Shown here in pieces: positions 1 to 64,000 of a stretch of 64,000 nucleotides of DNA; position 1 is the first letter of the stretch, and each line of letters begins with the position of its first letter. Where the stretch lies: positions 1 to 64,000 of the forward strand of contig NZ_FQXN01000004.1 in the NCBI RefSeq assembly GCF_900129985.1. The letters are read 5' to 3'. The notes under the pieces are model-generated. The model had not been told where the DNA came from. It saw only the letters and a list, made by a program, of their open reading frames with translations, and did not search any database. This DNA is from Thermosipho atlanticus DSM 15807. Lineage in GTDB: Bacteria > Thermotogota > Thermotogae > Thermotogales > Fervidobacteriaceae. A program made the position numbers and the translations under genes.

Positions 1-1
1 T

Positions 2-568
2 TTAATCAGCGTCATATACACATGTTCCCATTCCATAACCATATGCATGTTCTCTAACTTTGTTTTGTGGTCTGTTCATCATTCTACCTCTTACATTCCT
101 TCTTTCCATTTCTGTATATGTATTTCCTCTGTTATTTTCCATTCCTCTTCTTGCAAATACTGGAAATCCGTTTTCTCTTACCACTATTTCTTTTCCATCT
201 ATTACTGCTTTGTCTACTACAATGTATGTTTCATCTTCTGTTGAAATTATTCTACCACTGATTTCTATATTTACTCCTACTTCTAAGCCATCATACAACC
301 AAATTGGTCCTGTGTGTACTTCATATTCTTCTCCTTCAGCATCAATGATTACTTCCATCCCTTCTCCTGGTATCATTTCAATTTCCTTTACTGTACCTGA
401 TATGGTTGTTTCAGAAACTGTTGCTCCTTCAGGTAAATTTTGATAAAGTGGTTGTGTTCGACTTGTTGTGTTTGTCTGTACATAATTGCTCCTCCATGGT
501 CCTACTGCAAATATACTTGCTGTTAACACTAATACTGTTAATAAAACTACACTAATCTTTTTAAACAT
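2..568 (-). CDS. Secreted OB-fold-like protein of unknown function
   Basis: 188 residues. The start is an ATG behind a strong AGGAGGTGGAATT ribosome-binding site. Residues 1-21 form a Sec signal peptide (KK, hydrophobic core, AVG). Residues 53-135 are rich in short beta strands (SGTVKEIEMIPGEGMEVIIDA, then SGRIISTEDETYIVV), which looks like a small OB-fold domain. The C-terminus is basic and rich in Arg, Asn and Met. I do not recognise a named family. Export to the periplasm or toga is likely. It diverges from the O-antigen-ligase-like gene, and the shared intergenic region has phased CCTTA repeats, so regulation by a response regulator is plausible. Anything downstream lies outside the window. 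Confidence 0.7.
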   Translation of the reverse strand: MFKKISVVLLTVLVLTASIFAVGPWRSNYVQTNTTSRTQPLYQNLPEGATVSETTISGTVKEIEMIPGEGMEVIIDAEGEEYEVHTGPIWLYDGLEVGVNIEISGRIISTEDETYIVVDKAVIDGKEIVVRENGFPVFARRGMENNRGNTYTEMERRNVRGRMMNRPQNKVREHAYGYGMGTCVYDAD

Positions 569-621
569 AATTCCACCTCCTGGTTTTTTTTTGAATTTGG
601 GTTTTTGTTTCTACGCTTCTT

Positions 622-650
622 ATATTACTCGCTTTTCCTTAATAAATCCT
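622..650 (-). promoter_or_regulatory. Putative minus-strand promoter for the secreted OB-like gene
   Basis: A TAATAT -10 hexamer occupies 622-627 on the minus strand, with an estimated start near 615. No TTGACA-like -35 is present. The -35 position falls inside the CCTTA repeat array, the usual arrangement for promoters activated by PhoB/OmpR-type regulators. Confidence 0.35.
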
Positions 651-680
651 TATAACTTCCTTAGAGTTCCCTTAGAATAA
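637..680. promoter_or_regulatory. Four CCTTA direct repeats phased at 11 bp (candidate response-regulator operator)
   Basis: CCTTA begins at 637, 48, 59 and 670+0 in series, that is at 637, 648, 659 and 670, exactly 11 bp apart; on the minus strand it reads TAAGG. The array ends 9 bp upstream of a minus-strand TAATAT -10 box and about 27 bp upstream of a plus-strand TATAAT. Direct repeats of one helical turn are typical of OmpR/PhoB-family sites. The regulator itself is not identified. Confidence 0.5.
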
Positions 681-697
681 ATTAAATTAGAAAAGAG

Positions 698-706
698 TGG
701 TATAAT
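698..706 (+). promoter_or_regulatory. Extended -10 promoter for the O-antigen-ligase-like gene
   Basis: TGGTATAAT at 698-706 is an extended -10 element (TGn-TATAAT) without a good -35. It lies about 50 bp before the chosen TTG start. Confidence 0.5.
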
Positions 707-754
707 TTATTTTGATTTGATTTGGAAAAAAGATATAAAAAGGAGGGGATTTTT

Positions 755-3700
755 TTGTTTGGAGATATATTGATGCATGCTACAGTTGTATTAGTGGCGT
801 TATTTTCACATCCTAAGCTTACATATGAGTTTAGTGTCCCGAAATATGCAATTTTGACTTTAGCAATTTCTATATTGTTTACTTATCTAATGTTTAAGTG
901 GATAAAAGAAAAGAAAATAAAATTTTATATAACTTCAGCACATGTTTTGTGGTTTGCGTTTGGAATTGTATCGATAATTTCCAGTTTTAATGTTTTGAGA
1001 GATAATCCTTATTATTTTAGGCGTTCATTTGATATAGCATTATATGTTTTATTTAATGTCCTTTTAGCGATATATTTTAGTACAGTTTATAAAGACAAGC
1101 AAAAAATAAGTACACTTTTATTTACTTTCTTAATAACCTCTTTTGTTATATCGGTTGATGCTCTCTTAAACTTTTATTTTGGTTTTGACCTATTTTTAGG
1201 TAAGGTTGGGGAACCTTTTACAAGAGCAGCAATAAAATCGACGGTAGGAAATGTTATATTTACAGCAAATTACATAGATATGTTATTACCAATTGCTTTG
1301 TATTTTATATTAAGTTTTGATTTAGGGCTAAAAAAACCGAATTTTCTTAAAGTTTTCTTTTTAAAATTGTTTGCAAGTATTTCTTTTATTGTTGGCTTAA
1401 CGGCGGTTATAGTTTCACAAACGAGATCTGAATACATTGCTATTATCATAATGAGTTCTTTGTATGTCATTTTTTATCTTGTTTGGGCGAGGAAAAAGAA
1501 AAATAAAGCTTTTGAAACGATTAGAAAAAATGATGAGCAACTTGCAAAAAAACTTTTAGTATTAACAAAATATTTGCTTATAGGAGTTTTGGTGTTGTCA
1601 GCTTTAATTGTGGTTTTATATAACACCCCAAATCCATTAACTGGAAATGGAAAGGTAAGTATGACTAGTAGATTTTCGGCTATGACTTCTGTTTCAAGTA
1701 AAGATGAAAGATTTTTGTCTTGGTTTACTTCTCTTGAGCTTTGGGAAGATCATAAAATCTTTGGAACAGGAATAGGAACTTATCAATTATTGTCTATTAC
1801 AAAGATGGGAGAATATCTTGAAAAACATCCAGAACTTTACTATGGTTGGAATAATTTTAAAAGGGCACACAATGATTACTTTCAAATTTTAGGTGAAACT
1901 GGATTGGTAGGTTTCATACTAATAATTTCTCTTTTGTTTTCGCTTGCTTATTTTTTCTTTACAATACCCAAAAAGATTGAAGAGAGAGATGATTTAATTC
2001 TATTTCTTTCATTATCGGTTGCGGTAGTTGGGTTTGCCATACAAAGCGTATTCAGTTTTCCAGGACATCTTTTACCTAATGCATTAGCTGCAACATTTTT
2101 TGCAAGTGTTGCTATTGGGCCATACTTTACTAAAAAAGAATTTAAAGAATTTAAGGGATTTTTAGCAGTGGTTATAGCATTTTTAATAGTTGTTATAGCA
2201 TATACCTCCATGTATCTTAGATGGAATCATTTTATTTCAGAAGTGAATTTTAAAAATGGAAATATAGCGTATATGACGTATGTAAAGATTCTTGAAGAAT
2301 TGCCAAAGGCAAAAGGTTATATACAACAACTTCAAAAAAAATTAGATGATTTAAAGAATTATAGAGGTCAATATGCTTATTTAGATCCTGAAAAATGGAA
2401 GATCAAAAAACAAAGAGAGTATATGCAAAAAGGATTGCCATACAATGAATTTGAAGTTGAAAATCAAAGAGTTGCCGAGATAAATAAAATAAGAAATCAG
2501 ATTTTATCTCAAATTTCGCAAATAAACTCTCAAAGTTCTCAATTACCTCAGCTAGCCTTAACTTATTACAAAACAGCAAAAGAAAAACTTATAAAAAGTG
2601 TTAAGATAAACCACACGTATGGAAAATCCTTCTTTTATTTGGCAACTTTATCAGTTCAAGATTATAGAATAGCTAATTTGAAAAATAATATTCAAACACA
2701 TTATAGGGAAATTTTCGCTCAAAATTTTGACGAATTTCAAAAGATAATTTATGATAAATACAAATACAGATGGTTGGAAAAGTTAGAACCATATGTTAAA
2801 CAAAACCCTGAAATTTTAACCAAGTTTGATTTTGCAACAATGCAGGCGTTAATAGACTCAGTTGGTTTATACAAGACATCATTGTTATCATTTAATGAAA
2901 GAAATACATATAAAGCTATTGCAATGAGATATCATTCTTTGCATAATATGGCGAAACAACTTTTGAGTGTTTTACCAAAAGATTCCGAGTACTATAACTA
3001 CGTTAAAAGTTTAGTTGTAGAATTTTTTGAAGAATATATTAGATATGCCAAAATTACTATTCAAAACATGCCAGGTGGATGGAATAGATTCCCTGATTGG
3101 AAAAATGCGGATGTATCAAAAGCAACAGCTGGACAGGATATTTATAGATTCTTTGCAGGAATGATTTTAAAACTCCAACCTCCAACAAACCTTGAAGTTA
3201 GATCTTTCCTAGAATGGCTAGCAGTTACAGAAATAAAAGCTGTGAAATATATGAATTTAAAAGGTGTATGGGGAGTTCCAAATGGTGTTATAGACTTTCT
3301 GCATGCTAGTGCTTTTGAATATTATAAAGCTGGGCAGTATCAAGAGATGTTATATTCTTTAGAAAAATTGGCTGATTTATACAAGGCTTCCTATATTAAT
3401 GCTCGAAATCAGTTACCAAAGTATATAAGAAGATTAGATACTACAGTTGATAATATTAAAATAATTTACAGAGAACAACTTTTGTCTGTCTTAACAAACT
3501 CGAATATCCCCAAACCAGCAATAGATGCTATATTAAGCCTGTTTGAAAAAGCAATAGATGATATTAACACAACTTTTAAGTCGTATAACTTCATGTCCTC
3601 AGAGGCCGAATATATGAAAAAACTTACACAGACGACATTTTCAAAGTGGTATGATCAGAGAAAAAATAATGTTTGGGTGTCAATTGCTGTGGAGAAATTA

Positions 3701-4024
3701 AATAACTTTATTACTCAGTTACAAAAAATGGGGTTAAATGTTGAAACGCTATTAAAAGTTAAAAGCACTCTTCAGAAAATTATAGCTTCACCTTCAAATG
3801 CTAGTGTTGTTGAGAGTTATAGTAGATTTATAGCACATTATGAATTAATATTGAATGATCTCAAATACTTAGCTTCCAATCTAAAAGAGCGTTATAGCGA
3901 GCTTACGGATAACATGTGGGAGAATGTAATAGAAGAGTGGAGTAAAGTTTATACCGAGGATGGAACACCTTTAAAGAGTAAAGAGGATATCATGTCCTAT
4001 TTAAACAATATTTTAGGTAAATAA
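755..4024 (+). CDS. O-antigen ligase/polymerase-like membrane protein with long C-terminal helical region
   Basis: 1089 residues from a TTG at 755. The site AGGAGGGG at 741-748 sits 6 nt before it, so the in-frame TTG at 722 upstream of that site is not the likely start. Residues 1 to about 475 hold roughly a dozen membrane segments. The Wzy_C signature (RAHNDYFQILGETGLVG, His about 372) lies in a loop, as in O-antigen ligases (WaaL) and Wzy polymerases, which handle undecaprenyl-linked glycans at the outer face of the membrane. Residues 480-1089 are long amphipathic helices of TPR-like character. Family members are usually 400-800 residues, so the extracytoplasmic tail is long. The glycan substrate cannot be deduced. 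The gene stands alone and ends before a hairpin terminator. Confidence 0.75.
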   Translation: MFGDILMHATVVLVALFSHPKLTYEFSVPKYAILTLAISILFTYLMFKWIKEKKIKFYITSAHVLWFAFGIVSIISSFNVLRDNPYYFRRSFDIALYVLFNVLLAIYFSTVYKDKQKISTLLFTFLITSFVISVDALLNFYFGFDLFLGKVGEPFTRAAIKSTVGNVIFTANYIDMLLPIALYFILSFDLGLKKPNFLKVFFLKLFASISFIVGLTAVIVSQTRSEYIAIIIMSSLYVIFYLVWARKKKNKAFETIRKNDEQLAKKLLVLTKYLLIGVLVLSALIVVLYNTPNPLTGNGKVSMTSRFSAMTSVSSKDERFLSWFTSLELWEDHKIFGTGIGTYQLLSITKMGEYLEKHPELYYGWNNFKRAHNDYFQILGETGLVGFILIISLLFSLAYFFFTIPKKIEERDDLILFLSLSVAVVGFAIQSVFSFPGHLLPNALAATFFASVAIGPYFTKKEFKEFKGFLAVVIAFLIVVIAYTSMYLRWNHFISEVNFKNGNIAYMTYVKILEELPKAKGYIQQLQKKLDDLKNYRGQYAYLDPEKWKIKKQREYMQKGLPYNEFEVENQRVAEINKIRNQILSQISQINSQSSQLPQLALTYYKTAKEKLIKSVKINHTYGKSFFYLATLSVQDYRIANLKNNIQTHYREIFAQNFDEFQKIIYDKYKYRWLEKLEPYVKQNPEILTKFDFATMQALIDSVGLYKTSLLSFNERNTYKAIAMRYHSLHNMAKQLLSVLPKDSEYYNYVKSLVVEFFEEYIRYAKITIQNMPGGWNRFPDWKNADVSKATAGQDIYRFFAGMILKLQPPTNLEVRSFLEWLAVTEIKAVKYMNLKGVWGVPNGVIDFLHASAFEYYKAGQYQEMLYSLEKLADLYKASYINARNQLPKYIRRLDTTVDNIKIIYREQLLSVLTNSNIPKPAIDAILSLFEKAIDDINTTFKSYNFMSSEAEYMKKLTQTTFSKWYDQRKNNVWVSIAVEKLNNFITQLQKMGLNVETLLKVKSTLQKIIASPSNASVVESYSRFIAHYELILNDLKYLASNLKERYSELTDNMWENVIEEWSKVYTEDGTPLKSKEDIMSYLNNILGK

Positions 4025-4077
4025 GTTAGTGGTGTTCAAAGTATTTCAACAAAATTAAAAAATTATTGTATAATAAA

Positions 4078-4107
4078 TTGCCTTCCCATTATGGGAAGGC
4101 AATTTTA
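4078..4107. terminator. Bidirectional hairpin terminator
   Basis: A 10-bp stem (4078-4087 with 4093-4102, loop ATTAT) is followed by TTTTATT on the plus strand and by a T-rich run on the minus strand. It separates the convergent ligase-like gene and purine permease gene. Confidence 0.85.
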
Positions 4108-4121
4108 TTGAATAACTAAAA

Positions 4122-5462
4122 TTATCCTCTAAGGTAAACAAGATAGAGAGCAAAGAGTATTGCTAGAACCCAGTTAAGCCAATGTACATCTTTTGCTTTT
4201 CCACTGAAGGTTTTAACGATTGGATAAACAATAAGGCCGAGAGCAATACCATTTGCAATAGAGTAAGTTAGAGGCATAACAATCATGGTTATAAACGCTG
4301 GAAGAGCTTCGGTAATATCGTCCCAATTGACTAATTTTAATCCCTTAAGCATCAATGCACCTACAAAGACTAAAGCAGGAGCAGTAGCAGCTGCAGGAAT
4401 TGTGAGGCCAAGAGGTGCAAAGAAAAGCATGAGAAGCATTAAGATTGCAACAGTAACTGCAGTAAGACCGGTTCTTCCGCCTTCGGCAATACCTGTACTA
4501 CTTTCAATATAAGTAGTTACTGTTGATGTTCCAAACAATGCACCTACAGAAGTACCGACAGCGTCTGCCATATATGCTTTATTTGCTCTTGGGAATTCTC
4601 CGTTTTTGATGAAGCCAGCACTTTCAGCAAGACCAGTTAATGTTCCAAGAGTGTCAAAGAAGTCAACAAAGAAGAAGGTAAAGACTACAATCCAAAAAGT
4701 TCCCGTAGCAAGATCAGCCCATGAGAACTTTTCAAAGAGTTTTAAGAAAGTTGGAGAAATATCAGGAACTTTTCCGATAATTCCTTGATATTTTGTTACA
4801 CCAAAAACAGGAAGAGCCCCTATGAAGGTTGAAGCTAAAATTCCTATCAAAATGGAACCAGGAACTTTTAAGGCAAACAAAATGGCTATTATAAAGAACC
4901 CAATAATCGCTACTAGTGCAGTTGGAGAAGTCAAGTTACCAAGTGTAACAAACGTAGCAGGATCAGAGACTACAATTCCAGCACTTTTGAGCCCTATAAA
5001 TGCTATAAACAAACCAATACCAGCACTTGTAGCTAATTTAATGCTTGATGGTACTGCTTTTACAACAAATCCTCTTACTCCGGAAAGTGTTAACAGTATA
5101 AAAATTAAACCTTCAACGAAAACAGCTGCTAGAGCAATTCTCCAGTCAATTCCTAATTTAAGACATACTGTGAAAGCAAAATATGCGTTAAGTCCCATTC
5201 CAGGTGCAAGAGCAAATGGGTAATTTGCCCACAAACCCATTATCAAAGTAGCAGTTGCTGCACCCAAAATTGTGGCGACCATGAAAGCACCGAAAAATTG
5301 GGCATAGAGATCGCTTCCAGGAGTAGCACCAGGAATTACGTTGATTAGTATGTTTGGGTTTACAAATATGATATAAGCCATGGTTAAGAAGGTTGTAAGA
5401 CCTGCAATAATCTCAGTACGAACACTTGTTCCGTTTTCTTTTAGTTTGAAAAATTTTTCCAC
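4122..5462 (-). CDS. NCS2-family purine permease (AzgA/PbuG type)
   Basis: 446 residues starting with GTG behind GGGGAGGGG. About 12 membrane segments. The N-terminus (FKLKENGTSVRTEIIAG followed by LTTFLTMAYIIFVNPNIL) and the acidic motif DFFDTLGTLTGLAE in the middle are characteristic of the AzgA branch, which imports adenine, hypoxanthine or guanine with protons or sodium. The C-terminal region (DDITEALPAFITMIVMPLTY) also fits. It is the last gene of a long minus-strand run and follows the small coiled-coil gene by 34 nt. No purine riboswitch is visible upstream. The exact purine is undetermined. Confidence 0.88.
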   Translation of the reverse strand: MEKFFKLKENGTSVRTEIIAGLTTFLTMAYIIFVNPNILINVIPGATPGSDLYAQFFGAFMVATILGAATATLIMGLWANYPFALAPGMGLNAYFAFTVCLKLGIDWRIALAAVFVEGLIFILLTLSGVRGFVVKAVPSSIKLATSAGIGLFIAFIGLKSAGIVVSDPATFVTLGNLTSPTALVAIIGFFIIAILFALKVPGSILIGILASTFIGALPVFGVTKYQGIIGKVPDISPTFLKLFEKFSWADLATGTFWIVVFTFFFVDFFDTLGTLTGLAESAGFIKNGEFPRANKAYMADAVGTSVGALFGTSTVTTYIESSTGIAEGGRTGLTAVTVAILMLLMLFFAPLGLTIPAAATAPALVFVGALMLKGLKLVNWDDITEALPAFITMIVMPLTYSIANGIALGLIVYPIVKTFSGKAKDVHWLNWVLAILFALYLVYLRG

Positions 5463-5496
5463 TTGAACCCCTCCCCTCGTAAGATGTGAAAAAATT

Positions 5497-5697
5497 TTAT
5501 TTAATTTGAATTTTAGTTTTTCTAGTAAATTCTATTAATACACCTTCCACAATTATGTTGTCTATATCCATGTGTTCCACAAACTCCACTATCATTTCCT
5601 CAAGTTCTTTCTTCTCTTTATTTAATTCTTTTATTGTTTCCTTAACTCTTAAATATCTTTTTAACAAATCTTCGAGTGTATTTCTTTCGTTATTCAT
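5497..5697 (-). CDS. Small coiled-coil protein of unknown function
   Basis: 66 residues, highly charged. Residues 5-40 are a heptad-like Lys/Glu-rich helix (ETIKELNKEKKELEEMIVEF), followed by a short beta-rich tail ending TRKTKIQIK. No signal peptide or membrane segment. The ATG is 1 nt from the stop of the preceding aminotransferase gene, so translation is probably coupled. I do not recognise the family. Confidence 0.6.
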   Translation of the reverse strand: MNNERNTLEDLLKRYLRVKETIKELNKEKKELEEMIVEFVEHMDIDNIIVEGVLIEFTRKTKIQIK

Positions 5698-5698
5698 T

Positions 5699-6838
5699 TT
5701 AATCCTCCTTTAATGTTTTGCTTATTTCTTCAACTATCTTTCCTATTTCTTCATTAGTCAATTCAGGAAAAATTGGCAATGCAAGCGTGGTTTGAGATAA
5801 CTTTTCCGATATAGGAAAATCTCCTTCTTTGTAACCTAATCCTTTAAAGCATGTTTGCAAATGTAAAGGAGTTGGGTAATAAATACTAGTACCTATTCCA
5901 ACGTTGGTTAGATGTTCTTTTACCTTTTCTCTTATTTTATTATTTTCAAATTCTATGACATACTGGTGGAAAACGTGGTATTTGTAAGTTTTTTTATATA
6001 TTTTCGGATATTTTACAGATAATTCCTTGTTTTTGAAAAATTCCGCATATTTTTTTGCAATGTTAATTCTTTTTTCAGTCCATGTATCAAGATATTTGAA
6101 TTTAACATTTAAAATTGCTGCATGAATTTCGTCAAGCCTAGAATTATAACCAACCATGTCATGATAATATTTTTTTCTTGAACCATGTACCCTTAATGTT
6201 TTAGATAATTCGTATATTTTTTCGTTATCTGTTACTATCATTCCACCATCACCATATGTCCCTAAATTTTTTGTCGGAAAAAACGAAAAAATAGCTGCAT
6301 CACCAATACTTCCACTTTTTTTGATTTCATTTTTGACAATTCCTTCGGAACCTATTGATTGTGCACAATCTTCAAGAATTTTTATGCCGTATTTTTCTTT
6401 TAAAAAGAGAAGTCCTTCAAGATCAAGTGTTTGTCCAAATAAATGTACGGGAATAATTCCAAAAACTTTTTCCTTTTTTAAGATGTTTTCCACTTGATTT
6501 AAATCTATGTTATAGGATTCTTTGTCTACATCCACAAATATTGGTATTCCATTGTTTCTAACAATGGCTGAAGCTGTTGCAAAAAAAGTATAAGGAGTTG
6601 TGATTACTTTATCACCATTTTTCATTCCCATGGCTCTTAGCGCAATTACAAGAGCATCACTACCGTTTGCAACACCTATCCCATATTTAACTCCAATATA
6701 GTTTGATATGTTTGTTTCCAATTTTTTAACTTCTTCTCCCAAGATTACCCTTCCATTTTCTAGAACTTTGTCGATTGCGCTTAAAATTTCATTTTTGATT
6801 TTTTTGTATTGTCTAGTTAAGTCAAATAAAGGTATCAT
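5699..6838 (-). CDS. DegT/DnrJ/EryC1/StrS-family PLP aminotransferase
   Basis: 379 residues, full length for the family. The PLP lysine is K190 in FSFFPTKNLGTYGDGG, and the PLP-ring aspartate is D157 in ILEDCAQSIGS. These enzymes aminate keto-sugar nucleotides for surface polysaccharides, although some act on other substrates. The start ATG overlaps the nth stop codon (ATGA). No other sugar-nucleotide gene lies in the same run, so the substrate cannot be inferred from context. Confidence 0.88.
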   Translation of the reverse strand: MIPLFDLTRQYKKIKNEILSAIDKVLENGRVILGEEVKKLETNISNYIGVKYGIGVANGSDALVIALRAMGMKNGDKVITTPYTFFATASAIVRNNGIPIFVDVDKESYNIDLNQVENILKKEKVFGIIPVHLFGQTLDLEGLLFLKEKYGIKILEDCAQSIGSEGIVKNEIKKSGSIGDAAIFSFFPTKNLGTYGDGGMIVTDNEKIYELSKTLRVHGSRKKYYHDMVGYNSRLDEIHAAILNVKFKYLDTWTEKRINIAKKYAEFFKNKELSVKYPKIYKKTYKYHVFHQYVIEFENNKIREKVKEHLTNVGIGTSIYYPTPLHLQTCFKGLGYKEGDFPISEKLSQTTLALPIFPELTNEEIGKIVEEISKTLKED

Positions 6839-7446
6839 TTTTTACCCTCCCAGTTGCAGTACTTTTCTAATGGACAATTTTTGCAATCAGGTTTAACTGG
6901 TTTACAGACATTTTTTCCAAATTCAACCATCGCACCATTTAAAGGTCCCCATAATTCTTTTGGAAGTAACTTCATGAGTTCAAATTCAGTATCTTCAGGT
7001 GTTTTGGTTTTGACCCATCCTAATCTATTAGAAATTCTATGAACGTGAGTATCTACAGCAAGTGCTGGTTTACCAAACGATATATAAAGAACTATATTAG
7101 CTGTTTTTCTGCCTACACCCGGTAATTTTAAAAGTTCTTCGAGAGTATTTGGTACTTTTCCGTTGTATTTCTTCTCTAAAATTTTAGAGATCTTAATTAT
7201 CCTGTCTGCTTTTTGTCTATATAAACCTGCAGGTTTTATAAGTTCATACAATTCGTTGGGTTGCGCTTTTGAAAGTTCTTTTGAATTTTTGTATTTTCCG
7301 AATAAATTTTTTGTTGCGATTTCTGTGTTTTCATCTTTGCTTCTTTGGCTTAATATAGTAGATATTAAAACATAAAAAGGATCTTTTATTTTAAGATCCC
7401 TTGGAAATTTCTCAATTATTAATTTAGCTATTTTTTCTATATTCAT
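6835..7446 (-). CDS. nth: Endonuclease III
   Basis: 203 residues from ATG 7446, which has GGAGGAG just upstream; a longer frame would begin inside ribF without support. A base-excision repair glycosylase/AP lyase that removes oxidised pyrimidines. The helix-hairpin-helix LPGVGRKTAN carries the catalytic lysine (K114) and AVDTHVHR carries the catalytic aspartate (D132). The C-terminal C-X6-C-X2-C-X5-C binds the 4Fe-4S cluster. It overlaps ribF by 23 nt and the aminotransferase gene by 4 nt. A second HhH-GPD paralogue lies at 56249-56899. Confidence 0.93.
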   Translation of the reverse strand: MNIEKIAKLIIEKFPRDLKIKDPFYVLISTILSQRSKDENTEIATKNLFGKYKNSKELSKAQPNELYELIKPAGLYRQKADRIIKISKILEKKYNGKVPNTLEELLKLPGVGRKTANIVLYISFGKPALAVDTHVHRISNRLGWVKTKTPEDTEFELMKLLPKELWGPLNGAMVEFGKNVCKPVKPDCKNCPLEKYCNWEGKK

Positions 7447-8305
7447 ATTGCTCCTCCAAAATTTTTCTGGCAATTATGACATCATTTTTCATTTGGGCAA
7501 TGAGTTTTGTTATGTTTTCGAATTTTTTCTCTTCTCGCAAAAATTCAAGAAGTTCAACATGAATGTTATTGTTATAAATATCGTCGGAAAAATCCAGAAT
7601 ATACACTTCATATTTGATGGTTTTTGTTTTTTCAATGGTAGGTCTTATACCTATATTCATGAGTCCATAATAAACCTCCGGAACGTATACTCTACATAAA
7701 TATACACCATTTTTAGGATTGATTAAGTCCTTTTCGTGCCTTATATTAGCAGTTGGAAACCCCAATTTCCGGCCTATTTGTTTGTCTTTGTATACTTTCC
7801 CATGAATTGAAAAAGGTCTACCTAATAAGTAATTTGCTTTTTTTATTTGTCCAGATTTTATTAATTTTCTTATTAATGTACTACTTATTCGTTTCCCGTC
7901 GACAGTGATGTCTTTTATAACTTTGAGCTCTATATTTTCATCTTTGCAAAATTTTTCAAGTAGAGAGATATCACCTTCAGCATTTTTTCCAAATCTAAAA
8001 TCTTCTCCCACAACTATTGCCTTGGTGTCTTTTGATATAAAATTAAAAAACTTTGCAGGAGATATATTTTTAATTTTTAGAAGATCAAGTGTATAAACAG
8101 TCCCATACATTTCAAGTAAATTTATTCTTTCTTGAAGACTTATTAGTAACCCGTCAAAATTTCCATTGTAATATTCAATTGGGTATATAATAGTAAAAAT
8201 TTCGGAAGCTGCATGATACTTTTTAGCTAAATTCTTAAGTTCTTCCAAAATTCGAACATGTCCTCTGTGAACTCCATCGAAAACTCCTATTGTAACGACG
8301 CGCAA
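7424..8305 (-). CDS. ribF: Bifunctional riboflavin kinase/FMN adenylyltransferase
   Basis: 293 residues from a TTG start behind GAGGTGATAA. The N-terminal nucleotidyltransferase domain begins with GVFDGVHRGH (residues 7-16). The C-terminal flavokinase domain starts near residue 165 (GRPFSIHGKVYKD, GRKLGFPTANI). It makes FMN and FAD from riboflavin. Only 23 nt separate it from the upstream ABC permease gene, so there is no room for an FMN riboswitch; it is probably transcribed with the metal transporter genes. Confidence 0.93.
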   Translation of the reverse strand: MRVVTIGVFDGVHRGHVRILEELKNLAKKYHAASEIFTIIYPIEYYNGNFDGLLISLQERINLLEMYGTVYTLDLLKIKNISPAKFFNFISKDTKAIVVGEDFRFGKNAEGDISLLEKFCKDENIELKVIKDITVDGKRISSTLIRKLIKSGQIKKANYLLGRPFSIHGKVYKDKQIGRKLGFPTANIRHEKDLINPKNGVYLCRVYVPEVYYGLMNIGIRPTIEKTKTIKYEVYILDFSDDIYNNNIHVELLEFLREEKKFENITKLIAQMKNDVIIARKILEEQYEYRKNS

Positions 8306-8328
8306 ATTATCACCTCAAAAAAATTATA

Positions 8329-9138
8329 TCATAAATTGTTTTGCTTTTTTAAAAAGCTGAAAATGATAAAGATAGTAAAAGAGGTAAGAACAATAACAGG
8401 TCCTGGGGAAATGTCAAAATAGTATGAAAGATAAAAACCAAGGAAGGTAACAACTAGATTATAGAATATAGAGAACACGAAGACGGAAGAAAATGATTTA
8501 GCCAATTTTTTAGCAAAAAGTCCGGGTATTATAATAAGTGCTCCAAGGAGTATAATCCCAGAGATTTTTACTATACTTACCACGATTACTGATATTAGAA
8601 TTAAAAAAATAGTTCTTATTTGTTTAATATTAACACCATAAAATGCTGCCATTTCTTCATCTGCTAAAAAGAATAAAATTTCATATCTCATTAAGGATAT
8701 AATTACAATTGATGATAAAATAACAAAAATCAAAAACCATACATCGGATAGTTTCACAAGTAAAATATCCCCGAAAAGATAGCTTGTTAAGTCTTGAACG
8801 TATGTGCTACTTTTAGAAATGATAATAACTCCTACAGACATAAATACAGGGAGGAGCATTCCAATAGCACTATTTTCATGAATTTTATGTTTATTTGAAA
8901 AAAAACTTATTAAAAGAGAAAAAAGGATAGCAGTTAAAATTGCTACAACTCTGTAGTCAACGTCAAAAAATAAACCTATTGCAAGACCAGCAAAAGCTGC
9001 ATGAGCAGTACCATCACCTATAAATTCCATTTTTTTGTATACAATTAGAGGAGAGATAATTCCAGCAGCAAAACCGGATAAAAGACTTGCAAAGAAAGCG
9101 ATTTTTAAAAAATCGTATGTAAAAATTTCATTGAACAT
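8329..9138 (-). CDS. Zinc/manganese-type ABC transporter permease
   Basis: 269 residues from ATG 9138, preceded by AAAAGGAGC; the longer reading frame from 9240 runs through the ATPase gene and lacks a ribosome-binding site. About eight membrane segments of the ABC-3 family (ZnuB/MntB/TroC type). The conserved signature GDGTAHAAFAGLAIG is present near residues 42-56. It overlaps the end of the ATPase gene by 11 nt. With the ATPase and binding protein it forms a complete divalent-metal importer under an adjacent Fur-family regulator. Zinc is the likeliest cargo; manganese is not excluded. Confidence 0.88.
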   Translation of the reverse strand: MFNEIFTYDFLKIAFFASLLSGFAAGIISPLIVYKKMEFIGDGTAHAAFAGLAIGLFFDVDYRVVAILTAILFSLLISFFSNKHKIHENSAIGMLLPVFMSVGVIIISKSSTYVQDLTSYLFGDILLVKLSDVWFLIFVILSSIVIISLMRYEILFFLADEEMAAFYGVNIKQIRTIFLILISVIVVSIVKISGIILLGALIIIPGLFAKKLAKSFSSVFVFSIFYNLVVTFLGFYLSYYFDISPGPVIVLTSFTIFIIFSFLKKQNNL

Positions 9139-9847
9139 TTTTATGCTCCTTTTCGTAATGGTATTTTCCTCTAATCCAAAGGTCAAAATCAGGGAAAAGT
9201 ACTTTAAGTTCTTCGGGTTTGATCTCTTTAGTTGGACCATGACAATGTAGTGTCTTGTTCAAACACATTATTGTTTTGCATTTTTCAAACACCATACCAA
9301 TATCGTGAGAAATCATTATTATAGTAATCTTTCTTTCAGAACGAATTTTTTCAAGAAGTTCATAAAATTTTGCTTTTCCCATCTGATCTATTCCCGCTTC
9401 CGGTTCATCGAGAATTAAAATATCTGGTTCAGAAATGAGAGCTCTTGCAAGAGAAAGCCGTTGAAGTTCTCCACCTGACATATTTCCTACCAATCTGTTC
9501 TCTTTTCCGGAAAGCCCTATTTCGTCTAAAATTTCTGGAATTTTTTCGATATTTTTAATGTTTTTGTACGTTCCCATAAGGACAAATTGAAAAGCATTGA
9601 TTGGAACTTCTCTATTGATAGTTTGTGTTTGTGGGAGATATCCTATTTTTCCATTTACAATGACTTTTCCCTCGTAGTTTGTAATTTGACCAATTAAAAT
9701 TTTTACAAGAGTTGACTTTCCGGCACCATTAGGTCCCACAATTCCTACAAAATCTCCTTCTGGAATTTTGAAATTTATGTTTTTTAAAATTTCTGTACCG
9801 TTTATTTTATAATTTAAGTTTTCTACTAAAATAATGTAATTATTCAT
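9128..9847 (-). CDS. Zinc/manganese-type ABC transporter ATP-binding protein
   Basis: 239 residues from ATG 9847. Walker A is GPNGAGKST, the signature is MSGGELQRLSLARAL, Walker B is ILILDEPEAGID, and the switch histidine is in MISHDIG. The overall pattern fits the ZnuC/MntB-type ATPases. The start overlaps the binding-protein gene by 8 nt, supporting one transcript and coupled translation. An upstream in-frame start at 9895 would lie inside the binding-protein gene and has no clear ribosome-binding site. Confidence 0.9.
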   Translation of the reverse strand: MNNYIILVENLNYKINGTEILKNINFKIPEGDFVGIVGPNGAGKSTLVKILIGQITNYEGKVIVNGKIGYLPQTQTINREVPINAFQFVLMGTYKNIKNIEKIPEILDEIGLSGKENRLVGNMSGGELQRLSLARALISEPDILILDEPEAGIDQMGKAKFYELLEKIRSERKITIIMISHDIGMVFEKCKTIMCLNKTLHCHGPTKEIKPEELKVLFPDFDLWIRGKYHYEKEHKNVQ

Positions 9848-10637
9848 ATGAAACAGCCTTTCTAATTTCATTAAGGTTTTTATAATATAACTCAATGAAT
9901 GTGGTAGTATCGATTCCTAATGGATCGAGAACAAAGTATTTTTTCCCAAGTTCATTTGCTATTATTTCAATTTCTGTTTTTGGTTGTTGAACTTCTGAAA
10001 AAATTGCTGTTATGTTTTTTGTTTTGATTATGTTCAAAAGTTCTTTAATACTAGATGAGGTATTGTGACCTTTTTCAATCCAATAAGTTTCAATTCCAAA
10101 TTCTTTAAAATAGTAGTAGAAACTTGGATGCTGAACAAGAATTTTTCCTTTGACATTTTTAAAAACGTTAAATGAATCAAGAATAAAATTGTTTATTTTT
10201 TTAATGAGTTTTTTGGAGTTTGATTCATAGAATGTTCGATTTGCTGAATCTAATTCAGAAAGCTTCTTTACTATCGAGGGAATAATATAATATTTTGTGA
10301 AAAATGGATCTAACCAAAAGTGAGGATTATCTTGTTCAATAAAGAGTTTAGGAACAAAATCCGAGATGTAAATAACATTTTTGTATTTTTTTAGGTATGG
10401 TTCTAAATAACCATTTGCAATTATTAAATCAGCGCCATTTAATACTTTTGCATCGCTAATTTTTAAACTATAAACGTGTGGATTTGCTCCAGGTTTAATT
10501 AATAGACTTACTTTAGCTTTATCTTGGACAATATCTTTGACTAGAAGATAGTAAGGGTTAATAGTTGTTACAATGTTAAGAGAGAAAATAACTGTTAGTA
10601 GAAACATTACAAAATATAAAGTTAAGGATTTCTTCAT
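9840..10637 (-). CDS. Zinc/manganese-type ABC substrate-binding protein (cluster A-I, ZnuA-like)
   Basis: 265 residues from the second ATG (10637), which is 6 nt from AGGAGGG; the ATG at 10643 directly abuts that site. An N-terminal signal/anchor segment is followed by the cluster A-I fold. Candidate metal ligands are the histidines in PGANPHVYSL, DNPHFWLDP and VQHPSFYYY plus an acidic residue near VLDPLG. There is no His-rich loop. It lies directly after fur, a regulator-transporter order also known in Thermotoga maritima. Confidence 0.85.
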   Translation of the reverse strand: MKKSLTLYFVMFLLTVIFSLNIVTTINPYYLLVKDIVQDKAKVSLLIKPGANPHVYSLKISDAKVLNGADLIIANGYLEPYLKKYKNVIYISDFVPKLFIEQDNPHFWLDPFFTKYYIIPSIVKKLSELDSANRTFYESNSKKLIKKINNFILDSFNVFKNVKGKILVQHPSFYYYFKEFGIETYWIEKGHNTSSSIKELLNIIKTKNITAIFSEVQQPKTEIEIIANELGKKYFVLDPLGIDTTTFIELYYKNLNEIRKAVSYE

Positions 10638-10639
10638 TT

Positions 10640-11008
10640 TCATCCCTCCTGACAGTTTTTACAGAGTCCTTTAAAGTAGAAAACATGATCTATAATTTGA
10701 AAGTCAAATTTTTCCTCAACAAACTCTTCTAGTTGGGTTGCTGTGCATTTGTCAAAAATTTCTATGTTCCCACATTTTATGCAATATAGGAAATGATAGT
10801 GTTTGTTGGTAGAGTAAAAATATTTTGGCCCATTTTCAAAAGAAACAGATTTTATTAAATTCTTGCTTTCGAGAAAATTAAGAGTTCTATATATTGTGGA
10901 AAAATTTGGTTTTAATTTATTGACTTTGTATATTTCTTCTGCGGTTAATGGTTTATTGCTTTTTTCGATTATTTCTAAAATTTCCTTTCTTTTTTTTGTC
11001 ATAACCAT
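10640..11008 (-). CDS. Fur-family metalloregulator (Zur-like by context)
   Basis: 122 residues. The N-terminal winged helix includes TAEEIYKVNKLKPNFSTIYRTLNFLE. The dimerisation domain has the metal-site histidines in NKHYHFLYC and two CxxC pairs (CIKC near 91-94, CKNC near 116-119), which bind structural zinc in Fur/Zur/PerR proteins. The first gene of a run with a divalent-metal ABC transporter, so a Zur role is likely. A perfect 7-1-7 palindrome at its own promoter suggests autoregulation. Fur or PerR specificity cannot be excluded from sequence alone. Confidence 0.88.
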   Translation of the reverse strand: MVMTKKRKEILEIIEKSNKPLTAEEIYKVNKLKPNFSTIYRTLNFLESKNLIKSVSFENGPKYFYSTNKHYHFLYCIKCGNIEIFDKCTATQLEEFVEEKFDFQIIDHVFYFKGLCKNCQEG

Positions 11009-11026
11009 GTTATTCCTCCTTGCAAA

Positions 11027-11041
11027 TGCAAATTATTTGCA
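11027..11041. promoter_or_regulatory. Fur-family operator (7-1-7 palindrome)
   Basis: TGCAAAT-T-ATTTGCA is a perfect 7-1-7 inverted repeat, the classical architecture of Fur/Zur/PerR boxes. It covers the expected transcription start of the fur-metal ABC run, so bound repressor would block initiation. Confidence 0.75.
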
Positions 11042-11046
11042 AAAAT

Positions 11047-11075
11047 ATTATACCAGTTTGTTGTTTAAAAATCAA
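11047..11075 (-). promoter_or_regulatory. Sigma-A promoter of the fur-metal transporter run
   Basis: On the minus strand, -35 TTGATT (11070-11075), a 17-nt spacer and -10 TATAAT (11047-11052). The predicted start near 11040 falls in the Fur-type palindrome. Confidence 0.75.
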
Positions 11076-11140
11076 ATGATTTTGATTTAAAAAAAGAATT
11101 TATTATTATCTTCCGTGTTTTGCATATAGTAAAGCTTTTG

Positions 11141-11149
11141 TGATATAAT
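11141..11149 (+). promoter_or_regulatory. Extended -10 promoter of the yjbQ-like gene
   Basis: TGATATAAT (11141-11149) is an extended -10 element; the -35 region TGCATA 17 nt upstream is weak. It lies 26 nt before the ATG. Confidence 0.5.
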
Positions 11150-11174
11150 AAAACTCGAATGTAGGGGGGATAAC

Positions 11175-11573
11175 ATGCTTTTTGCTTTTGAAGTTAAAAC
11201 AGAAGCTAGAAATATTTTAATTGATATTACAAGTAGAATTGAGGAATTAGTAAGAAAATCTGGAGTAAAATCTGGACTTTGTGTTGTTTATGTTCCTCAT
11301 ACGACTGCGGGTATTACAATTAACGAGAATGCAGATCCTTCTGTAAAATATGATATAGAAAATACCCTTTCAAAAATTGTTCCTTCAAATCTCAATTATA
11401 CTCACCTCGAAGGAAATTCCGATTCTCATGTAAAATCAACTTTAGTGTCACCGAGTATCACTTTGATTATTGACAACGGGCATCTTCTCCTTGGGACTTG
11501 GCAAGGTGTATATTTTTGTGAATTTGACGGTCCGAGAAGGAGAAAAGTTTATATAAAAATTATTGAAGATTAA
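11175..11573 (+). CDS. YjbQ/UPF0047 family protein (secondary thiamine-phosphate synthase type)
   Basis: 132 residues, full length. ATG follows GTAGGGGGGATAAC. Family hallmarks are [15 protein letters not shown], the SHVKSTL segment, and the C-terminal [19 protein letters not shown] with conserved acidic and arginine residues. E. coli YjbQ has a weak thiamine-phosphate synthase activity, but the physiological role of the family is unsettled. It is followed after 12 nt by the shikimate-kinase-like gene, probably on the same transcript. Confidence 0.85.
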
Positions 11574-11585
11574 AGGGGGGATAAT

Positions 11586-12059
11586 TTGTCCATATATATA
11601 GTTGGATTACCTGGCTCCGGAAAGTCCGCTGTAGGTAAAATTTTAAAAGAGGATTTTGGATACGACGTGGTTGACTTGGATGATGTTTTAAAAGTTGAGT
11701 ACAAGAAGGGATTTAATAAAATATTACTTGACAATGGTTTTAATACCCTTAGAACACTTGAAGGAAAAATTTTGAAACGATTTAAAAAATATAACGACAA
11801 ATTTATTGTAACTCTCGGAGTTTTGGCAAATTTAGAGTTGTTTAATGGTAAAATTGTGTATATAAAGATACCAAAGGAAAAATATATACAACGTATAAAT
11901 AAAATCTCGAAAAAAGTTAAGCGTATTAATGAAGTCTATGAAGAAATCCATAATACGTTTTCACAAAAAGCAGATTTGGTAATTTCTTCTGAAAATAAGA
12001 CAAAATTCGAAATTTCAAAGATTATCGACGATTTTTACAGAAAAAACAGAAATATTTAA
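11586..12059 (+). CDS. Divergent shikimate kinase-like P-loop kinase
   Basis: 157 residues from TTG behind GGGGGGATAA. The Walker A motif GLPGSGKSAVG and the following VDLDDVL resemble shikimate kinase, with an arginine in LRTLEGK at the place of the shikimate-binding FR..E motif. The usual triple-glycine Walker B segment is absent (VTLGVLANLEL instead), and no RPLL-type lid is clear; a late RINEVYEEI resembles the R-x-x-x-Y of the family. It may be a diverged AroK or a kinase of another small metabolite. No aromatic-biosynthesis neighbours are present in the window. Confidence 0.6.
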   Translation: MSIYIVGLPGSGKSAVGKILKEDFGYDVVDLDDVLKVEYKKGFNKILLDNGFNTLRTLEGKILKRFKKYNDKFIVTLGVLANLELFNGKIVYIKIPKEKYIQRINKISKKVKRINEVYEEIHNTFSQKADLVISSENKTKFEISKIIDDFYRKNRNI

Positions 12060-12122
12060 ACTAATCTTTTGTTTTCTCTAAATTTCTATATAAACGTTCG
12101 AAAAAGCTTATAAATAAGAGAT

Positions 12123-12152
12123 TTGCAAAACTTTCACTAAAAATGCTATATT
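12123..12152 (+). promoter_or_regulatory. Promoter of the HU gene
   Basis: TTGCAA (12123-12128), an 18-nt spacer and TATATT (12147-12152), with TGC in front of the -10 box (extended -10). Confidence 0.55.
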
Positions 12153-12196
12153 ATTAACGTATTTTAAAGTTATCTTTTTAAGAGGGAGGGAAAAGT

Positions 12197-12475
12197 ATGA
12201 GTAAAAAAGAACTTGTCAACATGGTTGCTGAGAAAGTTCCAGGATTGAAAAAGAAAGATGTTAAAGCAGTAGTTGATGCAGTATTTGAATCTATTTCTGA
12301 AGCACTTTCCAAGGGGGAAAAGGTTCAACTTGTTGGTTTCGGTACTTTTGAGGTAAGAAAAGCTGCTGCAAGGACAGGAGTCAATCCGAGAACAAGACAG
12401 AAGATTAAAATTCCTGCAAGAAAAGTTCCGAAATTTAAACCTGGTAAAGATTTGAAAGAAATTGTTAACAAATAA
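12197..12475 (+). CDS. hup: DNA-binding protein HU
   Basis: 92 residues starting MSKKELVNMVAEKVPG behind GAGGGAGGG. The DNA-binding arm signature VGFGTFEVRKAAARTGVNPR and the C-terminal PKFKPGKDLKE are typical of HU. A histone-like dimer that bends and compacts DNA. Monocistronic: it has its own promoter and a strong terminator. Confidence 0.95.
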   Translation: MSKKELVNMVAEKVPGLKKKDVKAVVDAVFESISEALSKGEKVQLVGFGTFEVRKAAARTGVNPRTRQKIKIPARKVPKFKPGKDLKEIVNK

Positions 12476-12478
12476 GTA

Positions 12479-12506
12479 AGTGTGCCCGAAAGGGCACACT
12501 TTTTTA
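12479..12506 (+). terminator. Rho-independent terminator of HU
   Basis: AGTGTGCCC-GAAA-GGGCACACT hairpin (9 bp, GAAA tetraloop) followed by TTTTTT. Confidence 0.95.
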
Positions 12507-12560
12507 TAAATAATTGTTTGTAAAATAGATAGCATTTTAAAAGTTAATAGGAGGTCCTTG

Positions 12561-13925
12561 ATGGAAACGAAAGGGGTAAAGCTTTTAAAGGGAGATCCAA
12601 AAAAAGCCATACTGAAACTTTCAACTCCCATGATTTTAGCTATGTTTGTACAAACAATGTATAATCTTGTGGATGGGATATGGGTAGCAGGATTGGGCCC
12701 GAAGTCTTTGGCAGCGATAGGAGTATTTTTTCCAATATTTATGATAATCATATCTTTAGCATCTGGATTAGGAGTTGGTGCTAGCTCCGTTATTGCACGC
12801 AAAATAGGTGAGAAGGATAAAAAACTTGTTGATAGTGCAGCTATAAATTCAATAGTTCTTTCAGTTTTCTTTGGCGTGATTTCTTCAATATTTTTTTTGA
12901 TTTTCATTGGAAAGATTTTGAAAATAATAGGAGCTTCTGAAGAAATTTTAACTTTAACACTTGAATATGCATATGTGATTATTTTTTCAACGACTCTTTT
13001 GTTTTTTAACAATGTGGTTAACGGAATATTAAGGGGCGAAGGTGACGCGAAAAAAGCAATGTATGCAATCACAATTGGTTCAATTTTAAACATTTTTTTG
13101 GATCCACTTTTCATCTACACTTTTAATTTTGGAATAAAAGGTGCAGCATACGCAACTGTTTTTTCAATTTTTATTTCTACTGTTCTAATAATATACTGGT
13201 TGTTTATTAAAAGAAATACTTACGTTTCTTTGTATGTTAGAGGATTCAAAATTAATTTTAAAATTATGAAGGAAGTTTTAAAAGTAGGAATTCCTTCTTC
13301 TATAGCCCAAATTTCCATGTCAATTGCTATGTTTGTTTTAAATATTTTTGCTGTAAGGTCAGGAGGAGATTTTGGGGTAGCAGTGTTTACAAGTGCGTGG
13401 CGAATAATAAATTTTGGGACAGTACCATTGCTTGGAATAGCTACAGCAGTAACTTCTGTTACCGGTGCTTCATATGGTCAAAAGAATGGGGAAAAACTGG
13501 AAATTGCCCATATTTTTGCTATAAAATTTGGATTAATAATTTCAATTTTTGTTATGCTTTCAATAATGATTTTTGCACCCGTTATTGCAAAAATATTTAC
13601 GTATTCAAGTGAAGGTTCAAAAATATATGTTGAACTTGTTGAAGCTTTAAGAATTTTGAGTTTTTTCTTACCTGGTGTTCCTTTTGGTATGTTAACTTCT
13701 GCAATGTTTCAAGGGATTGGTCAAGGAATAAAGAGCATGATAGTTTCTGTAAATAGAACCATAATAATGCAGGTTTTGTTTTCCTATTTATACATTTTTA
13801 TACTTAATATAGGATTAAAAGGAGTGTGGTGGGGAATTGTTACGGGGAACGCTACATCAGCGGTAATCACCTTTTTCTGGGGCAGGAGCACAGTTAAAAA
13901 ATTGAAAAAAATATTTCTTAAATAA
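12561..13925 (+). CDS. MATE-family multidrug/Na+ efflux protein
   Basis: 454 residues from ATG 12561, 5 nt after AGGAGGT; the TTG at 12558 is too close to that site. Twelve membrane segments in two homologous halves. N-terminal motif STPMILAMFVQTMYNLVDGIWVAGLG and the middle GIPSSIAQISMSIAMFVLN are characteristic of bacterial MATE exporters (NorM/DinF-like), which expel cationic drugs in exchange for Na+ or H+. Single gene, converging on the AddB-like gene with a 2-nt gap. Confidence 0.9.
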   Translation: METKGVKLLKGDPKKAILKLSTPMILAMFVQTMYNLVDGIWVAGLGPKSLAAIGVFFPIFMIIISLASGLGVGASSVIARKIGEKDKKLVDSAAINSIVLSVFFGVISSIFFLIFIGKILKIIGASEEILTLTLEYAYVIIFSTTLLFFNNVVNGILRGEGDAKKAMYAITIGSILNIFLDPLFIYTFNFGIKGAAYATVFSIFISTVLIIYWLFIKRNTYVSLYVRGFKINFKIMKEVLKVGIPSSIAQISMSIAMFVLNIFAVRSGGDFGVAVFTSAWRIINFGTVPLLGIATAVTSVTGASYGQKNGEKLEIAHIFAIKFGLIISIFVMLSIMIFAPVIAKIFTYSSEGSKIYVELVEALRILSFFLPGVPFGMLTSAMFQGIGQGIKSMIVSVNRTIIMQVLFSYLYIFILNIGLKGVWWGIVTGNATSAVITFFWGRSTVKKLKKIFLK

Positions 13926-13927
13926 TT

Positions 13928-16900
13928 TTATTTTTTTAATTTTGCGTTTTTGTATATTTCTAAATTTCGACAAATTTCAACGAAATCACAACTATAATTA
14001 AAATTTATACATTTTGTTTCTATGGTTGTTTTTATATCAAATTGTGTAGTTTCTTTTACATAGCTTAAGAATGGTTTGTTTTTCACGTTTTCTTCTAATG
14101 CTATTGGGGCAAAATAGCCGGTTGACATTTTTTCTAACACATTTTTTAGCCAGTTGATAAAAGAATCATAATTGACAAGATAATAGTGTGTTTTTTTCCC
14201 GCCTCCTTTTAAAATTAAGAAGTTTCCTTCTCTTTTTATAAAGTAATTTTTTGGAGATTTTCCAGATAAATTGAAAAATATTAGAAAACTATCAAAATTC
14301 TCTTTTTTGGCTTTTCTATAAACAATATCGTAAAGTAAAAGCTGTTCTGCATAGATTTTGTTTAATGAACTTTTGTAATCTATTATAGCAATTGCTTTTT
14401 TCTCAGTTTCTGAAATATTCTCTGAAACTTCCTTGCTATTTGTTCCATAAAAACCTGTATAATTTTTATCAAGTTCGTCAATTCTATCAATTCTAATTTC
14501 AAAATCATATTCTTTTTCCCCTATTTTAAGAGTTTCTTTGTATTGTGATTCTAATTCTTTTGTTTTTTTTCTTTGAAGGCTGAATTTTTTAACAATTTTC
14601 AGATAACCTTTTTCTGAGAGATTTTCTGATAGAAACTTAGTAAGTAATTCAGAAAATTCTTTTATTTTTAACATTGAAGGTAAACTATATTGGTCTATTT
14701 CATTTCGGAAAATATCATAATATACTTTTTCGACAAGTTTTTGAATATTTTCGACTTGCAAATTAGTTATGTTTTTTTCAAAAATCTCTTTCAAGACTCT
14801 GTGAAATAAAATTCCTTTGTACATTGATTCTTTATTTTTTGAAATAGGTTTTACCTTTGCTATTTCCCTTAAATAAAAGTAAAAAGGACAATCTACATAC
14901 ATAGAAATTTTGGTGTGACTTAACGTTGTTCTTTTGAATTTACCTACCCATTGATTTTTATCTGCAGTGGGTGCTTCTTGTTTTCTTTTTAATGCTTCAT
15001 ATATTTTCTTGTCTTGTATAGAAAAAATATTTTCTGGGGATGGAAGAATATTGCTATCATTTTCGGTTTTTATAGGACCGTTACAAAATTCTCTCATATA
15101 TTGTGAAGGTAGAATTGGCTCACCTTTAAGGCTGGATGAGGGATATGACACAAAATTTTTAGTGGAAAAAATAAAAGATAAAATAATGTTTCTCCTTTCG
15201 TTTTCTTCAATGTAACTAACGAAATTATGTGAATCATCCGATGCTTGCAATATTAATGGATTTGTATTAAAAGAAGGATAATAAGAATCGGTAAAATGAA
15301 CAAAAAATTTATATTTTTTCTCAACAAATCTAGCAGTAGTAATATCAAGAATCTCGACAGAGTTTGAATACTTGTTAGTTGTTCTGTATGTTTCTACGCT
15401 TAAAATGTTTATAAGTATTTTGTACAGTAAATGCCAGGAAGTTTTTTTGTTTTTAAATATTACTTTACTATATTTTTGGAGTTTCATAATTACTTCTGAA
15501 AATTTGAAAAGAGCATTAATTTCCTTCGTTATACTTTCATTGTTCAGGTATTTAGAAGGTTCTTTAAAGATAGAAAAATTATAAATAACATCCTTGATAA
15601 AATTTCTAATCCATTCAAAAAAGTCATTTTTCATATTGTTTTCGATGTTAATTAACAAATCAAAAGTCGATTCAATTATTTCCTTAAAATTTCTGTATTC
15701 ATCAATTTTATCCATTCTTTCTTGAAATGTGTCGTCTTCCACTATTTGTGACAATTTATCAATTTTTTCTTGTATGGGTTTTAAAAACATATTTTGAATA
15801 TGTTCTTTGCTAATTTGTGAGGATTTTAAGTTTATAAAAAAGAAACCAAATTCCTTAAAAAGTTCTTCAATTTGATCCATTGTGAGCTTTCTATTTGTAA
15901 TATAAGGTGTTTCAATTAGTGCCAAAATGTCTTCCATGTCATATCCAGAAAAGATAGTTTTAAGTGGTTGAAGCAACATTTTAATGAGTTTACTTTCTGA
16001 AAGTTTGGTAATTCCAGAAAGTTTGTGAGGAATTTTCATATTCTTTAATTCCTCAGAAATTTGAAACATGATCTGATTAGTAGGAGCAATGATTGCAATA
16101 TCACCCGGTTGGGTACCATCGAGTATATTTTTCTTAACCATACCGCAAATGTATTTTATTTCATTTGAAGGATTTTTAAATGATAATCCGTATGTATAGG
16201 GTTTAAGGTTTAGTTTTACAGGTTTTTTTTCTTCCAATACAAATTTGTTTTCTCTTAAAAATTCATATATAGCATCTAGTTCTTTGAAGGCTCTGTCTTC
16301 AATTTTTCTCCAAACGTAAAAATAAACATTGTTGCTTTTTTCAAATAATTTTTGAAGAGCTTTTTTTACAAGGGGGGTTAGATCAAAGAATCCGCTAATT
16401 ACAAGTGTTTCTTTTTCTGTTTCTACATAACTTGCATTTTCAATATACCATTTGTAAGTTGTTATAGGATCGAAAATATTTTCTGTTTTTTGAAAAAAGA
16501 ATCTAATTTCTTCTAAAAGTTCATTAACAAGTCTTGGAAGATTTCCATCTTGGTTGAGAATTTTCTCGATTTCTTTATAATACATAGGAGTATAAGAATT
16601 ATTGTTACTGTTATTCAGTTCCCAAGCTTTTTCAAAAAGATCGAGTATATATTCAATTATTCCTTTAGATCTTGAAACAACCCTTAAGAAGTCATAATAC
16701 TCGTCTCTATGTTTATCATATTTTGCCACCAGTTCTTCAATTTTTTCAGCTATAAAAGCCTTAAAGAAGTCTCTATCGAAAAAAACAGCATCCATGTTGT
16801 TTTTCAACAAAGTTTCTGTAACATATTGATTGATAACCATAAAAGCATTTTTATTAATTGTTTTTCCGTATTTGAAAGCAAACTTATCCGAAACTTGCCT

Positions 16901-17020
16901 TACGTATTGACCTGTGGGTCCAATGAATAAAAAGGAAAATGGATTATAATATTTTTCAATTTCCCGGGCTAGCAATTCAAAATGGTTATTTGTCGGTTCT
17001 ATTATTATAGCTTTCCTCAT
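13928..17020 (-). CDS. AddB/RexB-like PD-(D/E)XK nuclease subunit
   Basis: 1030 residues. The N-terminal helicase-like part has IGPTGQYVRQ where a Walker A would be; its lysine is missing, so no ATPase is expected from this site. The C-terminal nuclease has RIDRIDEL then AIIDYKSS (D and K of motifs II/III). Cysteines fit an iron-sulfur staple around it: one in YVDCPFYFYL and three at the C-terminus (C-X6-C-X5-C). Pairs with the AddA-like gene upstream (4-nt ATGA overlap) to form a helicase-nuclease that resects double-strand breaks. Weak overall similarity to classical AddB, so the assignment rests on motifs and pairing. Confidence 0.75.
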   Translation of the reverse strand: MRKAIIIEPTNNHFELLAREIEKYYNPFSFLFIGPTGQYVRQVSDKFAFKYGKTINKNAFMVINQYVTETLLKNNMDAVFFDRDFFKAFIAEKIEELVAKYDKHRDEYYDFLRVVSRSKGIIEYILDLFEKAWELNNSNNNSYTPMYYKEIEKILNQDGNLPRLVNELLEEIRFFFQKTENIFDPITTYKWYIENASYVETEKETLVISGFFDLTPLVKKALQKLFEKSNNVYFYVWRKIEDRAFKELDAIYEFLRENKFVLEEKKPVKLNLKPYTYGLSFKNPSNEIKYICGMVKKNILDGTQPGDIAIIAPTNQIMFQISEELKNMKIPHKLSGITKLSESKLIKMLLQPLKTIFSGYDMEDILALIETPYITNRKLTMDQIEELFKEFGFFFINLKSSQISKEHIQNMFLKPIQEKIDKLSQIVEDDTFQERMDKIDEYRNFKEIIESTFDLLINIENNMKNDFFEWIRNFIKDVIYNFSIFKEPSKYLNNESITKEINALFKFSEVIMKLQKYSKVIFKNKKTSWHLLYKILINILSVETYRTTNKYSNSVEILDITTARFVEKKYKFFVHFTDSYYPSFNTNPLILQASDDSHNFVSYIEENERRNIILSFIFSTKNFVSYPSSSLKGEPILPSQYMREFCNGPIKTENDSNILPSPENIFSIQDKKIYEALKRKQEAPTADKNQWVGKFKRTTLSHTKISMYVDCPFYFYLREIAKVKPISKNKESMYKGILFHRVLKEIFEKNITNLQVENIQKLVEKVYYDIFRNEIDQYSLPSMLKIKEFSELLTKFLSENLSEKGYLKIVKKFSLQRKKTKELESQYKETLKIGEKEYDFEIRIDRIDELDKNYTGFYGTNSKEVSENISETEKKAIAIIDYKSSLNKIYAEQLLLYDIVYRKAKKENFDSFLIFFNLSGKSPKNYFIKREGNFLILKGGGKKTHYYLVNYDSFINWLKNVLEKMSTGYFAPIALEENVKNKPFLSYVKETTQFDIKTTIETKCINFNYSCDFVEICRNLEIYKNAKLKK

Positions 17021-20000
17021 GTTACCACCTTTTCATACTCTTCGATTAATTTTTCAATAGTATTTTTGAAAGTGTCGTTAGGAGGAACTACATCTATGAT
17101 TTCTCCTGTTTTTGTTGAGACTATATAACCTTTTATAACATTTCCAAAATCGTTTAAAAGAAACATATAAAACTGAATTTGAAAAACGTATTTTTCCAAT
17201 TTTTCTTGATCATGTAATTTTGTGTGTTTGAAATCAACAATGTAAAAGTTGTTGTTTTTTTTGAATACTTTGTCAGGGATGCCAAATAAAATGTAATTTC
17301 TACCTTTGAATTTAAATGGTTTAGCGAGTCGCCATTCAGAAAAAACAGTTGAATTTTCAAATAATTCTTGTAGTTTACTTGAGATGTTAACTTTTAATAT
17401 TCCTGAATCTTCTAAATTTTTAAGTTGAGAAAGAGTTTCTACCGTGGAAAGTTTCTGATGAATATCAGTTCCTTCAAACGTTTCCTCTAGGAACAAGTTG
17501 TCGAAATTATATACTTTTTCTTCTTCCTCTGTTAGTTCTAGTTCTTTTTGTTTACCAAGAAAGCTGTAAATTGTTGTTGGTGAAATGTAAGATTTATAGG
17601 CAAGATTTCTCAGATCCCTAAGATTTTTTTGAGGAATTTCTCCCAAAATCTCATCACTTTTATTTTCCGTTTTTTCTATTTCAATGTTTTCTATTTCAAT
17701 GAATTCTAAACTGCCAGTATGATTATTTTTCAATTCTTCAATTTCCGATTCGGTTAGTTTTAAAAATTTTCCTGAATAAGAGTCAATTTCGGGGAAAATA
17801 AGTGGGATAAAAATTTCAGAAGCTCTTGTTATAGCAACATATAATTTCCTCTGAAGTTCTGTTTCGTCATATACATCGTTTAAGTTAAAAAGTTTTATAG
17901 CATCTAGAATTTCAGTATTTTCAGAGTTTCTAAATTCTTCTAGGAATTTTTCTAAGATATAATATCTTTTAGTTTTTGTATTTGTAAATTGTACACCGTT
18001 TTTTGACTTGTTGTCCTTTTTTGTGTCAAGAAGATCACCAAGAATTACTATCTTAAATTCCAATCCTTTTGATGCATGTATTGACATTAACTTAACACTG
18101 TTTGATGTTTCATCTTCAATTGTGGCCTCTCCTTCACTTGTTTCAGATAATTTCTGGATAAGCTTAATAAGTTCTGAAAATGACGTTGCAAGTTGATCCA
18201 TACTTGAAGCTTCGGAAAGTAATTTTCTAACATTTAGGATAGCAGTTTTATAATCTTGAAATTGTGTTAATTTTTCAAAGTAATTAAGTTCTTCAATGAG
18301 GTTTCTTAAGACTTCTGTAGGGCTAATATAGTACTTGAGTTCCGCGTATTTTTCAAGAGTTTTTAGAGCATGAGAAATGTTATTCGAAAAATTGAGATGT
18401 TTCGCGGTTTGAAATAAAGGTTCTCCGTTATTTTCTTGAATGATTTTGTTGTAATCCTTAAAAGTTCCTGAGACTAACGGAGAAAAGAAGAATTGTGTAA
18501 AATAAAAATTATTATTTGGATTTTGAATAGCATTTAAAGCATTTAGTATTGTTTTAATTTCAAGTCTTTTGTAGAAATTTTTCCCTCCAATTATATAAAG
18601 TGGAATACCATATTTTTTGAATACTTCTGAGTAAATTTCTTCAGCATTTGCAATTCTTGATCTTAATATAACAAAATCGTTGTACGTAATTATATGATTT
18701 TCATTATTTTTAGTACATAACTTTTTTCCAACAAGTTTTGATATAAGGTAAGCTGCTACTTCTGCTTCTTTTTTTATTTTGTCTTCGTTTTCCTTGAGTT
18801 TGATCAAAACATATTTTATTCTACCGCCAGTTTTTTGATTAATTCCTGGTACAACACCACCCTGAAGAATTTTTGCGTTTGAAATATCGTTTTTGTCAAA
18901 CCATAGTTTTTCATATAAATTTGGATAAATTGATTTGAATACCTCATGTTTTTCAGTTTTTTCTGCAATATGTTTGTTAAATAGTTTTTCTTTGACAATA
19001 AAATTAAAGAAATTGACTAAATGCTTATTTGAACGATAATTGTCTCGTAAAGCTAATATTTTGTATTTTTCGTCAGATTTTTCTTCAAATTCTTGTAAAG
19101 TTTCAAGGAAAACGGAAACATCTGAACCTCTAAATCTATAAATCGATTGTTTCCTATCTCCTACATAGAACACATAATTGTTTTCGCTATGAAGTTTTTC
19201 AAATAATTCTTTTTGAAGGTAATTAGTGTCTTGGAATTCATCGACAATGATGTATTTGAATTTGTTTTTATATTTTTCTTTTATATGATCAATTTCAAGT
19301 ACTTCTAGAGTTTTTTCGAGAACGCCTTTAAAATCAAACTCGAAATTATCCACAGTAAATCCTTCGTATAATTCTTTTGAAATAAGTGATATAAGTTTAA
19401 ATGCAACAAGTGCCTCGGAATCATCTTTAGCAACTTTGAATAGTTTATCAGAAATAGTAGATTTCTTCATTTCTGTTCTCCAATTTATAAGAGTTTTTTC
19501 AAGCAATTCTTCCATCGCGTTAAGGTTTTTCATTTTTTCAAATAGAATTTTAAGTCCATTTTTGTAGTTCAGTAATTCTTTTAAATAAGTTTCAATTTTC
19601 TCCTTTCTTTTTGCTAAAAGATTTGTAGTGACCGTTGTTTTGTTATTATCATATAATTCAAAAATGTATTTTAAAGTTAAATATACTGATTTTTCAATTA
19701 ATTTTGCTGCTTTGGCATCACTTATAATTGTGAAGTTTGGGTCAATAGAGACGTTTAGGTTCTCTTCTTTCAGTATTCTTTGACAGAAACTATCAATTGT
19801 GGAGATTATTGCGCGAGTGAGGTTGTTGTTAACGTTTTCCCAGTATTTTATAATTTTTTGATTTTTTGATTTCTTTGCTTCAACGACCTTCCTTTTCACA
19901 GTTTCTAATATTCTCTCTTTCATTTCAGAAGCAGCTTTCCTTGTGAAAGTAACGACAACTATTTTATCAATAATTTCTGGATAATTTAATTTTTCATACT

Positions 20001-20115
20001 CTTCAAGTATGAAAACGTAATAATTTGTAATGGTATAAGTCTTTCCTGTTCCGGCAGATGCAGAAATAAAGTAATTTGCGTTAATGTTTTTTTTAATTTC
20101 ATTTAAAATAGACAT
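17017..20115 (-). CDS. AddA-like UvrD/REP helicase-nuclease
   Basis: 1032 residues from ATG behind GAGGTGTAAAT. Superfamily 1A helicase: Walker A SASAGTGKTYTIT near residues 18-30, VTFTRKAASEM (motif Ia), IIVDEFQDTNYLQ (motif II), VGDRKQSIYRFRGSD (motif III), SIHASKGLEFKIVILGD (motif V) and LYVAITRAS (motif VI). The C-terminal PD-(D/E)XK nuclease shows FGIPDKVF, YIVDFKHTK and QIQFYMFLL. Together with the downstream AddB-like subunit it should unwind and degrade broken DNA ends for RecA loading. Slightly shorter than Bacillus AddA (about 1230). Confidence 0.87.
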   Translation of the reverse strand: MSILNEIKKNINANYFISASAGTGKTYTITNYYVFILEEYEKLNYPEIIDKIVVVTFTRKAASEMKERILETVKRKVVEAKKSKNQKIIKYWENVNNNLTRAIISTIDSFCQRILKEENLNVSIDPNFTIISDAKAAKLIEKSVYLTLKYIFELYDNNKTTVTTNLLAKRKEKIETYLKELLNYKNGLKILFEKMKNLNAMEELLEKTLINWRTEMKKSTISDKLFKVAKDDSEALVAFKLISLISKELYEGFTVDNFEFDFKGVLEKTLEVLEIDHIKEKYKNKFKYIIVDEFQDTNYLQKELFEKLHSENNYVFYVGDRKQSIYRFRGSDVSVFLETLQEFEEKSDEKYKILALRDNYRSNKHLVNFFNFIVKEKLFNKHIAEKTEKHEVFKSIYPNLYEKLWFDKNDISNAKILQGGVVPGINQKTGGRIKYVLIKLKENEDKIKKEAEVAAYLISKLVGKKLCTKNNENHIITYNDFVILRSRIANAEEIYSEVFKKYGIPLYIIGGKNFYKRLEIKTILNALNAIQNPNNNFYFTQFFFSPLVSGTFKDYNKIIQENNGEPLFQTAKHLNFSNNISHALKTLEKYAELKYYISPTEVLRNLIEELNYFEKLTQFQDYKTAILNVRKLLSEASSMDQLATSFSELIKLIQKLSETSEGEATIEDETSNSVKLMSIHASKGLEFKIVILGDLLDTKKDNKSKNGVQFTNTKTKRYYILEKFLEEFRNSENTEILDAIKLFNLNDVYDETELQRKLYVAITRASEIFIPLIFPEIDSYSGKFLKLTESEIEELKNNHTGSLEFIEIENIEIEKTENKSDEILGEIPQKNLRDLRNLAYKSYISPTTIYSFLGKQKELELTEEEEKVYNFDNLFLEETFEGTDIHQKLSTVETLSQLKNLEDSGILKVNISSKLQELFENSTVFSEWRLAKPFKFKGRNYILFGIPDKVFKKNNNFYIVDFKHTKLHDQEKLEKYVFQIQFYMFLLNDFGNVIKGYIVSTKTGEIIDVVPPNDTFKNTIEKLIEEYEKVVT

Positions 20116-20391
20116 ATTTACACCTCAATATAAACTCATAATTAGATAGGATTTTGTGAAAGTATATTAATTTTCAGAAGTTTTGTTGAGTAACAGTAAA
20201 AACGAAAGAATCAATGTGAAGAAACGGTGTTATTTTATTTTTCTATGCTTTATATTTTAACAAACATAAGTTTCAATTTTTTAGTTGTTCTATTTATATT
20301 AATTATAACATTAAAAATTTTTAAAGGAAATATTAAACTAACGAAAATATAAGGTATAATATAATTGAAATTAAAACTAAGGAGGGGAAAA
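20116..20391. other. Divergent intergenic region between addA-like and galE
   Basis: 276 nt, very AT-rich. It must carry the promoter of the minus-strand AddA-like gene and that of galE. A TATAAT for galE is at 20355-20360. No hairpin, repeat or short ORF with a ribosome-binding site is evident. Confidence 0.5.
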
Positions 20392-21384
20392 ATGACCGTA
20401 CTTGTAGCCGGTGGCGCTGGATATATAGGCTCACATGTATGTAAAAAACTCCATGAAAGAGGTTATAAGGTTGTAGTATATGACAATTTAGTTCATGGTT
20501 ATAAAGAATTCGTTAAATGGGGAGAATTTGTTCTCGGAGATATTTCTGATGAACAACTTTTGGATAAAGTTTTTAAACAATATAACATAGATGCTGTTAT
20601 GCATTTCTGTGCATTCATTGAGGTAGGAGAATCGATGATTAATCCACAAAAATATTATACTAATAATGTGTCTGCTACTCTGACTCTTCTAAAAGTTATG
20701 TTGAATAATAAAATAGACAAGTTCATATTTTCTTCTACAGCTGCTGTTTATGGAATTCCTGAAAGAGTACCTATTAGTGAGGACGATCGTAAAGTCCCTA
20801 TAAATCCATATGGTAAAAGCAAATGGATGATTGAGCAGATTTTGGAAGATTATGACAAAGCATATGGCTTGAAAAGTATTAGATTTAGATATTTCAATGC
20901 GGCTGGGGCTGATGAAAGCGGTGAAATTGGAGAAGCGCATGTGCCAGAGACACACCTTATTCCATTAATATTAGATGCAGCGCTTGGAATTAGAGAAAAT
21001 GTGAAAATATTTGGAACCGATTATAACACAAAAGATGGAACTTGTGTAAGAGATTTTGTTCATGTGAATGATTTGGCGGAAGCGCACGTTAAAGGGTTAG
21101 AATATTTATTGGATGGTGGAAGTACGAATTATTTTAACTTAGGAAGTGGAGAAGGCTATTCGGTAAAAGAAGTTATTGAAACTGTAAAAAGAGTTACAAA
21201 AAAGGATTTTAAAGTATTAGAAACAAGTAGAAGGCCTGGTGATCCACCGTATCTGATTGCTGATAGTACAAAAGCAAAAAGAATACTCGATTGGCGACCA
21301 ATATACTCTCTAGAAAGTATAATTAGAACTGCCTGGAATTGGCATAGAAATATGAAAAATAGGTATGGTATAATAAAGAACTGA
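20392..21384 (+). CDS. galE: UDP-glucose 4-epimerase
   Basis: 330 residues from ATG 20392, 5 nt after AAGGAGGGG; the longer frame from 20365 starts upstream of that site. Extended SDR: NAD-binding GGAGYIGSH, catalytic SSTAAVYG serine and PYGKSK with the YxxxK pair, then FRYFNAAGADESGEIGE, typical of GalE. Interconverts UDP-glucose and UDP-galactose for galactose use and glycan synthesis. A secreted esterase gene follows after 16 nt. Confidence 0.92.
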   Translation: MTVLVAGGAGYIGSHVCKKLHERGYKVVVYDNLVHGYKEFVKWGEFVLGDISDEQLLDKVFKQYNIDAVMHFCAFIEVGESMINPQKYYTNNVSATLTLLKVMLNNKIDKFIFSSTAAVYGIPERVPISEDDRKVPINPYGKSKWMIEQILEDYDKAYGLKSIRFRYFNAAGADESGEIGEAHVPETHLIPLILDAALGIRENVKIFGTDYNTKDGTCVRDFVHVNDLAEAHVKGLEYLLDGGSTNYFNLGSGEGYSVKEVIETVKRVTKKDFKVLETSRRPGDPPYLIADSTKAKRILDWRPIYSLESIIRTAWNWHRNMKNRYGIIKN

Positions 21385-21400
21385 CTTTGGAGTGTGAAAA

Positions 21401-22480
21401 ATGAAAAAAATCAGTTTGCTTTTTTTGATTTCGATATTTTCATTAATTTTTTCTTATAAAGTTACTTTTGTTGTATATGTTCCCGATAATACACCAAATA
21501 ATAGCAATGTGTTTATTTCAGGAAATTTTAACGATTGGAATCCAAATGATAAAAGATACATGATGCAATACAAAAATGGACATTATGAATTAAAAGTGGA
21601 TTTATCAGGCGTTATAAAATTTATTGTAACTAGAGGAAGTACTACTACGATAGAGAATATTAAAAAATATAGAATTGCAAGGATAACTAAGGATGGTGTT
21701 AAAATCATAGCAAAAGTAAAGAAGTGGAAAGATTTATCGGGGAAGTTAGAAATAATTGAAAATTTTTATTCTCCAGAACTTAACAATAAAAGGAATATAA
21801 TTGTCTATCTTCCTCCAGGATATGATGAAAATGAGAAATATCCTGTGTTATATATGCATGATGGGCAAAATCTTTTTGATAGCAAAACTTCTTTTATAGG
21901 TATAGAATGGGGCATTGATGAAACATTAGATAATTTAATAACAACTGGAAAAATTGATCCTATAATTGTTGTAGGGATATATAATTCTTCGGATAGATTA
22001 GCTGAATATTCTCCGTGGTATGATTCATATTACAAGGATGGAGGAAAAGGTGATAAATATTTGGAGTTTATTGTTAATAGTTTAAAACCATTTATTGATT
22101 CCCATTATAGTACTAAAAAAGAAAGTAATTATATTGGTGGCTCTTCCATGGGAGGGTTGATTTCTTTATATGCAATATCCAAATATGATATTTTTTCAGG
22201 TGCTATTGTAATGAGCCCTTCTCTATTTTTCGGTGATGGAAAAATTTTCAATTACGTGAGTCAAAATCCACCAGCAAATGCAAAAATTTTTCTGTATGTT
22301 GGAAAAAAAGAATCTAGCGATCCAACGTTTTTAGAAAATGTAAGAAAACTAGAACGTATATTGAAGAAAAATTTTGTAAACGTAAAATACATAGAGGATC
22401 CTGAAGGTATTCATAATGAAGTGTATTGGGCAAAAAGATTTCCAGAGGCGGTAGAATGGATTTTGGAGGTTAAAAAATGA
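21401..22480 (+). CDS. Secreted esterase with N-terminal CBM48/E-set-like domain
   Basis: 359 residues. Signal peptide 1-18. Residues 20-105 resemble a glycogen-binding E-set domain (FISGNFNDWNPND). The alpha/beta hydrolase domain of the esterase D/Fes/IroE family begins with IIVYLPPGYDENEKYPVLY and has the DGQNLFD motif, the nucleophile in GGSSMGG (S249) and a late histidine in EGIHNEVYW. Such proteins hydrolyse siderophore, acetyl-xylan or feruloyl esters; substrate unknown here. The stop overlaps the next start (ATGA), so export and translation are coupled with the transpeptidase. Confidence 0.8.
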   Translation: MKKISLLFLISIFSLIFSYKVTFVVYVPDNTPNNSNVFISGNFNDWNPNDKRYMMQYKNGHYELKVDLSGVIKFIVTRGSTTTIENIKKYRIARITKDGVKIIAKVKKWKDLSGKLEIIENFYSPELNNKRNIIVYLPPGYDENEKYPVLYMHDGQNLFDSKTSFIGIEWGIDETLDNLITTGKIDPIIVVGIYNSSDRLAEYSPWYDSYYKDGGKGDKYLEFIVNSLKPFIDSHYSTKKESNYIGGSSMGGLISLYAISKYDIFSGAIVMSPSLFFGDGKIFNYVSQNPPANAKIFLYVGKKESSDPTFLENVRKLERILKKNFVNVKYIEDPEGIHNEVYWAKRFPEAVEWILEVKK

Positions 22481-23709
22481 AAAAGATTTTGTCTTTGATT
22501 TTTTTATATATATTTTTAATTACTTTTGGAGCACATTACGTTGAAATTGAAACTGTAACATCTACAGAGGTATTGTTATCAGTAACACCATATTACGAGC
22601 CTTCAATTTCTCCAAAAGTATATTTATATACTCCTACTGGTTTCATAATTGCAAGAAAAGCTGGTAATAATTTATATGAATTTAGAGACGGAAATTATTC
22701 TTGGGTGATTCCAATAGTTTATGGAAAAAATAACTTAAATCAGATTGTAACTGGTGTTGTTTCAAATGTGATTTTAGATTTGAGGGAATATAAAAAGTCA
22801 ATTAATTTAAAAGTTTATACAGATCCGGAAAGTAAGTCTTTAGTAGCAAAAGTGGAAACTGAGTACACTATAGTTAAAGCGAAAGTTGACGATATTCGAC
22901 TTGATGTAATAAAAACTTCTGAAGGTTATTTGTTAATTACCAAAAAACCACGAAAAGAATTTAGAAACCAATTAATTATAACTATTAGATTGAAAAATGG
23001 AAAAGAAAAAAAGGTGGAGTATAATTTGTTTACATTGAATGGTTTTACTACATATCTCAGAGGTGATTTTACTCCATATATAACCAATATTTTTGGCACG
23101 CATACAGTAAAAAAAGGAGAAATATTATGGGAAATAGCTAACAAATATGGTGTTAGGACGGCTGATCTTCAAATTATTAATAAATTGGAAGATCCCAATA
23201 AAATTTATCCTGGAATGAAGTTAAAAATTGGTACTGTCCAGTTTTTAGAGGGACTTACGACCGTTGTAGTTAATCTCTCAACTTCAAGGCTCGCAGTTTA
23301 TTATGCTGGAAAGCTTGTGAAAATATTTCCTGTTGCAATAGGAAGAAGTGATGCAACTCCACCTGGGATATATTGGATATTAGATAAACAAATTGATCCG
23401 GCTCTTTATTGGTATGGCGAATATATTCCTCCAAGATCTCCTATTAACGGTCTTGGTACAAGATTTTTGCAATTTTCAAATCCCACATATGGTATACATG
23501 GTACAACAAAACCGTGGGAAATTGGCCGGAGAATCTCTCATGGTTGTATAAGAATGTTTAATTTTGATGTGGAAACTTTGGATGCTTTTGTTAATTTAGG
23601 AAGTCCAGTTATTGTAATAAAAGAATACAAAAATTTTCCTGATAATTTGTCAGACCTTCCAGAATTTACAGCCTTTAAAGAGAAAATGTTATTAACAAAA
23701 GTAAATTAG
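22477..23709 (+). CDS. LysM and L,D-transpeptidase (YkuD) protein
   Basis: 410 residues with signal peptide (1-19). Residues 20-200 are a beta-rich region without a recognised family. A LysM repeat (about 208-251, HTVKKGEILWEIANKYGV) binds peptidoglycan. The YkuD domain (about 261-390) has H341 in YGIHGTTKPW and the catalytic C357 in RRISHGCIRM. It should form 3-3 cross-links in the wall or attach proteins to it. Start overlaps the esterase stop by 4 nt. Confidence 0.9.
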   Translation: MKKILSLIFLYIFLITFGAHYVEIETVTSTEVLLSVTPYYEPSISPKVYLYTPTGFIIARKAGNNLYEFRDGNYSWVIPIVYGKNNLNQIVTGVVSNVILDLREYKKSINLKVYTDPESKSLVAKVETEYTIVKAKVDDIRLDVIKTSEGYLLITKKPRKEFRNQLIITIRLKNGKEKKVEYNLFTLNGFTTYLRGDFTPYITNIFGTHTVKKGEILWEIANKYGVRTADLQIINKLEDPNKIYPGMKLKIGTVQFLEGLTTVVVNLSTSRLAVYYAGKLVKIFPVAIGRSDATPPGIYWILDKQIDPALYWYGEYIPPRSPINGLGTRFLQFSNPTYGIHGTTKPWEIGRRISHGCIRMFNFDVETLDAFVNLGSPVIVIKEYKNFPDNLSDLPEFTAFKEKMLLTKVN

Positions 23710-23730
23710 AGTTTAATTGGAGGGAATTTT

Positions 23731-24396
23731 ATGACATTTTTAATTACAGGTGCAAATAGAGGAATAGGTTTTGCTTTAACTAAAGAAATATTAAAGAAGA
23801 AACACAAGGTTATTGCCGCGGTGAGAAATTTAAAGGCAAAAAATTTATTGCAACTTGAAGAAGAAAATATTGACATTATGCATTTGGATATTTCAGATTA
23901 TAATTCAATTGTGGATTTTTCCGCCCAATTAAAATGCGAAGTAGATATTCTTATAAACAATGCTGGTGTTCTTTTTAAAGACAGTTTTCCTGAGCTGAAA
24001 TATGAAGATTTTTTAAATTCTTTTAAGGTAAATACTTTGGGAGCGCTTTTTTTAACACAAGAGCTGTACAAAAATAAGAAACTAAAGAAGGGTGGAAAGA
24101 TAGTTAATATAGATTCTATTTTAGGTTCGATAAGTAATACAAGGACAACCCCAAGTTATTGTTATTCAATATCAAAAGCGGCTCTTAACATGGCGACTAA
24201 ACTACTTTCAAATTATTTTTTGAAAGAAGATATTTTAGTTTTCTCTGTACATCCTGGGTGGGTGAAAACAGATATGGGAGGGAAAAACGCTCCTATTACG
24301 CCAGAAGAATCCGCAAAAAACATTATTAATCTGATTGAGAATGTAAAAGAAACAGGAAAATTTTATGATTATACTGGTAAAGAAATAGAATGGTAA
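23731..24396 (+). CDS. Short-chain dehydrogenase/reductase
   Basis: 221 residues, a classical SDR: cofactor motif TGANRGIG (residues 6-13), NNAG at about 80, and the catalytic Tyr/Lys in YCYSISKAALN. ATG follows GGAGGG. The small size and motif order match carbonyl-reductase-like SDRs; the substrate is unknown. It ends 9 nt before the convergent debranching-enzyme gene with no hairpin between them. Confidence 0.88.
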   Translation: MTFLITGANRGIGFALTKEILKKKHKVIAAVRNLKAKNLLQLEEENIDIMHLDISDYNSIVDFSAQLKCEVDILINNAGVLFKDSFPELKYEDFLNSFKVNTLGALFLTQELYKNKKLKKGGKIVNIDSILGSISNTRTTPSYCYSISKAALNMATKLLSNYFLKEDILVFSVHPGWVKTDMGGKNAPITPEESAKNIINLIENVKETGKFYDYTGKEIEW

Positions 24397-24405
24397 ATTG
24401 AAAAA

Positions 24406-26574
24406 TTATTTTGTTTCCTTGCTGATTAAAATTACAGAACTTCTAGGCATTGCAGTATAAGTAAAACCTATTTGTTCAGGTTCATCAAGAAAATCTTCAG
24501 GTGAATCCTTTGAAGTATCAACAACTCTAAACCAAGTTTTGCCATGCAAAAATGGAAGAGTAAAATTCAAAGGTTCTTTCCATTGGTTTAGAATGACGAA
24601 GATATCGTTATCTGGCTCCACTTTTTCACATAAAAAATCTGTTCCACTTATCATGAAGGCAATTGAATGAGAATGGTATCCCCAATCAGGCTGATAAGGT
24701 TTTACACCGTGCCAACTAATATCTGCTATTCCATCACCTGTAAGATCTTTACCTGTAAAGAAATGTTTTCTCCGTAGAGCATGATGTTTTTTTCTGAATT
24801 CAATCATTTTTTTAAAAAATCTGAAAATATCATAATGTTTTTCTTTTAATGACCAATCGAGCCATGTCTTCTCGTTATCCTGGCAGTAAGTATTGTTATT
24901 ACCGTATTGCGTTCTGAACATTTCATCACCCATTAATATCATAGGGGTTCCTTGTGAAACCATAAGAATAGCCACAAAATTTTTGATTTGCTGTTTCCTG
25001 ATTTTAATTATTTCAGGGTCATTACTTTCACCTTCAACTCCGTAGTTGAAACTATAATTTTCATCTGCGCCATCTTTATTATCTTCCCCGTTTTCTTCAT
25101 TATGTTTATGGTTATAACTTACAAGATCTCTCAATGTAAATCCATCGTGACAAGTTATAAAGTTTATACTTGCGTGCGGTTCCTTTTTGCTGTAAAGATC
25201 CGGGCTACCGGTAATTCTTTTTGCAAGTTCAAGAACTGTACCTTCATCCCCTCGAATGAATTTCCTAACAGTATCTCTATATTTTCCATTCCATTCTGCC
25301 CAGCCTTTTGGGAACTGTCCAAGAAAATATCCGCCGGCAGCGTCCCAACCTTCCGCTATCAATTTCAGATTATGCAAGATAGGATCTTCAGAAATGTCTT
25401 TTAGTAACGATAGATCTCCTATCCATTTCCCTTCAGGTGTTCTCCCTAAAACGGCTGCAAGGTCAAACCGGAATCCATCAACGTGCATTTCTGTGGCCCA
25501 ATATCTCAGACTATCTATTATCATCTCTTTAACCACTGGATGATTACAATTTAGGGTATTTCCACAACCTGAGTAATTTAAATAATATCTTTTATTTTCT
25601 GGATTAAGCATGTAATAAATTTCGTTATCGATTCCTCGGAATGAGATAGTAGGTCCTAATTCATTTCCTTCGCCGGTATGGTTATATACAACATCTAGAA
25701 TTACTTCCAACCCGTTTTTGTGCATTTCTTTTACGAAATCTTTGAACAAAAATACTTGTTCTCCAAGTTTCATTCCAACAGAATAATTACCAGTAACTGC
25801 GAAAAATCCAAGTGGATTGTATCCCCAAACGTCTTTTAATTTTTCGCCAGTGATAGGATTAATCCTGTCATTAGCATCAAAGTTAAATTCAAATATAGGC
25901 ATTAATTCTATAGTAGTAACTCCTAACTCTTTTAAATGATTCAGTTTTTCTAATATCCCTAAAAAAGTTCCTGGATTTTTGACTTTTGCATTTGGATGCA
26001 TTGTAAAAAGTCTAACATGCATTTCATAAATTATAGTATTTTCCCAAGGAATATTTGGATGTGTATCGCCCTTCCAGTCATATTTGGAGTCGTCGATAAC
26101 TATTGATTTAGCTGAATTTTTGACAGAGTCTTCTATTGAGAACGATAAGTCTTTCAGAGGAGAATTTTTGTCGTATCCATATACTGATGTAGAATTCCAA
26201 TCGAAATTATTCACAATAGCTTTGGCGTACGGATCTAAAAGTAATTTATGATGATTAAATCTTTTTCCATTTTCTGGTTCATATGGCCCATATATTCTCC
26301 AACCATAATATTGGCCGTGACCTATTCCATAGACGTAAATGTGCCATATATCCCCCGTCTTATTATGAATCGGATGAAGTTCAAAACGATGTGAAGGGGT
26401 AGAATCTTCATGGTGTTGATATAATTCCAATATTACTTTTTCAGCATGTCTTGAAAAAATAGCAAAATTAACTCCAGTGTCGTCTGGGGTTGCACCTAAC
26501 CTGGGATATCCTCTTTTTGTTTTCAATTTAGTATTTGGAGAGGGATTGTTATATTGTACAGGATAGTCAGCCAT
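24406..26574 (-). CDS. glgX: Glycogen debranching enzyme (GlgX/isoamylase type, GH13)
   Basis: 722 residues. N-terminal CBM48 (GATPDDTGVNFAIFSRHAEKV), then GH13 catalytic barrel: GFRFDLAAVLG (nucleophile Asp), LIAEGWDAAGGY (acid/base Glu) and FITCHDGFTL with the transition-state Asp. The insert NHKHNEENGEDNKDG is a GlgX hallmark. Cleaves alpha-1,6 branches of glycogen or maltodextrin in the cytoplasm. I chose ATG 26574, 1 nt beyond the osmC stop, and infer translational coupling because no clear Shine-Dalgarno is present; a TTG at 26589 would add five residues. Confidence 0.92.
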   Translation of the reverse strand: MADYPVQYNNPSPNTKLKTKRGYPRLGATPDDTGVNFAIFSRHAEKVILELYQHHEDSTPSHRFELHPIHNKTGDIWHIYVYGIGHGQYYGWRIYGPYEPENGKRFNHHKLLLDPYAKAIVNNFDWNSTSVYGYDKNSPLKDLSFSIEDSVKNSAKSIVIDDSKYDWKGDTHPNIPWENTIIYEMHVRLFTMHPNAKVKNPGTFLGILEKLNHLKELGVTTIELMPIFEFNFDANDRINPITGEKLKDVWGYNPLGFFAVTGNYSVGMKLGEQVFLFKDFVKEMHKNGLEVILDVVYNHTGEGNELGPTISFRGIDNEIYYMLNPENKRYYLNYSGCGNTLNCNHPVVKEMIIDSLRYWATEMHVDGFRFDLAAVLGRTPEGKWIGDLSLLKDISEDPILHNLKLIAEGWDAAGGYFLGQFPKGWAEWNGKYRDTVRKFIRGDEGTVLELAKRITGSPDLYSKKEPHASINFITCHDGFTLRDLVSYNHKHNEENGEDNKDGADENYSFNYGVEGESNDPEIIKIRKQQIKNFVAILMVSQGTPMILMGDEMFRTQYGNNNTYCQDNEKTWLDWSLKEKHYDIFRFFKKMIEFRKKHHALRRKHFFTGKDLTGDGIADISWHGVKPYQPDWGYHSHSIAFMISGTDFLCEKVEPDNDIFVILNQWKEPLNFTLPFLHGKTWFRVVDTSKDSPEDFLDEPEQIGFTYTAMPRSSVILISKETK

Positions 26575-26575
26575 A

Positions 26576-27001
26576 TTATTGATACACAATCTCGTAAGTA
26601 AATTCAGGAATCACTTGTTTGAGCATCGCTGATACTGCGCAATATTTTTCTTGAGAAAGATGTACAGCTTTTTCGACTTTTTCTTTTGGTGGTTCTCCAT
26701 TAAATTTAAAAATATATTTTAAATGAATTTTTGTAAAGACTTTAGGATGTTCTGAAGCAGTTTCAAATTCAGTTTCCAATTTAAATGACACGAGCTTGTC
26801 TATAACTTTCATCTTTCTTAATAAAGATACAATATCCATTCCAGTACATCCCATAAGAGAATAGAGCATGAGTTCTTTTGGTCTTAAACCTGCGTCTTTT
26901 CCTCCCACATTTTCACTAGCATCTAATATTAAATCATGTCCAGAAGTTGTTTTTGTAAAGAACAACATTCCCTCATACCAATTCAGTTCAGCTTTTGCCA
27001 T
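26576..27001 (-). CDS. OsmC/Ohr-family protein
   Basis: 141 residues. OsmC fold signatures: [39 protein letters not shown] (first redox Cys) and the late [12 protein letters not shown] (second Cys). Family members reduce organic hydroperoxides with a Cys pair. It is followed directly by glgX and preceded by the CcdA-thioredoxin genes 31 nt upstream, which makes an oxidative-stress role plausible. Confidence 0.88.
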
Positions 27002-27032
27002 TTTCTCTCTCCTTTCTTGTTACTTTATTATA

Positions 27033-27677
27033 TCATACAAGCATTTCTCCTTTGATGATTAGAATTCCAAGAATTATTAAGAATATTCCTCCGAAAATTC
27101 TTAAAATTAACTCCCATTTTGGTTTTCCAAAACTGTAAGAAATCAATTTTGAAACAGGAATACCTATGGTAAGAAAAGGAATAGAAATTCCAAGCGAATA
27201 AACAAATAGTAAAATTCCTCCTTTTAAAGCATTTGAACTCGCGGCAATAGTCAAAATAGAACCTAGTATGGGGCTACTACATGGTATCCAAACAAGTCCA
27301 ATTGCTCCTCCAAAGAGAACACCAGTTAAAAATCCTCCACCTTTAAATTTCCAAATATTTATCTTACTTTCTTTTACAATTTGTTTTCCGATAATATAGA
27401 AAATTCCCATAGCAATAATAATGATTCCTAAAACGTAGTTTATTACAACTCCGTATTTGACAAAAAAACTACCAACTTGTCCTGAGAACACACCAATAGC
27501 TGAAAACAAAAAAGAAAAACCAACAAAAAAACCAATGGTTTTAGTGATCTTATTTTTTGCAGTAAAAAGAATCCCTAAAAAAGCAGGAATAAGTGGTAAA
27601 ACGCATGGGCTAAAAAAGGCTAAAAATCCATGTCCCAAGGCAACCCATATACTTATATCTTTGTAAATGCTAAGCAT
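27033..27677 (-). CDS. ccdA: CcdA/DsbD-type transmembrane thiol electron carrier
   Basis: 214 residues with six membrane segments. The first carries HGFLAFFSPCVLPLIPAFLG and the fourth IGLVWIPCSSPILGS, the two conserved proline-flanked cysteines that ferry electrons across the membrane. It would pass reducing power from cytoplasmic thioredoxin to the exported thioredoxin-like protein whose stop overlaps its start (TAATG). Confidence 0.9.
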   Translation of the reverse strand: MLSIYKDISIWVALGHGFLAFFSPCVLPLIPAFLGILFTAKNKITKTIGFFVGFSFLFSAIGVFSGQVGSFFVKYGVVINYVLGIIIIAMGIFYIIGKQIVKESKINIWKFKGGGFLTGVLFGGAIGLVWIPCSSPILGSILTIAASSNALKGGILLFVYSLGISIPFLTIGIPVSKLISYSFGKPKWELILRIFGGIFLIILGILIIKGEMLV

Positions 27678-28357
27678 TAATTTTCCTCCAAAAGAAGGAT
27701 TCTTAGAACTCCTTTGCTTTTTAGAAATTCCCCAACATCCTTGGAATAAGTGAGATAAGTTTTATATACATCAATATTTTTCTCTTCATCAATTGATTCC
27801 ACAACTTCAACATTTTTATCATTGTTAAGCACGAAATCAAAATCTTCTTTATTAACAGGGATTAACTCGGGGGCACCAAGATAGAAATCATTCTTTGAAG
27901 CATAATCGTCAAAACTTTCTTGATAATCTTCGTATAAATATCTTAAAACGTACATTAATGCCTTTTTAAAATCATTTAAAGGCAAAAATCCTGGGATAGT
28001 AGTTATTCCTTGATCTTTATTCCAAAATACAAATGTTGGAGTACCGCGAACACCAAAAACATTGAATAATTCTCTATTAGTAAACTCTTCACCAAGAAAC
28101 TTAGTTTTCTTTGTGTTGGGGTTTATTTTAACAAATATGTATGAAGCTCTAAGGATGTTTTGAAATTTTTCATCTGAAAGTACTTCATCTTCGAATTTTT
28201 TGCAATATATACATGTTGGAGAAGAAAAATAAATTATTAATGGTTTATTTTCGATAAGTGAAATTTTATAAGCTGTTTCTAGATCGTAAAATGTATATTC
28301 ATAGGAAAATACAAGTATTGATAACATAATGATTAATAAAAAGGATATTTTTTTCAT
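27677..28357 (-). CDS. Exported thioredoxin-like protein
   Basis: 226 residues. Signal peptide 1-18. The thioredoxin domain has the redox site SSPTCIYCKKF (C49, C52) and the cis-proline loop GVRGTPTFVFW. The remaining 80 residues after about 145 are unusual, charged and mainly helical. Paired with CcdA, it is the likely periplasmic reductant. Its ATG overlaps the stop of a 33-codon ORF (ATGA) and lacks a strong site of its own, suggesting coupled translation. Confidence 0.85.
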   Translation of the reverse strand: MKKISFLLIIMLSILVFSYEYTFYDLETAYKISLIENKPLIIYFSSPTCIYCKKFEDEVLSDEKFQNILRASYIFVKINPNTKKTKFLGEEFTNRELFNVFGVRGTPTFVFWNKDQGITTIPGFLPLNDFKKALMYVLRYLYEDYQESFDDYASKNDFYLGAPELIPVNKEDFDFVLNNDKNVEVVESIDEEKNIDVYKTYLTYSKDVGEFLKSKGVLRILLLEEN

Positions 28358-28455
28358 AATTTAACCTTCTTTCCTACTTTAAATTTTTTTATTTTTATTT
28401 TCCAAAAAAATTTAATAATTGGGCACTTCATCTTCCAGGTTTTAAAAAAATTCAT
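28354..28455 (-). CDS. Putative 33-residue basic microprotein upstream of the thioredoxin-like gene
   Basis: ATG at 28455 lies 5 nt after AGGGGGG, a very strong ribosome-binding site. The frame encodes 33 residues, starting MNFFKTWKMKCPIIKFF and ending KVGKKVKL, very rich in Lys and Phe with one Cys. The TGA overlaps the ATG of the exported thioredoxin-like gene (ATGA). It could be a small membrane-associated peptide or a leader that loads ribosomes onto the next gene. No homology could be tested. Confidence 0.5.
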   Translation of the reverse strand: MNFFKTWKMKCPIIKFFWKIKIKKFKVGKKVKL

Positions 28456-28474
28456 GTTTTCCCCCCTAAAAGAT

Positions 28475-28504
28475 AACTAAAGGCAGGGTTTCCTGCCTTT
28501 AGTT
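28475..28504 (-). terminator. Hairpin at the end of the glutaredoxin gene
   Basis: A 13-bp stem (28475-28487 with 28492-28504, loop GTTT); the stop codon of the glutaredoxin gene lies inside the 5' arm on the minus strand. The downstream T run is weak (ATCTTTTAG), so partial termination or mRNA 3'-end protection fits better than a full stop. Confidence 0.6.
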
Positions 28505-28741
28505 AATACCAAGTATTCTATCAATTTTAGATTTGTCAAAACCTATAATAACCTGATTACCAATCTCAATTACTGGAACACCTAATTGTCCAGATTTTTT
28601 ATACATTTTTTCAGCTGCTTTTTGATCTTTTGAAACGTCATATTCTTTAAATTTTAATCCCAATTGTTTAAAATAATTTTTAGCTTTTTTACAGTATGGG
28701 CAAGTCGGAGTTGTATAAATTGTTATCTTTAAATGTTGCAC
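28499..28741 (-). CDS. Glutaredoxin/NrdH-like protein
   Basis: 80 residues from a GTG behind GGAGGTGGCAAA. Redox site TPTCPYCKK (C14, C17) and the cis-Pro/TVPVIEIG-type loop (QLGVPVIEIGNQVIIGFD). Small glutaredoxin-like proteins of this kind are reduced by thioredoxin reductase; here trxB is 12 nt upstream on the same transcript. Possible clients include ribonucleotide reductase. Confidence 0.88.
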   Translation of the reverse strand: MQHLKITIYTTPTCPYCKKAKNYFKQLGLKFKEYDVSKDQKAAEKMYKKSGQLGVPVIEIGNQVIIGFDKSKIDRILGIN

Positions 28742-28753
28742 TTTGCCACCTCC

Positions 28754-29704
28754 TTAGAAGTATTTTTTAGCAGCATGTTCAACAGCAATTGCGCCATCTG
28801 CGGCGGCTGTAACAATTTGTCTCAAATTTTTAACTCTTACATCTCCAACTGCGTATATACCTGGTACATTTGTTTCCATGTTTTCATCTGTTTTAATATA
28901 TCCGTATTGGTCGAGTTCGACAATATCTTTTAATAAGTCACTCTTTGGAACAAGACCTATATATATAAATACACCTTCAGCTTTGATTACTGATTCTTCA
29001 CCAGTTTCGTTATTAACTATAACAACTTCTTCTACTTTGTCTTTTCCTTTAATTTCTTTTACAAGAGAATTATAAATGACTTTTACATTTTCATTTGATA
29101 AAAGTCTATCTTGTAAAACTTTAGCAGCGGTTAGATATGGCAAATTTTGAACCATTGTAATACTTTTCACCATTTTAGCCAAGAAATGAGCTTCATCGCA
29201 AGCGCTATCTCCACCACCTACAACAACTACATCTTTTCCAGAAAATAAATAACCGTCACAAGCTGCACAATACGTAACTCCCTTTCCTCTAAATTCCTTT
29301 TCACCAGGAACTCCTAATTGCCTTGGAACAGCCCCTGTTGCATAAATTAATACTTTACCTTTAACAACTTTCCCATTGTCTAGATGAATATATTTATATT
29401 CATTATCATACGTTATTTTCATAACTTCAGCCGTTACAATTTCAGCGCCAAATTCTTTAGCATGTTCTGCAAACTTTTCACCAAGCACACTGCCTTCAAT
29501 TCTAACAAAACCGGGCCAGTTTTCAACTATGTGTGTTTGAGTGACTGCACCACCTTCTAGGGCTTTTTCAAATACAGCGGCAGTGAGACCTGCGCGTCCC
29601 GCATATATTGCTGCAGTAAGACCTGCCGGGCCTCCTCCAACTATTAAAATGTCGTAATAATCTTTCGGGCCAGTGGAAATGTTTCCGAGATCAAAGTGAA
29701 CCAT
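28754..29704 (-). CDS. trxB: Thioredoxin reductase
   Basis: 316 residues. FAD motif LIVGGGPAGLTAA, redox pair C146/C149 in TYCAACDGYLF, second nucleotide motif VVVGGGDSACDEA and the C-terminal YAVGDVR. The second motif lacks the HRR-type arginine signature of strict NADPH enzymes (SITMVQNLP here), so NADH or another donor may be used. Sits between the PDO and the glutaredoxin gene and probably reduces both. Confidence 0.92.
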   Translation of the reverse strand: MVHFDLGNISTGPKDYYDILIVGGGPAGLTAAIYAGRAGLTAAVFEKALEGGAVTQTHIVENWPGFVRIEGSVLGEKFAEHAKEFGAEIVTAEVMKITYDNEYKYIHLDNGKVVKGKVLIYATGAVPRQLGVPGEKEFRGKGVTYCAACDGYLFSGKDVVVVGGGDSACDEAHFLAKMVKSITMVQNLPYLTAAKVLQDRLLSNENVKVIYNSLVKEIKGKDKVEEVVIVNNETGEESVIKAEGVFIYIGLVPKSDLLKDIVELDQYGYIKTDENMETNVPGIYAVGDVRVKNLRQIVTAAADGAIAVEHAAKKYF

Positions 29705-29718
29705 TTAAGTTCACCCCC

Positions 29719-30381
29719 TTATTTTATAGCTTTCAAGACTTCTTCAAGATACTGAGCTTCAGGATATGCTCCAATGAAGAAAGTATTGGGATTCCTATTA
29801 ATAACGATATGTGGAACAGATGAAACTCCAAATTCGTTACTTAGTTCAAAAAATTCATTGGCTTCAATCATTTCAGCTTTAATGAGAGGATTAACGAGTG
29901 CGAAATTATGTGCAGTCAAAACTGCTTTGGGACAATACGGGCATGTTGGAGTTACAAATACACTAATTTTAACGGGTTTATCAATAGCTTGAAGTTTTTC
30001 AATAGTGCTTGGAGAAAGCTCGGGAGTTGCTCCTTTACCAAAAGTAATAATATCTTGAACTAATGTTCCGAATTCATGTCCCGAAGGAAGGCCGTAAAAC
30101 CTTACGCCTTTATCTTCACCGTCTTCAAGAGTAAGAATTAAGGCTGGTGTCATTTCTACCTCATATTTTTTTGCTAAGTCGTTATGTTCATTAACATTAT
30201 ATCTTTCAACAACAATTTTGTTGGAAAGTTCTTGCAATTCGTCTAAGATTTGTTCCTCTAACTCACAGTATTCACAATTTTCTTTCGAATCACCAAAATA
30301 AATAAGTTTTACGTTGTTTTTAAGTTCTTTTGAGAATGTGTCAATCAAATATTCCCTGTCTTTTGCTGATAAAAGTGCCAT
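29719..30381 (-). CDS. Protein disulfide oxidoreductase (two-domain glutaredoxin-like, PDO)
   Basis: 220 residues from ATG 30381 with GGAGGTGTATAATT upstream; the longer frame to 30522 would begin inside the promoter. Two thioredoxin folds, each with a CXXC: C36-C39 (CEYC) and C147-C150 (CPYC). This is the thermophile PDO family, which makes, reduces and isomerises cytoplasmic disulfides and works with TrxB, encoded 14 nt downstream. No signal peptide. Confidence 0.9.
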   Translation of the reverse strand: MALLSAKDREYLIDTFSKELKNNVKLIYFGDSKENCEYCELEEQILDELQELSNKIVVERYNVNEHNDLAKKYEVEMTPALILTLEDGEDKGVRFYGLPSGHEFGTLVQDIITFGKGATPELSPSTIEKLQAIDKPVKISVFVTPTCPYCPKAVLTAHNFALVNPLIKAEMIEANEFFELSNEFGVSSVPHIVINRNPNTFFIGAYPEAQYLEEVLKAIK

Positions 30382-30436
30382 AATTATACACCTCCATATA
30401 AACTTTATTATTATCTTCATTTTTGGGCACGACTTA

Positions 30437-30442
30437 ATTATA
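30437..30442 (-). promoter_or_regulatory. -10 box of the PDO-trxB redox run
   Basis: TATAAT on the minus strand at 30437-30442, about 55 nt before the PDO start; no convincing -35 hexamer. The remaining 237 nt to the ABC gene hold that gene's own promoter (TATAAT 30636-30641) and nothing else recognised. Confidence 0.45.
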
Positions 30443-30679
30443 CACCATATTTTATGAATTAGTCTAAACTTAATGTTACAATTTCGACAAACTTGGTAGA
30501 CATTAAAATTTTTGGGAAACAATTTATATGATTGTTAAAAAAAGAGAGGTTTCTAAAGAATTTTTAAATTTTCAGGCTTTATTCAAAGTTTATTAATAGG
30601 TTCCTGTGTTAAGTTTTTTCTTTTCTTTATGATACTATAATAATGTGTACGGAAATATTTTTCTTCAGGAGGCGGAATT

Positions 30680-31981
30680 ATGAAAAAACTTTTTGTGGTT
30701 TTGCTTTTCTTAGTTTCATTGACCATTGTGTTTGCTTCAGGCAAGTTAGTTTTTTGGCATACGCAAGTAGAGGAAAATAGACAAAAGGTGATAAATCAAT
30801 TAGCTAAGACATTTTCGATTGAAACGGGGATTGAAGTTGAGGTTGTAGCAGTTGAAGAAAATGAAATGTTTTCAAAACTTGCTGCTGCCAAAGCTGCAGG
30901 AACCCTTCCGGATATTATTGAAGCTGGAGCTGAAACCATATTAAGTCTAGGAGCAGATGGATTACTTGATACGATTTTGCCAACAAGATTTATCAATAAT
31001 ACGGATGAAAACTTTTATGAAGGTGCCGCAAGATTTGTAAGAACTCCAGATGGGAAAAGCTATTATGCTATACCGTTTCATGGATGGGTTCAGGGTATAT
31101 GGTATAGAAAGGATTGGTTTGAGCGAGCAGGTCTTGAGCCTCCAATTACTTGGGATTCTATTTTAAAAGCTGCAAAGTATTTCCACAATCCCGATAGTGG
31201 AATTTTTGGAATTGTTCTTGCCAAAAACAGCGATTCTTATGCTGAACAAGTTTTTACAATTTTTGCTTTGTCAAATGGCGCAAGAATTTTTGATGAAAAT
31301 GGAAATGTTGTAGTAAATTCGCCAGAAATGAAAGAAACTTTGGAATTTTACAAAGAACTTGGAAAATATTCAGCTCCGGGTCATACTTATTGGAAACAAG
31401 CGAGAGAACTTTATCTTCAAGGAAAAACGGCTATGTTTTTTTATTCCACATATATTATGGATGATTTAGCTTTAGCAGAAGTTCAAACCAAATACGTTGG
31501 AGATTTTGATCCACAACTTGTAAAAAATACTGGTTTTGCACCATATATGACTCATTCAAGAAAATCATCTTTTGGACAAGTTGTTTCATTGGGAGTCTTA
31601 AATACTACTAAAAACAAACTAGGAGCTTGGAAATTTTTAACATTTATGTTTGAACCAGAAAATTATGTAAAGTTTCTCCATATGGCGCCTGGTGGTATGC
31701 TTCCAACTACAAAAAAGATGGCAGAAAGTGAAGTGTTTATGCGAGATCCAAAGGGTATATATGAACGATACGGTAGGGATAAGATAATGGAGATTATAGA
31801 AGGTATGTCAAATGTTGAAAAATTTGGATACGTTAATGGAAAAGTTTTTCCCGAAATGGGGAAAATTTCGGGAGCGTTTATAATTGGAAAAGGTTTGGTG
31901 AAAATGTTTGATGAAAATCTTTCACCTGAGAAAGTATTAAAATATTGGGAATTGGAAATGAAAAAGATTACTGGTAAGTAA
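30680..31981 (+). CDS. Sugar ABC transporter substrate-binding protein (family 1)
   Basis: 433 residues with a signal peptide (1-19, ending VFASG). Type II periplasmic binding protein: KLVFWHTQVEENR at the N-terminus, then AAKAAGTLPDIIEAG and GKSYYAIPFHGWVQGIWYR, as in maltose/glycerol-3-phosphate-type binding proteins. ATG follows AGGAGGCGG. First gene of an operon with two permeases, a glycosyltransferase and an RpiR regulator. No ATPase is encoded, so a shared MsmK-like ATPase is presumably used. Confidence 0.9.
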   Translation: MKKLFVVLLFLVSLTIVFASGKLVFWHTQVEENRQKVINQLAKTFSIETGIEVEVVAVEENEMFSKLAAAKAAGTLPDIIEAGAETILSLGADGLLDTILPTRFINNTDENFYEGAARFVRTPDGKSYYAIPFHGWVQGIWYRKDWFERAGLEPPITWDSILKAAKYFHNPDSGIFGIVLAKNSDSYAEQVFTIFALSNGARIFDENGNVVVNSPEMKETLEFYKELGKYSAPGHTYWKQARELYLQGKTAMFFYSTYIMDDLALAEVQTKYVGDFDPQLVKNTGFAPYMTHSRKSSFGQVVSLGVLNTTKNKLGAWKFLTFMFEPENYVKFLHMAPGGMLPTTKKMAESEVFMRDPKGIYERYGRDKIMEIIEGMSNVEKFGYVNGKVFPEMGKISGAFIIGKGLVKMFDENLSPEKVLKYWELEMKKITGK

Positions 31982-31985
31982 ATAA

Positions 31986-32011
31986 AAAAGGGGGAGAGTC
32001 ATCCCCCTTTT
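31986..32011 (+). terminator. Intra-operon hairpin between binding-protein and permease genes
   Basis: 10-bp stem (AAAAGGGGGA with TCCCCCTTTT, loop GAGTCA). It is followed by CTCCTTT, not a clean T run, so it may stabilise or partly terminate the binding-protein mRNA, lowering permease output, as is common in ABC operons. Confidence 0.6.
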
Positions 32012-32038
32012 CTCCTTTGAGTAGGAGGTGTTTGAATC

Positions 32039-32899
32039 TTGAGTCTTGCCCATAAAGAAGAAAAATTTGCTTGGAAACTTGTTACACCAACAATAGTGCT
32101 TTTACTTTTATTGATATTATATCCTGTGCTTTACAATATTTACCTTTCTTTTTTTGATGTTGGAATTTCTTCAATTAAGTTCGTGGGATTAGATAATTAT
32201 AGAAGAATTCTTTCTGATAGAGAATTTTGGAAATCATTTTCTTTAACGATATCTTTTACTTTATTAACTGTAATAGGAAGCATTTTGCTGGGACTTGGTG
32301 TAGCTTTAATGATGAATAGAGAATTTAAAGGTCGGAAAATAATGCGGACAATTATTCTTTTACCATACATTACTCCTTTGATTTCAATAGTGTTTTCTTG
32401 GCATTATATTTTCGATCCTAGTTTGGGCCCTTTTGTTGAGTTTTTTGGGAGAAGATTAGGTTGGATTTCTTCCGAGGTTGATTTATTAAACAATGTTAAT
32501 AATGCATTTATAGTTGTTTCTATATTTAACATTTGGAGAAACTTTCCTTTTGTTTATTTAATGATTCTTTCAAAGTTGCAATCAATTCCAACAGAGCTTT
32601 ACGAAGCCGCAGAAATTGATGGGGCTAATTCGTGGAAGAAATTTTTGAATATTACATTACCTGAAATATATTTTGTAATTGGTGCTGTAGGACTACTGAG
32701 AGGCATTTGGAATTTTTATAAGTTTGATGAAGTTTACTTAATGAGTAGAAGTGCTGGAACGTTGCCAATATTTATATATGAAAGAGTAATTGGCACAACG
32801 TCCCCAGAATTTGGTGTTGCTGCAGCTATTTCCACAATATTAATGGTTATTATGATGGTTTTAATAGGGGTCTATGTAAAGAAGGTGTTAAAATGGTGA
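32039..32899 (+). CDS. Sugar ABC transporter permease, MalF-like
   Basis: 286 residues from TTG, 8 nt after AGGAGG. Six membrane segments. The EAA loop (LYEAAEIDGANSWKKFLNITLP) that contacts the ATPase is present. Partner of the MalG-like permease, whose gene overlaps it by 7 nt. Confidence 0.9.
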   Translation: MSLAHKEEKFAWKLVTPTIVLLLLLILYPVLYNIYLSFFDVGISSIKFVGLDNYRRILSDREFWKSFSLTISFTLLTVIGSILLGLGVALMMNREFKGRKIMRTIILLPYITPLISIVFSWHYIFDPSLGPFVEFFGRRLGWISSEVDLLNNVNNAFIVVSIFNIWRNFPFVYLMILSKLQSIPTELYEAAEIDGANSWKKFLNITLPEIYFVIGAVGLLRGIWNFYKFDEVYLMSRSAGTLPIFIYERVIGTTSPEFGVAAAISTILMVIMMVLIGVYVKKVLKW

Positions 32900-34188
32900 A
32901 GGGTAAATCACCTTTGAGAAAAGTGTTATTTTACATTGGAATAATTTTAATAGCATTTATCATATTAATCCCTTTTTATTTTATGCTTATAGTATCACTT
33001 CATGCTGACTATGATCCTTATAAAACAAGCTTTAAAAATCTTACCCTAAGAAACTATGCAGAAATTTTCGGGATGGTTCAGAGTACTGAAGAAGTTTTCT
33101 TTGGTGACGAAATTACAAAAAGAAATATAGAATCGATCAGTGAAAAAATAAAAAGACTGGAATCAATATCAAAATCTGAAGAAACCTATAAAGTTTACCT
33201 TGAAAAGAAATTATTACCTGAAAAGAAAAAAGAATTAAAAAATATAATTGAATTGATAATAGATTTTTCTGGTATTGCACCTGGAAATAGAGAAATATAT
33301 GTTGAAAGAGCTATAAAAAAAGGCACAAGAGAATATAGAGAGATAATGGAAAACGCTCAGACAATTCTTAGTAAGGAAGATTTGTCTTTATTAATTGAAC
33401 TAACAGAGTTTGTGAATGATTATAAAGATAAAGATTTTATTGATTCTGAACTTACAAAAATAAGAGTACAAATAGAAGAGTTAAAAAAACAGAGGGAGAA
33501 AATTATAACTGAAAAAGCAACTGAATTTCCGTTTTTACGTTATATAAGAAACTCATTAATGTTTGCAGGTGGAGCAGCGTTAATGAGCTTATTTTTTTCT
33601 TTGTTAGGAGGTTATGCTATTTCTAGACTCAAATTTAGAGGAAAAGGTATTATTCAAAGATCCGTTTTAGTAGTTTATCTTTTTGGTGGAACAGTAATAA
33701 TGGTTCCATTGTATCAAATAGCTGTAAAACTTGGATTTTTGTCAATACCATTTGGAGCAGGAATGTATTTAATAATAGTGTACGTAATTCAAACTTTACC
33801 CGTGTCTTTATATATGTTAGGGAATTATTTTAGAACGATATCATTTTCAATAGAAGAAGCTGCAATTATAGATGGATGTACTAGGATGCAAAGAATATTT
33901 AAAATTATAATTCCATTATCGGCTCCTGCGATTGTTACCGTTTATATATACGCATTTATGATTGGATGGAATGAATATTTATTTGCATCAGCATTTCTTG
34001 GGTTAAAATCTTATACTGATTTGTTTACATTACCGATAGGTCTTAATGCATTTAGCCAATCCGCACATTCAGTTTGGGGGCGATTAATGGCTGCATCGTT
34101 AGTGTCAGCCGTACCAGTTATTATAATTTTCAGTCTTATGGAGAAGTACCTTACAGCAGGATTTACAGCAGGAGGTGTTAAGGAATGA
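32893..34188 (+). CDS. Sugar ABC transporter permease, MalG-like, with large extracytoplasmic insertion
   Basis: 431 residues, against about 280 for the family. Segment 1 (9-35) is normal, and core segments resume at about 217 (RYIRNSLMFAGGAALMS). The EAA loop (IEEAAIIDGCTRMQRIFKIIIP) is intact. Residues about 61-210 are an extra, charged, helical region with coiled-coil character (KRLESISKSEETYKVYL, EELKKQREKI) lying outside the membrane between segments 1 and 2. It may contact the binding protein, like the periplasmic P2 loop of E. coli MalF, though here it is in the other permease. The reading frame is uninterrupted. Confidence 0.88.
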   Translation: MVKGKSPLRKVLFYIGIILIAFIILIPFYFMLIVSLHADYDPYKTSFKNLTLRNYAEIFGMVQSTEEVFFGDEITKRNIESISEKIKRLESISKSEETYKVYLEKKLLPEKKKELKNIIELIIDFSGIAPGNREIYVERAIKKGTREYREIMENAQTILSKEDLSLLIELTEFVNDYKDKDFIDSELTKIRVQIEELKKQREKIITEKATEFPFLRYIRNSLMFAGGAALMSLFFSLLGGYAISRLKFRGKGIIQRSVLVVYLFGGTVIMVPLYQIAVKLGFLSIPFGAGMYLIIVYVIQTLPVSLYMLGNYFRTISFSIEEAAIIDGCTRMQRIFKIIIPLSAPAIVTVYIYAFMIGWNEYLFASAFLGLKSYTDLFTLPIGLNAFSQSAHSVWGRLMAASLVSAVPVIIIFSLMEKYLTAGFTAGGVKE

Positions 34189-35414
34189 TTAAAGAAGGTT
34201 TCAAGGTTTACACTGTACCTGAAAATATTTTAGAGAGCATTGTTAAAAAAGGTCCGTATGATTTAATTGTAGGAATACCAAGTTATAATAACTCTGAAAC
34301 AATAAAATATGTTGTAGAAATGGCTGACCAAGGTTTACAACAGTACTTTCCGAATATGAGAGCTTGTATTATAAATTCTGACGGAGGTTCTGTTGATGGA
34401 ACACGTAAGAAATTTTTGAGTAGTGATACTGTCTCTGATCTTTATTCTTTTGTCTATAAAGGAATACCGGGTAAAGGAACTGCTATGAGAAGTATTTTTG
34501 AAATAGCTCATGTTGTTGAAGCGAAGGCTGTAGTTTTTTTGGATTCTGATTTAAGAAGTGTAGAACCTTTCTGGATTGAAAGGTTACTTACTCCTATACT
34601 TGAAGGAAAAACTTCCTATGTAACACCGTATTATATACGCCATAAATACGATGGAACAATTACAAATTCGATATGTTATCCTTTAACCTCGATATTATAT
34701 GGCCAAAAAATCAGACAACCAATAGGCGGTGATTTTGGTGTAGGAAAAGAATTGATAAATATTTATGTTAGAAAGCCGGTTGAGATATGGGATTCGGACA
34801 TTTCAAAGTTTGGAATTGATATTTGGATGACTACAACTGCAATTAATGAATCTAAGTTACCAGTATATCAGGCATCTTTAGGTGCAAAGATTCATGATGT
34901 AAAAGATCCCGGAAAACATCTTGAAAATATGTTTAAAGAAGTTGTTGGGACGTTATTTAATTTAATGGAGGTATACAAAGAAAACTGGATGAATGTGGAT
35001 AAAATTGCCGAGTCTCCTGTATATGGTGACATTCTTGAAGTTGAACCGGAACCAATATTAGTTGATGCGAAAAATCTGCTTGATAGATGTAAAAGTGGTA
35101 TAATAAGTATGAAAGATGATATATCAAAAATCTTTTCTGAGGAATTAACTGAAAAATTATTTGATATAGCATATGGTAATGGGAGAATCAATGAAGAGGT
35201 GTGGATCTCAGTTATATTTGAACTTTCGAAAAAATATAAAAAATACAAAGAAGAGTTGATAAAAGTGTTAGTTCCAATATATTTTGGAAAAACAGGGGAT
35301 TTTGTTCTAAAAACGTGGGATATGGATACGAAAGAAGCAGAGAAGAAGATAAATGAGCTTTTAGATAAATTTTTCGAAAGGAAAGGTGAGTTAGTAAAGA
35401 TATGGATGAAATAA
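34185..35414 (+). CDS. GT-A glycosyltransferase resembling glucosylglycerate/mannosylglycerate synthases
   Basis: 409 residues. N-terminal GT-A fold: IVGIPSYNNSETIKYVV, then INSDGGSVDGT, PGKGTAMR, the metal motif FLDSDLRS and IRQPIGGDFGVGKE, the same order as glucosyl-3-phosphoglycerate synthase and mannosyl-/glucosylglycerate synthases. The length fits single-step synthases (about 400). A helical C-terminal third ends near the RpiR gene, which it overlaps by 13 nt; it overlaps the permease gene by 4 nt. Probable role: making or processing a glycosylglycerate compatible solute. Donor and acceptor are inferred only from family resemblance. Confidence 0.7.
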   Translation: MIKEGFKVYTVPENILESIVKKGPYDLIVGIPSYNNSETIKYVVEMADQGLQQYFPNMRACIINSDGGSVDGTRKKFLSSDTVSDLYSFVYKGIPGKGTAMRSIFEIAHVVEAKAVVFLDSDLRSVEPFWIERLLTPILEGKTSYVTPYYIRHKYDGTITNSICYPLTSILYGQKIRQPIGGDFGVGKELINIYVRKPVEIWDSDISKFGIDIWMTTTAINESKLPVYQASLGAKIHDVKDPGKHLENMFKEVVGTLFNLMEVYKENWMNVDKIAESPVYGDILEVEPEPILVDAKNLLDRCKSGIISMKDDISKIFSEELTEKLFDIAYGNGRINEEVWISVIFELSKKYKKYKEELIKVLVPIYFGKTGDFVLKTWDMDTKEAEKKINELLDKFFERKGELVKIWMK

Positions 35415-36241
35415 AATTAGGTGTTATTGAGAAATTAAAAGCAATATATGATCAATTGAAACCTGCTGAAAAAAAGATTGCAAAATATTTTATTCAGTAT
35501 CCGGATGATGTTATTCATCATTCAATTAGTGAACTTGCTGATCTTGCAAAAGTAGGTGAAGCTACAATTTCACGGTTGAGTAGAAAACTCGGATATAAAG
35601 GTTTTCAATCTTTTAAGATAGAGCTTGCTAAGGAACTCTCTTCAGTTAATATTCAGGTTGTTAAAACCCATGCAATTATATCTGAAGTGATTTCCTCACT
35701 AACAAATTTGTCCAAACTTGTTGATGAGAAAACATTAAAGAAAATAGCAAAAAAAGTTGTAAGTTCTGATAAAGTATTTTTCTTTGGTGTAGGTTCAAGT
35801 GGAGTTGTTGCAGAGTATGGTGCTCTTCTTTTTACTCGTGCAGGTTTTTTTGCTAATTATTATACCGATCCTCATATGCAAGTTATCAGTGCAGTTGGTA
35901 TGGATAAAAAAACAGTAGTTTTTGGTATTTCTTCTAGCGGAAACATAAGAGATACTGTCAAATCAATGAAAGTTGCCAAAGATTCTAAAGCTTATACGAT
36001 TGCAATTACTGGAGGGTTTGAATCGAGAATTACGGAGGTAGTAGATACGATACTTTATATTCCTCCTGCAGGTCTTGAAAGTGGCATACCTAAAATTTCT
36101 CCAATTGTTTGCCAAATGATCCTACTTCATATGATTTTTGAAGAAGTTTTAGCTTTAAAAGAAGGAGCGATTGAGATACTCAAAAAAGGCAATACGACTT
36201 TGCAAACAAAAAAATATAATAGTAAAAATGAAAAGATTTAA
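35402..36241 (+). CDS. RpiR-family transcriptional regulator
   Basis: 279 residues. N-terminal HTH_6 (about 1-77: SISELADLAKVGEATISRLSRKLGYKGFQ) and C-terminal SIS domain (about 110-250: VFFFGVGSSGVVAEYGALLF, SSSGNIRDTV), which binds phosphosugars. Last gene of the ABC-glycosyltransferase operon, with translation coupled to the glycosyltransferase. It likely senses a phosphosugar from the pathway and controls this operon. Confidence 0.9.
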   Translation: MDEIKLGVIEKLKAIYDQLKPAEKKIAKYFIQYPDDVIHHSISELADLAKVGEATISRLSRKLGYKGFQSFKIELAKELSSVNIQVVKTHAIISEVISSLTNLSKLVDEKTLKKIAKKVVSSDKVFFFGVGSSGVVAEYGALLFTRAGFFANYYTDPHMQVISAVGMDKKTVVFGISSSGNIRDTVKSMKVAKDSKAYTIAITGGFESRITEVVDTILYIPPAGLESGIPKISPIVCQMILLHMIFEEVLALKEGAIEILKKGNTTLQTKKYNSKNEKI

Positions 36242-36270
36242 AAAAGCTCTCCTTTTGGAGAGCTTTTTTG
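36242..36270 (+). terminator. Terminator of the ABC-glycosyltransferase-RpiR operon
   Basis: AAAAGCTCTCC-TTTT-GGAGAGCTTTT hairpin (11 bp) merging into a T run. It also lies 20 nt before the end of the convergent hemerythrin-PAS gene. Confidence 0.92.
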
Positions 36271-36289
36271 TTAGATTTTTACTAAAAAC

Positions 36290-37537
36290 TTAGTCGTCAT
36301 AAATTCTTTTTTCTCCGGTAATCTTCTGAATAGGAGCAATATCCATAGTTACTTCAAGTGTTCCTAAATAATCTCCCTTCTCATCTCTAACAGCGAAGTA
36401 TTGGATTAAAACGTATTTATCACCAAGTTTTAACCAGAAATCTGCTCGATCTCTTTTTCCGTTTTTAAAGTCATCTAAAATACGATTTACAATTTCTATA
36501 CTTTTTTCTGGATGACAGTTTTGAACCTTACGTCCTATAATTGTTCGACTACGAACAAAAATTCTGTCTTTGGTTTCATTGAAATATTTTACTTCATCAT
36601 TTTTGTCAACAAAGGTTATATCAACAGGTAAAGTATTTAGAATAAAAGTGAGTTGCTTTTTTGTAAGTATACCACTAGGGAATTCAATTTCGTTAGTTTT
36701 AGATTTTTCTGCATATTTGTTTATTAAAGAAGCAATTTGTTCTAAAGTAACTTCATTTTTATCTTTAGCTATTTCATCTGGCATAGGTTGTGGAACGTAA
36801 CAGCAATATCCAATTTTATCAAACTCTTCTCTGATTATCTTCCATTCTTCTTCTGTTATAGTTTGTAAAGCTGCTGGGAAAAGCACAAAGTGTTCCTTGT
36901 GAATATGATTTAAAATTAAATCAAGCATACCTGTGCTTATTTGCCAAAGTTGGTCTTTAAATGAGTCAAAATCGTTGTTCCTATTCTCTTTTAATAATTT
37001 CAGTTTTTTTCTAAGTTCTCTAAAAATGTCGTGTTCTTTCCACATGACCATAGGTGGTTTTTCTATACCATGTTTTTCAAGAATTGGGAAGAGAACGTTT
37101 TCTTCTTTCTGAAAATAATGTTCTAATTTTTCGAAGGTATCTATAAATTCTTGGATTTTAATAATTAATGGTAAAGCCTCAGAAAAACTGTTTTTTTCTA
37201 TTATTTTATCTACGAGAGATTTAAATGATACAACAGTATTTTGAAAGTGGTCGTGTTCTTTCACAAGAATATGTATAGGATGCCATTCAGGTACATTCAA
37301 GTCTGGTCCTCTGGTTTTATCTTTTAAAACATCAATGTGTATATTACAAACATTTCTAACTTGTTCAACGGTCAATCCTTCTTCTTGAATAAGTTCCTGT
37401 TCTATTAACGCAATTTCAATGGGAGAAACTTCTGAGAGCATTTTTTTTATTTCTTCTTTCAATTTTTCATTATCTTCTGTTTTTGTTCTTTTAATAAGGT
37501 TTTTTAAATATTCTTTTTTATTAAATACTTCACTCAT
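36290..37537 (-). CDS. DUF438-hemerythrin-PAS protein
   Basis: 415 residues from ATG 37537 (GGAGGTGTTAAC upstream; the frame to 37588 runs into the promoter). N-terminal DUF438 (about 1-75), then a hemerythrin-like four-helix bundle with di-iron ligands in KEHDHFQNTV, LEHYFQKEENVLFP, KEHDIFREL and NHIHKEHFVLFP, and a C-terminal PAS domain (VDKNDEVKYFNETKDRIF, CHPEKS). Likely a cytoplasmic sensor or scavenger of O2 or NO. Its promoter has the same palindrome as hcp, which suggests membership of the same stress regulon. Confidence 0.88.
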   Translation of the reverse strand: MSEVFNKKEYLKNLIKRTKTEDNEKLKEEIKKMLSEVSPIEIALIEQELIQEEGLTVEQVRNVCNIHIDVLKDKTRGPDLNVPEWHPIHILVKEHDHFQNTVVSFKSLVDKIIEKNSFSEALPLIIKIQEFIDTFEKLEHYFQKEENVLFPILEKHGIEKPPMVMWKEHDIFRELRKKLKLLKENRNNDFDSFKDQLWQISTGMLDLILNHIHKEHFVLFPAALQTITEEEWKIIREEFDKIGYCCYVPQPMPDEIAKDKNEVTLEQIASLINKYAEKSKTNEIEFPSGILTKKQLTFILNTLPVDITFVDKNDEVKYFNETKDRIFVRSRTIIGRKVQNCHPEKSIEIVNRILDDFKNGKRDRADFWLKLGDKYVLIQYFAVRDEKGDYLGTLEVTMDIAPIQKITGEKRIYDD

Positions 37538-37577
37538 GTTAACACCTCCGTGAATATAATTAGTGGTCCCTAAGTAT

Positions 37578-37583
37578 ATTATA
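37578..37583 (-). promoter_or_regulatory. -10 box of the hemerythrin-PAS gene
   Basis: TATAAT on the minus strand (37578-37583), with a predicted start at 37571. The -35 hexamer is CAGGAT, unlike consensus, which fits an activator-dependent promoter. Confidence 0.6.
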
Positions 37584-37604
37584 CACAAGTTAGCAAAATT
37601 ATCC

Positions 37605-37620
37605 TGTAACCTATATTACA
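37605..37620. promoter_or_regulatory. Crp/Fnr-type palindrome upstream of the hemerythrin-PAS gene
   Basis: TGTAA-CCTATA-TTACA, an inverted repeat centred at 37612.5, which is -41.5 from the predicted start. The 14-bp core differs from the hcp site (50253-50270) at only two positions. This spacing is that of class II Crp/Fnr activation. Confidence 0.6.
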
Positions 37621-37640
37621 AAATTAAACATTTTTTAATT

Positions 37641-37672
37641 AAAAAAAGGCTCATGAACGAGCCTTTTTATCT
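37641..37672. terminator. Hairpin terminator in the 37.6 kb intergenic region
   Basis: AAAAAGGCTC-ATGAAC-GAGCCTTTTT hairpin, T-flanked on both strands. On the minus strand it would end transcripts coming from the SHOCT/copA side before the hemerythrin-PAS promoter. Confidence 0.8.
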
Positions 37673-37689
37673 TTTTAAAGGATTTCAGG

Positions 37690-38003
37690 TTCATTGTTTG
37701 ATTATGCCAATAGCAGTATAATCAATTTGAAAAATTTTTAATTTCACTAGTTTCATATTCTGTTTCGATAGTAACTCTTTTTTTTTAGTTTAATTTTAAA
37801 TAAATTTTCTCTAAGTTTTTCAAAAGTATTTTTTTGTAATGTAGTGGTTGAAAAAATATCAGATATTTTTAGGATGCATCTTTTTTTGTTTTTCTTTTAT
37901 AAGTTTTTTGAGTTCTACCAAGGGATTAGCAAAAAATTTTTTAAAGTTGTTATCAGCATATTTATTGTTTTTTACAAAGTCTAGATATTTTTAAGTTCCA
38001 AAA
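37690..38003 (-). pseudogene. Decayed protein-coding remnant with frameshifts
   Basis: No intact ORF, yet minus-strand frames hold consecutive coding-like stretches that join across frame changes at poly-A runs. They read NDILELKN, then YLDFVKNNKYADNNFKKFF through KKLIKEKQKKMHPKN, then SDIFSTTTLQKNTFEKLREN, then VTIETEYETSEIKNFSN, and finally DYTAIGIIKQ before a stop. The pieces follow directly after the SHOCT gene. The family is unknown to me. This accounts for most of the 468-nt stretch without a gene between 37538 and 38005; the rest is the hemerythrin-PAS promoter and a terminator. Confidence 0.5.
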
Positions 38004-38005
38004 TA

Positions 38006-38242
38006 TCATTTGTTTTTGGAAATAATTGCTTTTTTTCTTAGGTATTCTTCTTCAGAAATTTCTCCTTTTACGAGTTTTTCATTTAATATTTTTAATGCAG
38101 AATTATTCTGATTAGAATTTGAAATGGTTAAAGATTTAAAAAGTTTGTATCCAAGATATAGAATTATTCCAAAAATAATCAATCCTATTAAACTACCAAT
38201 CCATCCTCCAAACCAACCGTAAGGTCCCCAAAACCAACACAT
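38006..38242 (-). CDS. Small membrane protein with SHOCT domain
   Basis: 78 residues from the second of two adjacent ATGs (7 nt from AGGAGG; the ATG at 38245 is 4 nt from it). Trp/Gly-rich N-terminus (CWFWGPYGWFGGWIG), one or two membrane segments, then a C-terminal SHOCT motif (LKILNEKLVKGEISEEEYLRKK). Such proteins frequently accompany copper ATPases; here copA ends 28 nt upstream. Role unknown. Confidence 0.75.
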   Translation of the reverse strand: MCWFWGPYGWFGGWIGSLIGLIIFGIILYLGYKLFKSLTISNSNQNNSALKILNEKLVKGEISEEEYLRKKAIISKNK

Positions 38243-38273
38243 CATCTCACCTCCTAACTAAAAGTTTTTGAAC

Positions 38274-40466
38274 TTACTGGCAACAAGTTAGTTTTTTCTT
38301 TGTTGATATGAATGATTTTTCATATCTTTTCAAGTTTATTTTTGAAGAATTTAAGATAACTGTTATTGAACTAAACGCCATAGCTGCTTCGGCAATTGCA
38401 GGGTGCAATAATCCTAACATTGCTAAAGGAATTGCTACCACGTTGTAAAAGAATGCCCAAAACAAATTTTGTTTAATGACGCTGAACGTTAATCTTGAAA
38501 TTTTTATTGCATCTACAATTTTTGAAATTCCTTCTTGAGTTATTATGATATCAGCATTGTCAATTGCAAGATCAGTTCCAGAGCCTATTGCTATTCCTAC
38601 ATCTGCCCCTTTAAGTGCTGCTGCATCATTCATTCCATCTCCGACCATTAAAACCTTATTTCCTGAAACTTGGTATTCTCTGATAATGTCCAGTTTTTCA
38701 TGAGGTTTTACCTGTGCATAAACTGTTTCAATACCTACTTGTTTAGCTACTATGCTGGCTGTTTTTTCATTATCTCCTGTTACCATTATTGGATTAATTT
38801 CCATGCGTTTTAATAGACTAATAGCATTAAACGAATCTGGCCTTATTGGATCAACTATTCCCAAATATCCAATTGGTACACCATTTTTTCTGACTTCTAC
38901 TACAGTATAACCCAGATCGAGAAGTTTTGTATATTTTGAATAATCCAGAGGTTTTCCTATAAAGTATTCGTCTTTTTCCAAAACTGTTTTGATTCCTTCT
39001 CCACTTTTTTCTTCAATGTTTTCAAATTCAAAATATTCATTTGACAGCTCTGAGATAGCTTTTGCTAAAGGATGATTTGAATATTTCTCTATTGAAGCGA
39101 CAATTTTAATGAGGGAACTGTCTAAATTATGTTCAACTACTTTTGGATGTCCTTCAGTTATTGTGCCTGTTTTATCCATTATTATTGTTTTTAGATCTTT
39201 CATTGTTTGAATTGCTTCCGCGTTTCTGATTAATAATCCCTTTTTCGCAGACAGACCAGTTCCAGTGATTAGGGCCATAGGGGTAGCTAATCCCAATGCA
39301 CATGGACAAGCTATTACTATTGTTGCTACAAATACAAAAATCCCAAATGAAAGAGGATCATTAGTGTTTAATATCCACGGTAAATATCTTCGAGCGTTTT
39401 CTATAAATGGATAGAATTTATCAAATCCTAAATACCAAGTAACTCCACTGATAATTGCGAGAGTAATAATTGCAGGTACAAACCAATTTGTTATTTTATC
39501 AGCTAATGCTTGAATAGGGACTTTAGATCCTTGTGCTTCTTGAATTAAATCTATCATTTTTGCTAAAAAAGTTTCCTTACCGACTTTTGTTGTTTTGATT
39601 TTAATTTTTCCAGTTAAATTTAATGAACCACCTATAACTTCATCTCCTATAGTTTTTTCTACAGGCATTGATTCTCCACTAACAACTGCTTCATCAATTC
39701 CTGAAATACCCTCAATTATTTCACCATCAATTGGTATTCTTTCTCCAGGTTTAACAAGTACAACCATTCCTTCTTTTACTGCTTCTATCGGTAGAAATAA
39801 TTCCTGACCATTGGAAATTATTCTAGCTTCTTTTGCCTGCAACTTTAGGAGATTTTTAATTTCTTTTGAAGCCTTGTCTCTTAAGTATGATTCTATAAAT
39901 CTTCCAAGTAAATGAAATGAAATTATCATTGTTCCTATGGCTCCAAAAGAAGCGATTTTTACACCGAAAAACGAAAGGACAGAAGTTGTCCAAGCGGTGG
40001 TAGCACCAAAAAAGATAAGTGTATCCATATTTGTATGTTTATGAGTTAGTGCAATCCAGGCTCCTTTGATTGTATCTCTTCCAGCATAAAAAGTAACAAT
40101 TCCTCCAACTACAACTTCAATAAAAGTAAAATAAGGAATTTTTGTGAAAAACATGTTTATTATCATTAAAATGGTTATTGGGATTGTAAAGATTAAAGAT
40201 ATTATAAAATTCTTTTTAATTCTTTTAAATCGTTTTTCTTCGATTTGTTCAGGAGGTTCGTTTGAAATACCATAACCAACGCTTTCAACTATTTCTTTAA
40301 TTTTTTCAAGGTCTATATCTTCCCCAATTACAAAACCTGTGTTGGTTGCAAGATTTACAGCAGCAAACTTTATATTTTTAGATTTTAATAAGGCTTTTTC
40401 AATTGTTTTAGCACATGTAGCACAAGTCATTCCTGTCACGGTAAATGTTTTCTTTTTTTCTTCCAT
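38274..40466 (-). CDS. copA: Copper-exporting P-type ATPase
   Basis: 730 residues from ATG 40466 (CGGAGGAAATAAAT upstream). One N-terminal HMA domain with TGMTCATCAK (C15, C18), eight membrane helices, the metal-site CPC in VIACPCALGLATP, phosphorylation motif MDKTGTITEGHP and hinge MVGDGMNDAAALKGADVG. The NxxxxxxxxY and MxxSS elements in the last helices (YNVVAIPLAMLG, MAFSSITVILNS) match Cu(I) exporters. It follows csoR by 23 nt, so copper induction through CsoR is expected. Confidence 0.95.
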   Translation of the reverse strand: MEEKKKTFTVTGMTCATCAKTIEKALLKSKNIKFAAVNLATNTGFVIGEDIDLEKIKEIVESVGYGISNEPPEQIEEKRFKRIKKNFIISLIFTIPITILMIINMFFTKIPYFTFIEVVVGGIVTFYAGRDTIKGAWIALTHKHTNMDTLIFFGATTAWTTSVLSFFGVKIASFGAIGTMIISFHLLGRFIESYLRDKASKEIKNLLKLQAKEARIISNGQELFLPIEAVKEGMVVLVKPGERIPIDGEIIEGISGIDEAVVSGESMPVEKTIGDEVIGGSLNLTGKIKIKTTKVGKETFLAKMIDLIQEAQGSKVPIQALADKITNWFVPAIITLAIISGVTWYLGFDKFYPFIENARRYLPWILNTNDPLSFGIFVFVATIVIACPCALGLATPMALITGTGLSAKKGLLIRNAEAIQTMKDLKTIIMDKTGTITEGHPKVVEHNLDSSLIKIVASIEKYSNHPLAKAISELSNEYFEFENIEEKSGEGIKTVLEKDEYFIGKPLDYSKYTKLLDLGYTVVEVRKNGVPIGYLGIVDPIRPDSFNAISLLKRMEINPIMVTGDNEKTASIVAKQVGIETVYAQVKPHEKLDIIREYQVSGNKVLMVGDGMNDAAALKGADVGIAIGSGTDLAIDNADIIITQEGISKIVDAIKISRLTFSVIKQNLFWAFFYNVVAIPLAMLGLLHPAIAEAAMAFSSITVILNSSKINLKRYEKSFISTKKKLTCCQ

Positions 40467-40489
40467 ATTTATTTCCTCCGTATAAAAAA

Positions 40490-40762
40490 TCAAATAATTT
40501 TGTTTAGGTACTCAATAACTTGTTCGAGTTCTTTTATTTTCTCATCAATTTCTTTGGGATCTTTTGAATATGCTGCGTTTTTTACACAATGTTCAAGATG
40601 AGAATTTAATATCTGGACATTAGCTTTTTTTAGTAAAGAAATAGATGCTAAAATTTGTTTTGATATATCAATACAATATCTGTCGTCTTCTACCATCTTT
40701 ATTACTGCTTCAACCTGTCCTTTTGCTGTCTTTAAAAGTTTTAGACTATCTTTTTTATTCAT
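40490..40762 (-). CDS. csoR: CsoR-type copper-sensing repressor
   Basis: 90 residues, all helical. The Cu(I) ligands of CsoR are present in the right order: C30 (DDRYCIDI), H55 and C59 (NSHLEHC). Starts MNKKDSLKLLKTAKGQVEAV; the GQ-x-x-A-V element after an arginine-poor helix is typical. It precedes copA, and a palindrome with C/G tracts covers its own transcription start. Confidence 0.92.
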   Translation of the reverse strand: MNKKDSLKLLKTAKGQVEAVIKMVEDDRYCIDISKQILASISLLKKANVQILNSHLEHCVKNAAYSKDPKEIDEKIKELEQVIEYLNKII

Positions 40763-40809
40763 TTTTCCACTCCTTTAAATTTTTGATATTTCAAAAAACA
40801 GATTATATC

Positions 40810-40823
40810 CCCCCTATAGGGGG
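40810..40823. promoter_or_regulatory. CsoR operator
   Basis: CCCCC-TATA-GGGGG perfect palindrome, the G/C-tract pattern of CsoR boxes. It lies immediately downstream of the -10 box of the csoR-copA promoter. Confidence 0.82.
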
Positions 40824-40832
40824 TTCGAAAAA

Positions 40833-40861
40833 ATTATACCTTTATTTATCTTGTTTGTCAA
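40833..40861 (-). promoter_or_regulatory. Consensus sigma-A promoter of csoR-copA
   Basis: On the minus strand, TTGACA (40856-40861), 17-nt spacer, TATAAT (40833-40838): perfect consensus, kept silent presumably by CsoR. Confidence 0.9.
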
Positions 40862-40880
40862 ATATACTAAAAAAAATGAA

Positions 40881-40909
40881 TTGAATTTTTTATATAATTG
40901 TGATAATAT
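40881..40909 (+). promoter_or_regulatory. Promoter of the tRNA-Ser gene
   Basis: TTGAAT (40881-40886), 17-nt spacer and TAATAT (40904-40909), 10 nt before the mature tRNA. Confidence 0.6.
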
Positions 40910-40918
40910 AACAACTGA

Positions 40919-41008
40919 GGAGGCGTGCACCGAATTGGCTAAGGGGCCGGTCTCGAAAACCGGTGGGCAGCAATGCCCTTGTGGGTTCGAGTCCCACCGC
41001 CTCCGCCA
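40919..41008 (+). tRNA. tRNA-Ser (anticodon CGA)
   Basis: 90 nt including an encoded CCA. Acceptor stem GGAGGCG/CGCCTCC, discriminator G, anticodon stem CCGGT/ACCGG around loop CTCGAAA giving CGA, long class II variable arm (GGGCAGCAATGCCC), and T arm GTGGG-TTCGAGT-CCCAC. It reads UCG serine codons. Confidence 0.97.
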
Positions 41009-41012
41009 AAAC

Positions 41013-41046
41013 AAAAAGCGGGTTGATATCCCCGCTTTTTTATTTT
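41013..41046 (+). terminator. Terminator of tRNA-Ser
   Basis: AAAAAGCGGG-TTGATATC-CCCGCTTTTT hairpin followed by TATTTTT. Confidence 0.9.
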
Positions 41047-41164
41047 TGAAGCAAAAACATACTGTTGAATTAATTATGATTAAGATTATTAATATGTCAT
41101 TCAAAAGTTAATTTCAATTTGATGAGACTAATATGATATAGTTTTTCAGAATAAAAATCTTATT

Positions 41165-42436
41165 TTATGCAAGTAAAACAAGTGTATAAATAATCCCAAC
41201 TGTTAGTGAAATAAGAACTGAAGGTGTGGTCCATTTCATATATTCAAGAAAACCAAATCTTCTTTCAAGATTTTTTTCTAAAAAGCTTACAGTTACTAGG
41301 TTTTGTACAGCGCCAAGTGGTGTAAGGTTGGTTGCAAAATTGGCTCCTATAGCAAACGTCCACCAAAGCATAGGGTTTGAACCACTAGTAACTAATATTT
41401 TTATTACTGGTGCCAAAATTAGTGCTGCAGGAACATTGTTTAAAATTGGAATTGTCAAAATTGAAATTAAGTAAAAAATTAACATAAGAATTAGTTGATG
41501 ACCTAGAATTGGTGTAAACAAATTTGCAATTTTTTCTGTGAAGCCTATTTCATCTAATGCGTATGAAATTATGTAAAGTCCTGCAAAGAAAAAAAGCATA
41601 TCCCAATCTATATCTTTAGCAACATCTTCATAACCATTTGAAAATTTAAAAACCAAAAATGTTCCGCCTAATAGTGCAATAACAGCAAGTTCTATGTGTA
41701 ATACAGAATGTAAGATAAACAATACAACGACGATTAAGAAAACAATTAGTGAATATATCATCATTTTTGGATCATTAATAGCATTTTTTTCATCTAGTTC
41801 AAAGAGTTTTTCTATTTTTGATATCGATTTTTCATCAATTTTTATATGTCTTTTAAAATAGAGAATAATTGCTATGAAGGCAAAAATAGCAACTGGACCC
41901 ATTTTGATTAAAAAATCATTGAATGAAAAACCACTAATTGATCCAATAACAAGATTCAGAGGACTTCCAATTAAAGTAGCTGAACCTCCTATGTTGTCTA
42001 CAATTATTGTTAGCATCATTAAAGGAATTGGATTGATCTCAAGCATGTCAGCAATTAGGAAGATCATAGGTGCCATGACCAAAATAGTTACGACATTATC
42101 TAAAAATGCAGAAGTTAATGCCACTATAACCATTAATAATGATATTGTTAAATAAAAGTTTTTTCCACCAATTTTGATGATTTTAATCGAAAAAAATTCA
42201 AAAAAACCAGATTTGTTTAGGAAACTTACGATTATCATCATTCCAGTTAATAAACCTAAAGTATCAACGTCGATTATGTAACCAACGTTTCTTGTTTCCA
42301 AACCTTCAACTAATCTAAGTGCAGAAATAAGAAGCGCAATACCAAATACCACTGCTGCTTTGTTTTTTTTACCAAATATGATATACAGATACGTTATTAT
42401 TACAAGAAGTAAAACAAGAATAGAATGTAAGCTCAT
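41165..42436 (-). CDS. ArsB/NhaD-superfamily ion permease
   Basis: 423 residues, 11-12 membrane segments. Fits the ion-transporter superfamily with the conserved segments SAFLDNVVTILVMAPMIFL, DNIGGSATLIGSPLNLVIG and NVPAALILAPVIKIL. These are seen in arsenite/citrate permeases and NhaD Na+/H+ antiporters. ATG is preceded by GAGGTGGAAC. It stands alone, facing a NUDIX gene. Substrate uncertain. Confidence 0.82.
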   Translation of the reverse strand: MSLHSILVLLLVIITYLYIIFGKKNKAAVVFGIALLISALRLVEGLETRNVGYIIDVDTLGLLTGMMIIVSFLNKSGFFEFFSIKIIKIGGKNFYLTISLLMVIVALTSAFLDNVVTILVMAPMIFLIADMLEINPIPLMMLTIIVDNIGGSATLIGSPLNLVIGSISGFSFNDFLIKMGPVAIFAFIAIILYFKRHIKIDEKSISKIEKLFELDEKNAINDPKMMIYSLIVFLIVVVLFILHSVLHIELAVIALLGGTFLVFKFSNGYEDVAKDIDWDMLFFFAGLYIISYALDEIGFTEKIANLFTPILGHQLILMLIFYLISILTIPILNNVPAALILAPVIKILVTSGSNPMLWWTFAIGANFATNLTPLGAVQNLVTVSFLEKNLERRFGFLEYMKWTTPSVLISLTVGIIYTLVLLA

Positions 42437-42601
42437 TGTTCCACCTCATTTAAATTTATAGTATAATTTTTATGAGTGAATAAATGAAGAGAATTTATTT
42501 AAAATTATATCATTAATAATTTTAATATTTATGTGCAAGAAGTTAAAAATGTAAATGATTATGTTTACGATTTTCGAAATCAAAATTTGGAGGTATTTAT
42601 A

Positions 42602-43144
42602 ATGAAAGAACATACTTTAAAGTCAAAGGAAATATTCAAAGGGATTCTATTACATGTAAAGAAAGATGAAGTTTTATTATCTAATGGCAGGAAAAGTGTA
42701 AGAGAGTACGTTTTACATCCAGGAGCAGTGGCGGTTGTTCCCATTACCGAAGATAATAAAGTGGTTTTTGTAAAACAATACAGGTATCCTGTCAAACGTG
42801 TTTTACTTGAGATTCCCGCGGGGAAATTTGATTCGCCTAATGAAGATCCATTGGAATGTGCTAAGAGAGAATTAAAGGAAGAGACAGGTTTTTTGGCAGA
42901 AGAATTTATTTATTTGGGTTACATTTATACAACTCCTGGTTTTTCAAATGAAATAATTCATATCTATCTTGCTAGAAACCTTCAGAAGGGTGAAATGAAT
43001 ACGGATGAAGATGAGATTATAGAGCTTGAATATAAAGATTTAAACGTTGCAATAAATGAGTGTATCAATGGTAAAATTACAGATGCAAAAACTATTGCTG
43101 GAATATTTAAAGCTTATTTTTTGCTGAGTGAGAAGAAGGAGTGA
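42602..43144 (+). CDS. NUDIX hydrolase (ADP-ribose pyrophosphatase type)
   Basis: 180 residues from ATG 42602, which follows TTGGAGGTATTTATA; an earlier frame start at 42533 has no such site. The Nudix box reads from GKFDSPNEDPLE to AKRELKEETGFL, with the catalytic RE..EE. The N-terminal VREYVLHPGAVAVVPI is typical of ADP-ribose pyrophosphatases. Hydrolyses ADP-ribose or similar nucleoside diphosphates in the cytoplasm. Followed by a small membrane protein gene after 4 nt. Confidence 0.9.
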   Translation: MKEHTLKSKEIFKGILLHVKKDEVLLSNGRKSVREYVLHPGAVAVVPITEDNKVVFVKQYRYPVKRVLLEIPAGKFDSPNEDPLECAKRELKEETGFLAEEFIYLGYIYTTPGFSNEIIHIYLARNLQKGEMNTDEDEIIELEYKDLNVAINECINGKITDAKTIAGIFKAYFLLSEKKE

Positions 43145-43148
43145 TAAA

Positions 43149-43349
43149 ATGAAAATAGTTTCAAACATATTTTTTATTTCTGCAGTTGTTTTTCTTTCAG
43201 GTGCTTTAATATTTTTTGAAATTGGAATGCGTGCAATGAGGAGGCAATTGGAAATTAAGGAAAAAAAGAGCACAAAAATTGCAATAAGATTTTTAATAAC
43301 AAGTGTATTACTGTTTGGGATTTCTGGATTATTAGCAATTTTCGCCTAG
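43149..43349 (+). CDS. Small two-helix membrane protein of unknown function
   Basis: 66 residues from ATG 43149 with GAAGGAGTGATAAA upstream. Two hydrophobic segments (about 5-26 and 46-65) separated by a basic loop (RAMRRQLEIKEKKSTK). No family recognised. It lies 4 nt after the NUDIX gene and is probably co-transcribed. Confidence 0.65.
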   Translation: MKIVSNIFFISAVVFLSGALIFFEIGMRAMRRQLEIKEKKSTKIAIRFLITSVLLFGISGLLAIFA

Positions 43350-43369
43350 GTGAGTAAGAAGTAAGAAAA

Positions 43370-43398
43370 TTGACGTGCAATGGTATATATGGTATAAC
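43370..43398 (+). promoter_or_regulatory. Promoter of the ArsR-family gene
   Basis: TTGACG (43370-43375), 17-nt spacer and TATAAC (43393-43398), 38 nt before the chosen start codon. Confidence 0.7.
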
Positions 43399-43435
43399 AT
43401 ATGAGTAATATTAAAATATGAAAGATGGTGGAAAA

Positions 43436-43828
43436 ATGAAAAAAACGAAAGACACCAGTAAAAAAAATAACAAAAAAAATATTGAAGTGTGTCAGACAAT
43501 AGAAATTCACGATGAAATAATAAAAAGCGTTAAAGATAAAATTCCAGATGAGGAAATCTTAAATAAATTAGCTGATTTGTTTAAAGTTATTGGAGATAGA
43601 ACAAGGATAAAAATTTTGTATACTTTATTGCAGGTAGAGAAAATGTGTGTATGTGATTTATCATTTGTTCTTGGAAAGACACCTTCCGCTATTTCTCACC
43701 AGTTAAGAGTTTTAAGGCAAACTGAGCTTGTGAAATACAAAAAAGAAGGAAAAGTAGTTTATTACTCTTTAAACGACGAGCACGTAAGAGAATTACTCGA
43801 TGTTGGTTACACACATATTACCGAATAG
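43436..43828 (+). CDS. ArsR/SmtB-family metal sensor (CadC/CzrA-like)
   Basis: 130 residues from ATG 43436 (GGTGG 4 nt upstream). Winged helix VLGKTPSAISHQLRVLRQTELVKYKKEGK. Both classical metal sites can be read: alpha3N-type C19, C71 and C73 (VCQT and MCVCDL), and alpha5-type D114, H116, H127 and E130 (NDEHVRELLDVGYTHITE). The latter matches the DxH...HxxH spacing of CzrA with Glu in the last place. Likely senses Zn, Cd or Pb. Probable target is zntA about 5 kb downstream, whose promoter has two SmtB-type operators. Confidence 0.85.
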   Translation: MKKTKDTSKKNNKKNIEVCQTIEIHDEIIKSVKDKIPDEEILNKLADLFKVIGDRTRIKILYTLLQVEKMCVCDLSFVLGKTPSAISHQLRVLRQTELVKYKKEGKVVYYSLNDEHVRELLDVGYTHITE

Positions 43829-43867
43829 TAATTTTTCATTTCAAGAATTTTATAGGGCGCAATTGTT

Positions 43868-46399
43868 TTATTTTGTCCTTGTTTTTTCAAAACTAAGTAT
43901 AGAAGTAATCACAAATATCGTAATTAAATAACTAAAAATTACTCCTAACAATAGAAGAATTCCAAAACCTATAAATCCCCTATATTTTGAAAGAACAAAA
44001 GAACCAAAAGCCACAGCTGTGGTTAATGTTGTCATAGTAATAGCTTTACCTGTGCTAGTAAGAGCATTTTTCATATTTCTTTCTTTTCTATATCTATGAA
44101 TAAGATGTATTCCATCGTCAACACCTATTCCGATTATCAAGGGTAATGCTATTATATTAACTACGTTGAATTTAATTCCGAACCATCCCATTATACCCAA
44201 CAAAAATATCAATGATAATACCATTGGTAACATAGCTAAGACCGCGTATTTTACATTTCGCATATCGAGAATTAATACAATAAGTATGAATAATAGTGTC
44301 AAAAATAATATTTTTTTCCCTTCTTCTATCGATATTTGGACAACTTTTAAAAATATCAAAGCTGTTCCACTAACATTTTTAGAGTTTAAGCTTTTCAATT
44401 CTTTAAAATATTCTTTTTGATAGTCAGAATTCCAGATATCTCCATTTGAGTATGCTGTTGTTAAAATCATTCCTTTGTTACTTAAGTAATTTGTTTTAAT
44501 ATCTTCTGGCAATTTTTCTAATGTAATGAGCTCCTTATCATTTAAAACTCTTTTCAAAACGACTATCTTTTTGATTATTTTGCTTTGAACGGATTTTAAA
44601 AACTCTTTGTCTTTTTTAAGTATAGCTTGGAGTATTCCTGAAGTTGTAATATTTTTCAATTTATCTCCTAAATCTTTATATCCCAATAGATTTAAAAGCA
44701 TTGATGCTTTTATGAGATTAAAATTTAATTTTGTTACTTCGTTTTTCAACTGTTTTAGATCAAAATCATTTTCAATTATAGTGTAATTTTTTATTTCACG
44801 TGCAACTTTCATTCTTTTTATTTGTAAATTTATATCAGGAAGAAATGGTATGATACTATCAATGCGAGAGAATACTTTCAAATCCTTTAATTTGTTATAT
44901 AACTCTTTTGCTTCAAGAATGTTGTTGCTTATAAATATTGTATTGTCTGGTGAAAAGTTGAATTCGTTTAATATTTTTTGATTTAATTCCAGACTTTCTA
45001 GTCCTTTTGCTTCAATGTTCATCATGTTTTTTTCAAATTCAACTGAAGGTATTTTTACAATTGCAATTATAAATAAAATAGCTGTTATTGTGAGTATTAT
45101 TTTTTTATATTTTAAAACATCAAAATCGATATTAAAAACTTTTCCCGGATCTTTATATTTATTTCCAAATTTATATAGTAGGATTGTTAGTCCGAAAATA
45201 GAAGCTAATAATGTAAAAATAATTCCAGATGATAAGACAACTCCAAACTCTTTAAAGCCAGGGAATGAACTAATAGCAAATATTCCCATCCCGATTGCTG
45301 TAGTGATTGCACCTACAAAAATACCTCTAATGTTTTTTTCAAAAACTCCAGTAATAGAATCTCTAGTATCGAATCCCTTATGTCTTAGTTCTATAAACAA
45401 AGAGAACATGTGAATAGAGTAATCTATTCCTAATCCAGCTAGTATAGCTGCCATCATAACAGTCATTACGTTTAGTGAACCAATGCTTAATTGTGTAAAT
45501 CCTATTGTCCAAATAATTCCCAGTATCAAAGGAAACACTGCTAAAATCATATATCTCAAACTTCTAAAACCTAACATAAAGATTAATATAATTAGAATTA
45601 AAGAAATGATGGTAGTTACAGTCATATCTCTTTTTGTTGTTATGATTTCATCTCTTGTTATGACCAATGTACCCGTTAATCCTGCCTTCACATTATATTT
45701 TTTAGCTTCTTCTTTTACAGTATTTTCTAATGAATTGACTAAGTTGACTACTTTTTCAAATTCATTGGAACTAATAGTTGGTCTGATTATTATTATTCCA
45801 AAATTTCCATTTTTTGATAAAAAGTATTCTTCTCCAAAAAGCATTGATTTTAAAGAACTTTCAACGTTGCCATTTCTGTTTATTTCTGTTAATAATCTTT
45901 CAAATGAGTCTAACATATAATCGAGTTGATATTTTTCCTGCGGTGATATTTTATAACTATTCCCCGATACTTCAAATAACGTGTTTAAAGCTTTAAAAAA
46001 TTCAACTAGGTTTGTTGATGTATATAACTTTTTCAAAAAAGCTTGTTCGCTATCTTCTGATAGTAAAAAAATGTTCTTTTCTAGAAATTCTATCGGTTGT
46101 TTATAATAAACAGAATCAATGTGCTGCATTTTTTTCAGCTTTTTTGAAATGCTATTTATATAATTAATAACGTTTTCTTTTTTTCCTTCAATACCTATAA
46201 TAATACTATCAACACTTTTAAAATTTTCTGTTGCTTTTTTATATATTTCTACATAGGGATCGTTTTCAGGTAATAAATCCAAAAAACTTGGTCTAATTAC
46301 AATCTTGGTTGATAAATATAAAGAGCCTAAAGTGATTATAATGAGAATAACTGATATGGTTTTTATGTTTTTTATAATAAAAATTCCAAGCTTCTCCAC
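43868..46399 (-). CDS. MMPL/RND-family exporter
   Basis: 843 residues from GTG behind GAGGGTGG. Two repeats of the RND pattern: one helix, a large outer domain, then five helices. The second and fifth blocks include LAGLGIDYSIHMFSLFIELR and IGIGVDDGIHLIHRYRKER, with the aspartates used in proton relay. Similar to HpnN/MMPL-type lipid or hydrophobic-compound exporters. No outer-membrane or fusion partner is nearby. A hairpin sits immediately before its ribosome-binding site, and zntA lies upstream. Confidence 0.87.
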   Translation of the reverse strand: MEKLGIFIIKNIKTISVILIIITLGSLYLSTKIVIRPSFLDLLPENDPYVEIYKKATENFKSVDSIIIGIEGKKENVINYINSISKKLKKMQHIDSVYYKQPIEFLEKNIFLLSEDSEQAFLKKLYTSTNLVEFFKALNTLFEVSGNSYKISPQEKYQLDYMLDSFERLLTEINRNGNVESSLKSMLFGEEYFLSKNGNFGIIIIRPTISSNEFEKVVNLVNSLENTVKEEAKKYNVKAGLTGTLVITRDEIITTKRDMTVTTIISLILIILIFMLGFRSLRYMILAVFPLILGIIWTIGFTQLSIGSLNVMTVMMAAILAGLGIDYSIHMFSLFIELRHKGFDTRDSITGVFEKNIRGIFVGAITTAIGMGIFAISSFPGFKEFGVVLSSGIIFTLLASIFGLTILLYKFGNKYKDPGKVFNIDFDVLKYKKIILTITAILFIIAIVKIPSVEFEKNMMNIEAKGLESLELNQKILNEFNFSPDNTIFISNNILEAKELYNKLKDLKVFSRIDSIIPFLPDINLQIKRMKVAREIKNYTIIENDFDLKQLKNEVTKLNFNLIKASMLLNLLGYKDLGDKLKNITTSGILQAILKKDKEFLKSVQSKIIKKIVVLKRVLNDKELITLEKLPEDIKTNYLSNKGMILTTAYSNGDIWNSDYQKEYFKELKSLNSKNVSGTALIFLKVVQISIEEGKKILFLTLLFILIVLILDMRNVKYAVLAMLPMVLSLIFLLGIMGWFGIKFNVVNIIALPLIIGIGVDDGIHLIHRYRKERNMKNALTSTGKAITMTTLTTAVAFGSFVLSKYRGFIGFGILLLLGVIFSYLITIFVITSILSFEKTRTK

Positions 46400-46417
46400 G
46401 ATTCCACCCTCTTTTTT

Positions 46418-46451
46418 AAAAATTAGGCCGAGAGTAATCGGCCTAATTTTT
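46418..46451. terminator. Strong hairpin between zntA and the MMPL gene
   Basis: 14-bp perfect stem (46418-46431 with 46438-46451, loop GAGTAA) flanked by A/T runs. On the minus strand it ends 19 nt before the MMPL start, so MMPL expression requires read-through or a promoter in 46452-46523, where no clear one is seen. Confidence 0.85.
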
Positions 46452-46523
46452 AGTGAGTTGTAGGGGGAGCATACAAAGTTATAACTATTGTTTTAGTTTT
46501 TAGAATAACTGCGTTATTGGATT

Positions 46524-48614
46524 TTATCTCTTAAAAATTCTTAGTGAATTAAAAATTGCTATAAGTGTTACACCTACATCTGCAAAAACAGCACCCCACA
46601 TATCTGTTAAGCCGAGAGCACCAAGAACTAAAAACAATACTTTTATTCCTAAGACTATTGAAATGTTTTCCCAGGTAATCTTTAATGTTTTTCTCGAAAT
46701 TTTAATTGAGTCAATTAATTTTGAAAGATCGTCATCCATAATTACCACGTCAGCTGCCTCAATTGCTGCGTCTGACCCAAGTCCGCCCATTGCAATTCCT
46801 ACATCAGCTCTTGTTAATACTGGGGCATCGTTGATTCCGTCTCCAACAAACGCTGTCGAAACCCCATTTTTGTATTTTTCAAAAAACTTTATTTTATCTC
46901 CAGGAAGAAGTTCTGCAAAATATTCGTCGATTCCAATTTCCTTAGCAACTTCTTCGGCAACTTTTTTATTGTCTCCCGTGAGCATCACAGTTTTTTTAAC
47001 TCCTAATTTTTTTAGCTTTTTAATGACTTCTTTTACTCCTGGTTTAATTTTGTCCGAGATTCCTATATACCCAGCAAAAATTCCGTTTATTGAAACAAAA
47101 ACAATCGTTCCATTGAATTTAATTTCTGGTATTTTAACGTTGAATTTTTCCATTAGTTTTTTATTTCCCACAAGAATTTCTTTTCCTTTTATTTTTGCTT
47201 TTATTCCGTGACCTGATATTTCTTCATAATGTTCAATAAGACTTTTGTCAAAAGTTTTACCATATTTTTTCTTTATCGATTCTGCAATGGGGTGGTTGGA
47301 GTGTTCTTCAGCATATGCTGCAATTTCCAAAAGTTCATTTTCGCTTATTCCGTTATATGTTTTTATTTCCACTACTTCAAAAACGCCCTCTGTTAAAGTA
47401 CCTGTTTTGTCGAAAATAATTGTGTTAAGATTTTTTAATACTTCTATGTAATTTCCACCTTTTACAAGCACACCATGTTTAGATAGTGCACCTACTCCTG
47501 CAAAATAGCCCAGAGGTATTGATACAACAAGGCCACATGGACAGGAAATTACAAGGAATATTAAAGCCCTGTATATCCATTCGTTAAACGGAGCACCTGT
47601 TAGTAAGGGCGGAAGAGTTGCTAAGGCCATTGCTAAAAATACAACTATAGGAGTATAGTATTTAGCAAATTTAGTTATAAGTTTTTCAGTTTTTGCTTTT
47701 TTTGCTGCAGCATTTTCTACCATATCAAGAATTTTTGAAATTGTTGATTCTGAGTATTCTTTTTCTACTTTTACTGTAATTAAACCATTTAAATTTATGA
47801 AACCACTCAGAACTTTATCATTTTCCTTTATGCTTTTAGGGACAGATTCGCCAGTTAATGCAGAAGTATCTACCATTGAACTTCCTTTCACAATTACACC
47901 GTCAAGTGGTATTCTTTCTCCGGGTTTAACTACTATTAGATCGCCTTTCTTTACAACTTGGGGAGATACTCTAATTTCTTTACCATCTTTTAATAAATTT
48001 GCATAATCTGGTCTTATATCTAAAAGAGCTTTAATTGATCTTTTTGAATTATCCACTGCAAGATTCTGTAGCAGTTCACCGATTTCAAAAAAGACCATTA
48101 CTCCAACGGCTTCAGGATATTCTCTAATTGCAAAGGCTCCAAGAGTAGCAACGCTCATCAGGAAATTTTCATCGAAAATCTTTCCCCTTAAAATATTTTT
48201 AAATGATCGTATTAAAATTTTACCACCTGATATCAAATATGCAGCAATGTATAATGTTACCTTTAAGTAGAGTGGATCTTTTAAAAGAAGGGCTATTACA
48301 AATATTGCAAGCGCAGAAAATAATCTTATAATTTCAAGTTTTTTATTAAATTTTTCATCATGACTATGTCCATGATCATGTTCATGATTGGATTTGGCTT
48401 TCTTTTCAACTACCTCGACTTCTGGTTCTACTTTTTTTACTAAATTTTTAATCTCTTGTACTTTATCTTCATCACTTACATTTACTGTAAGAGTTTTAGT
48501 AATAAAATTAACAGTAACTTCTTCCACTCCATCAAGTTTTTTTACATGTTCTTCTATTTTTACTGCACAATTAGCACAGTCTAGTCCTTCAAGTAAAAAT
48601 TCTTTTTTATCCAT
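46524..48614 (-). CDS. zntA: Zinc/cadmium-exporting P-type ATPase
   Basis: 696 residues from ATG 48614 (AAGGAGGAAGTATAAG upstream). HMA domain GLDCANCAVKIEEH (C13, C16), His-rich linker at about 77-85 (HEHDHGHSH), metal-site CPC in VISCPCGLVVSIPLGY, DKTGTLTEGVF and FVGDGINDAPVLTRADVG. The last helices contain DVGVTLIAIFNSLR with the Asp typical of Zn(II)/Cd(II)/Pb(II) exporters. Promoter carries two SmtB/ArsR operators. Confidence 0.94.
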   Translation of the reverse strand: MDKKEFLLEGLDCANCAVKIEEHVKKLDGVEEVTVNFITKTLTVNVSDEDKVQEIKNLVKKVEPEVEVVEKKAKSNHEHDHGHSHDEKFNKKLEIIRLFSALAIFVIALLLKDPLYLKVTLYIAAYLISGGKILIRSFKNILRGKIFDENFLMSVATLGAFAIREYPEAVGVMVFFEIGELLQNLAVDNSKRSIKALLDIRPDYANLLKDGKEIRVSPQVVKKGDLIVVKPGERIPLDGVIVKGSSMVDTSALTGESVPKSIKENDKVLSGFINLNGLITVKVEKEYSESTISKILDMVENAAAKKAKTEKLITKFAKYYTPIVVFLAMALATLPPLLTGAPFNEWIYRALIFLVISCPCGLVVSIPLGYFAGVGALSKHGVLVKGGNYIEVLKNLNTIIFDKTGTLTEGVFEVVEIKTYNGISENELLEIAAYAEEHSNHPIAESIKKKYGKTFDKSLIEHYEEISGHGIKAKIKGKEILVGNKKLMEKFNVKIPEIKFNGTIVFVSINGIFAGYIGISDKIKPGVKEVIKKLKKLGVKKTVMLTGDNKKVAEEVAKEIGIDEYFAELLPGDKIKFFEKYKNGVSTAFVGDGINDAPVLTRADVGIAMGGLGSDAAIEAADVVIMDDDLSKLIDSIKISRKTLKITWENISIVLGIKVLFLVLGALGLTDMWGAVFADVGVTLIAIFNSLRIFKR

Positions 48615-48642
48615 CTTATACTTCCTCCTTGATTTGAACATT

Positions 48643-48656
48643 TGAATAAGTGTTCA
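48643..48656. promoter_or_regulatory. SmtB/ArsR-type operator at the zntA start site
   Basis: TGAATA-AG-TGTTCA, the 6-2-6 core of ArsR/SmtB operators; a wider repeat TGAACA-N10-TGTTCA covers 48635-48656. It overlaps the predicted transcription start. Confidence 0.75.
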
Positions 48657-48661
48657 TATAT

Positions 48662-48690
48662 ATAATAACAAAAACTTTATATAAAGTCAA
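48662..48690 (-). promoter_or_regulatory. Promoter of zntA
   Basis: On the minus strand, TTGACT (48685-48690), 17-nt spacer and TATTAT (48662-48667). Confidence 0.75.
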
Positions 48691-48730
48691 CATTTTTTGG
48701 TTACTGCAACATTACTAATTATTGAATATT

Positions 48731-48744
48731 TGAATAAACTTTCA
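48731..48744. promoter_or_regulatory. Second SmtB/ArsR-like site upstream of zntA
   Basis: TGAATA-AA-CTTTCA within ATATTTGAATAAACTTTCAT. It shares the left half of the proximal operator, with two changes in the right half, 88 bp upstream. Confidence 0.5.
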
Positions 48745-48760
48745 TATTTTCATTTAATAA

Positions 48761-48787
48761 TATAAGCTGGAGAAACTCCAGCTTATA
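48761..48787. terminator. Hairpin downstream of the DUF1015 gene
   Basis: 12-bp stem TATAAGCTGGAG-AAA-CTCCAGCTTATA. The T run is weak on both strands, but no other terminator follows the minus-strand DUF1015 gene. Confidence 0.7.
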
Positions 48788-48833
48788 TTATTTAAATCGA
48801 TACTAACGTGATTTTTGTTTGTTAAAAATGAAA

Positions 48834-50072
48834 TTAAATAAGATGAACTAAAATCCCACTCTTTAGTTTTGGTTCGAACCAAGTAGATTTTGGTGGCATT
48901 ATTTTTCCTTCATCTGCCACCTGCATCAAATCGTTAATTGAAGTTGGGTAAAGGGCGAAAGCAACTTTAAATTCCCCGTTGTCAACTAACTTTTGAAGTT
49001 CTTCAATTCCTTTAATTCCTCCAACAAAATCAATTCTTTTGTCAGTTCTTGGATTTTCAATACCAAGTATCGGTCTCAAAAGGTTCTCTTGAAGAATTGA
49101 CACATCCAGAGAGGAAACTACATCATTTTTATCATAGGTTCCTTCTTTGGCAATTAATTTGTACCACTTCTTATTTAAATACATTCCAAATTCATGTTTT
49201 TCTTGTGGTTTGTAAGGTGTATTTCCAATTTCTTTTATTTCAAATTTCTGTGATATTTTTTCAAAAAATTCTTTTTCAGTTAAGCCATTGAGATCTCTTA
49301 TAACTCTGTTGTAATCTAAAATGTTTAATTGATTATGTGGGAATAACACAGCGAGGAAAAAGTTATACTCTTCTTCTCCAGTGTGGTTTGGGTTTTCTTT
49401 TGCAAATTCTTCAGCAGCTCTTGCGGCAGCAGCAGCTCTATGATGTCCATCTGCAATATAAAATGCATCTACCGTCTTAAAGGCTTCAACTATTTCATTT
49501 ATTTCGTTTTCATCTTTTATGATCCAAAGTGTATGGTGGATTCCTATCTCATCAGTATAATCATACTCGGGAATTTTTGAGGTGTGTTTAATTATTAATT
49601 CGTCGAGTTCGGGGACTGAACGATACATCAAAAATACAGGCCCCGTGTGTGCTTTCAATAATTTGACGTGTTTCGCCCTTTCATCTTCTTTGTCTTTTCT
49701 TGTGAGTTCATGTTTTTTAATTTTTCCTTCCCTGTATTCTTCTGTAGAGAAGGTAGCATATATACCTATTTGAGAAAGTCCATTCCATTCTTCCTTGTAT
49801 ACATATATCGCTGGTTTATCCTCTAAAATCATTATCCCATCTTTTTGAAATTGTTCTAAAACTTCTTTTCCTTTTAAAATTACCTCGTTAGAATGTGAAT
49901 CAACATCCTCGTTAAAATTAATTTCCGGTCTGGTTACTTTATAAAATGTATATGGGTTTTTTTCTGCTTCTCTTTTAGCTTCTTCTGTTGTAACTACGTC
50001 ATATGGTTTGGCGGCAACTTTTTCAATCATATCTTTTCGTGGTCTTAAACCTTTGAAAGGTCTTACTATCAC
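48834..50072 (-). CDS. DUF1015 family protein
   Basis: 412 residues. DUF1015 hallmarks: VRPFKGLRPRKDM at the start, AAKPYDVVT, NPYTFYKVTRPE, the central IADGHHRAAAAARAAEEF, and PPKSTWFEPKLKSGILVHLI at the end. The function is not established; kinase-like or serine-metabolism roles have been proposed for relatives. Single gene between zntA and hcp, both read separately. Confidence 0.9.
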   Translation of the reverse strand: MIVRPFKGLRPRKDMIEKVAAKPYDVVTTEEAKREAEKNPYTFYKVTRPEINFNEDVDSHSNEVILKGKEVLEQFQKDGIMILEDKPAIYVYKEEWNGLSQIGIYATFSTEEYREGKIKKHELTRKDKEDERAKHVKLLKAHTGPVFLMYRSVPELDELIIKHTSKIPEYDYTDEIGIHHTLWIIKDENEINEIVEAFKTVDAFYIADGHHRAAAAARAAEEFAKENPNHTGEEEYNFFLAVLFPHNQLNILDYNRVIRDLNGLTEKEFFEKISQKFEIKEIGNTPYKPQEKHEFGMYLNKKWYKLIAKEGTYDKNDVVSSLDVSILQENLLRPILGIENPRTDKRIDFVGGIKGIEELQKLVDNGEFKVAFALYPTSINDLMQVADEGKIMPPKSTWFEPKLKSGILVHLI

Positions 50073-50252
50073 ATTTTCCCTCCTTTTCTTTATAAATTTA
50101 CCATCCTCATTTTAGCATATTACAATTGTACTATCAACAGTGAATAGTTTTAACAGAAGATAATAATAAATTTTTATGAAATTAAATCTCAAAAATGCTT
50201 GGTTAATCGAATATAAAATATTATAATTATAGATTGGGAAAGTTTTTAATTA

Positions 50253-50270
50253 CCGTAATCTAGATTACGG
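50253..50270. promoter_or_regulatory. Perfect 18-bp palindrome upstream of hcp (Crp/Fnr-family site)
   Basis: CCGTAATCTAGATTACGG, a perfect inverted repeat centred at 50261.5. With the TATAAT at 50291 the start is expected at 50303, so the centre is at -41.5, the class II activator position. The 14-bp core recurs with two differences at 37605-37620. Confidence 0.8.
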
Positions 50271-50290
50271 ATGATTGAGAAAAAAATCAC

Positions 50291-50296
50291 TATAAT
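50291..50296 (+). promoter_or_regulatory. -10 box of hcp
   Basis: TATAAT at 50291-50296. The -35 hexamer position reads CGGATG and overlaps the palindrome, indicating activator dependence. The rest of the 259-nt gap back to 50073 holds the promoter of the DUF1015 gene and no ORF. Confidence 0.75.
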
Positions 50297-50331
50297 AAAA
50301 GGTGTAAAATATAATTAGAGGAGGTGAAATG

Positions 50332-51633
50332 ATGGCGTTCAACATGTTTTGTTATCAATGTTCACAAGCGATGAATGGAGAGGGTTGTACTGTTACTGGT
50401 GTATGTGGAAAAAGTCCGACAGTTGACAGACTTCAGGATAATTTAATATACATACTTAAAGGTATTTCTGCATACTATTATCACGCACGTGAGCTTGGTT
50501 ATTTTGATGAGGAGATTGCAGCATATCTTGGAAGAGGTTTGTATGCAACTTTAACTAATGTAAATTTCGATGGAGAAGATATTGTCAAACTAGCACTAGA
50601 AGCAGGAATGATGAATTACAAAGCTATGCAACTCTTGAAGAAGGCGCATATTGAAACATATGGTGAACCAACTCCAACAGAAGTAGAAACTGGCACAAAG
50701 GAAGGCCATGCAATTATTGTCACTGGACATAATTTAAAAGCGCTTGAAGAGTTGTTAAAACAAGTTGAAGGTACAGATGTTTACGTTTATACACATTCAG
50801 AAATGCTTCCAGCACATGGATACCCAGGACTCAGAAAGTACAAAAATTTGGTTGGAAATCTCGGAAAAGCTTGGTTTGATCAAAGAGATCTTTTTGAAAA
50901 AATCCCTGCAGCAATACTTGGTACAAGTAATTGTGTTCTACTACCAAAGGAATCGTACAAAGATAGGATGTTTACCACATCAATTGCAAAATTACCTGGC
51001 GTAAAACATATAGATGGATATGATTATACAGAAGTTATAGAGAAAGCGAAAAGTTTACCGAAACTTGAAGAAAAACCAGGAAGTTATAAACTTGTAACAG
51101 GATATTCTACTAGTGTGATTCTTTCTCTTGCCGATAAGATTAAGGAATATGTTGAAAAAGGAAAAATTAGGCATTTCTTTGTCGTAGGTGGTTGTGACAC
51201 ACCAACTAAAAAAGGTTCGTATTACAGAGAATTTGTTGAAAAACTTCCTAAAGATACTGTAGTGATAACACTTGCATGTGGTAAATTTAGATTTAATGAT
51301 CTAGATTTGGGAGACATTGATGGTATTCCAAGATTAATAGATGTAGGACAATGTAACGACACAATTGTTGCAATTGAAATTGCAGAAGCACTTTCGAAAT
51401 TATTTAATGTTGGTATTAATGAGTTACCACTTTCACTTGTGCTTACATGGATGGAACAAAAAGCTGTTGCAATTTTGTGGACTTTACTTGCTCTTGGTCT
51501 TAAAGGAATTTATCTTGGTCCAGTATTACCAGCTTGGGTGAATGATGAAATCCTTGAAGCGCTCCAAAAGAATTTTGATCTAAAACTTATAGGTGATCCT
51601 GAGGAAGATATAAAAGCAATTTTGAAAGGTTAA
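50332..51633 (+). CDS. hcp: Hybrid-cluster protein (short class), hydroxylamine/NO reductase
   Basis: 433 residues from the second of two ATGs (7 nt from AGGAGG). N-terminal cluster C7-X2-C10-X8-C19-X5-C25. Hybrid-cluster ligands appear in [54 protein letters not shown] and GQCNDTIVA. Roughly 110 residues shorter than E. coli Hcp: the N-terminal helical bundle domain is reduced, as in the class known from thermophiles. Detoxifies NO or hydroxylamine. A Crp/Fnr regulator is convergent to it. Confidence 0.93.
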
Positions 51634-51638
51634 AATGA

Positions 51639-51668
51639 AAATCGGCAGGTTAAACCTGCCGATTTATT
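51639..51668. terminator. Bidirectional terminator between hcp and the Crp/Fnr gene
   Basis: 12-bp stem AAATCGGCAGGT-TAA-ACCTGCCGATTT, followed by ATTTT on the plus strand and by TTCATTTTA on the minus strand. Confidence 0.85.
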
Positions 51669-51672
51669 TTAA

Positions 51673-52359
51673 TTAGAAAAATAAAGCGTAATCTTTTACA
51701 TACTTGAATTTTTTAATTTTTATTGATTTGCCCTCGATTTCTATAACACCGGCTTTTTCAAGTTCAATAAAAACTCTTGATAGGGCAGGTCTTGTAACAC
51801 CGAATTCTCTGGCAAGTTCTTCTTTGGACATATTCATAATTACTGTAGTACTATTTTGTGCTTTGTGAAGTTCATATAAGTAGCTGCATATCTTTTGTAC
51901 CAAATTTTTCAACGTAATTTCATAAAACCTGTCTGTAATAAAGACAAAAGTGTCTGAGACGAGTTGAAGATAATTTCTTAACAGTTTTTCATTAGTCATC
52001 ATTTTTCTTACAAATTTTTCTTTAGGGATTTTTAAAATTTTGCTTGGTTTTACAGTAACAACATCAACTGGAAATTTAGGATTTGAAGAGAATATTACAG
52101 CAGTGGCCAAAGTTTTAGGAGCAAACATGTGATCAACTTGTATAACTTTTCCGTCCTCATTAATAAATAACCCAAGGGTTTCACCCTCTATTAAAATCAA
52201 TACTTCAGTACACGGATCATTTCTAAATCTTATGGTTTCATCTTTTTCATACGATTCTATTTGATAATCTTTTAAGATTTCAAAAATTTCTTTTTCTTCA
52301 ATGTCTTCAAAAAGTTTACACTTTTTGATAACTGAAACGTATTTGATTAACGTAGACAT
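51673..52359 (-). CDS. Crp/Fnr-family regulator (HcpR-like by context)
   Basis: 228 residues from ATG 52359 (TGGAGGGAGAT upstream; the frame further up runs into asnS). N-terminal cyclic-nucleotide-binding-like beta roll (about 15-120), long dimer helix, and a winged helix with MSKEELAREFGVTRPALSRVFIELEKAG (recognition helix RPALSRVF). No Fnr-type N-terminal Cys cluster. Convergent to hcp; relatives called HcpR regulate hcp in anaerobes. Likely activates hcp and the hemerythrin-PAS gene through GTAA-N6-TTAC sites. It follows asnS by 37 nt. Confidence 0.87.
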   Translation of the reverse strand: MSTLIKYVSVIKKCKLFEDIEEKEIFEILKDYQIESYEKDETIRFRNDPCTEVLILIEGETLGLFINEDGKVIQVDHMFAPKTLATAVIFSSNPKFPVDVVTVKPSKILKIPKEKFVRKMMTNEKLLRNYLQLVSDTFVFITDRFYEITLKNLVQKICSYLYELHKAQNSTTVIMNMSKEELAREFGVTRPALSRVFIELEKAGVIEIEGKSIKIKKFKYVKDYALFF

Positions 52360-52396
52360 ATCTCCCTCCACAATCATCATATGTTTTATTCTTCTT

Positions 52397-53692
52397 TTAT
52401 GGATGTATCCTATACAATGTTCTTGGGAATGGTATTGCTTCTCTAATATGTTCAAGGCCAGCGATCCAAGCTATTGTTCTTTCAACCCCTAAACCAAATC
52501 CGCTGTGAGGTACGGAACCAAATTTTCTAAGATCTAAATACCAATCATATGCATCAATTGGAAGGTTAAATTCTTTTAATCTTTCAATTAATAAGTTGTA
52601 ATCATGAATTCTTTGTGATGCTCCTATGATTTCACCATATCCTTCAGGAGCAATTAAATCATCACATAGTACAACGTCAGGATTTTCAGGATCAGGTTGC
52701 ATGTAAAAGGCTTTGGCTTTTCTGGGATAATGAGTAACAAAGACTGGTTTTTCGAATTGTTTAGCAATTTCTGTTTCTTCGTCTCCGCCGAAGTCATCCC
52801 CCCATTGTATATTAAACCCTTTCTTTTGTAGTAATTTTACGGCTTCTGTATAGGTAATTCTTGGGAATGGTGGTTCAATTTTTTCAAGTTTTGAAATATC
52901 TCTTTTTAATGCATGTAAGTGTTCAGCGGCATTTTCGAGAACAAATTTTACAATGTAGCTAACTAAATTTTCTTGCAGTTTCAAATTATCTTCGTGTTCA
53001 TAAAATGCCACTTCTGCTTCATTCATCCAGAACTCAATAAGATGTCTTCTGGTTTTTGATTTTTCGGCTCTAAATGTGGGTCCTAAGTTATACACTTTGC
53101 CAAGAGCCATACAAGCTGCTTCAAGGTATAGCTGACCTGTTTGAGCAAGGTAAACTTTGCCATAATCAAAATAATCAATTTCAAATAAATTACCTGCAGA
53201 TTCTCCAATAGCTCCCGTAAAAATTGGTGTATCAATTTGTATAAATCCATTTTCCCAGTAGAACTTCCTTATTCCTTTCAAAACAGCATCTCTAATATTC
53301 AAAATGTGCATTTGTCTTCTTGAACGAAGCCACAAATGTCTATGATCCATTAGATACTCTATACTATGGTCAGGTTTATTTATTGGAAAATCTTCTTTTG
53401 GAATTTGTAAGGGGATTACTTCTTTTGCATGTATTTCCACACCCCCAGGAGCTCTCGCTTCTTCTTTAACTGTTCCCTTTACTATTAAAGATGATTCCAT
53501 TCTCAATTTTTTTGCATTTTGAAAGGTGTCTGTTGAAACTGAAGAAGCTTCTACTACCACTTGGACAATTCCCGTTCCATCTCTTAAGTTTATAAATGCG
53601 ATTTTTCCACTACTTCTGCTTCTCCAAACCCATCCTTTTAGTTCAACTTCTTGTCCTATATGCTTTTTTAAGTCTTTGACGTAAACCCACAC
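52397..53692 (-). CDS. asnS: Asparaginyl-tRNA synthetase
   Basis: 431 residues from GTG 53692, 8 nt after AGGAGG (the GTG at 53701 overlaps that site). N-terminal OB-fold anticodon-binding domain (GQEVELKGWVWRSRSSGK), then the class II core: motif 2 TFRAEKSKTRRHLIEFWMNE and motif 3 GFGLGVERTIAWIAGL. The arrangement matches AsnRS rather than AspRS, in particular QTGQLYLEAAC. Charges tRNA-Asn. Confidence 0.93.
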   Translation of the reverse strand: MWVYVKDLKKHIGQEVELKGWVWRSRSSGKIAFINLRDGTGIVQVVVEASSVSTDTFQNAKKLRMESSLIVKGTVKEEARAPGGVEIHAKEVIPLQIPKEDFPINKPDHSIEYLMDHRHLWLRSRRQMHILNIRDAVLKGIRKFYWENGFIQIDTPIFTGAIGESAGNLFEIDYFDYGKVYLAQTGQLYLEAACMALGKVYNLGPTFRAEKSKTRRHLIEFWMNEAEVAFYEHEDNLKLQENLVSYIVKFVLENAAEHLHALKRDISKLEKIEPPFPRITYTEAVKLLQKKGFNIQWGDDFGGDEETEIAKQFEKPVFVTHYPRKAKAFYMQPDPENPDVVLCDDLIAPEGYGEIIGASQRIHDYNLLIERLKEFNLPIDAYDWYLDLRKFGSVPHSGFGLGVERTIAWIAGLEHIREAIPFPRTLYRIHP

Positions 53693-53731
53693 AAAGTTCA
53701 CCTCCTAGAAGTTTTTAACATTTATTTGGTC

Positions 53732-54532
53732 TTATTCTTTTAAAAATTCAGGGAATTTTTCTGTTAATGCATAATATACTCCGTCCTCGTCATTGGTTTT
53801 CGAAACAAAATCAGCAATTTTTTTAAGTTCAGTTACTGCATTTCCTACCGCTATTGAAAAATCAGCAAATTTAAATAAAGGTATATCATTGTGATTATCA
53901 CCAAAAACAATTAGTTTTTCATGTTCAGCTTTTAAAGTTTTTAGTAGGTATTTTAAAGCAATAGCTTTGTTAACATCTTTGGGTACAATATCTAAAAATA
54001 TATTCATACTTTTAAATATTTCGGCGTTTAAGTTAAGATTTTCTAATTCCTCTTTTAGTTTGTCAAGTTTCATTGGTGAGTCAATAGCCAGTAATTTTGT
54101 TGAATTCTTGTGTTTAATTAATTCAATAAGATCTTCTACAACTTTGTACTCTACTCCAGCGTGACGCGAGTAAAACTTTATATTCTCATTATCTTCTTCC
54201 GAGAAAAGTTCATCATTAATATATGCTTGTCTGTGAATATTTTTATTTCTTAAAAGTTCAATAATTTCTTTTGAAGTTTGAAAATCTAGTGTTTTTTCAA
54301 AAATTATTCCTTTATTGGGAATGAAAACCATGGCTCCGTTGTAAGCTATAATTGGAAACATTTTTTGAAAATATTTTTCTACGATTTTTCGGATGGAAAT
54401 TAACATTCTCCCACTAGCAAAAACAATTCTGTGATTGTTTTTATCAAGTCTTTTAATTAGAGCTACCATGTTTGGTGAAATTGTATTGTCTTTTTTTAGT
54501 AGTGTTCCATCGAGATCAAAAACAAAAACCAT
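53732..54532 (-). CDS. HAD-superfamily phosphatase, Cof type
   Basis: 266 residues. HAD motif I FDLDGTLLKKD (D6, D8), motif II FASGR, C2-type cap and motif IV VFGDNHNDIPLFKFAD. Cof-like enzymes dephosphorylate sugar phosphates or related metabolites. The gene follows mgsA by 4 nt, so the two are co-transcribed. Confidence 0.9.
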   Translation of the reverse strand: MVFVFDLDGTLLKKDNTISPNMVALIKRLDKNNHRIVFASGRMLISIRKIVEKYFQKMFPIIAYNGAMVFIPNKGIIFEKTLDFQTSKEIIELLRNKNIHRQAYINDELFSEEDNENIKFYSRHAGVEYKVVEDLIELIKHKNSTKLLAIDSPMKLDKLKEELENLNLNAEIFKSMNIFLDIVPKDVNKAIALKYLLKTLKAEHEKLIVFGDNHNDIPLFKFADFSIAVGNAVTELKKIADFVSKTNDEDGVYYALTEKFPEFLKE

Positions 54533-54536
54533 ATAA

Positions 54537-54917
54537 TCACCCTTCTAAATTCTTTTTTATTTCTATTACTATGGCCTCAGCAGTTCCTAAATTGGTTGCA
54601 AGTGGTACATTGTGAACGTCGCATACCCTCATTAATGCTGTTACATCAGGTTCATGTGGTTGAGCCGTTAAAGGGTCTCTTAGAAAAATTACAAAGTCTA
54701 TTTTTCCATATGAAACCAGCGAGCCTATTTGGAGATCTCCACCATATGGACCAGATTCTAATTTATTTACTTTCAGACCAATTTTTTCCTCAATTATTGT
54801 TCCAGTAGTTTTTGTAGCATAAAGATTGCATTTTTCAAAAACATCTTTCCATTCCTTTACAAACATTGCAAGATCAAGTTTTTTCTTATCATGAGCAATT
54901 AATGCAATATTCAACAT
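54537..54917 (-). CDS. mgsA: Methylglyoxal synthase
   Basis: 126 residues. Signature blocks: [13 protein letters not shown], the phosphate site [19 protein letters not shown] with the catalytic Asp, [14 protein letters not shown] and [14 protein letters not shown]. Converts dihydroxyacetone phosphate to methylglyoxal and phosphate, a bypass of lower glycolysis under phosphate stress. First gene of a pair with the HAD phosphatase. Confidence 0.94.
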
Positions 54918-54999
54918 GATTTCACCCCTGTTGCTTTTTTAAAATTATATCACATATGATAAAATCAATTTTGTATAAAAGCGGAAAGGGGGATAAACA

Positions 55000-56262
55000 G
55001 TGGAAAAACCCAAATACTCAAAATTGTTTCTTCTTGGTTTTGGCTTTTTTGGAATAAGTATTGTATGGCCATTATATAATGCTTATGTTCCAATATTTTT
55101 GAAAGATTTTTCGTTATCATCTACAAGTATTGGATTTGTAATGACTATTGATAATATTTTTGCAATTTTTATGTTACCGTTGATAGGTGTTTTAAGTGAT
55201 CAGACTAGAACAAAATTTGGAAGAAGAATGCCTTATATATTAATTGGAGCTCCACTTGCTGGTTTATTTTTTGCTTTGATTCCTGTTGTAAGAGAAATGC
55301 ATTTACTTTGGTTTATGATGTTAAACATAATTTTCATGAATTTTTTTATGGCTCTTTTTAGATCACCAGTTATTGCTTTGATGCCTGATATTACTCCTTC
55401 GAAATATAGAAGTCAAGCTAATGGGATAATTAATTTTATGGGGGGATTAGGTGCATTACTCGCATATTTTGTTGGAAAACCTTTGTACGACAAACATTAT
55501 GCTCTACCTTTCTGGCTTGGAGCCCTCATCATGGTTATAGCGCTTATCTTAGTAGTAATTTTTATTAAAGAAGATGATAAATATAAAGTTAAAATAGGTG
55601 AAAAAGTGAAAATAGGAAATGTGTTTAATAAAAGTTTTAATGAATTGTCTAAAAATTTAAAAGAAGTATTTGTTTCTAAAGAAAAAAGTCTTCTTATGAT
55701 GTTATTGTCTATTCTTTTTTGGTTTATTGGCTATAATGCTTTGGAAACATTCTTTACAAGTTATGCTAAGTTTAGAGTTGGAATAGGAGAAAGTACAGGT
55801 GCTTTAATTTTAGGTTTCTTCTCTCTAACATTTATGCTTTTTTCTATCCCAGCTGGATTTATCGGAGCAAAGATTGGTAGAAAAAAGACTATGACTATTG
55901 GGCTTTTTGTTGTTATCTCAATAACAATTCTGACAATGGTATCCGTTTTAGTAATTAATGAAGCAAGATTATTAACGTACATTATGTTTCTTCTATTTGC
56001 ATTAGGTGGAATTGGTTGGGGAATGGTCAATGTGAATTCCCTTCCAACTATTGTTGATATGACGGTAGAGGAAAAAGTTGGTGGTTATACGGGACTTTAT
56101 TACTTTTTCTCCATGAGTGCAAATATAATAGCTCCTCCACTTGCAGGATACTTTATTGATAAAGTTGGATATGATTCATTGATAGTTTTCTCTACCGTAT
56201 CATTTATAATTGCAACAATTACACTTCAATATGTAAAGAAGGGTGATGTTAAGAGGACTTAA
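55000..56262 (+). CDS. MFS sugar transporter (SLC45/GPH-like)
   Basis: 420 residues from GTG behind AAAGGGGG. Twelve membrane segments. The loop 2-3 signature PLIGVLSDQTRTKFGRRMPY resembles sucrose/maltose transporters of the SLC45 and GPH groups. Likely imports a disaccharide or oligosaccharide with protons or sodium. The C-terminus overlaps the convergent glycosylase gene by 14 nt. Confidence 0.85.
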   Translation: MEKPKYSKLFLLGFGFFGISIVWPLYNAYVPIFLKDFSLSSTSIGFVMTIDNIFAIFMLPLIGVLSDQTRTKFGRRMPYILIGAPLAGLFFALIPVVREMHLLWFMMLNIIFMNFFMALFRSPVIALMPDITPSKYRSQANGIINFMGGLGALLAYFVGKPLYDKHYALPFWLGALIMVIALILVVIFIKEDDKYKVKIGEKVKIGNVFNKSFNELSKNLKEVFVSKEKSLLMMLLSILFWFIGYNALETFFTSYAKFRVGIGESTGALILGFFSLTFMLFSIPAGFIGAKIGRKKTMTIGLFVVISITILTMVSVLVINEARLLTYIMFLLFALGGIGWGMVNVNSLPTIVDMTVEEKVGGYTGLYYFFSMSANIIAPPLAGYFIDKVGYDSLIVFSTVSFIIATITLQYVKKGDVKRT

Positions 56263-56899
56263 AGAAACATTTTTGTGATAATTTGCATTGATTGCATAGA
56301 GGTTTTTTTCTACATACAGCTTTTGCATGCTCTACAATCAAACCGTGTAATTGTTGGAATAATTTGGTTTTTCTGGGATATGACTCGTGAAAGATGCTTT
56401 GAACTTTTTCGTAATCGTTTTCTTTGATTCCGTACATTCTTTCTAAGATTCTTTTTGTGTATGTATCAACAACTAAAATAGGTTTATTAAGGGCATATAA
56501 CAAAATGGAATCGGCTGTTTCTTTGCCGATTCCTTTAATATTTAAAAGTTCTTTTCTCAAATCATAGGTTTCATATTTTTTTAATTTCTCAACTTCAAAA
56601 TTGTAGTGTGCTAAAAAATTTAGAAGGTTTTTGAGTCTATCAGCTTTTATATTGAAAAAACCTGCTGGTTTTATTAATTTTGCTATTTCTTCTTTAGATA
56701 ATTTATGTAAGTCTTTTAGAATATCATGAGGATTAGTTAATTTGTAAATATTTTTAAGGGCTTTTTCCACATTTTTCCAATTAGTGTTCTGAGTGAGAAT
56801 AGCTGTAACAAAAATTTCCTCAGGTGTTCCTGGCCACCATTTTCCCACATCACCGTATATTTTAATAAGTTCATTGTATAAATTTTCGATCCTTTTCAA
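56249..56899 (-). CDS. Endonuclease III-like DNA glycosylase (HhH-GPD, Fe-S)
   Basis: 216 residues from TTG, 7 nt after GGAGGG. HhH segment NIKGIGKETADSILLYAL, catalytic aspartate in LVVDTYTKRIL. The C-terminal cysteines are C-X5-C-X2-C-X5-C, one residue shorter than in the nth product at 6835. It has no obvious lysine at the lyase position of Nth (KETA instead of RKTA), so it may be a monofunctional glycosylase of the alkyl-base or mismatch type. Starts 3 nt after the RidA stop. Confidence 0.85.
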   Translation of the reverse strand: MKRIENLYNELIKIYGDVGKWWPGTPEEIFVTAILTQNTNWKNVEKALKNIYKLTNPHDILKDLHKLSKEEIAKLIKPAGFFNIKADRLKNLLNFLAHYNFEVEKLKKYETYDLRKELLNIKGIGKETADSILLYALNKPILVVDTYTKRILERMYGIKENDYEKVQSIFHESYPRKTKLFQQLHGLIVEHAKAVCRKKPLCNQCKLSQKCFFKSS

Positions 56900-56902
56900 T
56901 TT

Positions 56903-57277
56903 TTAACCCTCCGCAATTGCTTCGATTTCAATATCTGCATCTTTTGGTAGTTTTGCAACTTGAACAACGGCTCTCGCTGGTCTATGATCGCCAAAGAATT
57001 CTGAATATACTTCATTAAACTCACTGAATTTTGAGATATCGATCATGTACACGTTTATTTTTACTATTTTGTTTATGTCGCTTCCCGATTCTTCGAGAAT
57101 ATTTTTGATGTTTTTTAAAATTACAAGTGTTGATTTTTTTATATCTCCTTTTATAAGTTCTCCAGTTTCGGGAATAATAGGAAGTTGTCCTGAGATGAAG
57201 ATAAATCCGTTACTTTTTACTGCAATTGAATATGGACCAATTGCCCTAGGAGCATTTTCTGGTTGCAGAAATTCCAT
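56903..57277 (-). CDS. ridA: RidA-family enamine/imine deaminase
   Basis: 124 residues, the usual length. Starts MEFLQPENAPRAIGPYS; GFIFISGQLPI, VKINVYMIDISKFSEFNEVY and the catalytic arginine in FGDHRPARAVVQVAKLP followed by IEIEAIAEG match RidA. Hydrolyses reactive enamines from PLP enzymes such as threonine dehydratase. Co-transcribed with the glycosylase gene. Confidence 0.93.
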   Translation of the reverse strand: MEFLQPENAPRAIGPYSIAVKSNGFIFISGQLPIIPETGELIKGDIKKSTLVILKNIKNILEESGSDINKIVKINVYMIDISKFSEFNEVYSEFFGDHRPARAVVQVAKLPKDADIEIEAIAEG

Positions 57278-57326
57278 GTTATCCCTCCTTTTTTCCTTAC
57301 TACAAAATATTATATCAGAGTTTTGA

Positions 57327-57335
57327 TGATATAAT
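57327..57335 (+). promoter_or_regulatory. Extended -10 promoter of the TM0106-type nuclease gene
   Basis: TGATATAAT (57327-57335), extended -10 form without a recognisable -35. Confidence 0.5.
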
Positions 57336-57369
57336 TGGGGTTGAAAAACAGAGAGATCAGGTGATTTTT

Positions 57370-58563
57370 ATGAACATAGAAATTTCAAAAATAAAAACAA
57401 TTCTGAACTGCCCAAAAAAGTTTTGGTACGAGAGTAAAGAAGATGGAAAATATTATCAAGAAAATTTAACGAAGGATATTATAAAATACGGAGGAGTATT
57501 AAAACACGCCGAATTAGGCATTGAAATTTTTGGAATAAAAATTTGGGCAACAGGTGTCGAAATTAATGTAACCGATGATGAAATAATTGTAATTTCAAAG
57601 AGAAATGGTAAAAGATTATATAAATATCATTATTATGAAGCCGCGTTATATGGATACGTCTTTTCAAAAGAAAGTAACAAAAAAGTAAAAGTGATCTTTA
57701 AAAGCAATTTTTACGAACAAGAAATTCCTTGGGAAAATTATGTTGATTTTGCAATATTAATGGTTAAAAATTTATCTGAGGAAGAGGAGCCAAAACCAAG
57801 AGTGAATTCTGAATGTAAATTTTGCCCTTATTCTAGCAAGTGTTTGAAATACTTCGTTGAAAATGGAAGTTTGGAAATAATCAGAGGAGTTGGTAAAAAG
57901 AATATTGAAAAGTTAAAATCAATTGGAATAAAAACGTTGAAAGATGTAGTAAAAAATAAAGAAAAAATTGAGAGTTTTTTGGGTGTCCAAAAGGGGTTGA
58001 AGATATGGGCGCAGGCGAAAGCGTTTTTAGATGAGAAACCCGTTTTGATAAAAGAAATGCCAAAATTAAAAGAAGGAATTTTTTTTGATATTGAAAGTTA
58101 TATAGATTTCCATTATTTATTTGGAATACTTTTTGAAAATAAATATATTCCTTTTATTGCTAGGGAAAAGGCCACAGAAAAAGACGCTTTTATTAGGTTG
58201 CTCATATTTTTTTCTGAAAACGAAATGCCTATTTATCATTACCATACATATGAACCTAATCAATTCAAAAAATTACTAAAAAAATATTCCCTTAATTCTA
58301 AGTTAGTTGAAAGATTTTTAGATATATATAGTATTTTTACTAGCCATTTGGCTGTCCCAGTTTTGTCTTATTCATTAAAACCACTTGCAAGTTATTTTGG
58401 TTATAATTGGAGAACAAAGTTAAATGGGATGAAAGCCCTTCGAAAATTTGAAGATTACTTGTATACAAAAGATGAAAATATTTTAGACGAAATACTAATT
58501 TATAACGAAGATGATGTTAGAGCAACGAAGCTATTATGGGAAATTTTAAAGAGTTATTATTAA
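57370..58563 (+). CDS. TM0106-type RecB-like/RNase H-like nuclease
   Basis: 397 residues from ATG 57370 (CAGGTGATTTTT upstream). Three parts. (1) Cas4/RecB-like domain (1-165) with four cluster cysteines: C14, and C-X2-C-X5-C in ECKFCPYSSKC. Its catalytic motifs look lost (GVEINV and VISK where GxxD and DYK would be). (2) A helix-hairpin-helix (RGVGKKNIEKLKSIGI). (3) RNase H-fold 3'-5' exonuclease (about 225-395) with IFFDIESY and YNEDDVRATKLL. Family function is unknown, probably DNA repair. Single gene with its own terminator. Confidence 0.82.
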   Translation: MNIEISKIKTILNCPKKFWYESKEDGKYYQENLTKDIIKYGGVLKHAELGIEIFGIKIWATGVEINVTDDEIIVISKRNGKRLYKYHYYEAALYGYVFSKESNKKVKVIFKSNFYEQEIPWENYVDFAILMVKNLSEEEEPKPRVNSECKFCPYSSKCLKYFVENGSLEIIRGVGKKNIEKLKSIGIKTLKDVVKNKEKIESFLGVQKGLKIWAQAKAFLDEKPVLIKEMPKLKEGIFFDIESYIDFHYLFGILFENKYIPFIAREKATEKDAFIRLLIFFSENEMPIYHYHTYEPNQFKKLLKKYSLNSKLVERFLDIYSIFTSHLAVPVLSYSLKPLASYFGYNWRTKLNGMKALRKFEDYLYTKDENILDEILIYNEDDVRATKLLWEILKSYY

Positions 58564-58680
58564 TTTTGAACTTTTGTAACATAATCTTTTGTTCGTAGAA
58601 GTTGAGTTTTAACATTTACTATGTTACTTTTAAGTTGAGCAGCGACCCCCCTATCCCCCCCTTGTAAAAGTTTCTAAGAA
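58564..58680. other. Intergenic segment with paired C-tracts
   Basis: C6-TAT-C7 at about 58646-58662, unusual in such AT-rich DNA. No ORF with a ribosome-binding site and no repeat array is visible. Confidence 0.4.
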
Positions 58681-58682
58681 AT

Positions 58683-58712
58683 AGGCCCCGGGTTAACCGG
58701 GGCTTTATTTTT
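58683..58712 (+). terminator. Terminator of the TM0106-type nuclease gene
   Basis: GCCCCGG-GTTAA-CCGGGGC hairpin extended by AG/TT pairs, followed by TTTATTTTT. Confidence 0.9.
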
Positions 58713-58713
58713 A

Positions 58714-58722
58714 TGATATAAT
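58714..58722 (+). promoter_or_regulatory. Extended -10 promoter of dnaB
   Basis: TGATATAAT (58714-58722), 21 nt before the dnaB ATG. Confidence 0.55.
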
Positions 58723-58743
58723 TTTTAATAAAGGAGGTATTGT

Positions 58744-60087
58744 ATGCGAACTCCACCACATAGTATTGAGGCAGAACAAGCTGTTATTGGAAGTATTCTA
58801 ATAGATCCTGAAGCAATTGAAGATGTTATTTCGATTTTGAGCTCTCAAGATTTTTATGATAAAAAACATGTTGAAATATTTAAAGCTATCGAAGAATTAT
58901 ATGATGAGAATATTCCTATAGATGTTATCTCAATTTGTGACAGATTGAAAACAAAGGGAAAACTTGAAACGATAGGTGGAGAGTTGTATGTTGCACAACT
59001 TGCAGATGGCGTGCCAACTTCAGCACATGCGGAAATGTATGCGCAAATTGTAAGAGATAAATCTATTTTAAGGTCATTGATTTCTGCAGCTTCTAAAGTT
59101 GTTGAAGATGCGATGTCAGATAATGAAGTTGATGAAATATTAGATAATGCTGAGAGAGTTATATTTGAAATAGCCGAATCAAAAACCGCAAAAACATACC
59201 AACCTATGAATACAATTTTACACGATGTTTTTGAAAATTTAGAGGCTTTGAGAGATAGACAAAAAAGTGGGACAGCTTCGTTAATTACCGGGATTCCTAC
59301 TGGATATAGATTACTAGATGAATTAACTTCTGGCTTTCACAAATCAGATCTTATAATTGTTGCCGCAAGGCCAAGTGTTGGTAAGACAGCTTTTGCTTTA
59401 AATATTGCGCGAAATATGGCAATAAAATCTGATATACCTGTTGGAATATTTAGTCTTGAAATGAGCAAAGAACAGCTTGCCCAAAGGTTATTGGGTATGG
59501 AAGCATTAATAGAGCTTCAAAAAATTAGAAGAGGCTATTTAACCGATGAAGAATGGCAAAAACTTCTTCAGGCCACAGGGAAGTTATATAAAGCCAATAT
59601 AATAGTTGATGATGAGGCAAATCTTGATCCAAGATCGTTGCGTGCAAAGGCGCGAAGAATGAAAAGGGAATATGGAGTAGAAGCCATTTTTGTTGATTAT
59701 TTACAATTGATGAGTATTAGATCTTTTAGAGAGAATAGACAACAAGAAATATCGGAAATTTCTAGATCTTTAAAACTTCTTGCTAGAGAATTGGATGTAG
59801 CAATAATTGCTTTATCTCAATTATCAAGAGCGGTTGAACAAAGAGAAGACAAAAGACCAAGACTCAGTGATTTGAGAGAGTCTGGTTCAATAGAACAGGA
59901 TGCGGATATGGTGTTGTTTTTGTACAGGGAAGAGTATTACAAGAAGGAGAAATCGGGTGAAGCCCATGAAACAGAAGTAATAATTGGAAAGCAAAGGAAT
60001 GGACCAATTGGTACTGTTAAACTCCTTTTTGATCCACATTATACTGCATTTTTTGATATTGATGTAGTTCATGGAGGTGCCGATTAA
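58744..60087 (+). CDS. dnaB: Replicative DNA helicase
   Basis: 447 residues, typical length. N-terminal primase-interacting domain (PHSIEAEQAVIGSIL), linker helix, RecA-like core with Walker A ARPSVGKT (208-215), Walker B AIFVDYLQLM and the H4-type IALSQLSRAVEQR; arginine finger region near IGKQRNG. Hexameric fork helicase. The ATG follows AAAGGAGGTATTGT. The stop overlaps the coaD start (TAATG). Confidence 0.96.
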   Translation: MRTPPHSIEAEQAVIGSILIDPEAIEDVISILSSQDFYDKKHVEIFKAIEELYDENIPIDVISICDRLKTKGKLETIGGELYVAQLADGVPTSAHAEMYAQIVRDKSILRSLISAASKVVEDAMSDNEVDEILDNAERVIFEIAESKTAKTYQPMNTILHDVFENLEALRDRQKSGTASLITGIPTGYRLLDELTSGFHKSDLIIVAARPSVGKTAFALNIARNMAIKSDIPVGIFSLEMSKEQLAQRLLGMEALIELQKIRRGYLTDEEWQKLLQATGKLYKANIIVDDEANLDPRSLRAKARRMKREYGVEAIFVDYLQLMSIRSFRENRQQEISEISRSLKLLARELDVAIIALSQLSRAVEQREDKRPRLSDLRESGSIEQDADMVLFLYREEYYKKEKSGEAHETEVIIGKQRNGPIGTVKLLFDPHYTAFFDIDVVHGGAD

Positions 60088-60572
60088 TGAAGGCTATTTA
60101 TCCTGGTTCTTTTGATCCTATAACTTTTGGCCATTTAGATATAATTGAAAGGGCTTCCAAAATATTTTCTGAAGTTTATGTGGTGGTAATGGAAAATAAA
60201 AGAAAGAATTATACATTTTCATTAGATGAAAGGATAAAAATGATCGAAGAATGTACAGAACATATAAAAAACATAAAGATAGATTTTTTCAAAGGGTTGT
60301 TGATCGATTATGTAAAGGAAAATAAGATCGATGTTGTGATAAGAGGACTTAGAGCTGTTACTGATTTTGAATATGAACTTCAAATGGCAATGGCAAATAA
60401 AGAAATGTGCCCTGATGCAGATACAATTTTCTTAATGACGGATAAAAGGTTTTCTTTTATATCTTCAAGCCTTGTAAAAGAAGTTGCATATTTTGGCGGA
60501 GATATTTCAAGATGGGTTCCCAAAAACGTAGAAAGAAAACTGATAGAAAAAATTAAAATAACTAACATATAA
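60087..60572 (+). CDS. coaD: Phosphopantetheine adenylyltransferase
   Basis: 161 residues. Nucleotidyltransferase motif YPGSFDPITFGHLDII (HxGH-type T/GHxD), K-rich loop at 41-46, RGLRAVTDFEYELQMAMAN and the ISSSLVKE motif. Fourth step of CoA synthesis: pantetheine phosphate to dephospho-CoA. Coupled to dnaB by a 1-nt overlap. Confidence 0.95.
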   Translation: MKAIYPGSFDPITFGHLDIIERASKIFSEVYVVVMENKRKNYTFSLDERIKMIEECTEHIKNIKIDFFKGLLIDYVKENKIDVVIRGLRAVTDFEYELQMAMANKEMCPDADTIFLMTDKRFSFISSSLVKEVAYFGGDISRWVPKNVERKLIEKIKITNI

Positions 60573-60593
60573 GTTTTTTCATCTTGTTTGTGT

Positions 60594-60631
60594 TATAATT
60601 TTAATACTTTTCTATATTCCGAGATTTCGGA
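60594..60631 (+). promoter_or_regulatory. Promoter and leader hairpin of the secreted protein gene
   Basis: TATAAT at 60594-60599 preceded by TGT (extended -10). The leader then holds the small inverted repeat TCCGA-GATT-TCGGA (60618-60631), an RNA hairpin or operator of unknown meaning. Confidence 0.45.
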
Positions 60632-60665
60632 TTACAATTTTTCAAAGATTAGAGGAGGTGGAAGT

Positions 60666-61151
60666 ATGAGAAAGTTAGTGTTTGGTCTATTAATTATTAT
60701 AGCTGTTTCTGCATTTCCATTCTTTATTGGTGTTGAAGCGGTGAATATACCGCCTGTAACCTTAACTGCTTCTCCTTCAATGCTAACTTTAAATGCAAGG
60801 GCAGATTTAGGAATGTTGTATGTAACTCTTCCGGTAGCAGAAGTATATGCTGACGGAAGTTATTATATTAACGAGAATTTTGATGCAAATTTCCTCTTGA
60901 ATAATCTTAATGTAGGTTTAGCCATCAGACCAAAATTGCCTTTAATTCCATTGTATGTTAGAGTTGCAGCGGATCTTCCTTTGTTGAACTTTATAACCAC
61001 TCAAACTTTCAGCACTCTTGATTTAAAATTAGGATTAGGTTTTAAACTATTGTTCTTTGCAGTAGAAGGTGGAATGGTAGCAAGATTTGATAGTTCAATG
61101 AATATTGATTTTGGCAATATATTCTATTTTGCCGTTGGCGGAGCTTTATAA
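60666..61151 (+). CDS. Secreted beta-rich protein, possibly a small outer-membrane barrel
   Basis: 161 residues from ATG 60666, 6 nt after GAGGAGGTGG; the frame to 60588 lacks such a site. Signal peptide 1-18 (VSAFPFF). The mature part is mostly alternating hydrophobic strands (LNARADLGMLYVTLPVAEVY, LKLGLGFKLLFFAVEGGMVA), ending FYFAVGGAL, which suggests about eight amphipathic strands and a small barrel in the toga. No named family recognised. Single gene with promoter and terminator. Confidence 0.65.
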   Translation: MRKLVFGLLIIIAVSAFPFFIGVEAVNIPPVTLTASPSMLTLNARADLGMLYVTLPVAEVYADGSYYINENFDANFLLNNLNVGLAIRPKLPLIPLYVRVAADLPLLNFITTQTFSTLDLKLGLGFKLLFFAVEGGMVARFDSSMNIDFGNIFYFAVGGAL

Positions 61152-61152
61152 C

Positions 61153-61183
61153 AAAAGCGGACCATCTGGTCCGCTTTGATTTT
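61153..61183 (+). terminator. Terminator of the secreted barrel-like gene
   Basis: AAAGCGGACC-ATCT-GGTCCGCTTT hairpin followed by GATTTTT. Confidence 0.9.
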
Positions 61184-61295
61184 TCTGCTTTTGTGAATTT
61201 ATAGAAGTTTTCAAAATCCTCTTGGAAGTTTCCTTTATTATTTCCTGGGTGGTTGAATAGTATAATTTTTTAACACGCGATTGGGAGAGTGAATT

Positions 61296-62273
61296 ATGCG
61301 TGAAGTTCCTCTTGTTTCGATTATAATACCGACAAGAAATGAGGAGAAATTTATAGAAAAATGTTTAAACTCTATCATTGAAAATGATTATCCTGAAAAG
61401 GAGATTATTGTTGTCGATGGTATGAGTGATGATAATACTAGACAACTTGTAGAAAAATATCCTGTAAGAGTTATTGATAATCCTGATAAGTATACTCCTC
61501 AAGCGTTAAATAAGGGAATAAGAAATGCAACTGGTAAAATAATTATGATAGCTGGAGCCCATACAATTTATTCAAAAAATTACATTTCTAGTTGTGTTCG
61601 AAGAATAGTTGAAGATAAATGCGATATAGCTGGTGGGCAGGTTTTGACGATATGTAGAACAAATACTTCAAAATCAAAAGCAATTGCAGGAATTTTATCT
61701 CATCCTTTTGGTATTGGAGGAGCAAAATATAGATTACAAGGTAATAAAGAAGTTTTTGTTGATACAGTTGCATATGGTTTATACAAGAAAGAATTATTTG
61801 AAAAAGCAGGATTATTTAATGAAAAGTTGATTAGGAATCAAGATATTGAAATGAATTTAAGATTAAAAAAATTAGGAGCAAGGATACTATTAGTACCGGA
61901 AGCTAAAGCATATTATTATGCTCGGAATAATATAAGTTCACTTGTAAGAAATAACTTTGAAAATGGTTTTTGGGTACTTTTTGGAAGAAAATTTGCCGAA
62001 ACACCTTTTTCAATAAGACATTTAGTGCCATTCTTTTTTGTACTTTTTTTAATTTCAATGATCTTTATGTTTAGTATTCTAAAATGGTTATATTTGCCTG
62101 TTTTGATTTTATACGTGTTTTTAGACTTTTTTTCTGCGATACAAATTGCGAGAAATCTCAAAGATGTAATGTCATTTTTTTGGCTTATAATCTTGTTTCC
62201 TATTTTACATATATCATATGGAATAGGTTCATTATGTGGTGCATTATCTTTTTTTCTGAAACCCGGGAAATAA
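61296..62273 (+). CDS. Membrane-bound GT2 glycosyltransferase (ExoA-like)
   Basis: 325 residues. N-terminal GT-A domain: PLVSIIIPTRNEEKFIEKCL, IVVDGMSDDNTRQ, then IAGAHTIYS where ExoA relatives usually have DAH; the first Asp is Gly here. Later QDIEMNLRLKKLGA and LVPEAKAYYYARNNISSLV. Two or three membrane segments close the protein (238-300). Likely transfers a sugar to a lipid-linked glycan for exopolysaccharide. It ends 199 nt before rplJ and takes the place where rplK-rplA often lies. Confidence 0.82.
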   Translation: MREVPLVSIIIPTRNEEKFIEKCLNSIIENDYPEKEIIVVDGMSDDNTRQLVEKYPVRVIDNPDKYTPQALNKGIRNATGKIIMIAGAHTIYSKNYISSCVRRIVEDKCDIAGGQVLTICRTNTSKSKAIAGILSHPFGIGGAKYRLQGNKEVFVDTVAYGLYKKELFEKAGLFNEKLIRNQDIEMNLRLKKLGARILLVPEAKAYYYARNNISSLVRNNFENGFWVLFGRKFAETPFSIRHLVPFFFVLFLISMIFMFSILKWLYLPVLILYVFLDFFSAIQIARNLKDVMSFFWLIILFPILHISYGIGSLCGALSFFLKPGK

Positions 62274-62311
62274 TCTTTAGTATTTTTACACAAAGTTAAC
62301 ATGATATAAAC

Positions 62312-62340
62312 TTGATAGAAAATGTAAAATGTGTTAAAAT
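62312..62340 (+). promoter_or_regulatory. Promoter of the rplJL operon
   Basis: TTGATA (62312-62317), 17-nt spacer and TAAAAT (62335-62340) with TGT before it (extended -10). Expected start at about 62347. Confidence 0.75.
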
Positions 62341-62346
62341 CATGAC

Positions 62347-62457
62347 GATGCCAAAGACGGCAGGTTAAAGAAAGGCGGAGAGCCGCCTGCCCGAGGCACA
62401 AAAGGGTGAGGACCCCTTTTGCTTTTTGCCTCGGTAGCAACCGAGGTTATTTTTTTT
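62347..62457 (+). ncRNA. Ribosomal protein L10 leader with transcription attenuator
   Basis: Structured leader of the L10 type: purine-rich loop GGTTAAAGAAA next to hairpin GGCGG-AGAG-CCGCC (62374-62387), where the L10-L12 complex is expected to bind. CCGAGGCA (62391-62398) pairs perfectly with TGCCTCGG (62427-62434). The same CCTCGGT (62429-62435) alternatively pairs with ACCGAGG (62440-62446), followed by a T run, forming a terminator. Excess L10-L12 would favour termination. Confidence 0.85.
62429..62457 (+). terminator. Attenuator terminator in the L10 leader
   Basis: CCTCGGT-AGCA-ACCGAGG followed by TTATTTTTTTT, ending just before the rplJ ribosome-binding site. Confidence 0.85.
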
Positions 62458-62471
62458 GGGAGGTGAAGAAG

Positions 62472-63017
62472 TTGCTGACAAGAAAACAAAAAGAGAAATT
62501 AGTTGAAGAATTATCAGAAAGTTTGAAAAATTCATCTTTGATACTTTTTTCAGATTACAAAGGATTAAACGTTGCTCAAATAACTGATTTAAGAAGAAAA
62601 CTTAGAGAAAAACTTGGTAGTGGAGCAAGATATAGAGTTGTGAAAAACAGTGTCGCATATTTTGCGATGAAGAAAGCAGGTTATGAAGAAATTGATGATT
62701 TAAGTTATTTGTTTGAAGGACCTTTAGCTCTTCTATATGTGGAAGAAGGAGATCCTATTGAAGCTATCAAAGTGATTTATGAATTTTCGAAAGACAACAA
62801 GGATATTCCTTCGTTCAAAGGCCTTTATCTTGATGGAAAATTCTTTGGAGCTGAAGAAGTAGAAAATCTCTCCAAACTTCCAACGAAAGAGCAACTTCTT
62901 ACAATGGTTGTTAGTGGCGTACAAGGACCAATTAGAGGTTTTGTTAATGTACTTGCCGGTACCCTTAGAAGCTTGTTATATGCTCTTAATGCAATTAAGG
63001 ATAAAAAATCAGAATAA
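62472..63017 (+). CDS. rplJ: 50S ribosomal protein L10
   Basis: 181 residues from TTG 62472, 8 nt after GGGAGG; the longer frame from 62406 would read through the leader terminator. Starts MLTRKQKEKLVEELSESL; SDYKGLNVAQITDLRRKLRE and VKNSVAYFAMKKAGYEE are typical. The C-terminal helix (IRGFVNVLAGTLRSLLYALNAIKDK) anchors L12 dimers. Forms the ribosomal stalk base and, bound to L12, represses this operon through the leader. Confidence 0.95.
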   Translation: MLTRKQKEKLVEELSESLKNSSLILFSDYKGLNVAQITDLRRKLREKLGSGARYRVVKNSVAYFAMKKAGYEEIDDLSYLFEGPLALLYVEEGDPIEAIKVIYEFSKDNKDIPSFKGLYLDGKFFGAEEVENLSKLPTKEQLLTMVVSGVQGPIRGFVNVLAGTLRSLLYALNAIKDKKSE

Positions 63018-63035
63018 TTTTAGGAGGTGTATATT

Positions 63036-63422
63036 ATGACATTAGAAGAAATTGTTAGCGCAATTGAACAACTTACAGTAGCAGAATTAGCAGAACTTGT
63101 AAAAATGCTTGAGGACAAATTTGGAGTAAGTGCATCTGCACCAGTTATGGCAATGCCAGTAGCAGGAGGAGCAGCAGCAGGAGGAGCAGCAGCAGAAGAA
63201 AAAACAGAATTTGACGTAGTACTTAAGAGCTTTGGTGCAAAGAAGATTGAAGTTATAAAAATTGTAAGAGAAATTACAGGTTTAGGACTTAAAGAAGCAA
63301 AAGATCTTGTTGAAAAAGCGGGAACACCAGATGCCGTTATTAAACAAGGCATTAAGAAAGAAGAAGCAGAAGAAATTAAGAAGAAACTTGAAGATGCAGG
63401 AGCAGAAGTTGAACTTAAATAA
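63036..63422 (+). CDS. rplL: 50S ribosomal protein L7/L12
   Basis: 128 residues from ATG 63036 (AGGAGGTGTATATT upstream). N-terminal dimer domain ([20 protein letters not shown]), Ala/Gly-rich hinge (38-58, with repeated GCA/GGA codons) and C-terminal factor-binding domain ([35 protein letters not shown]). Stalk protein that recruits translation GTPases. Confidence 0.97.
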
Positions 63423-63461
63423 TAGTAACATAAGTTTCTAAAAAGAAAAGATTTTGTATCA

Positions 63462-63496
63462 ACCCCGTGCAAAGTGTTGAGCACGGGGGTTTTTTG
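63462..63496 (+). terminator. Terminator or attenuator between rplL and rpoB
   Basis: CCCCGTGC-N10-GCACGGGG hairpin followed by GTTTTTT. In most bacteria partial read-through here sets the ratio of ribosomal protein to RNA polymerase; a possible TATAAT for rpoB lies at 63507-63512. Confidence 0.85.
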
Positions 63497-63558
63497 TGTT
63501 TTAATATATAATTGGCATATTTTTATTCCTTCCAAATTTTTCTAACTGAGGTGATAGG

Positions 63559-64000
63559 ATGAAAGAGATTAAAAGTGGTAAAAGGACCCGTTTTTCATTT
63601 GGTAGGGTCCAGGCACCTATCCCTGTCCCAAATCTCGTTGAAATTCAAACTAGGTCATATCGTGAATTTCTCGAGGATGGGATATTGAAAGTCTTGAAGA
63701 AATTCTCCCCAATAACGTCTTCAAAAACAGATCAGAGAAAAGAAAAAGGTTTTTCTTTAGAATTTTTGTCAATAAGAGTTGGGGAGCCACAAAACACTGT
63801 GCAAGAATGTAAGGAAAGGCTCATGACCTACACTGTACCTGTTTATACAACAGTTAGAGTTACCGATAATAGTACAAACGAAATGATTGAAGAAGAAGCC
63901 TTTTTAGGATATCTTCCGTACATGACACCACGTACTACTTTTATTATCAATGGTGCCGAACGTGTTGTAGTTAACCAACTTGTTAGAAGTCCAGGAGTTT
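63559..64000 (+). CDS. rpoB: DNA-directed RNA polymerase subunit beta (5' part)
   Basis: ATG at 63559 after GAGGTGATAGG. The frame stays open to the window end (147 codons). It reads [16 protein letters not shown], then [31 protein letters not shown] and [18 protein letters not shown], the conserved N-terminus of bacterial RpoB. Truncated only by the window edge; rpoC is expected beyond. Confidence 0.97.

Follow-up and report, generated by a model that had tools for sequence, protein, structure and literature searches.

In the heat-loving anaerobe Thermosipho atlanticus DSM 15807 the palindromes upstream of hcp and of a DUF438-hemerythrin-PAS gene are in all likelihood the sites of an HcpR2-type regulator, which would turn on both genes as an NO-signalled class II activator, with a gene for a NapH-like polyferredoxin as a likely third target. 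The sites, their geometry and conservation, the gene neighbourhoods, the recognition helix of the regulator and its uniqueness in the genome were established in this work.

Palindromes and promoter geometry in the window

Coordinates are positions in the window, i.e. the whole stretch of 64,000 nucleotides that was analysed (positions 1-64,000 of contig NZ_FQXN01000004.1), unless a contig is prefixed. Box scores are the number of matches out of 10 to the published HcpR2 box GTAACnnnnGTTAC (PMC1274295). The features are listed in Table 1.

Table 1. Genes, boxes and promoter elements of the hcp and DUF438 loci
Feature	Position	Strand	Remarks
DUF438-hemerythrin-PAS_10 protein, 415 aa	36290-37537	minus	PF04282, PF01814 and PF13596 above cut-off
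TATAAT -10 of the DUF438 gene	37583-37578	minus	predicted +1 at 37571
HcpR2-type box GTAATATAGGTTAC	37606-37619	minus	9/10 to GTAACnnnnGTTAC; centre at -41.5, DUF438 promoter
Candidate divergent -10, TATAAT	50226-50231	minus	23-bp gap from the hcp palindrome; faces DUF1015 gene 48834-50072
Perfect 18-bp palindrome CCGTAATCTAGATTACGG	50253-50270		contains the 14-mer HcpR2-type box 50255-50268
HcpR2-type 14-mer box GTAATCTAGATTAC	50255-50268		8/10 to GTAACnnnnGTTAC; centre at -41.5, hcp promoter
TATAAT -10 of hcp	50291-50296	plus	predicted +1 at 50303; similar spacing recurs in relatives
hcp, short hybrid cluster protein, 434 aa	50329-51633	plus	TIGR01703 635.5 bits (cut-off 360.8); Prismane PF03063
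Strong bidirectional terminator hairpin, shared by the convergent hcp and hcpR genes	51640-51666		fold -23.3 kcal/mol, z -7.3
HcpR2-type Crp/Fnr regulator, 228 aa	51673-52359	minus	PF00027 and PF13545 above cut-off; recognition helix RPALSR

The first-pass annotation had described near-identical palindromes at the two promoters, each 41.5 bp from the start predicted from a TATAAT box and neither accompanied by a -35 element, and all of this was borne out. The 14-mer cores share 12 of 14 positions (the palindrome of the DUF438 gene, 37605-37620, reads TGTAACCTATATTACA), and the centres recomputed from the sequence, 50261.5 for hcp and 37612.5 for the DUF438 gene, are both 41.5 bp away from the respective predicted +1 (50303 and 37571). 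The hexamers at the -35 place are CGGATG and CAGGAT, each poor in comparison with TTGACA. The DUF438 gene, the only one of its kind in this genome, most likely starts at ATG 37537, with GGAGGTG in front of it; TTG 37588 merely gives the longest ORF. Because a TATAAT stands on the opposite strand 23 bp from the hcp palindrome, this palindrome may serve both directions, hcp and the divergent DUF1015 gene. The window has another perfect 18-bp palindrome (7173-7190, TCTCTAAAATTTTAGAGA), whose sequence is unrelated to that of the hcp palindrome.

It must be noted that GTAA-N6-TTAC is frequent in this genome of 31% GC (48 copies; five in the window vs. 1.4 expected), thus the palindromes alone are weak evidence, and we rejected any significance drawn from the pattern by itself. 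A palindrome with TATAAT 22 bp downstream is strong evidence, having been found twice in the window, where about 0.009 occurrences are expected per window. Five places in the genome match the looser pattern GTAA-N6-TTAC-N22-TANNNT perfectly: those of hcp, the DUF438 gene and the polyferredoxin gene, one in a coding ORF, and one at C2:190932. The only exact (10/10) box of the genome, at 13449-13462, was not accepted as a site, as it falls within an ORF of 455 aa. Near-consensus boxes were set aside as well, those at C5:14415, C1:89689, C1:129140, C1:219282 and C1:310443 being all in ORFs, the one at C2:149612 apparently within a short cysteine-rich reading frame, and the one at C5:38866 abutting a ribosome-binding site.

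Boxes and gene neighbourhoods in the Thermotogae

The first-pass annotation had made its reading depend on whether the palindromes recur in front of hcp and DUF438 orthologs, and the comparison found them conserved in several Thermotogae families. The regulator, hcp and DUF438 genes were located in 60 related genomes, and the 250 bp upstream were searched for boxes, with expectations taken from dinucleotide shuffles. Boxes scoring at least 9/10 precede 26 of the 41 hcp genes (0.10 in shuffles) and 13 of the 16 close DUF438-hemerythrin-PAS orthologs, the window gene included (0.11 in shuffles), and merely 2 of the 13 distant DUF438 paralogs. The match upstream of hcp is 10/10 in 24 of the 41 genomes that have the gene; for nine of the 41 hcp genes, some of them operon-internal, no box of at least 8/10 was present within 250 bp. 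The sites of the window (8/10 for hcp, 9/10 for the DUF438 gene) are weaker than those of the relatives, and the same-genus hcp promoters have GTAATCTATGTTAC (G001) and GTAACCTATGTTAC (G002). Exact boxes number 38 in 20 genomes of the family, 19 of these at hcp or DUF438 promoters; 14 of 16 checked exact boxes elsewhere in relatives sit inside long ORFs.

The spacing is conserved together with the boxes. A -10 element (at least 5/6) is found at +29.5 from the box centre, corresponding to -41.5, in 15 of 19 box-bearing DUF438 promoters, and at +29.5 or +30.5 (-41.5 or -42.5) in 23 of 33 hcp promoters, while the counts at other offsets are mostly 0-2. In many relatives the downstream half-site merges into GACA at the -35 position, as in GTTACAGACA of G021; a half-site running into the -35 region is common for class II sites. 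The relatives are non-independent samples, the pattern nonetheless spans several families and unlike neighbourhoods. We consider this cross-relative conservation decisive for the question of chance, and it is very probable that both palindromes of the window serve as genuine regulatory sites.

Six of the relatives (G006, G010, G014, G047, G050 and G056) have the genes for the regulator, the DUF438 protein and Hcp side by side, and in G003 the regulator gene follows the DUF438 gene. Thus two genes that are 12.6 kb apart in the window are neighbours elsewhere, which supports their joint regulation independently. The regulator gene is convergent with hcp in the window and in G001, and divergent or adjacent in other relatives. 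The ten DUF438 loci inspected from non-Thermotogae had no hcp or close HcpR within approximately 4 kb and no 10/10 box; a distant Crp-type match was found at one of them alone (L135). The proposal that hcp and the DUF438 gene belong to one Crp/Fnr regulon is supported by the conserved boxes, the -10 spacing, the gene neighbourhoods and the presence of a single Crp-HTH protein.

The regulator, its probable signal and proposed mode of action

The gene convergent to hcp does code, as previously annotated, for a Crp/Fnr protein without an Fnr-type Cys cluster, its cysteines being at positions 14, 50 and 158 only. No other protein of the genome has an HTH_Crp_2 match above cut-off, three weaker matches falling below it. 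In its helix (TRPALSRVF) Arg180 and Pro181 (E. coli CRP numbering) are present, the residues that were tied to the box GTAACnnnnGTTAC in HcpR2 (PMC1274295). The Crp/Fnr architecture, these two residues, the location near hcp, the GTAACnnnnGTTAC-type box upstream of hcp and the lack of an Fnr-type Cys cluster are all as in the HcpR2 regulon of anaerobes (PMC1274295). No box precedes the regulator gene in this genome, and autoregulation is thus not visible.

It is instructive to compare the regulator with HcpR of Porphyromonas gingivalis (PDB 9day), to which it is homologous over 197 residues (E 2.3e-26), and which activates hcp in response to NO through a heme with Met68 as ligand (PMC12750200). 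Met68 aligns with Phe65 of the window regulator, and Phe occupies this position in 17 of 17 members of the clade (support 100/99) in which the regulator falls in the tree. Cys14 and Cys158 are invariant in this clade, Cys50 is present in 15 of 17. The best solved match, PDB 1o5l ('transcriptional regulator, crp family', E 1.6e-36), has the identical RPALSR helix and carries His where P. gingivalis HcpR has Met68; the conserved Cys14 belongs to a stretch that the match does not cover. Met is found at this position in other branches, including 5 of the 6 genomes with all three genes clustered. A search for porphobilinogen deaminase found none in this genome (99% complete) or in 57 of the 61 genomes searched. 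Because Phe replaces Met68 and no porphobilinogen deaminase was found, heme-based NO sensing of the P. gingivalis type appears doubtful for this regulator, although most relatives with Met at the Met68 position likewise had no such enzyme and heme can be taken up from outside. It is conceivable, albeit speculative, that the regulators of the 17-member clade sense NO heme-free through Cys14, Cys158 and usually Cys50, as thiols or with an Fe-S cluster, and that the partner DUF438 protein has an unusual Tyr-containing iron site and acts as the NO-handling effector. The replaced heme ligand and the lack of a detectable porphobilinogen deaminase make the question of NO sensing by HcpR testable with a thermostable protein.

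In the mechanism that we favour, a reactive-nitrogen signal, probably NO, would be received by the HcpR2-group regulator 51673-52359, a dimer of which would bind each box centred at -41.5, overlapping the place of the missing -35, and recruit RNA polymerase as a class II activator. Turning on hcp would lead to NO reduction; turning on the DUF438-hemerythrin-PAS gene would supply what is predicted to be an iron protein, its probable role being in NO handling or in the repair of iron-sulfur clusters, and the NapH-like polyferredoxin gene elsewhere in the genome would likely be the third target to be activated. Binding and activation in this regulon are what we infer here, and the signal is taken from the HcpR literature.

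The same regulon could in principle answer to oxygen or general redox stress instead of NO. Hemerythrin domains are able to bind O2, the conserved cysteines could sense the redox state and the host group is anaerobic. We nevertheless regard such a signal as rather unlikely, since the studied Hcp and HcpR regulons considered here are linked to NO and nitrite; moreover, a hemerythrin-PAS gene of D. desulfuricans (Ddes_1165), proposed to be a YtfE equivalent, is induced by NO, and its D. vulgaris homolog responds to nitrite but shows no response to oxidative stress (PMC5701242). By analogy, nitrosative stress appears to be the better-supported signal.

It is less probable still that the boxes are HcpR2 sites at which the regulator represses and from which NO releases it. 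The geometry speaks for an activator, a centre at -41.5 before -10 boxes that have no -35, and the P. gingivalis protein is an NO-heme activator of hcp (PMC12750200), whereas for D. desulfuricans HcpR2 the model put forward is repression that ends when an Fe-S cluster is damaged (PMC5701242); the cysteines conserved in the 17-member clade would be compatible with that model. Binding of the boxes by some regulator other than 51673-52359 is highly improbable: this protein, to which the boxes are assigned on sequence grounds, adjoins the targets, has helix residues that fit the motif and is the only one above cut-off, the competitors being the three weak HTH_Crp_2 matches below it. The possibility that the palindromes are functionless AT-rich inverted repeats that arose by chance can practically be dismissed, because in spite of the abundance of the pattern and the location of most examined near-consensus copies within coding ORFs, the boxes and their -10 spacing are conserved at orthologous promoters far above the shuffles.

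Known and predicted new members of the regulon

Rodionov et al. (2005) had predicted that HcpR2 controls hcp in Thermotogales and found no other target there, thus the type of regulator, the motif and the control of hcp are already known (PMC1274295). Compared with that prediction, the present analysis adds the DUF438 gene and the NapH-like polyferredoxin as predicted targets and finds the activator geometry across the class. As far as the literature shows, the DUF438-hemerythrin-PAS gene as second target, the polyferredoxin gene as likely third and the change of Met68 to Phe in the sensor are new, although an earlier RegPrecise entry is possible. A link to HcpR is absent from the titles and abstracts of the literature mentioning DUF438 or COG2461, and a literature search on a Thermosipho hybrid cluster protein found none. 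The HcpR2 regulon of this deep-branching anaerobic phylum would reach beyond hcp, and regulation and neighbourhood would attach a role in defence against nitrosative stress to the little-studied DUF438-hemerythrin-PAS family.

The DUF438 protein resembles the di-iron YtfE/RIC proteins of iron-sulfur repair and Ddes_1165 in its hemerythrin domain, in which the predicted ligands align except at one position, and Ddes_1165 also in the arrangement of hemerythrin and PAS domains; repair of nitrosative damage has been proposed for the known proteins. In contrast to YtfE/RIC, the window protein is far under the model cut-offs (NF008221, 33.8 vs. 254; TIGR03652, 28.9 vs. 204.7) and has Tyr at the position of YtfE His129, with a His one residue earlier, and we therefore did not assign it to that family. 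The Tyr is shared by most HcpR-linked DUF438 relatives, those of G005, G013, G016 and G049 keeping His. By analogy, the DUF438-hemerythrin-PAS protein may function like YtfE.

Upstream of the ORF of the NapH-like polyferredoxin, the N-terminus of which seems to be disrupted here, lies a third box of the HcpR2 type, GTAACATATATTAC, followed by TATAAT at the -41.5 spacing (C3:160863-160904). Box and spacing recur in G056; G006 has a weaker box, and in G051 an exact one precedes the polyferredoxin operon; the orthologs of G001 and G050 had no box at the corresponding place. An HcpR regulon described for delta-proteobacteria includes a polyferredoxin (PMC545781).

Further boxes were observed in relatives. 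The gene of a ferredoxin-DUF1858-DUF2249 protein in G050 (L254:192-2060, minus strand) has an HcpR2-type box at 2163 and a -10 element upstream, and is possibly an additional member of the regulon in that genome. Boxes were also seen upstream of small cupin genes at L255:969 (G047) and L156:999 (G014), the -10 spacing fitting in G047 and not in G014.
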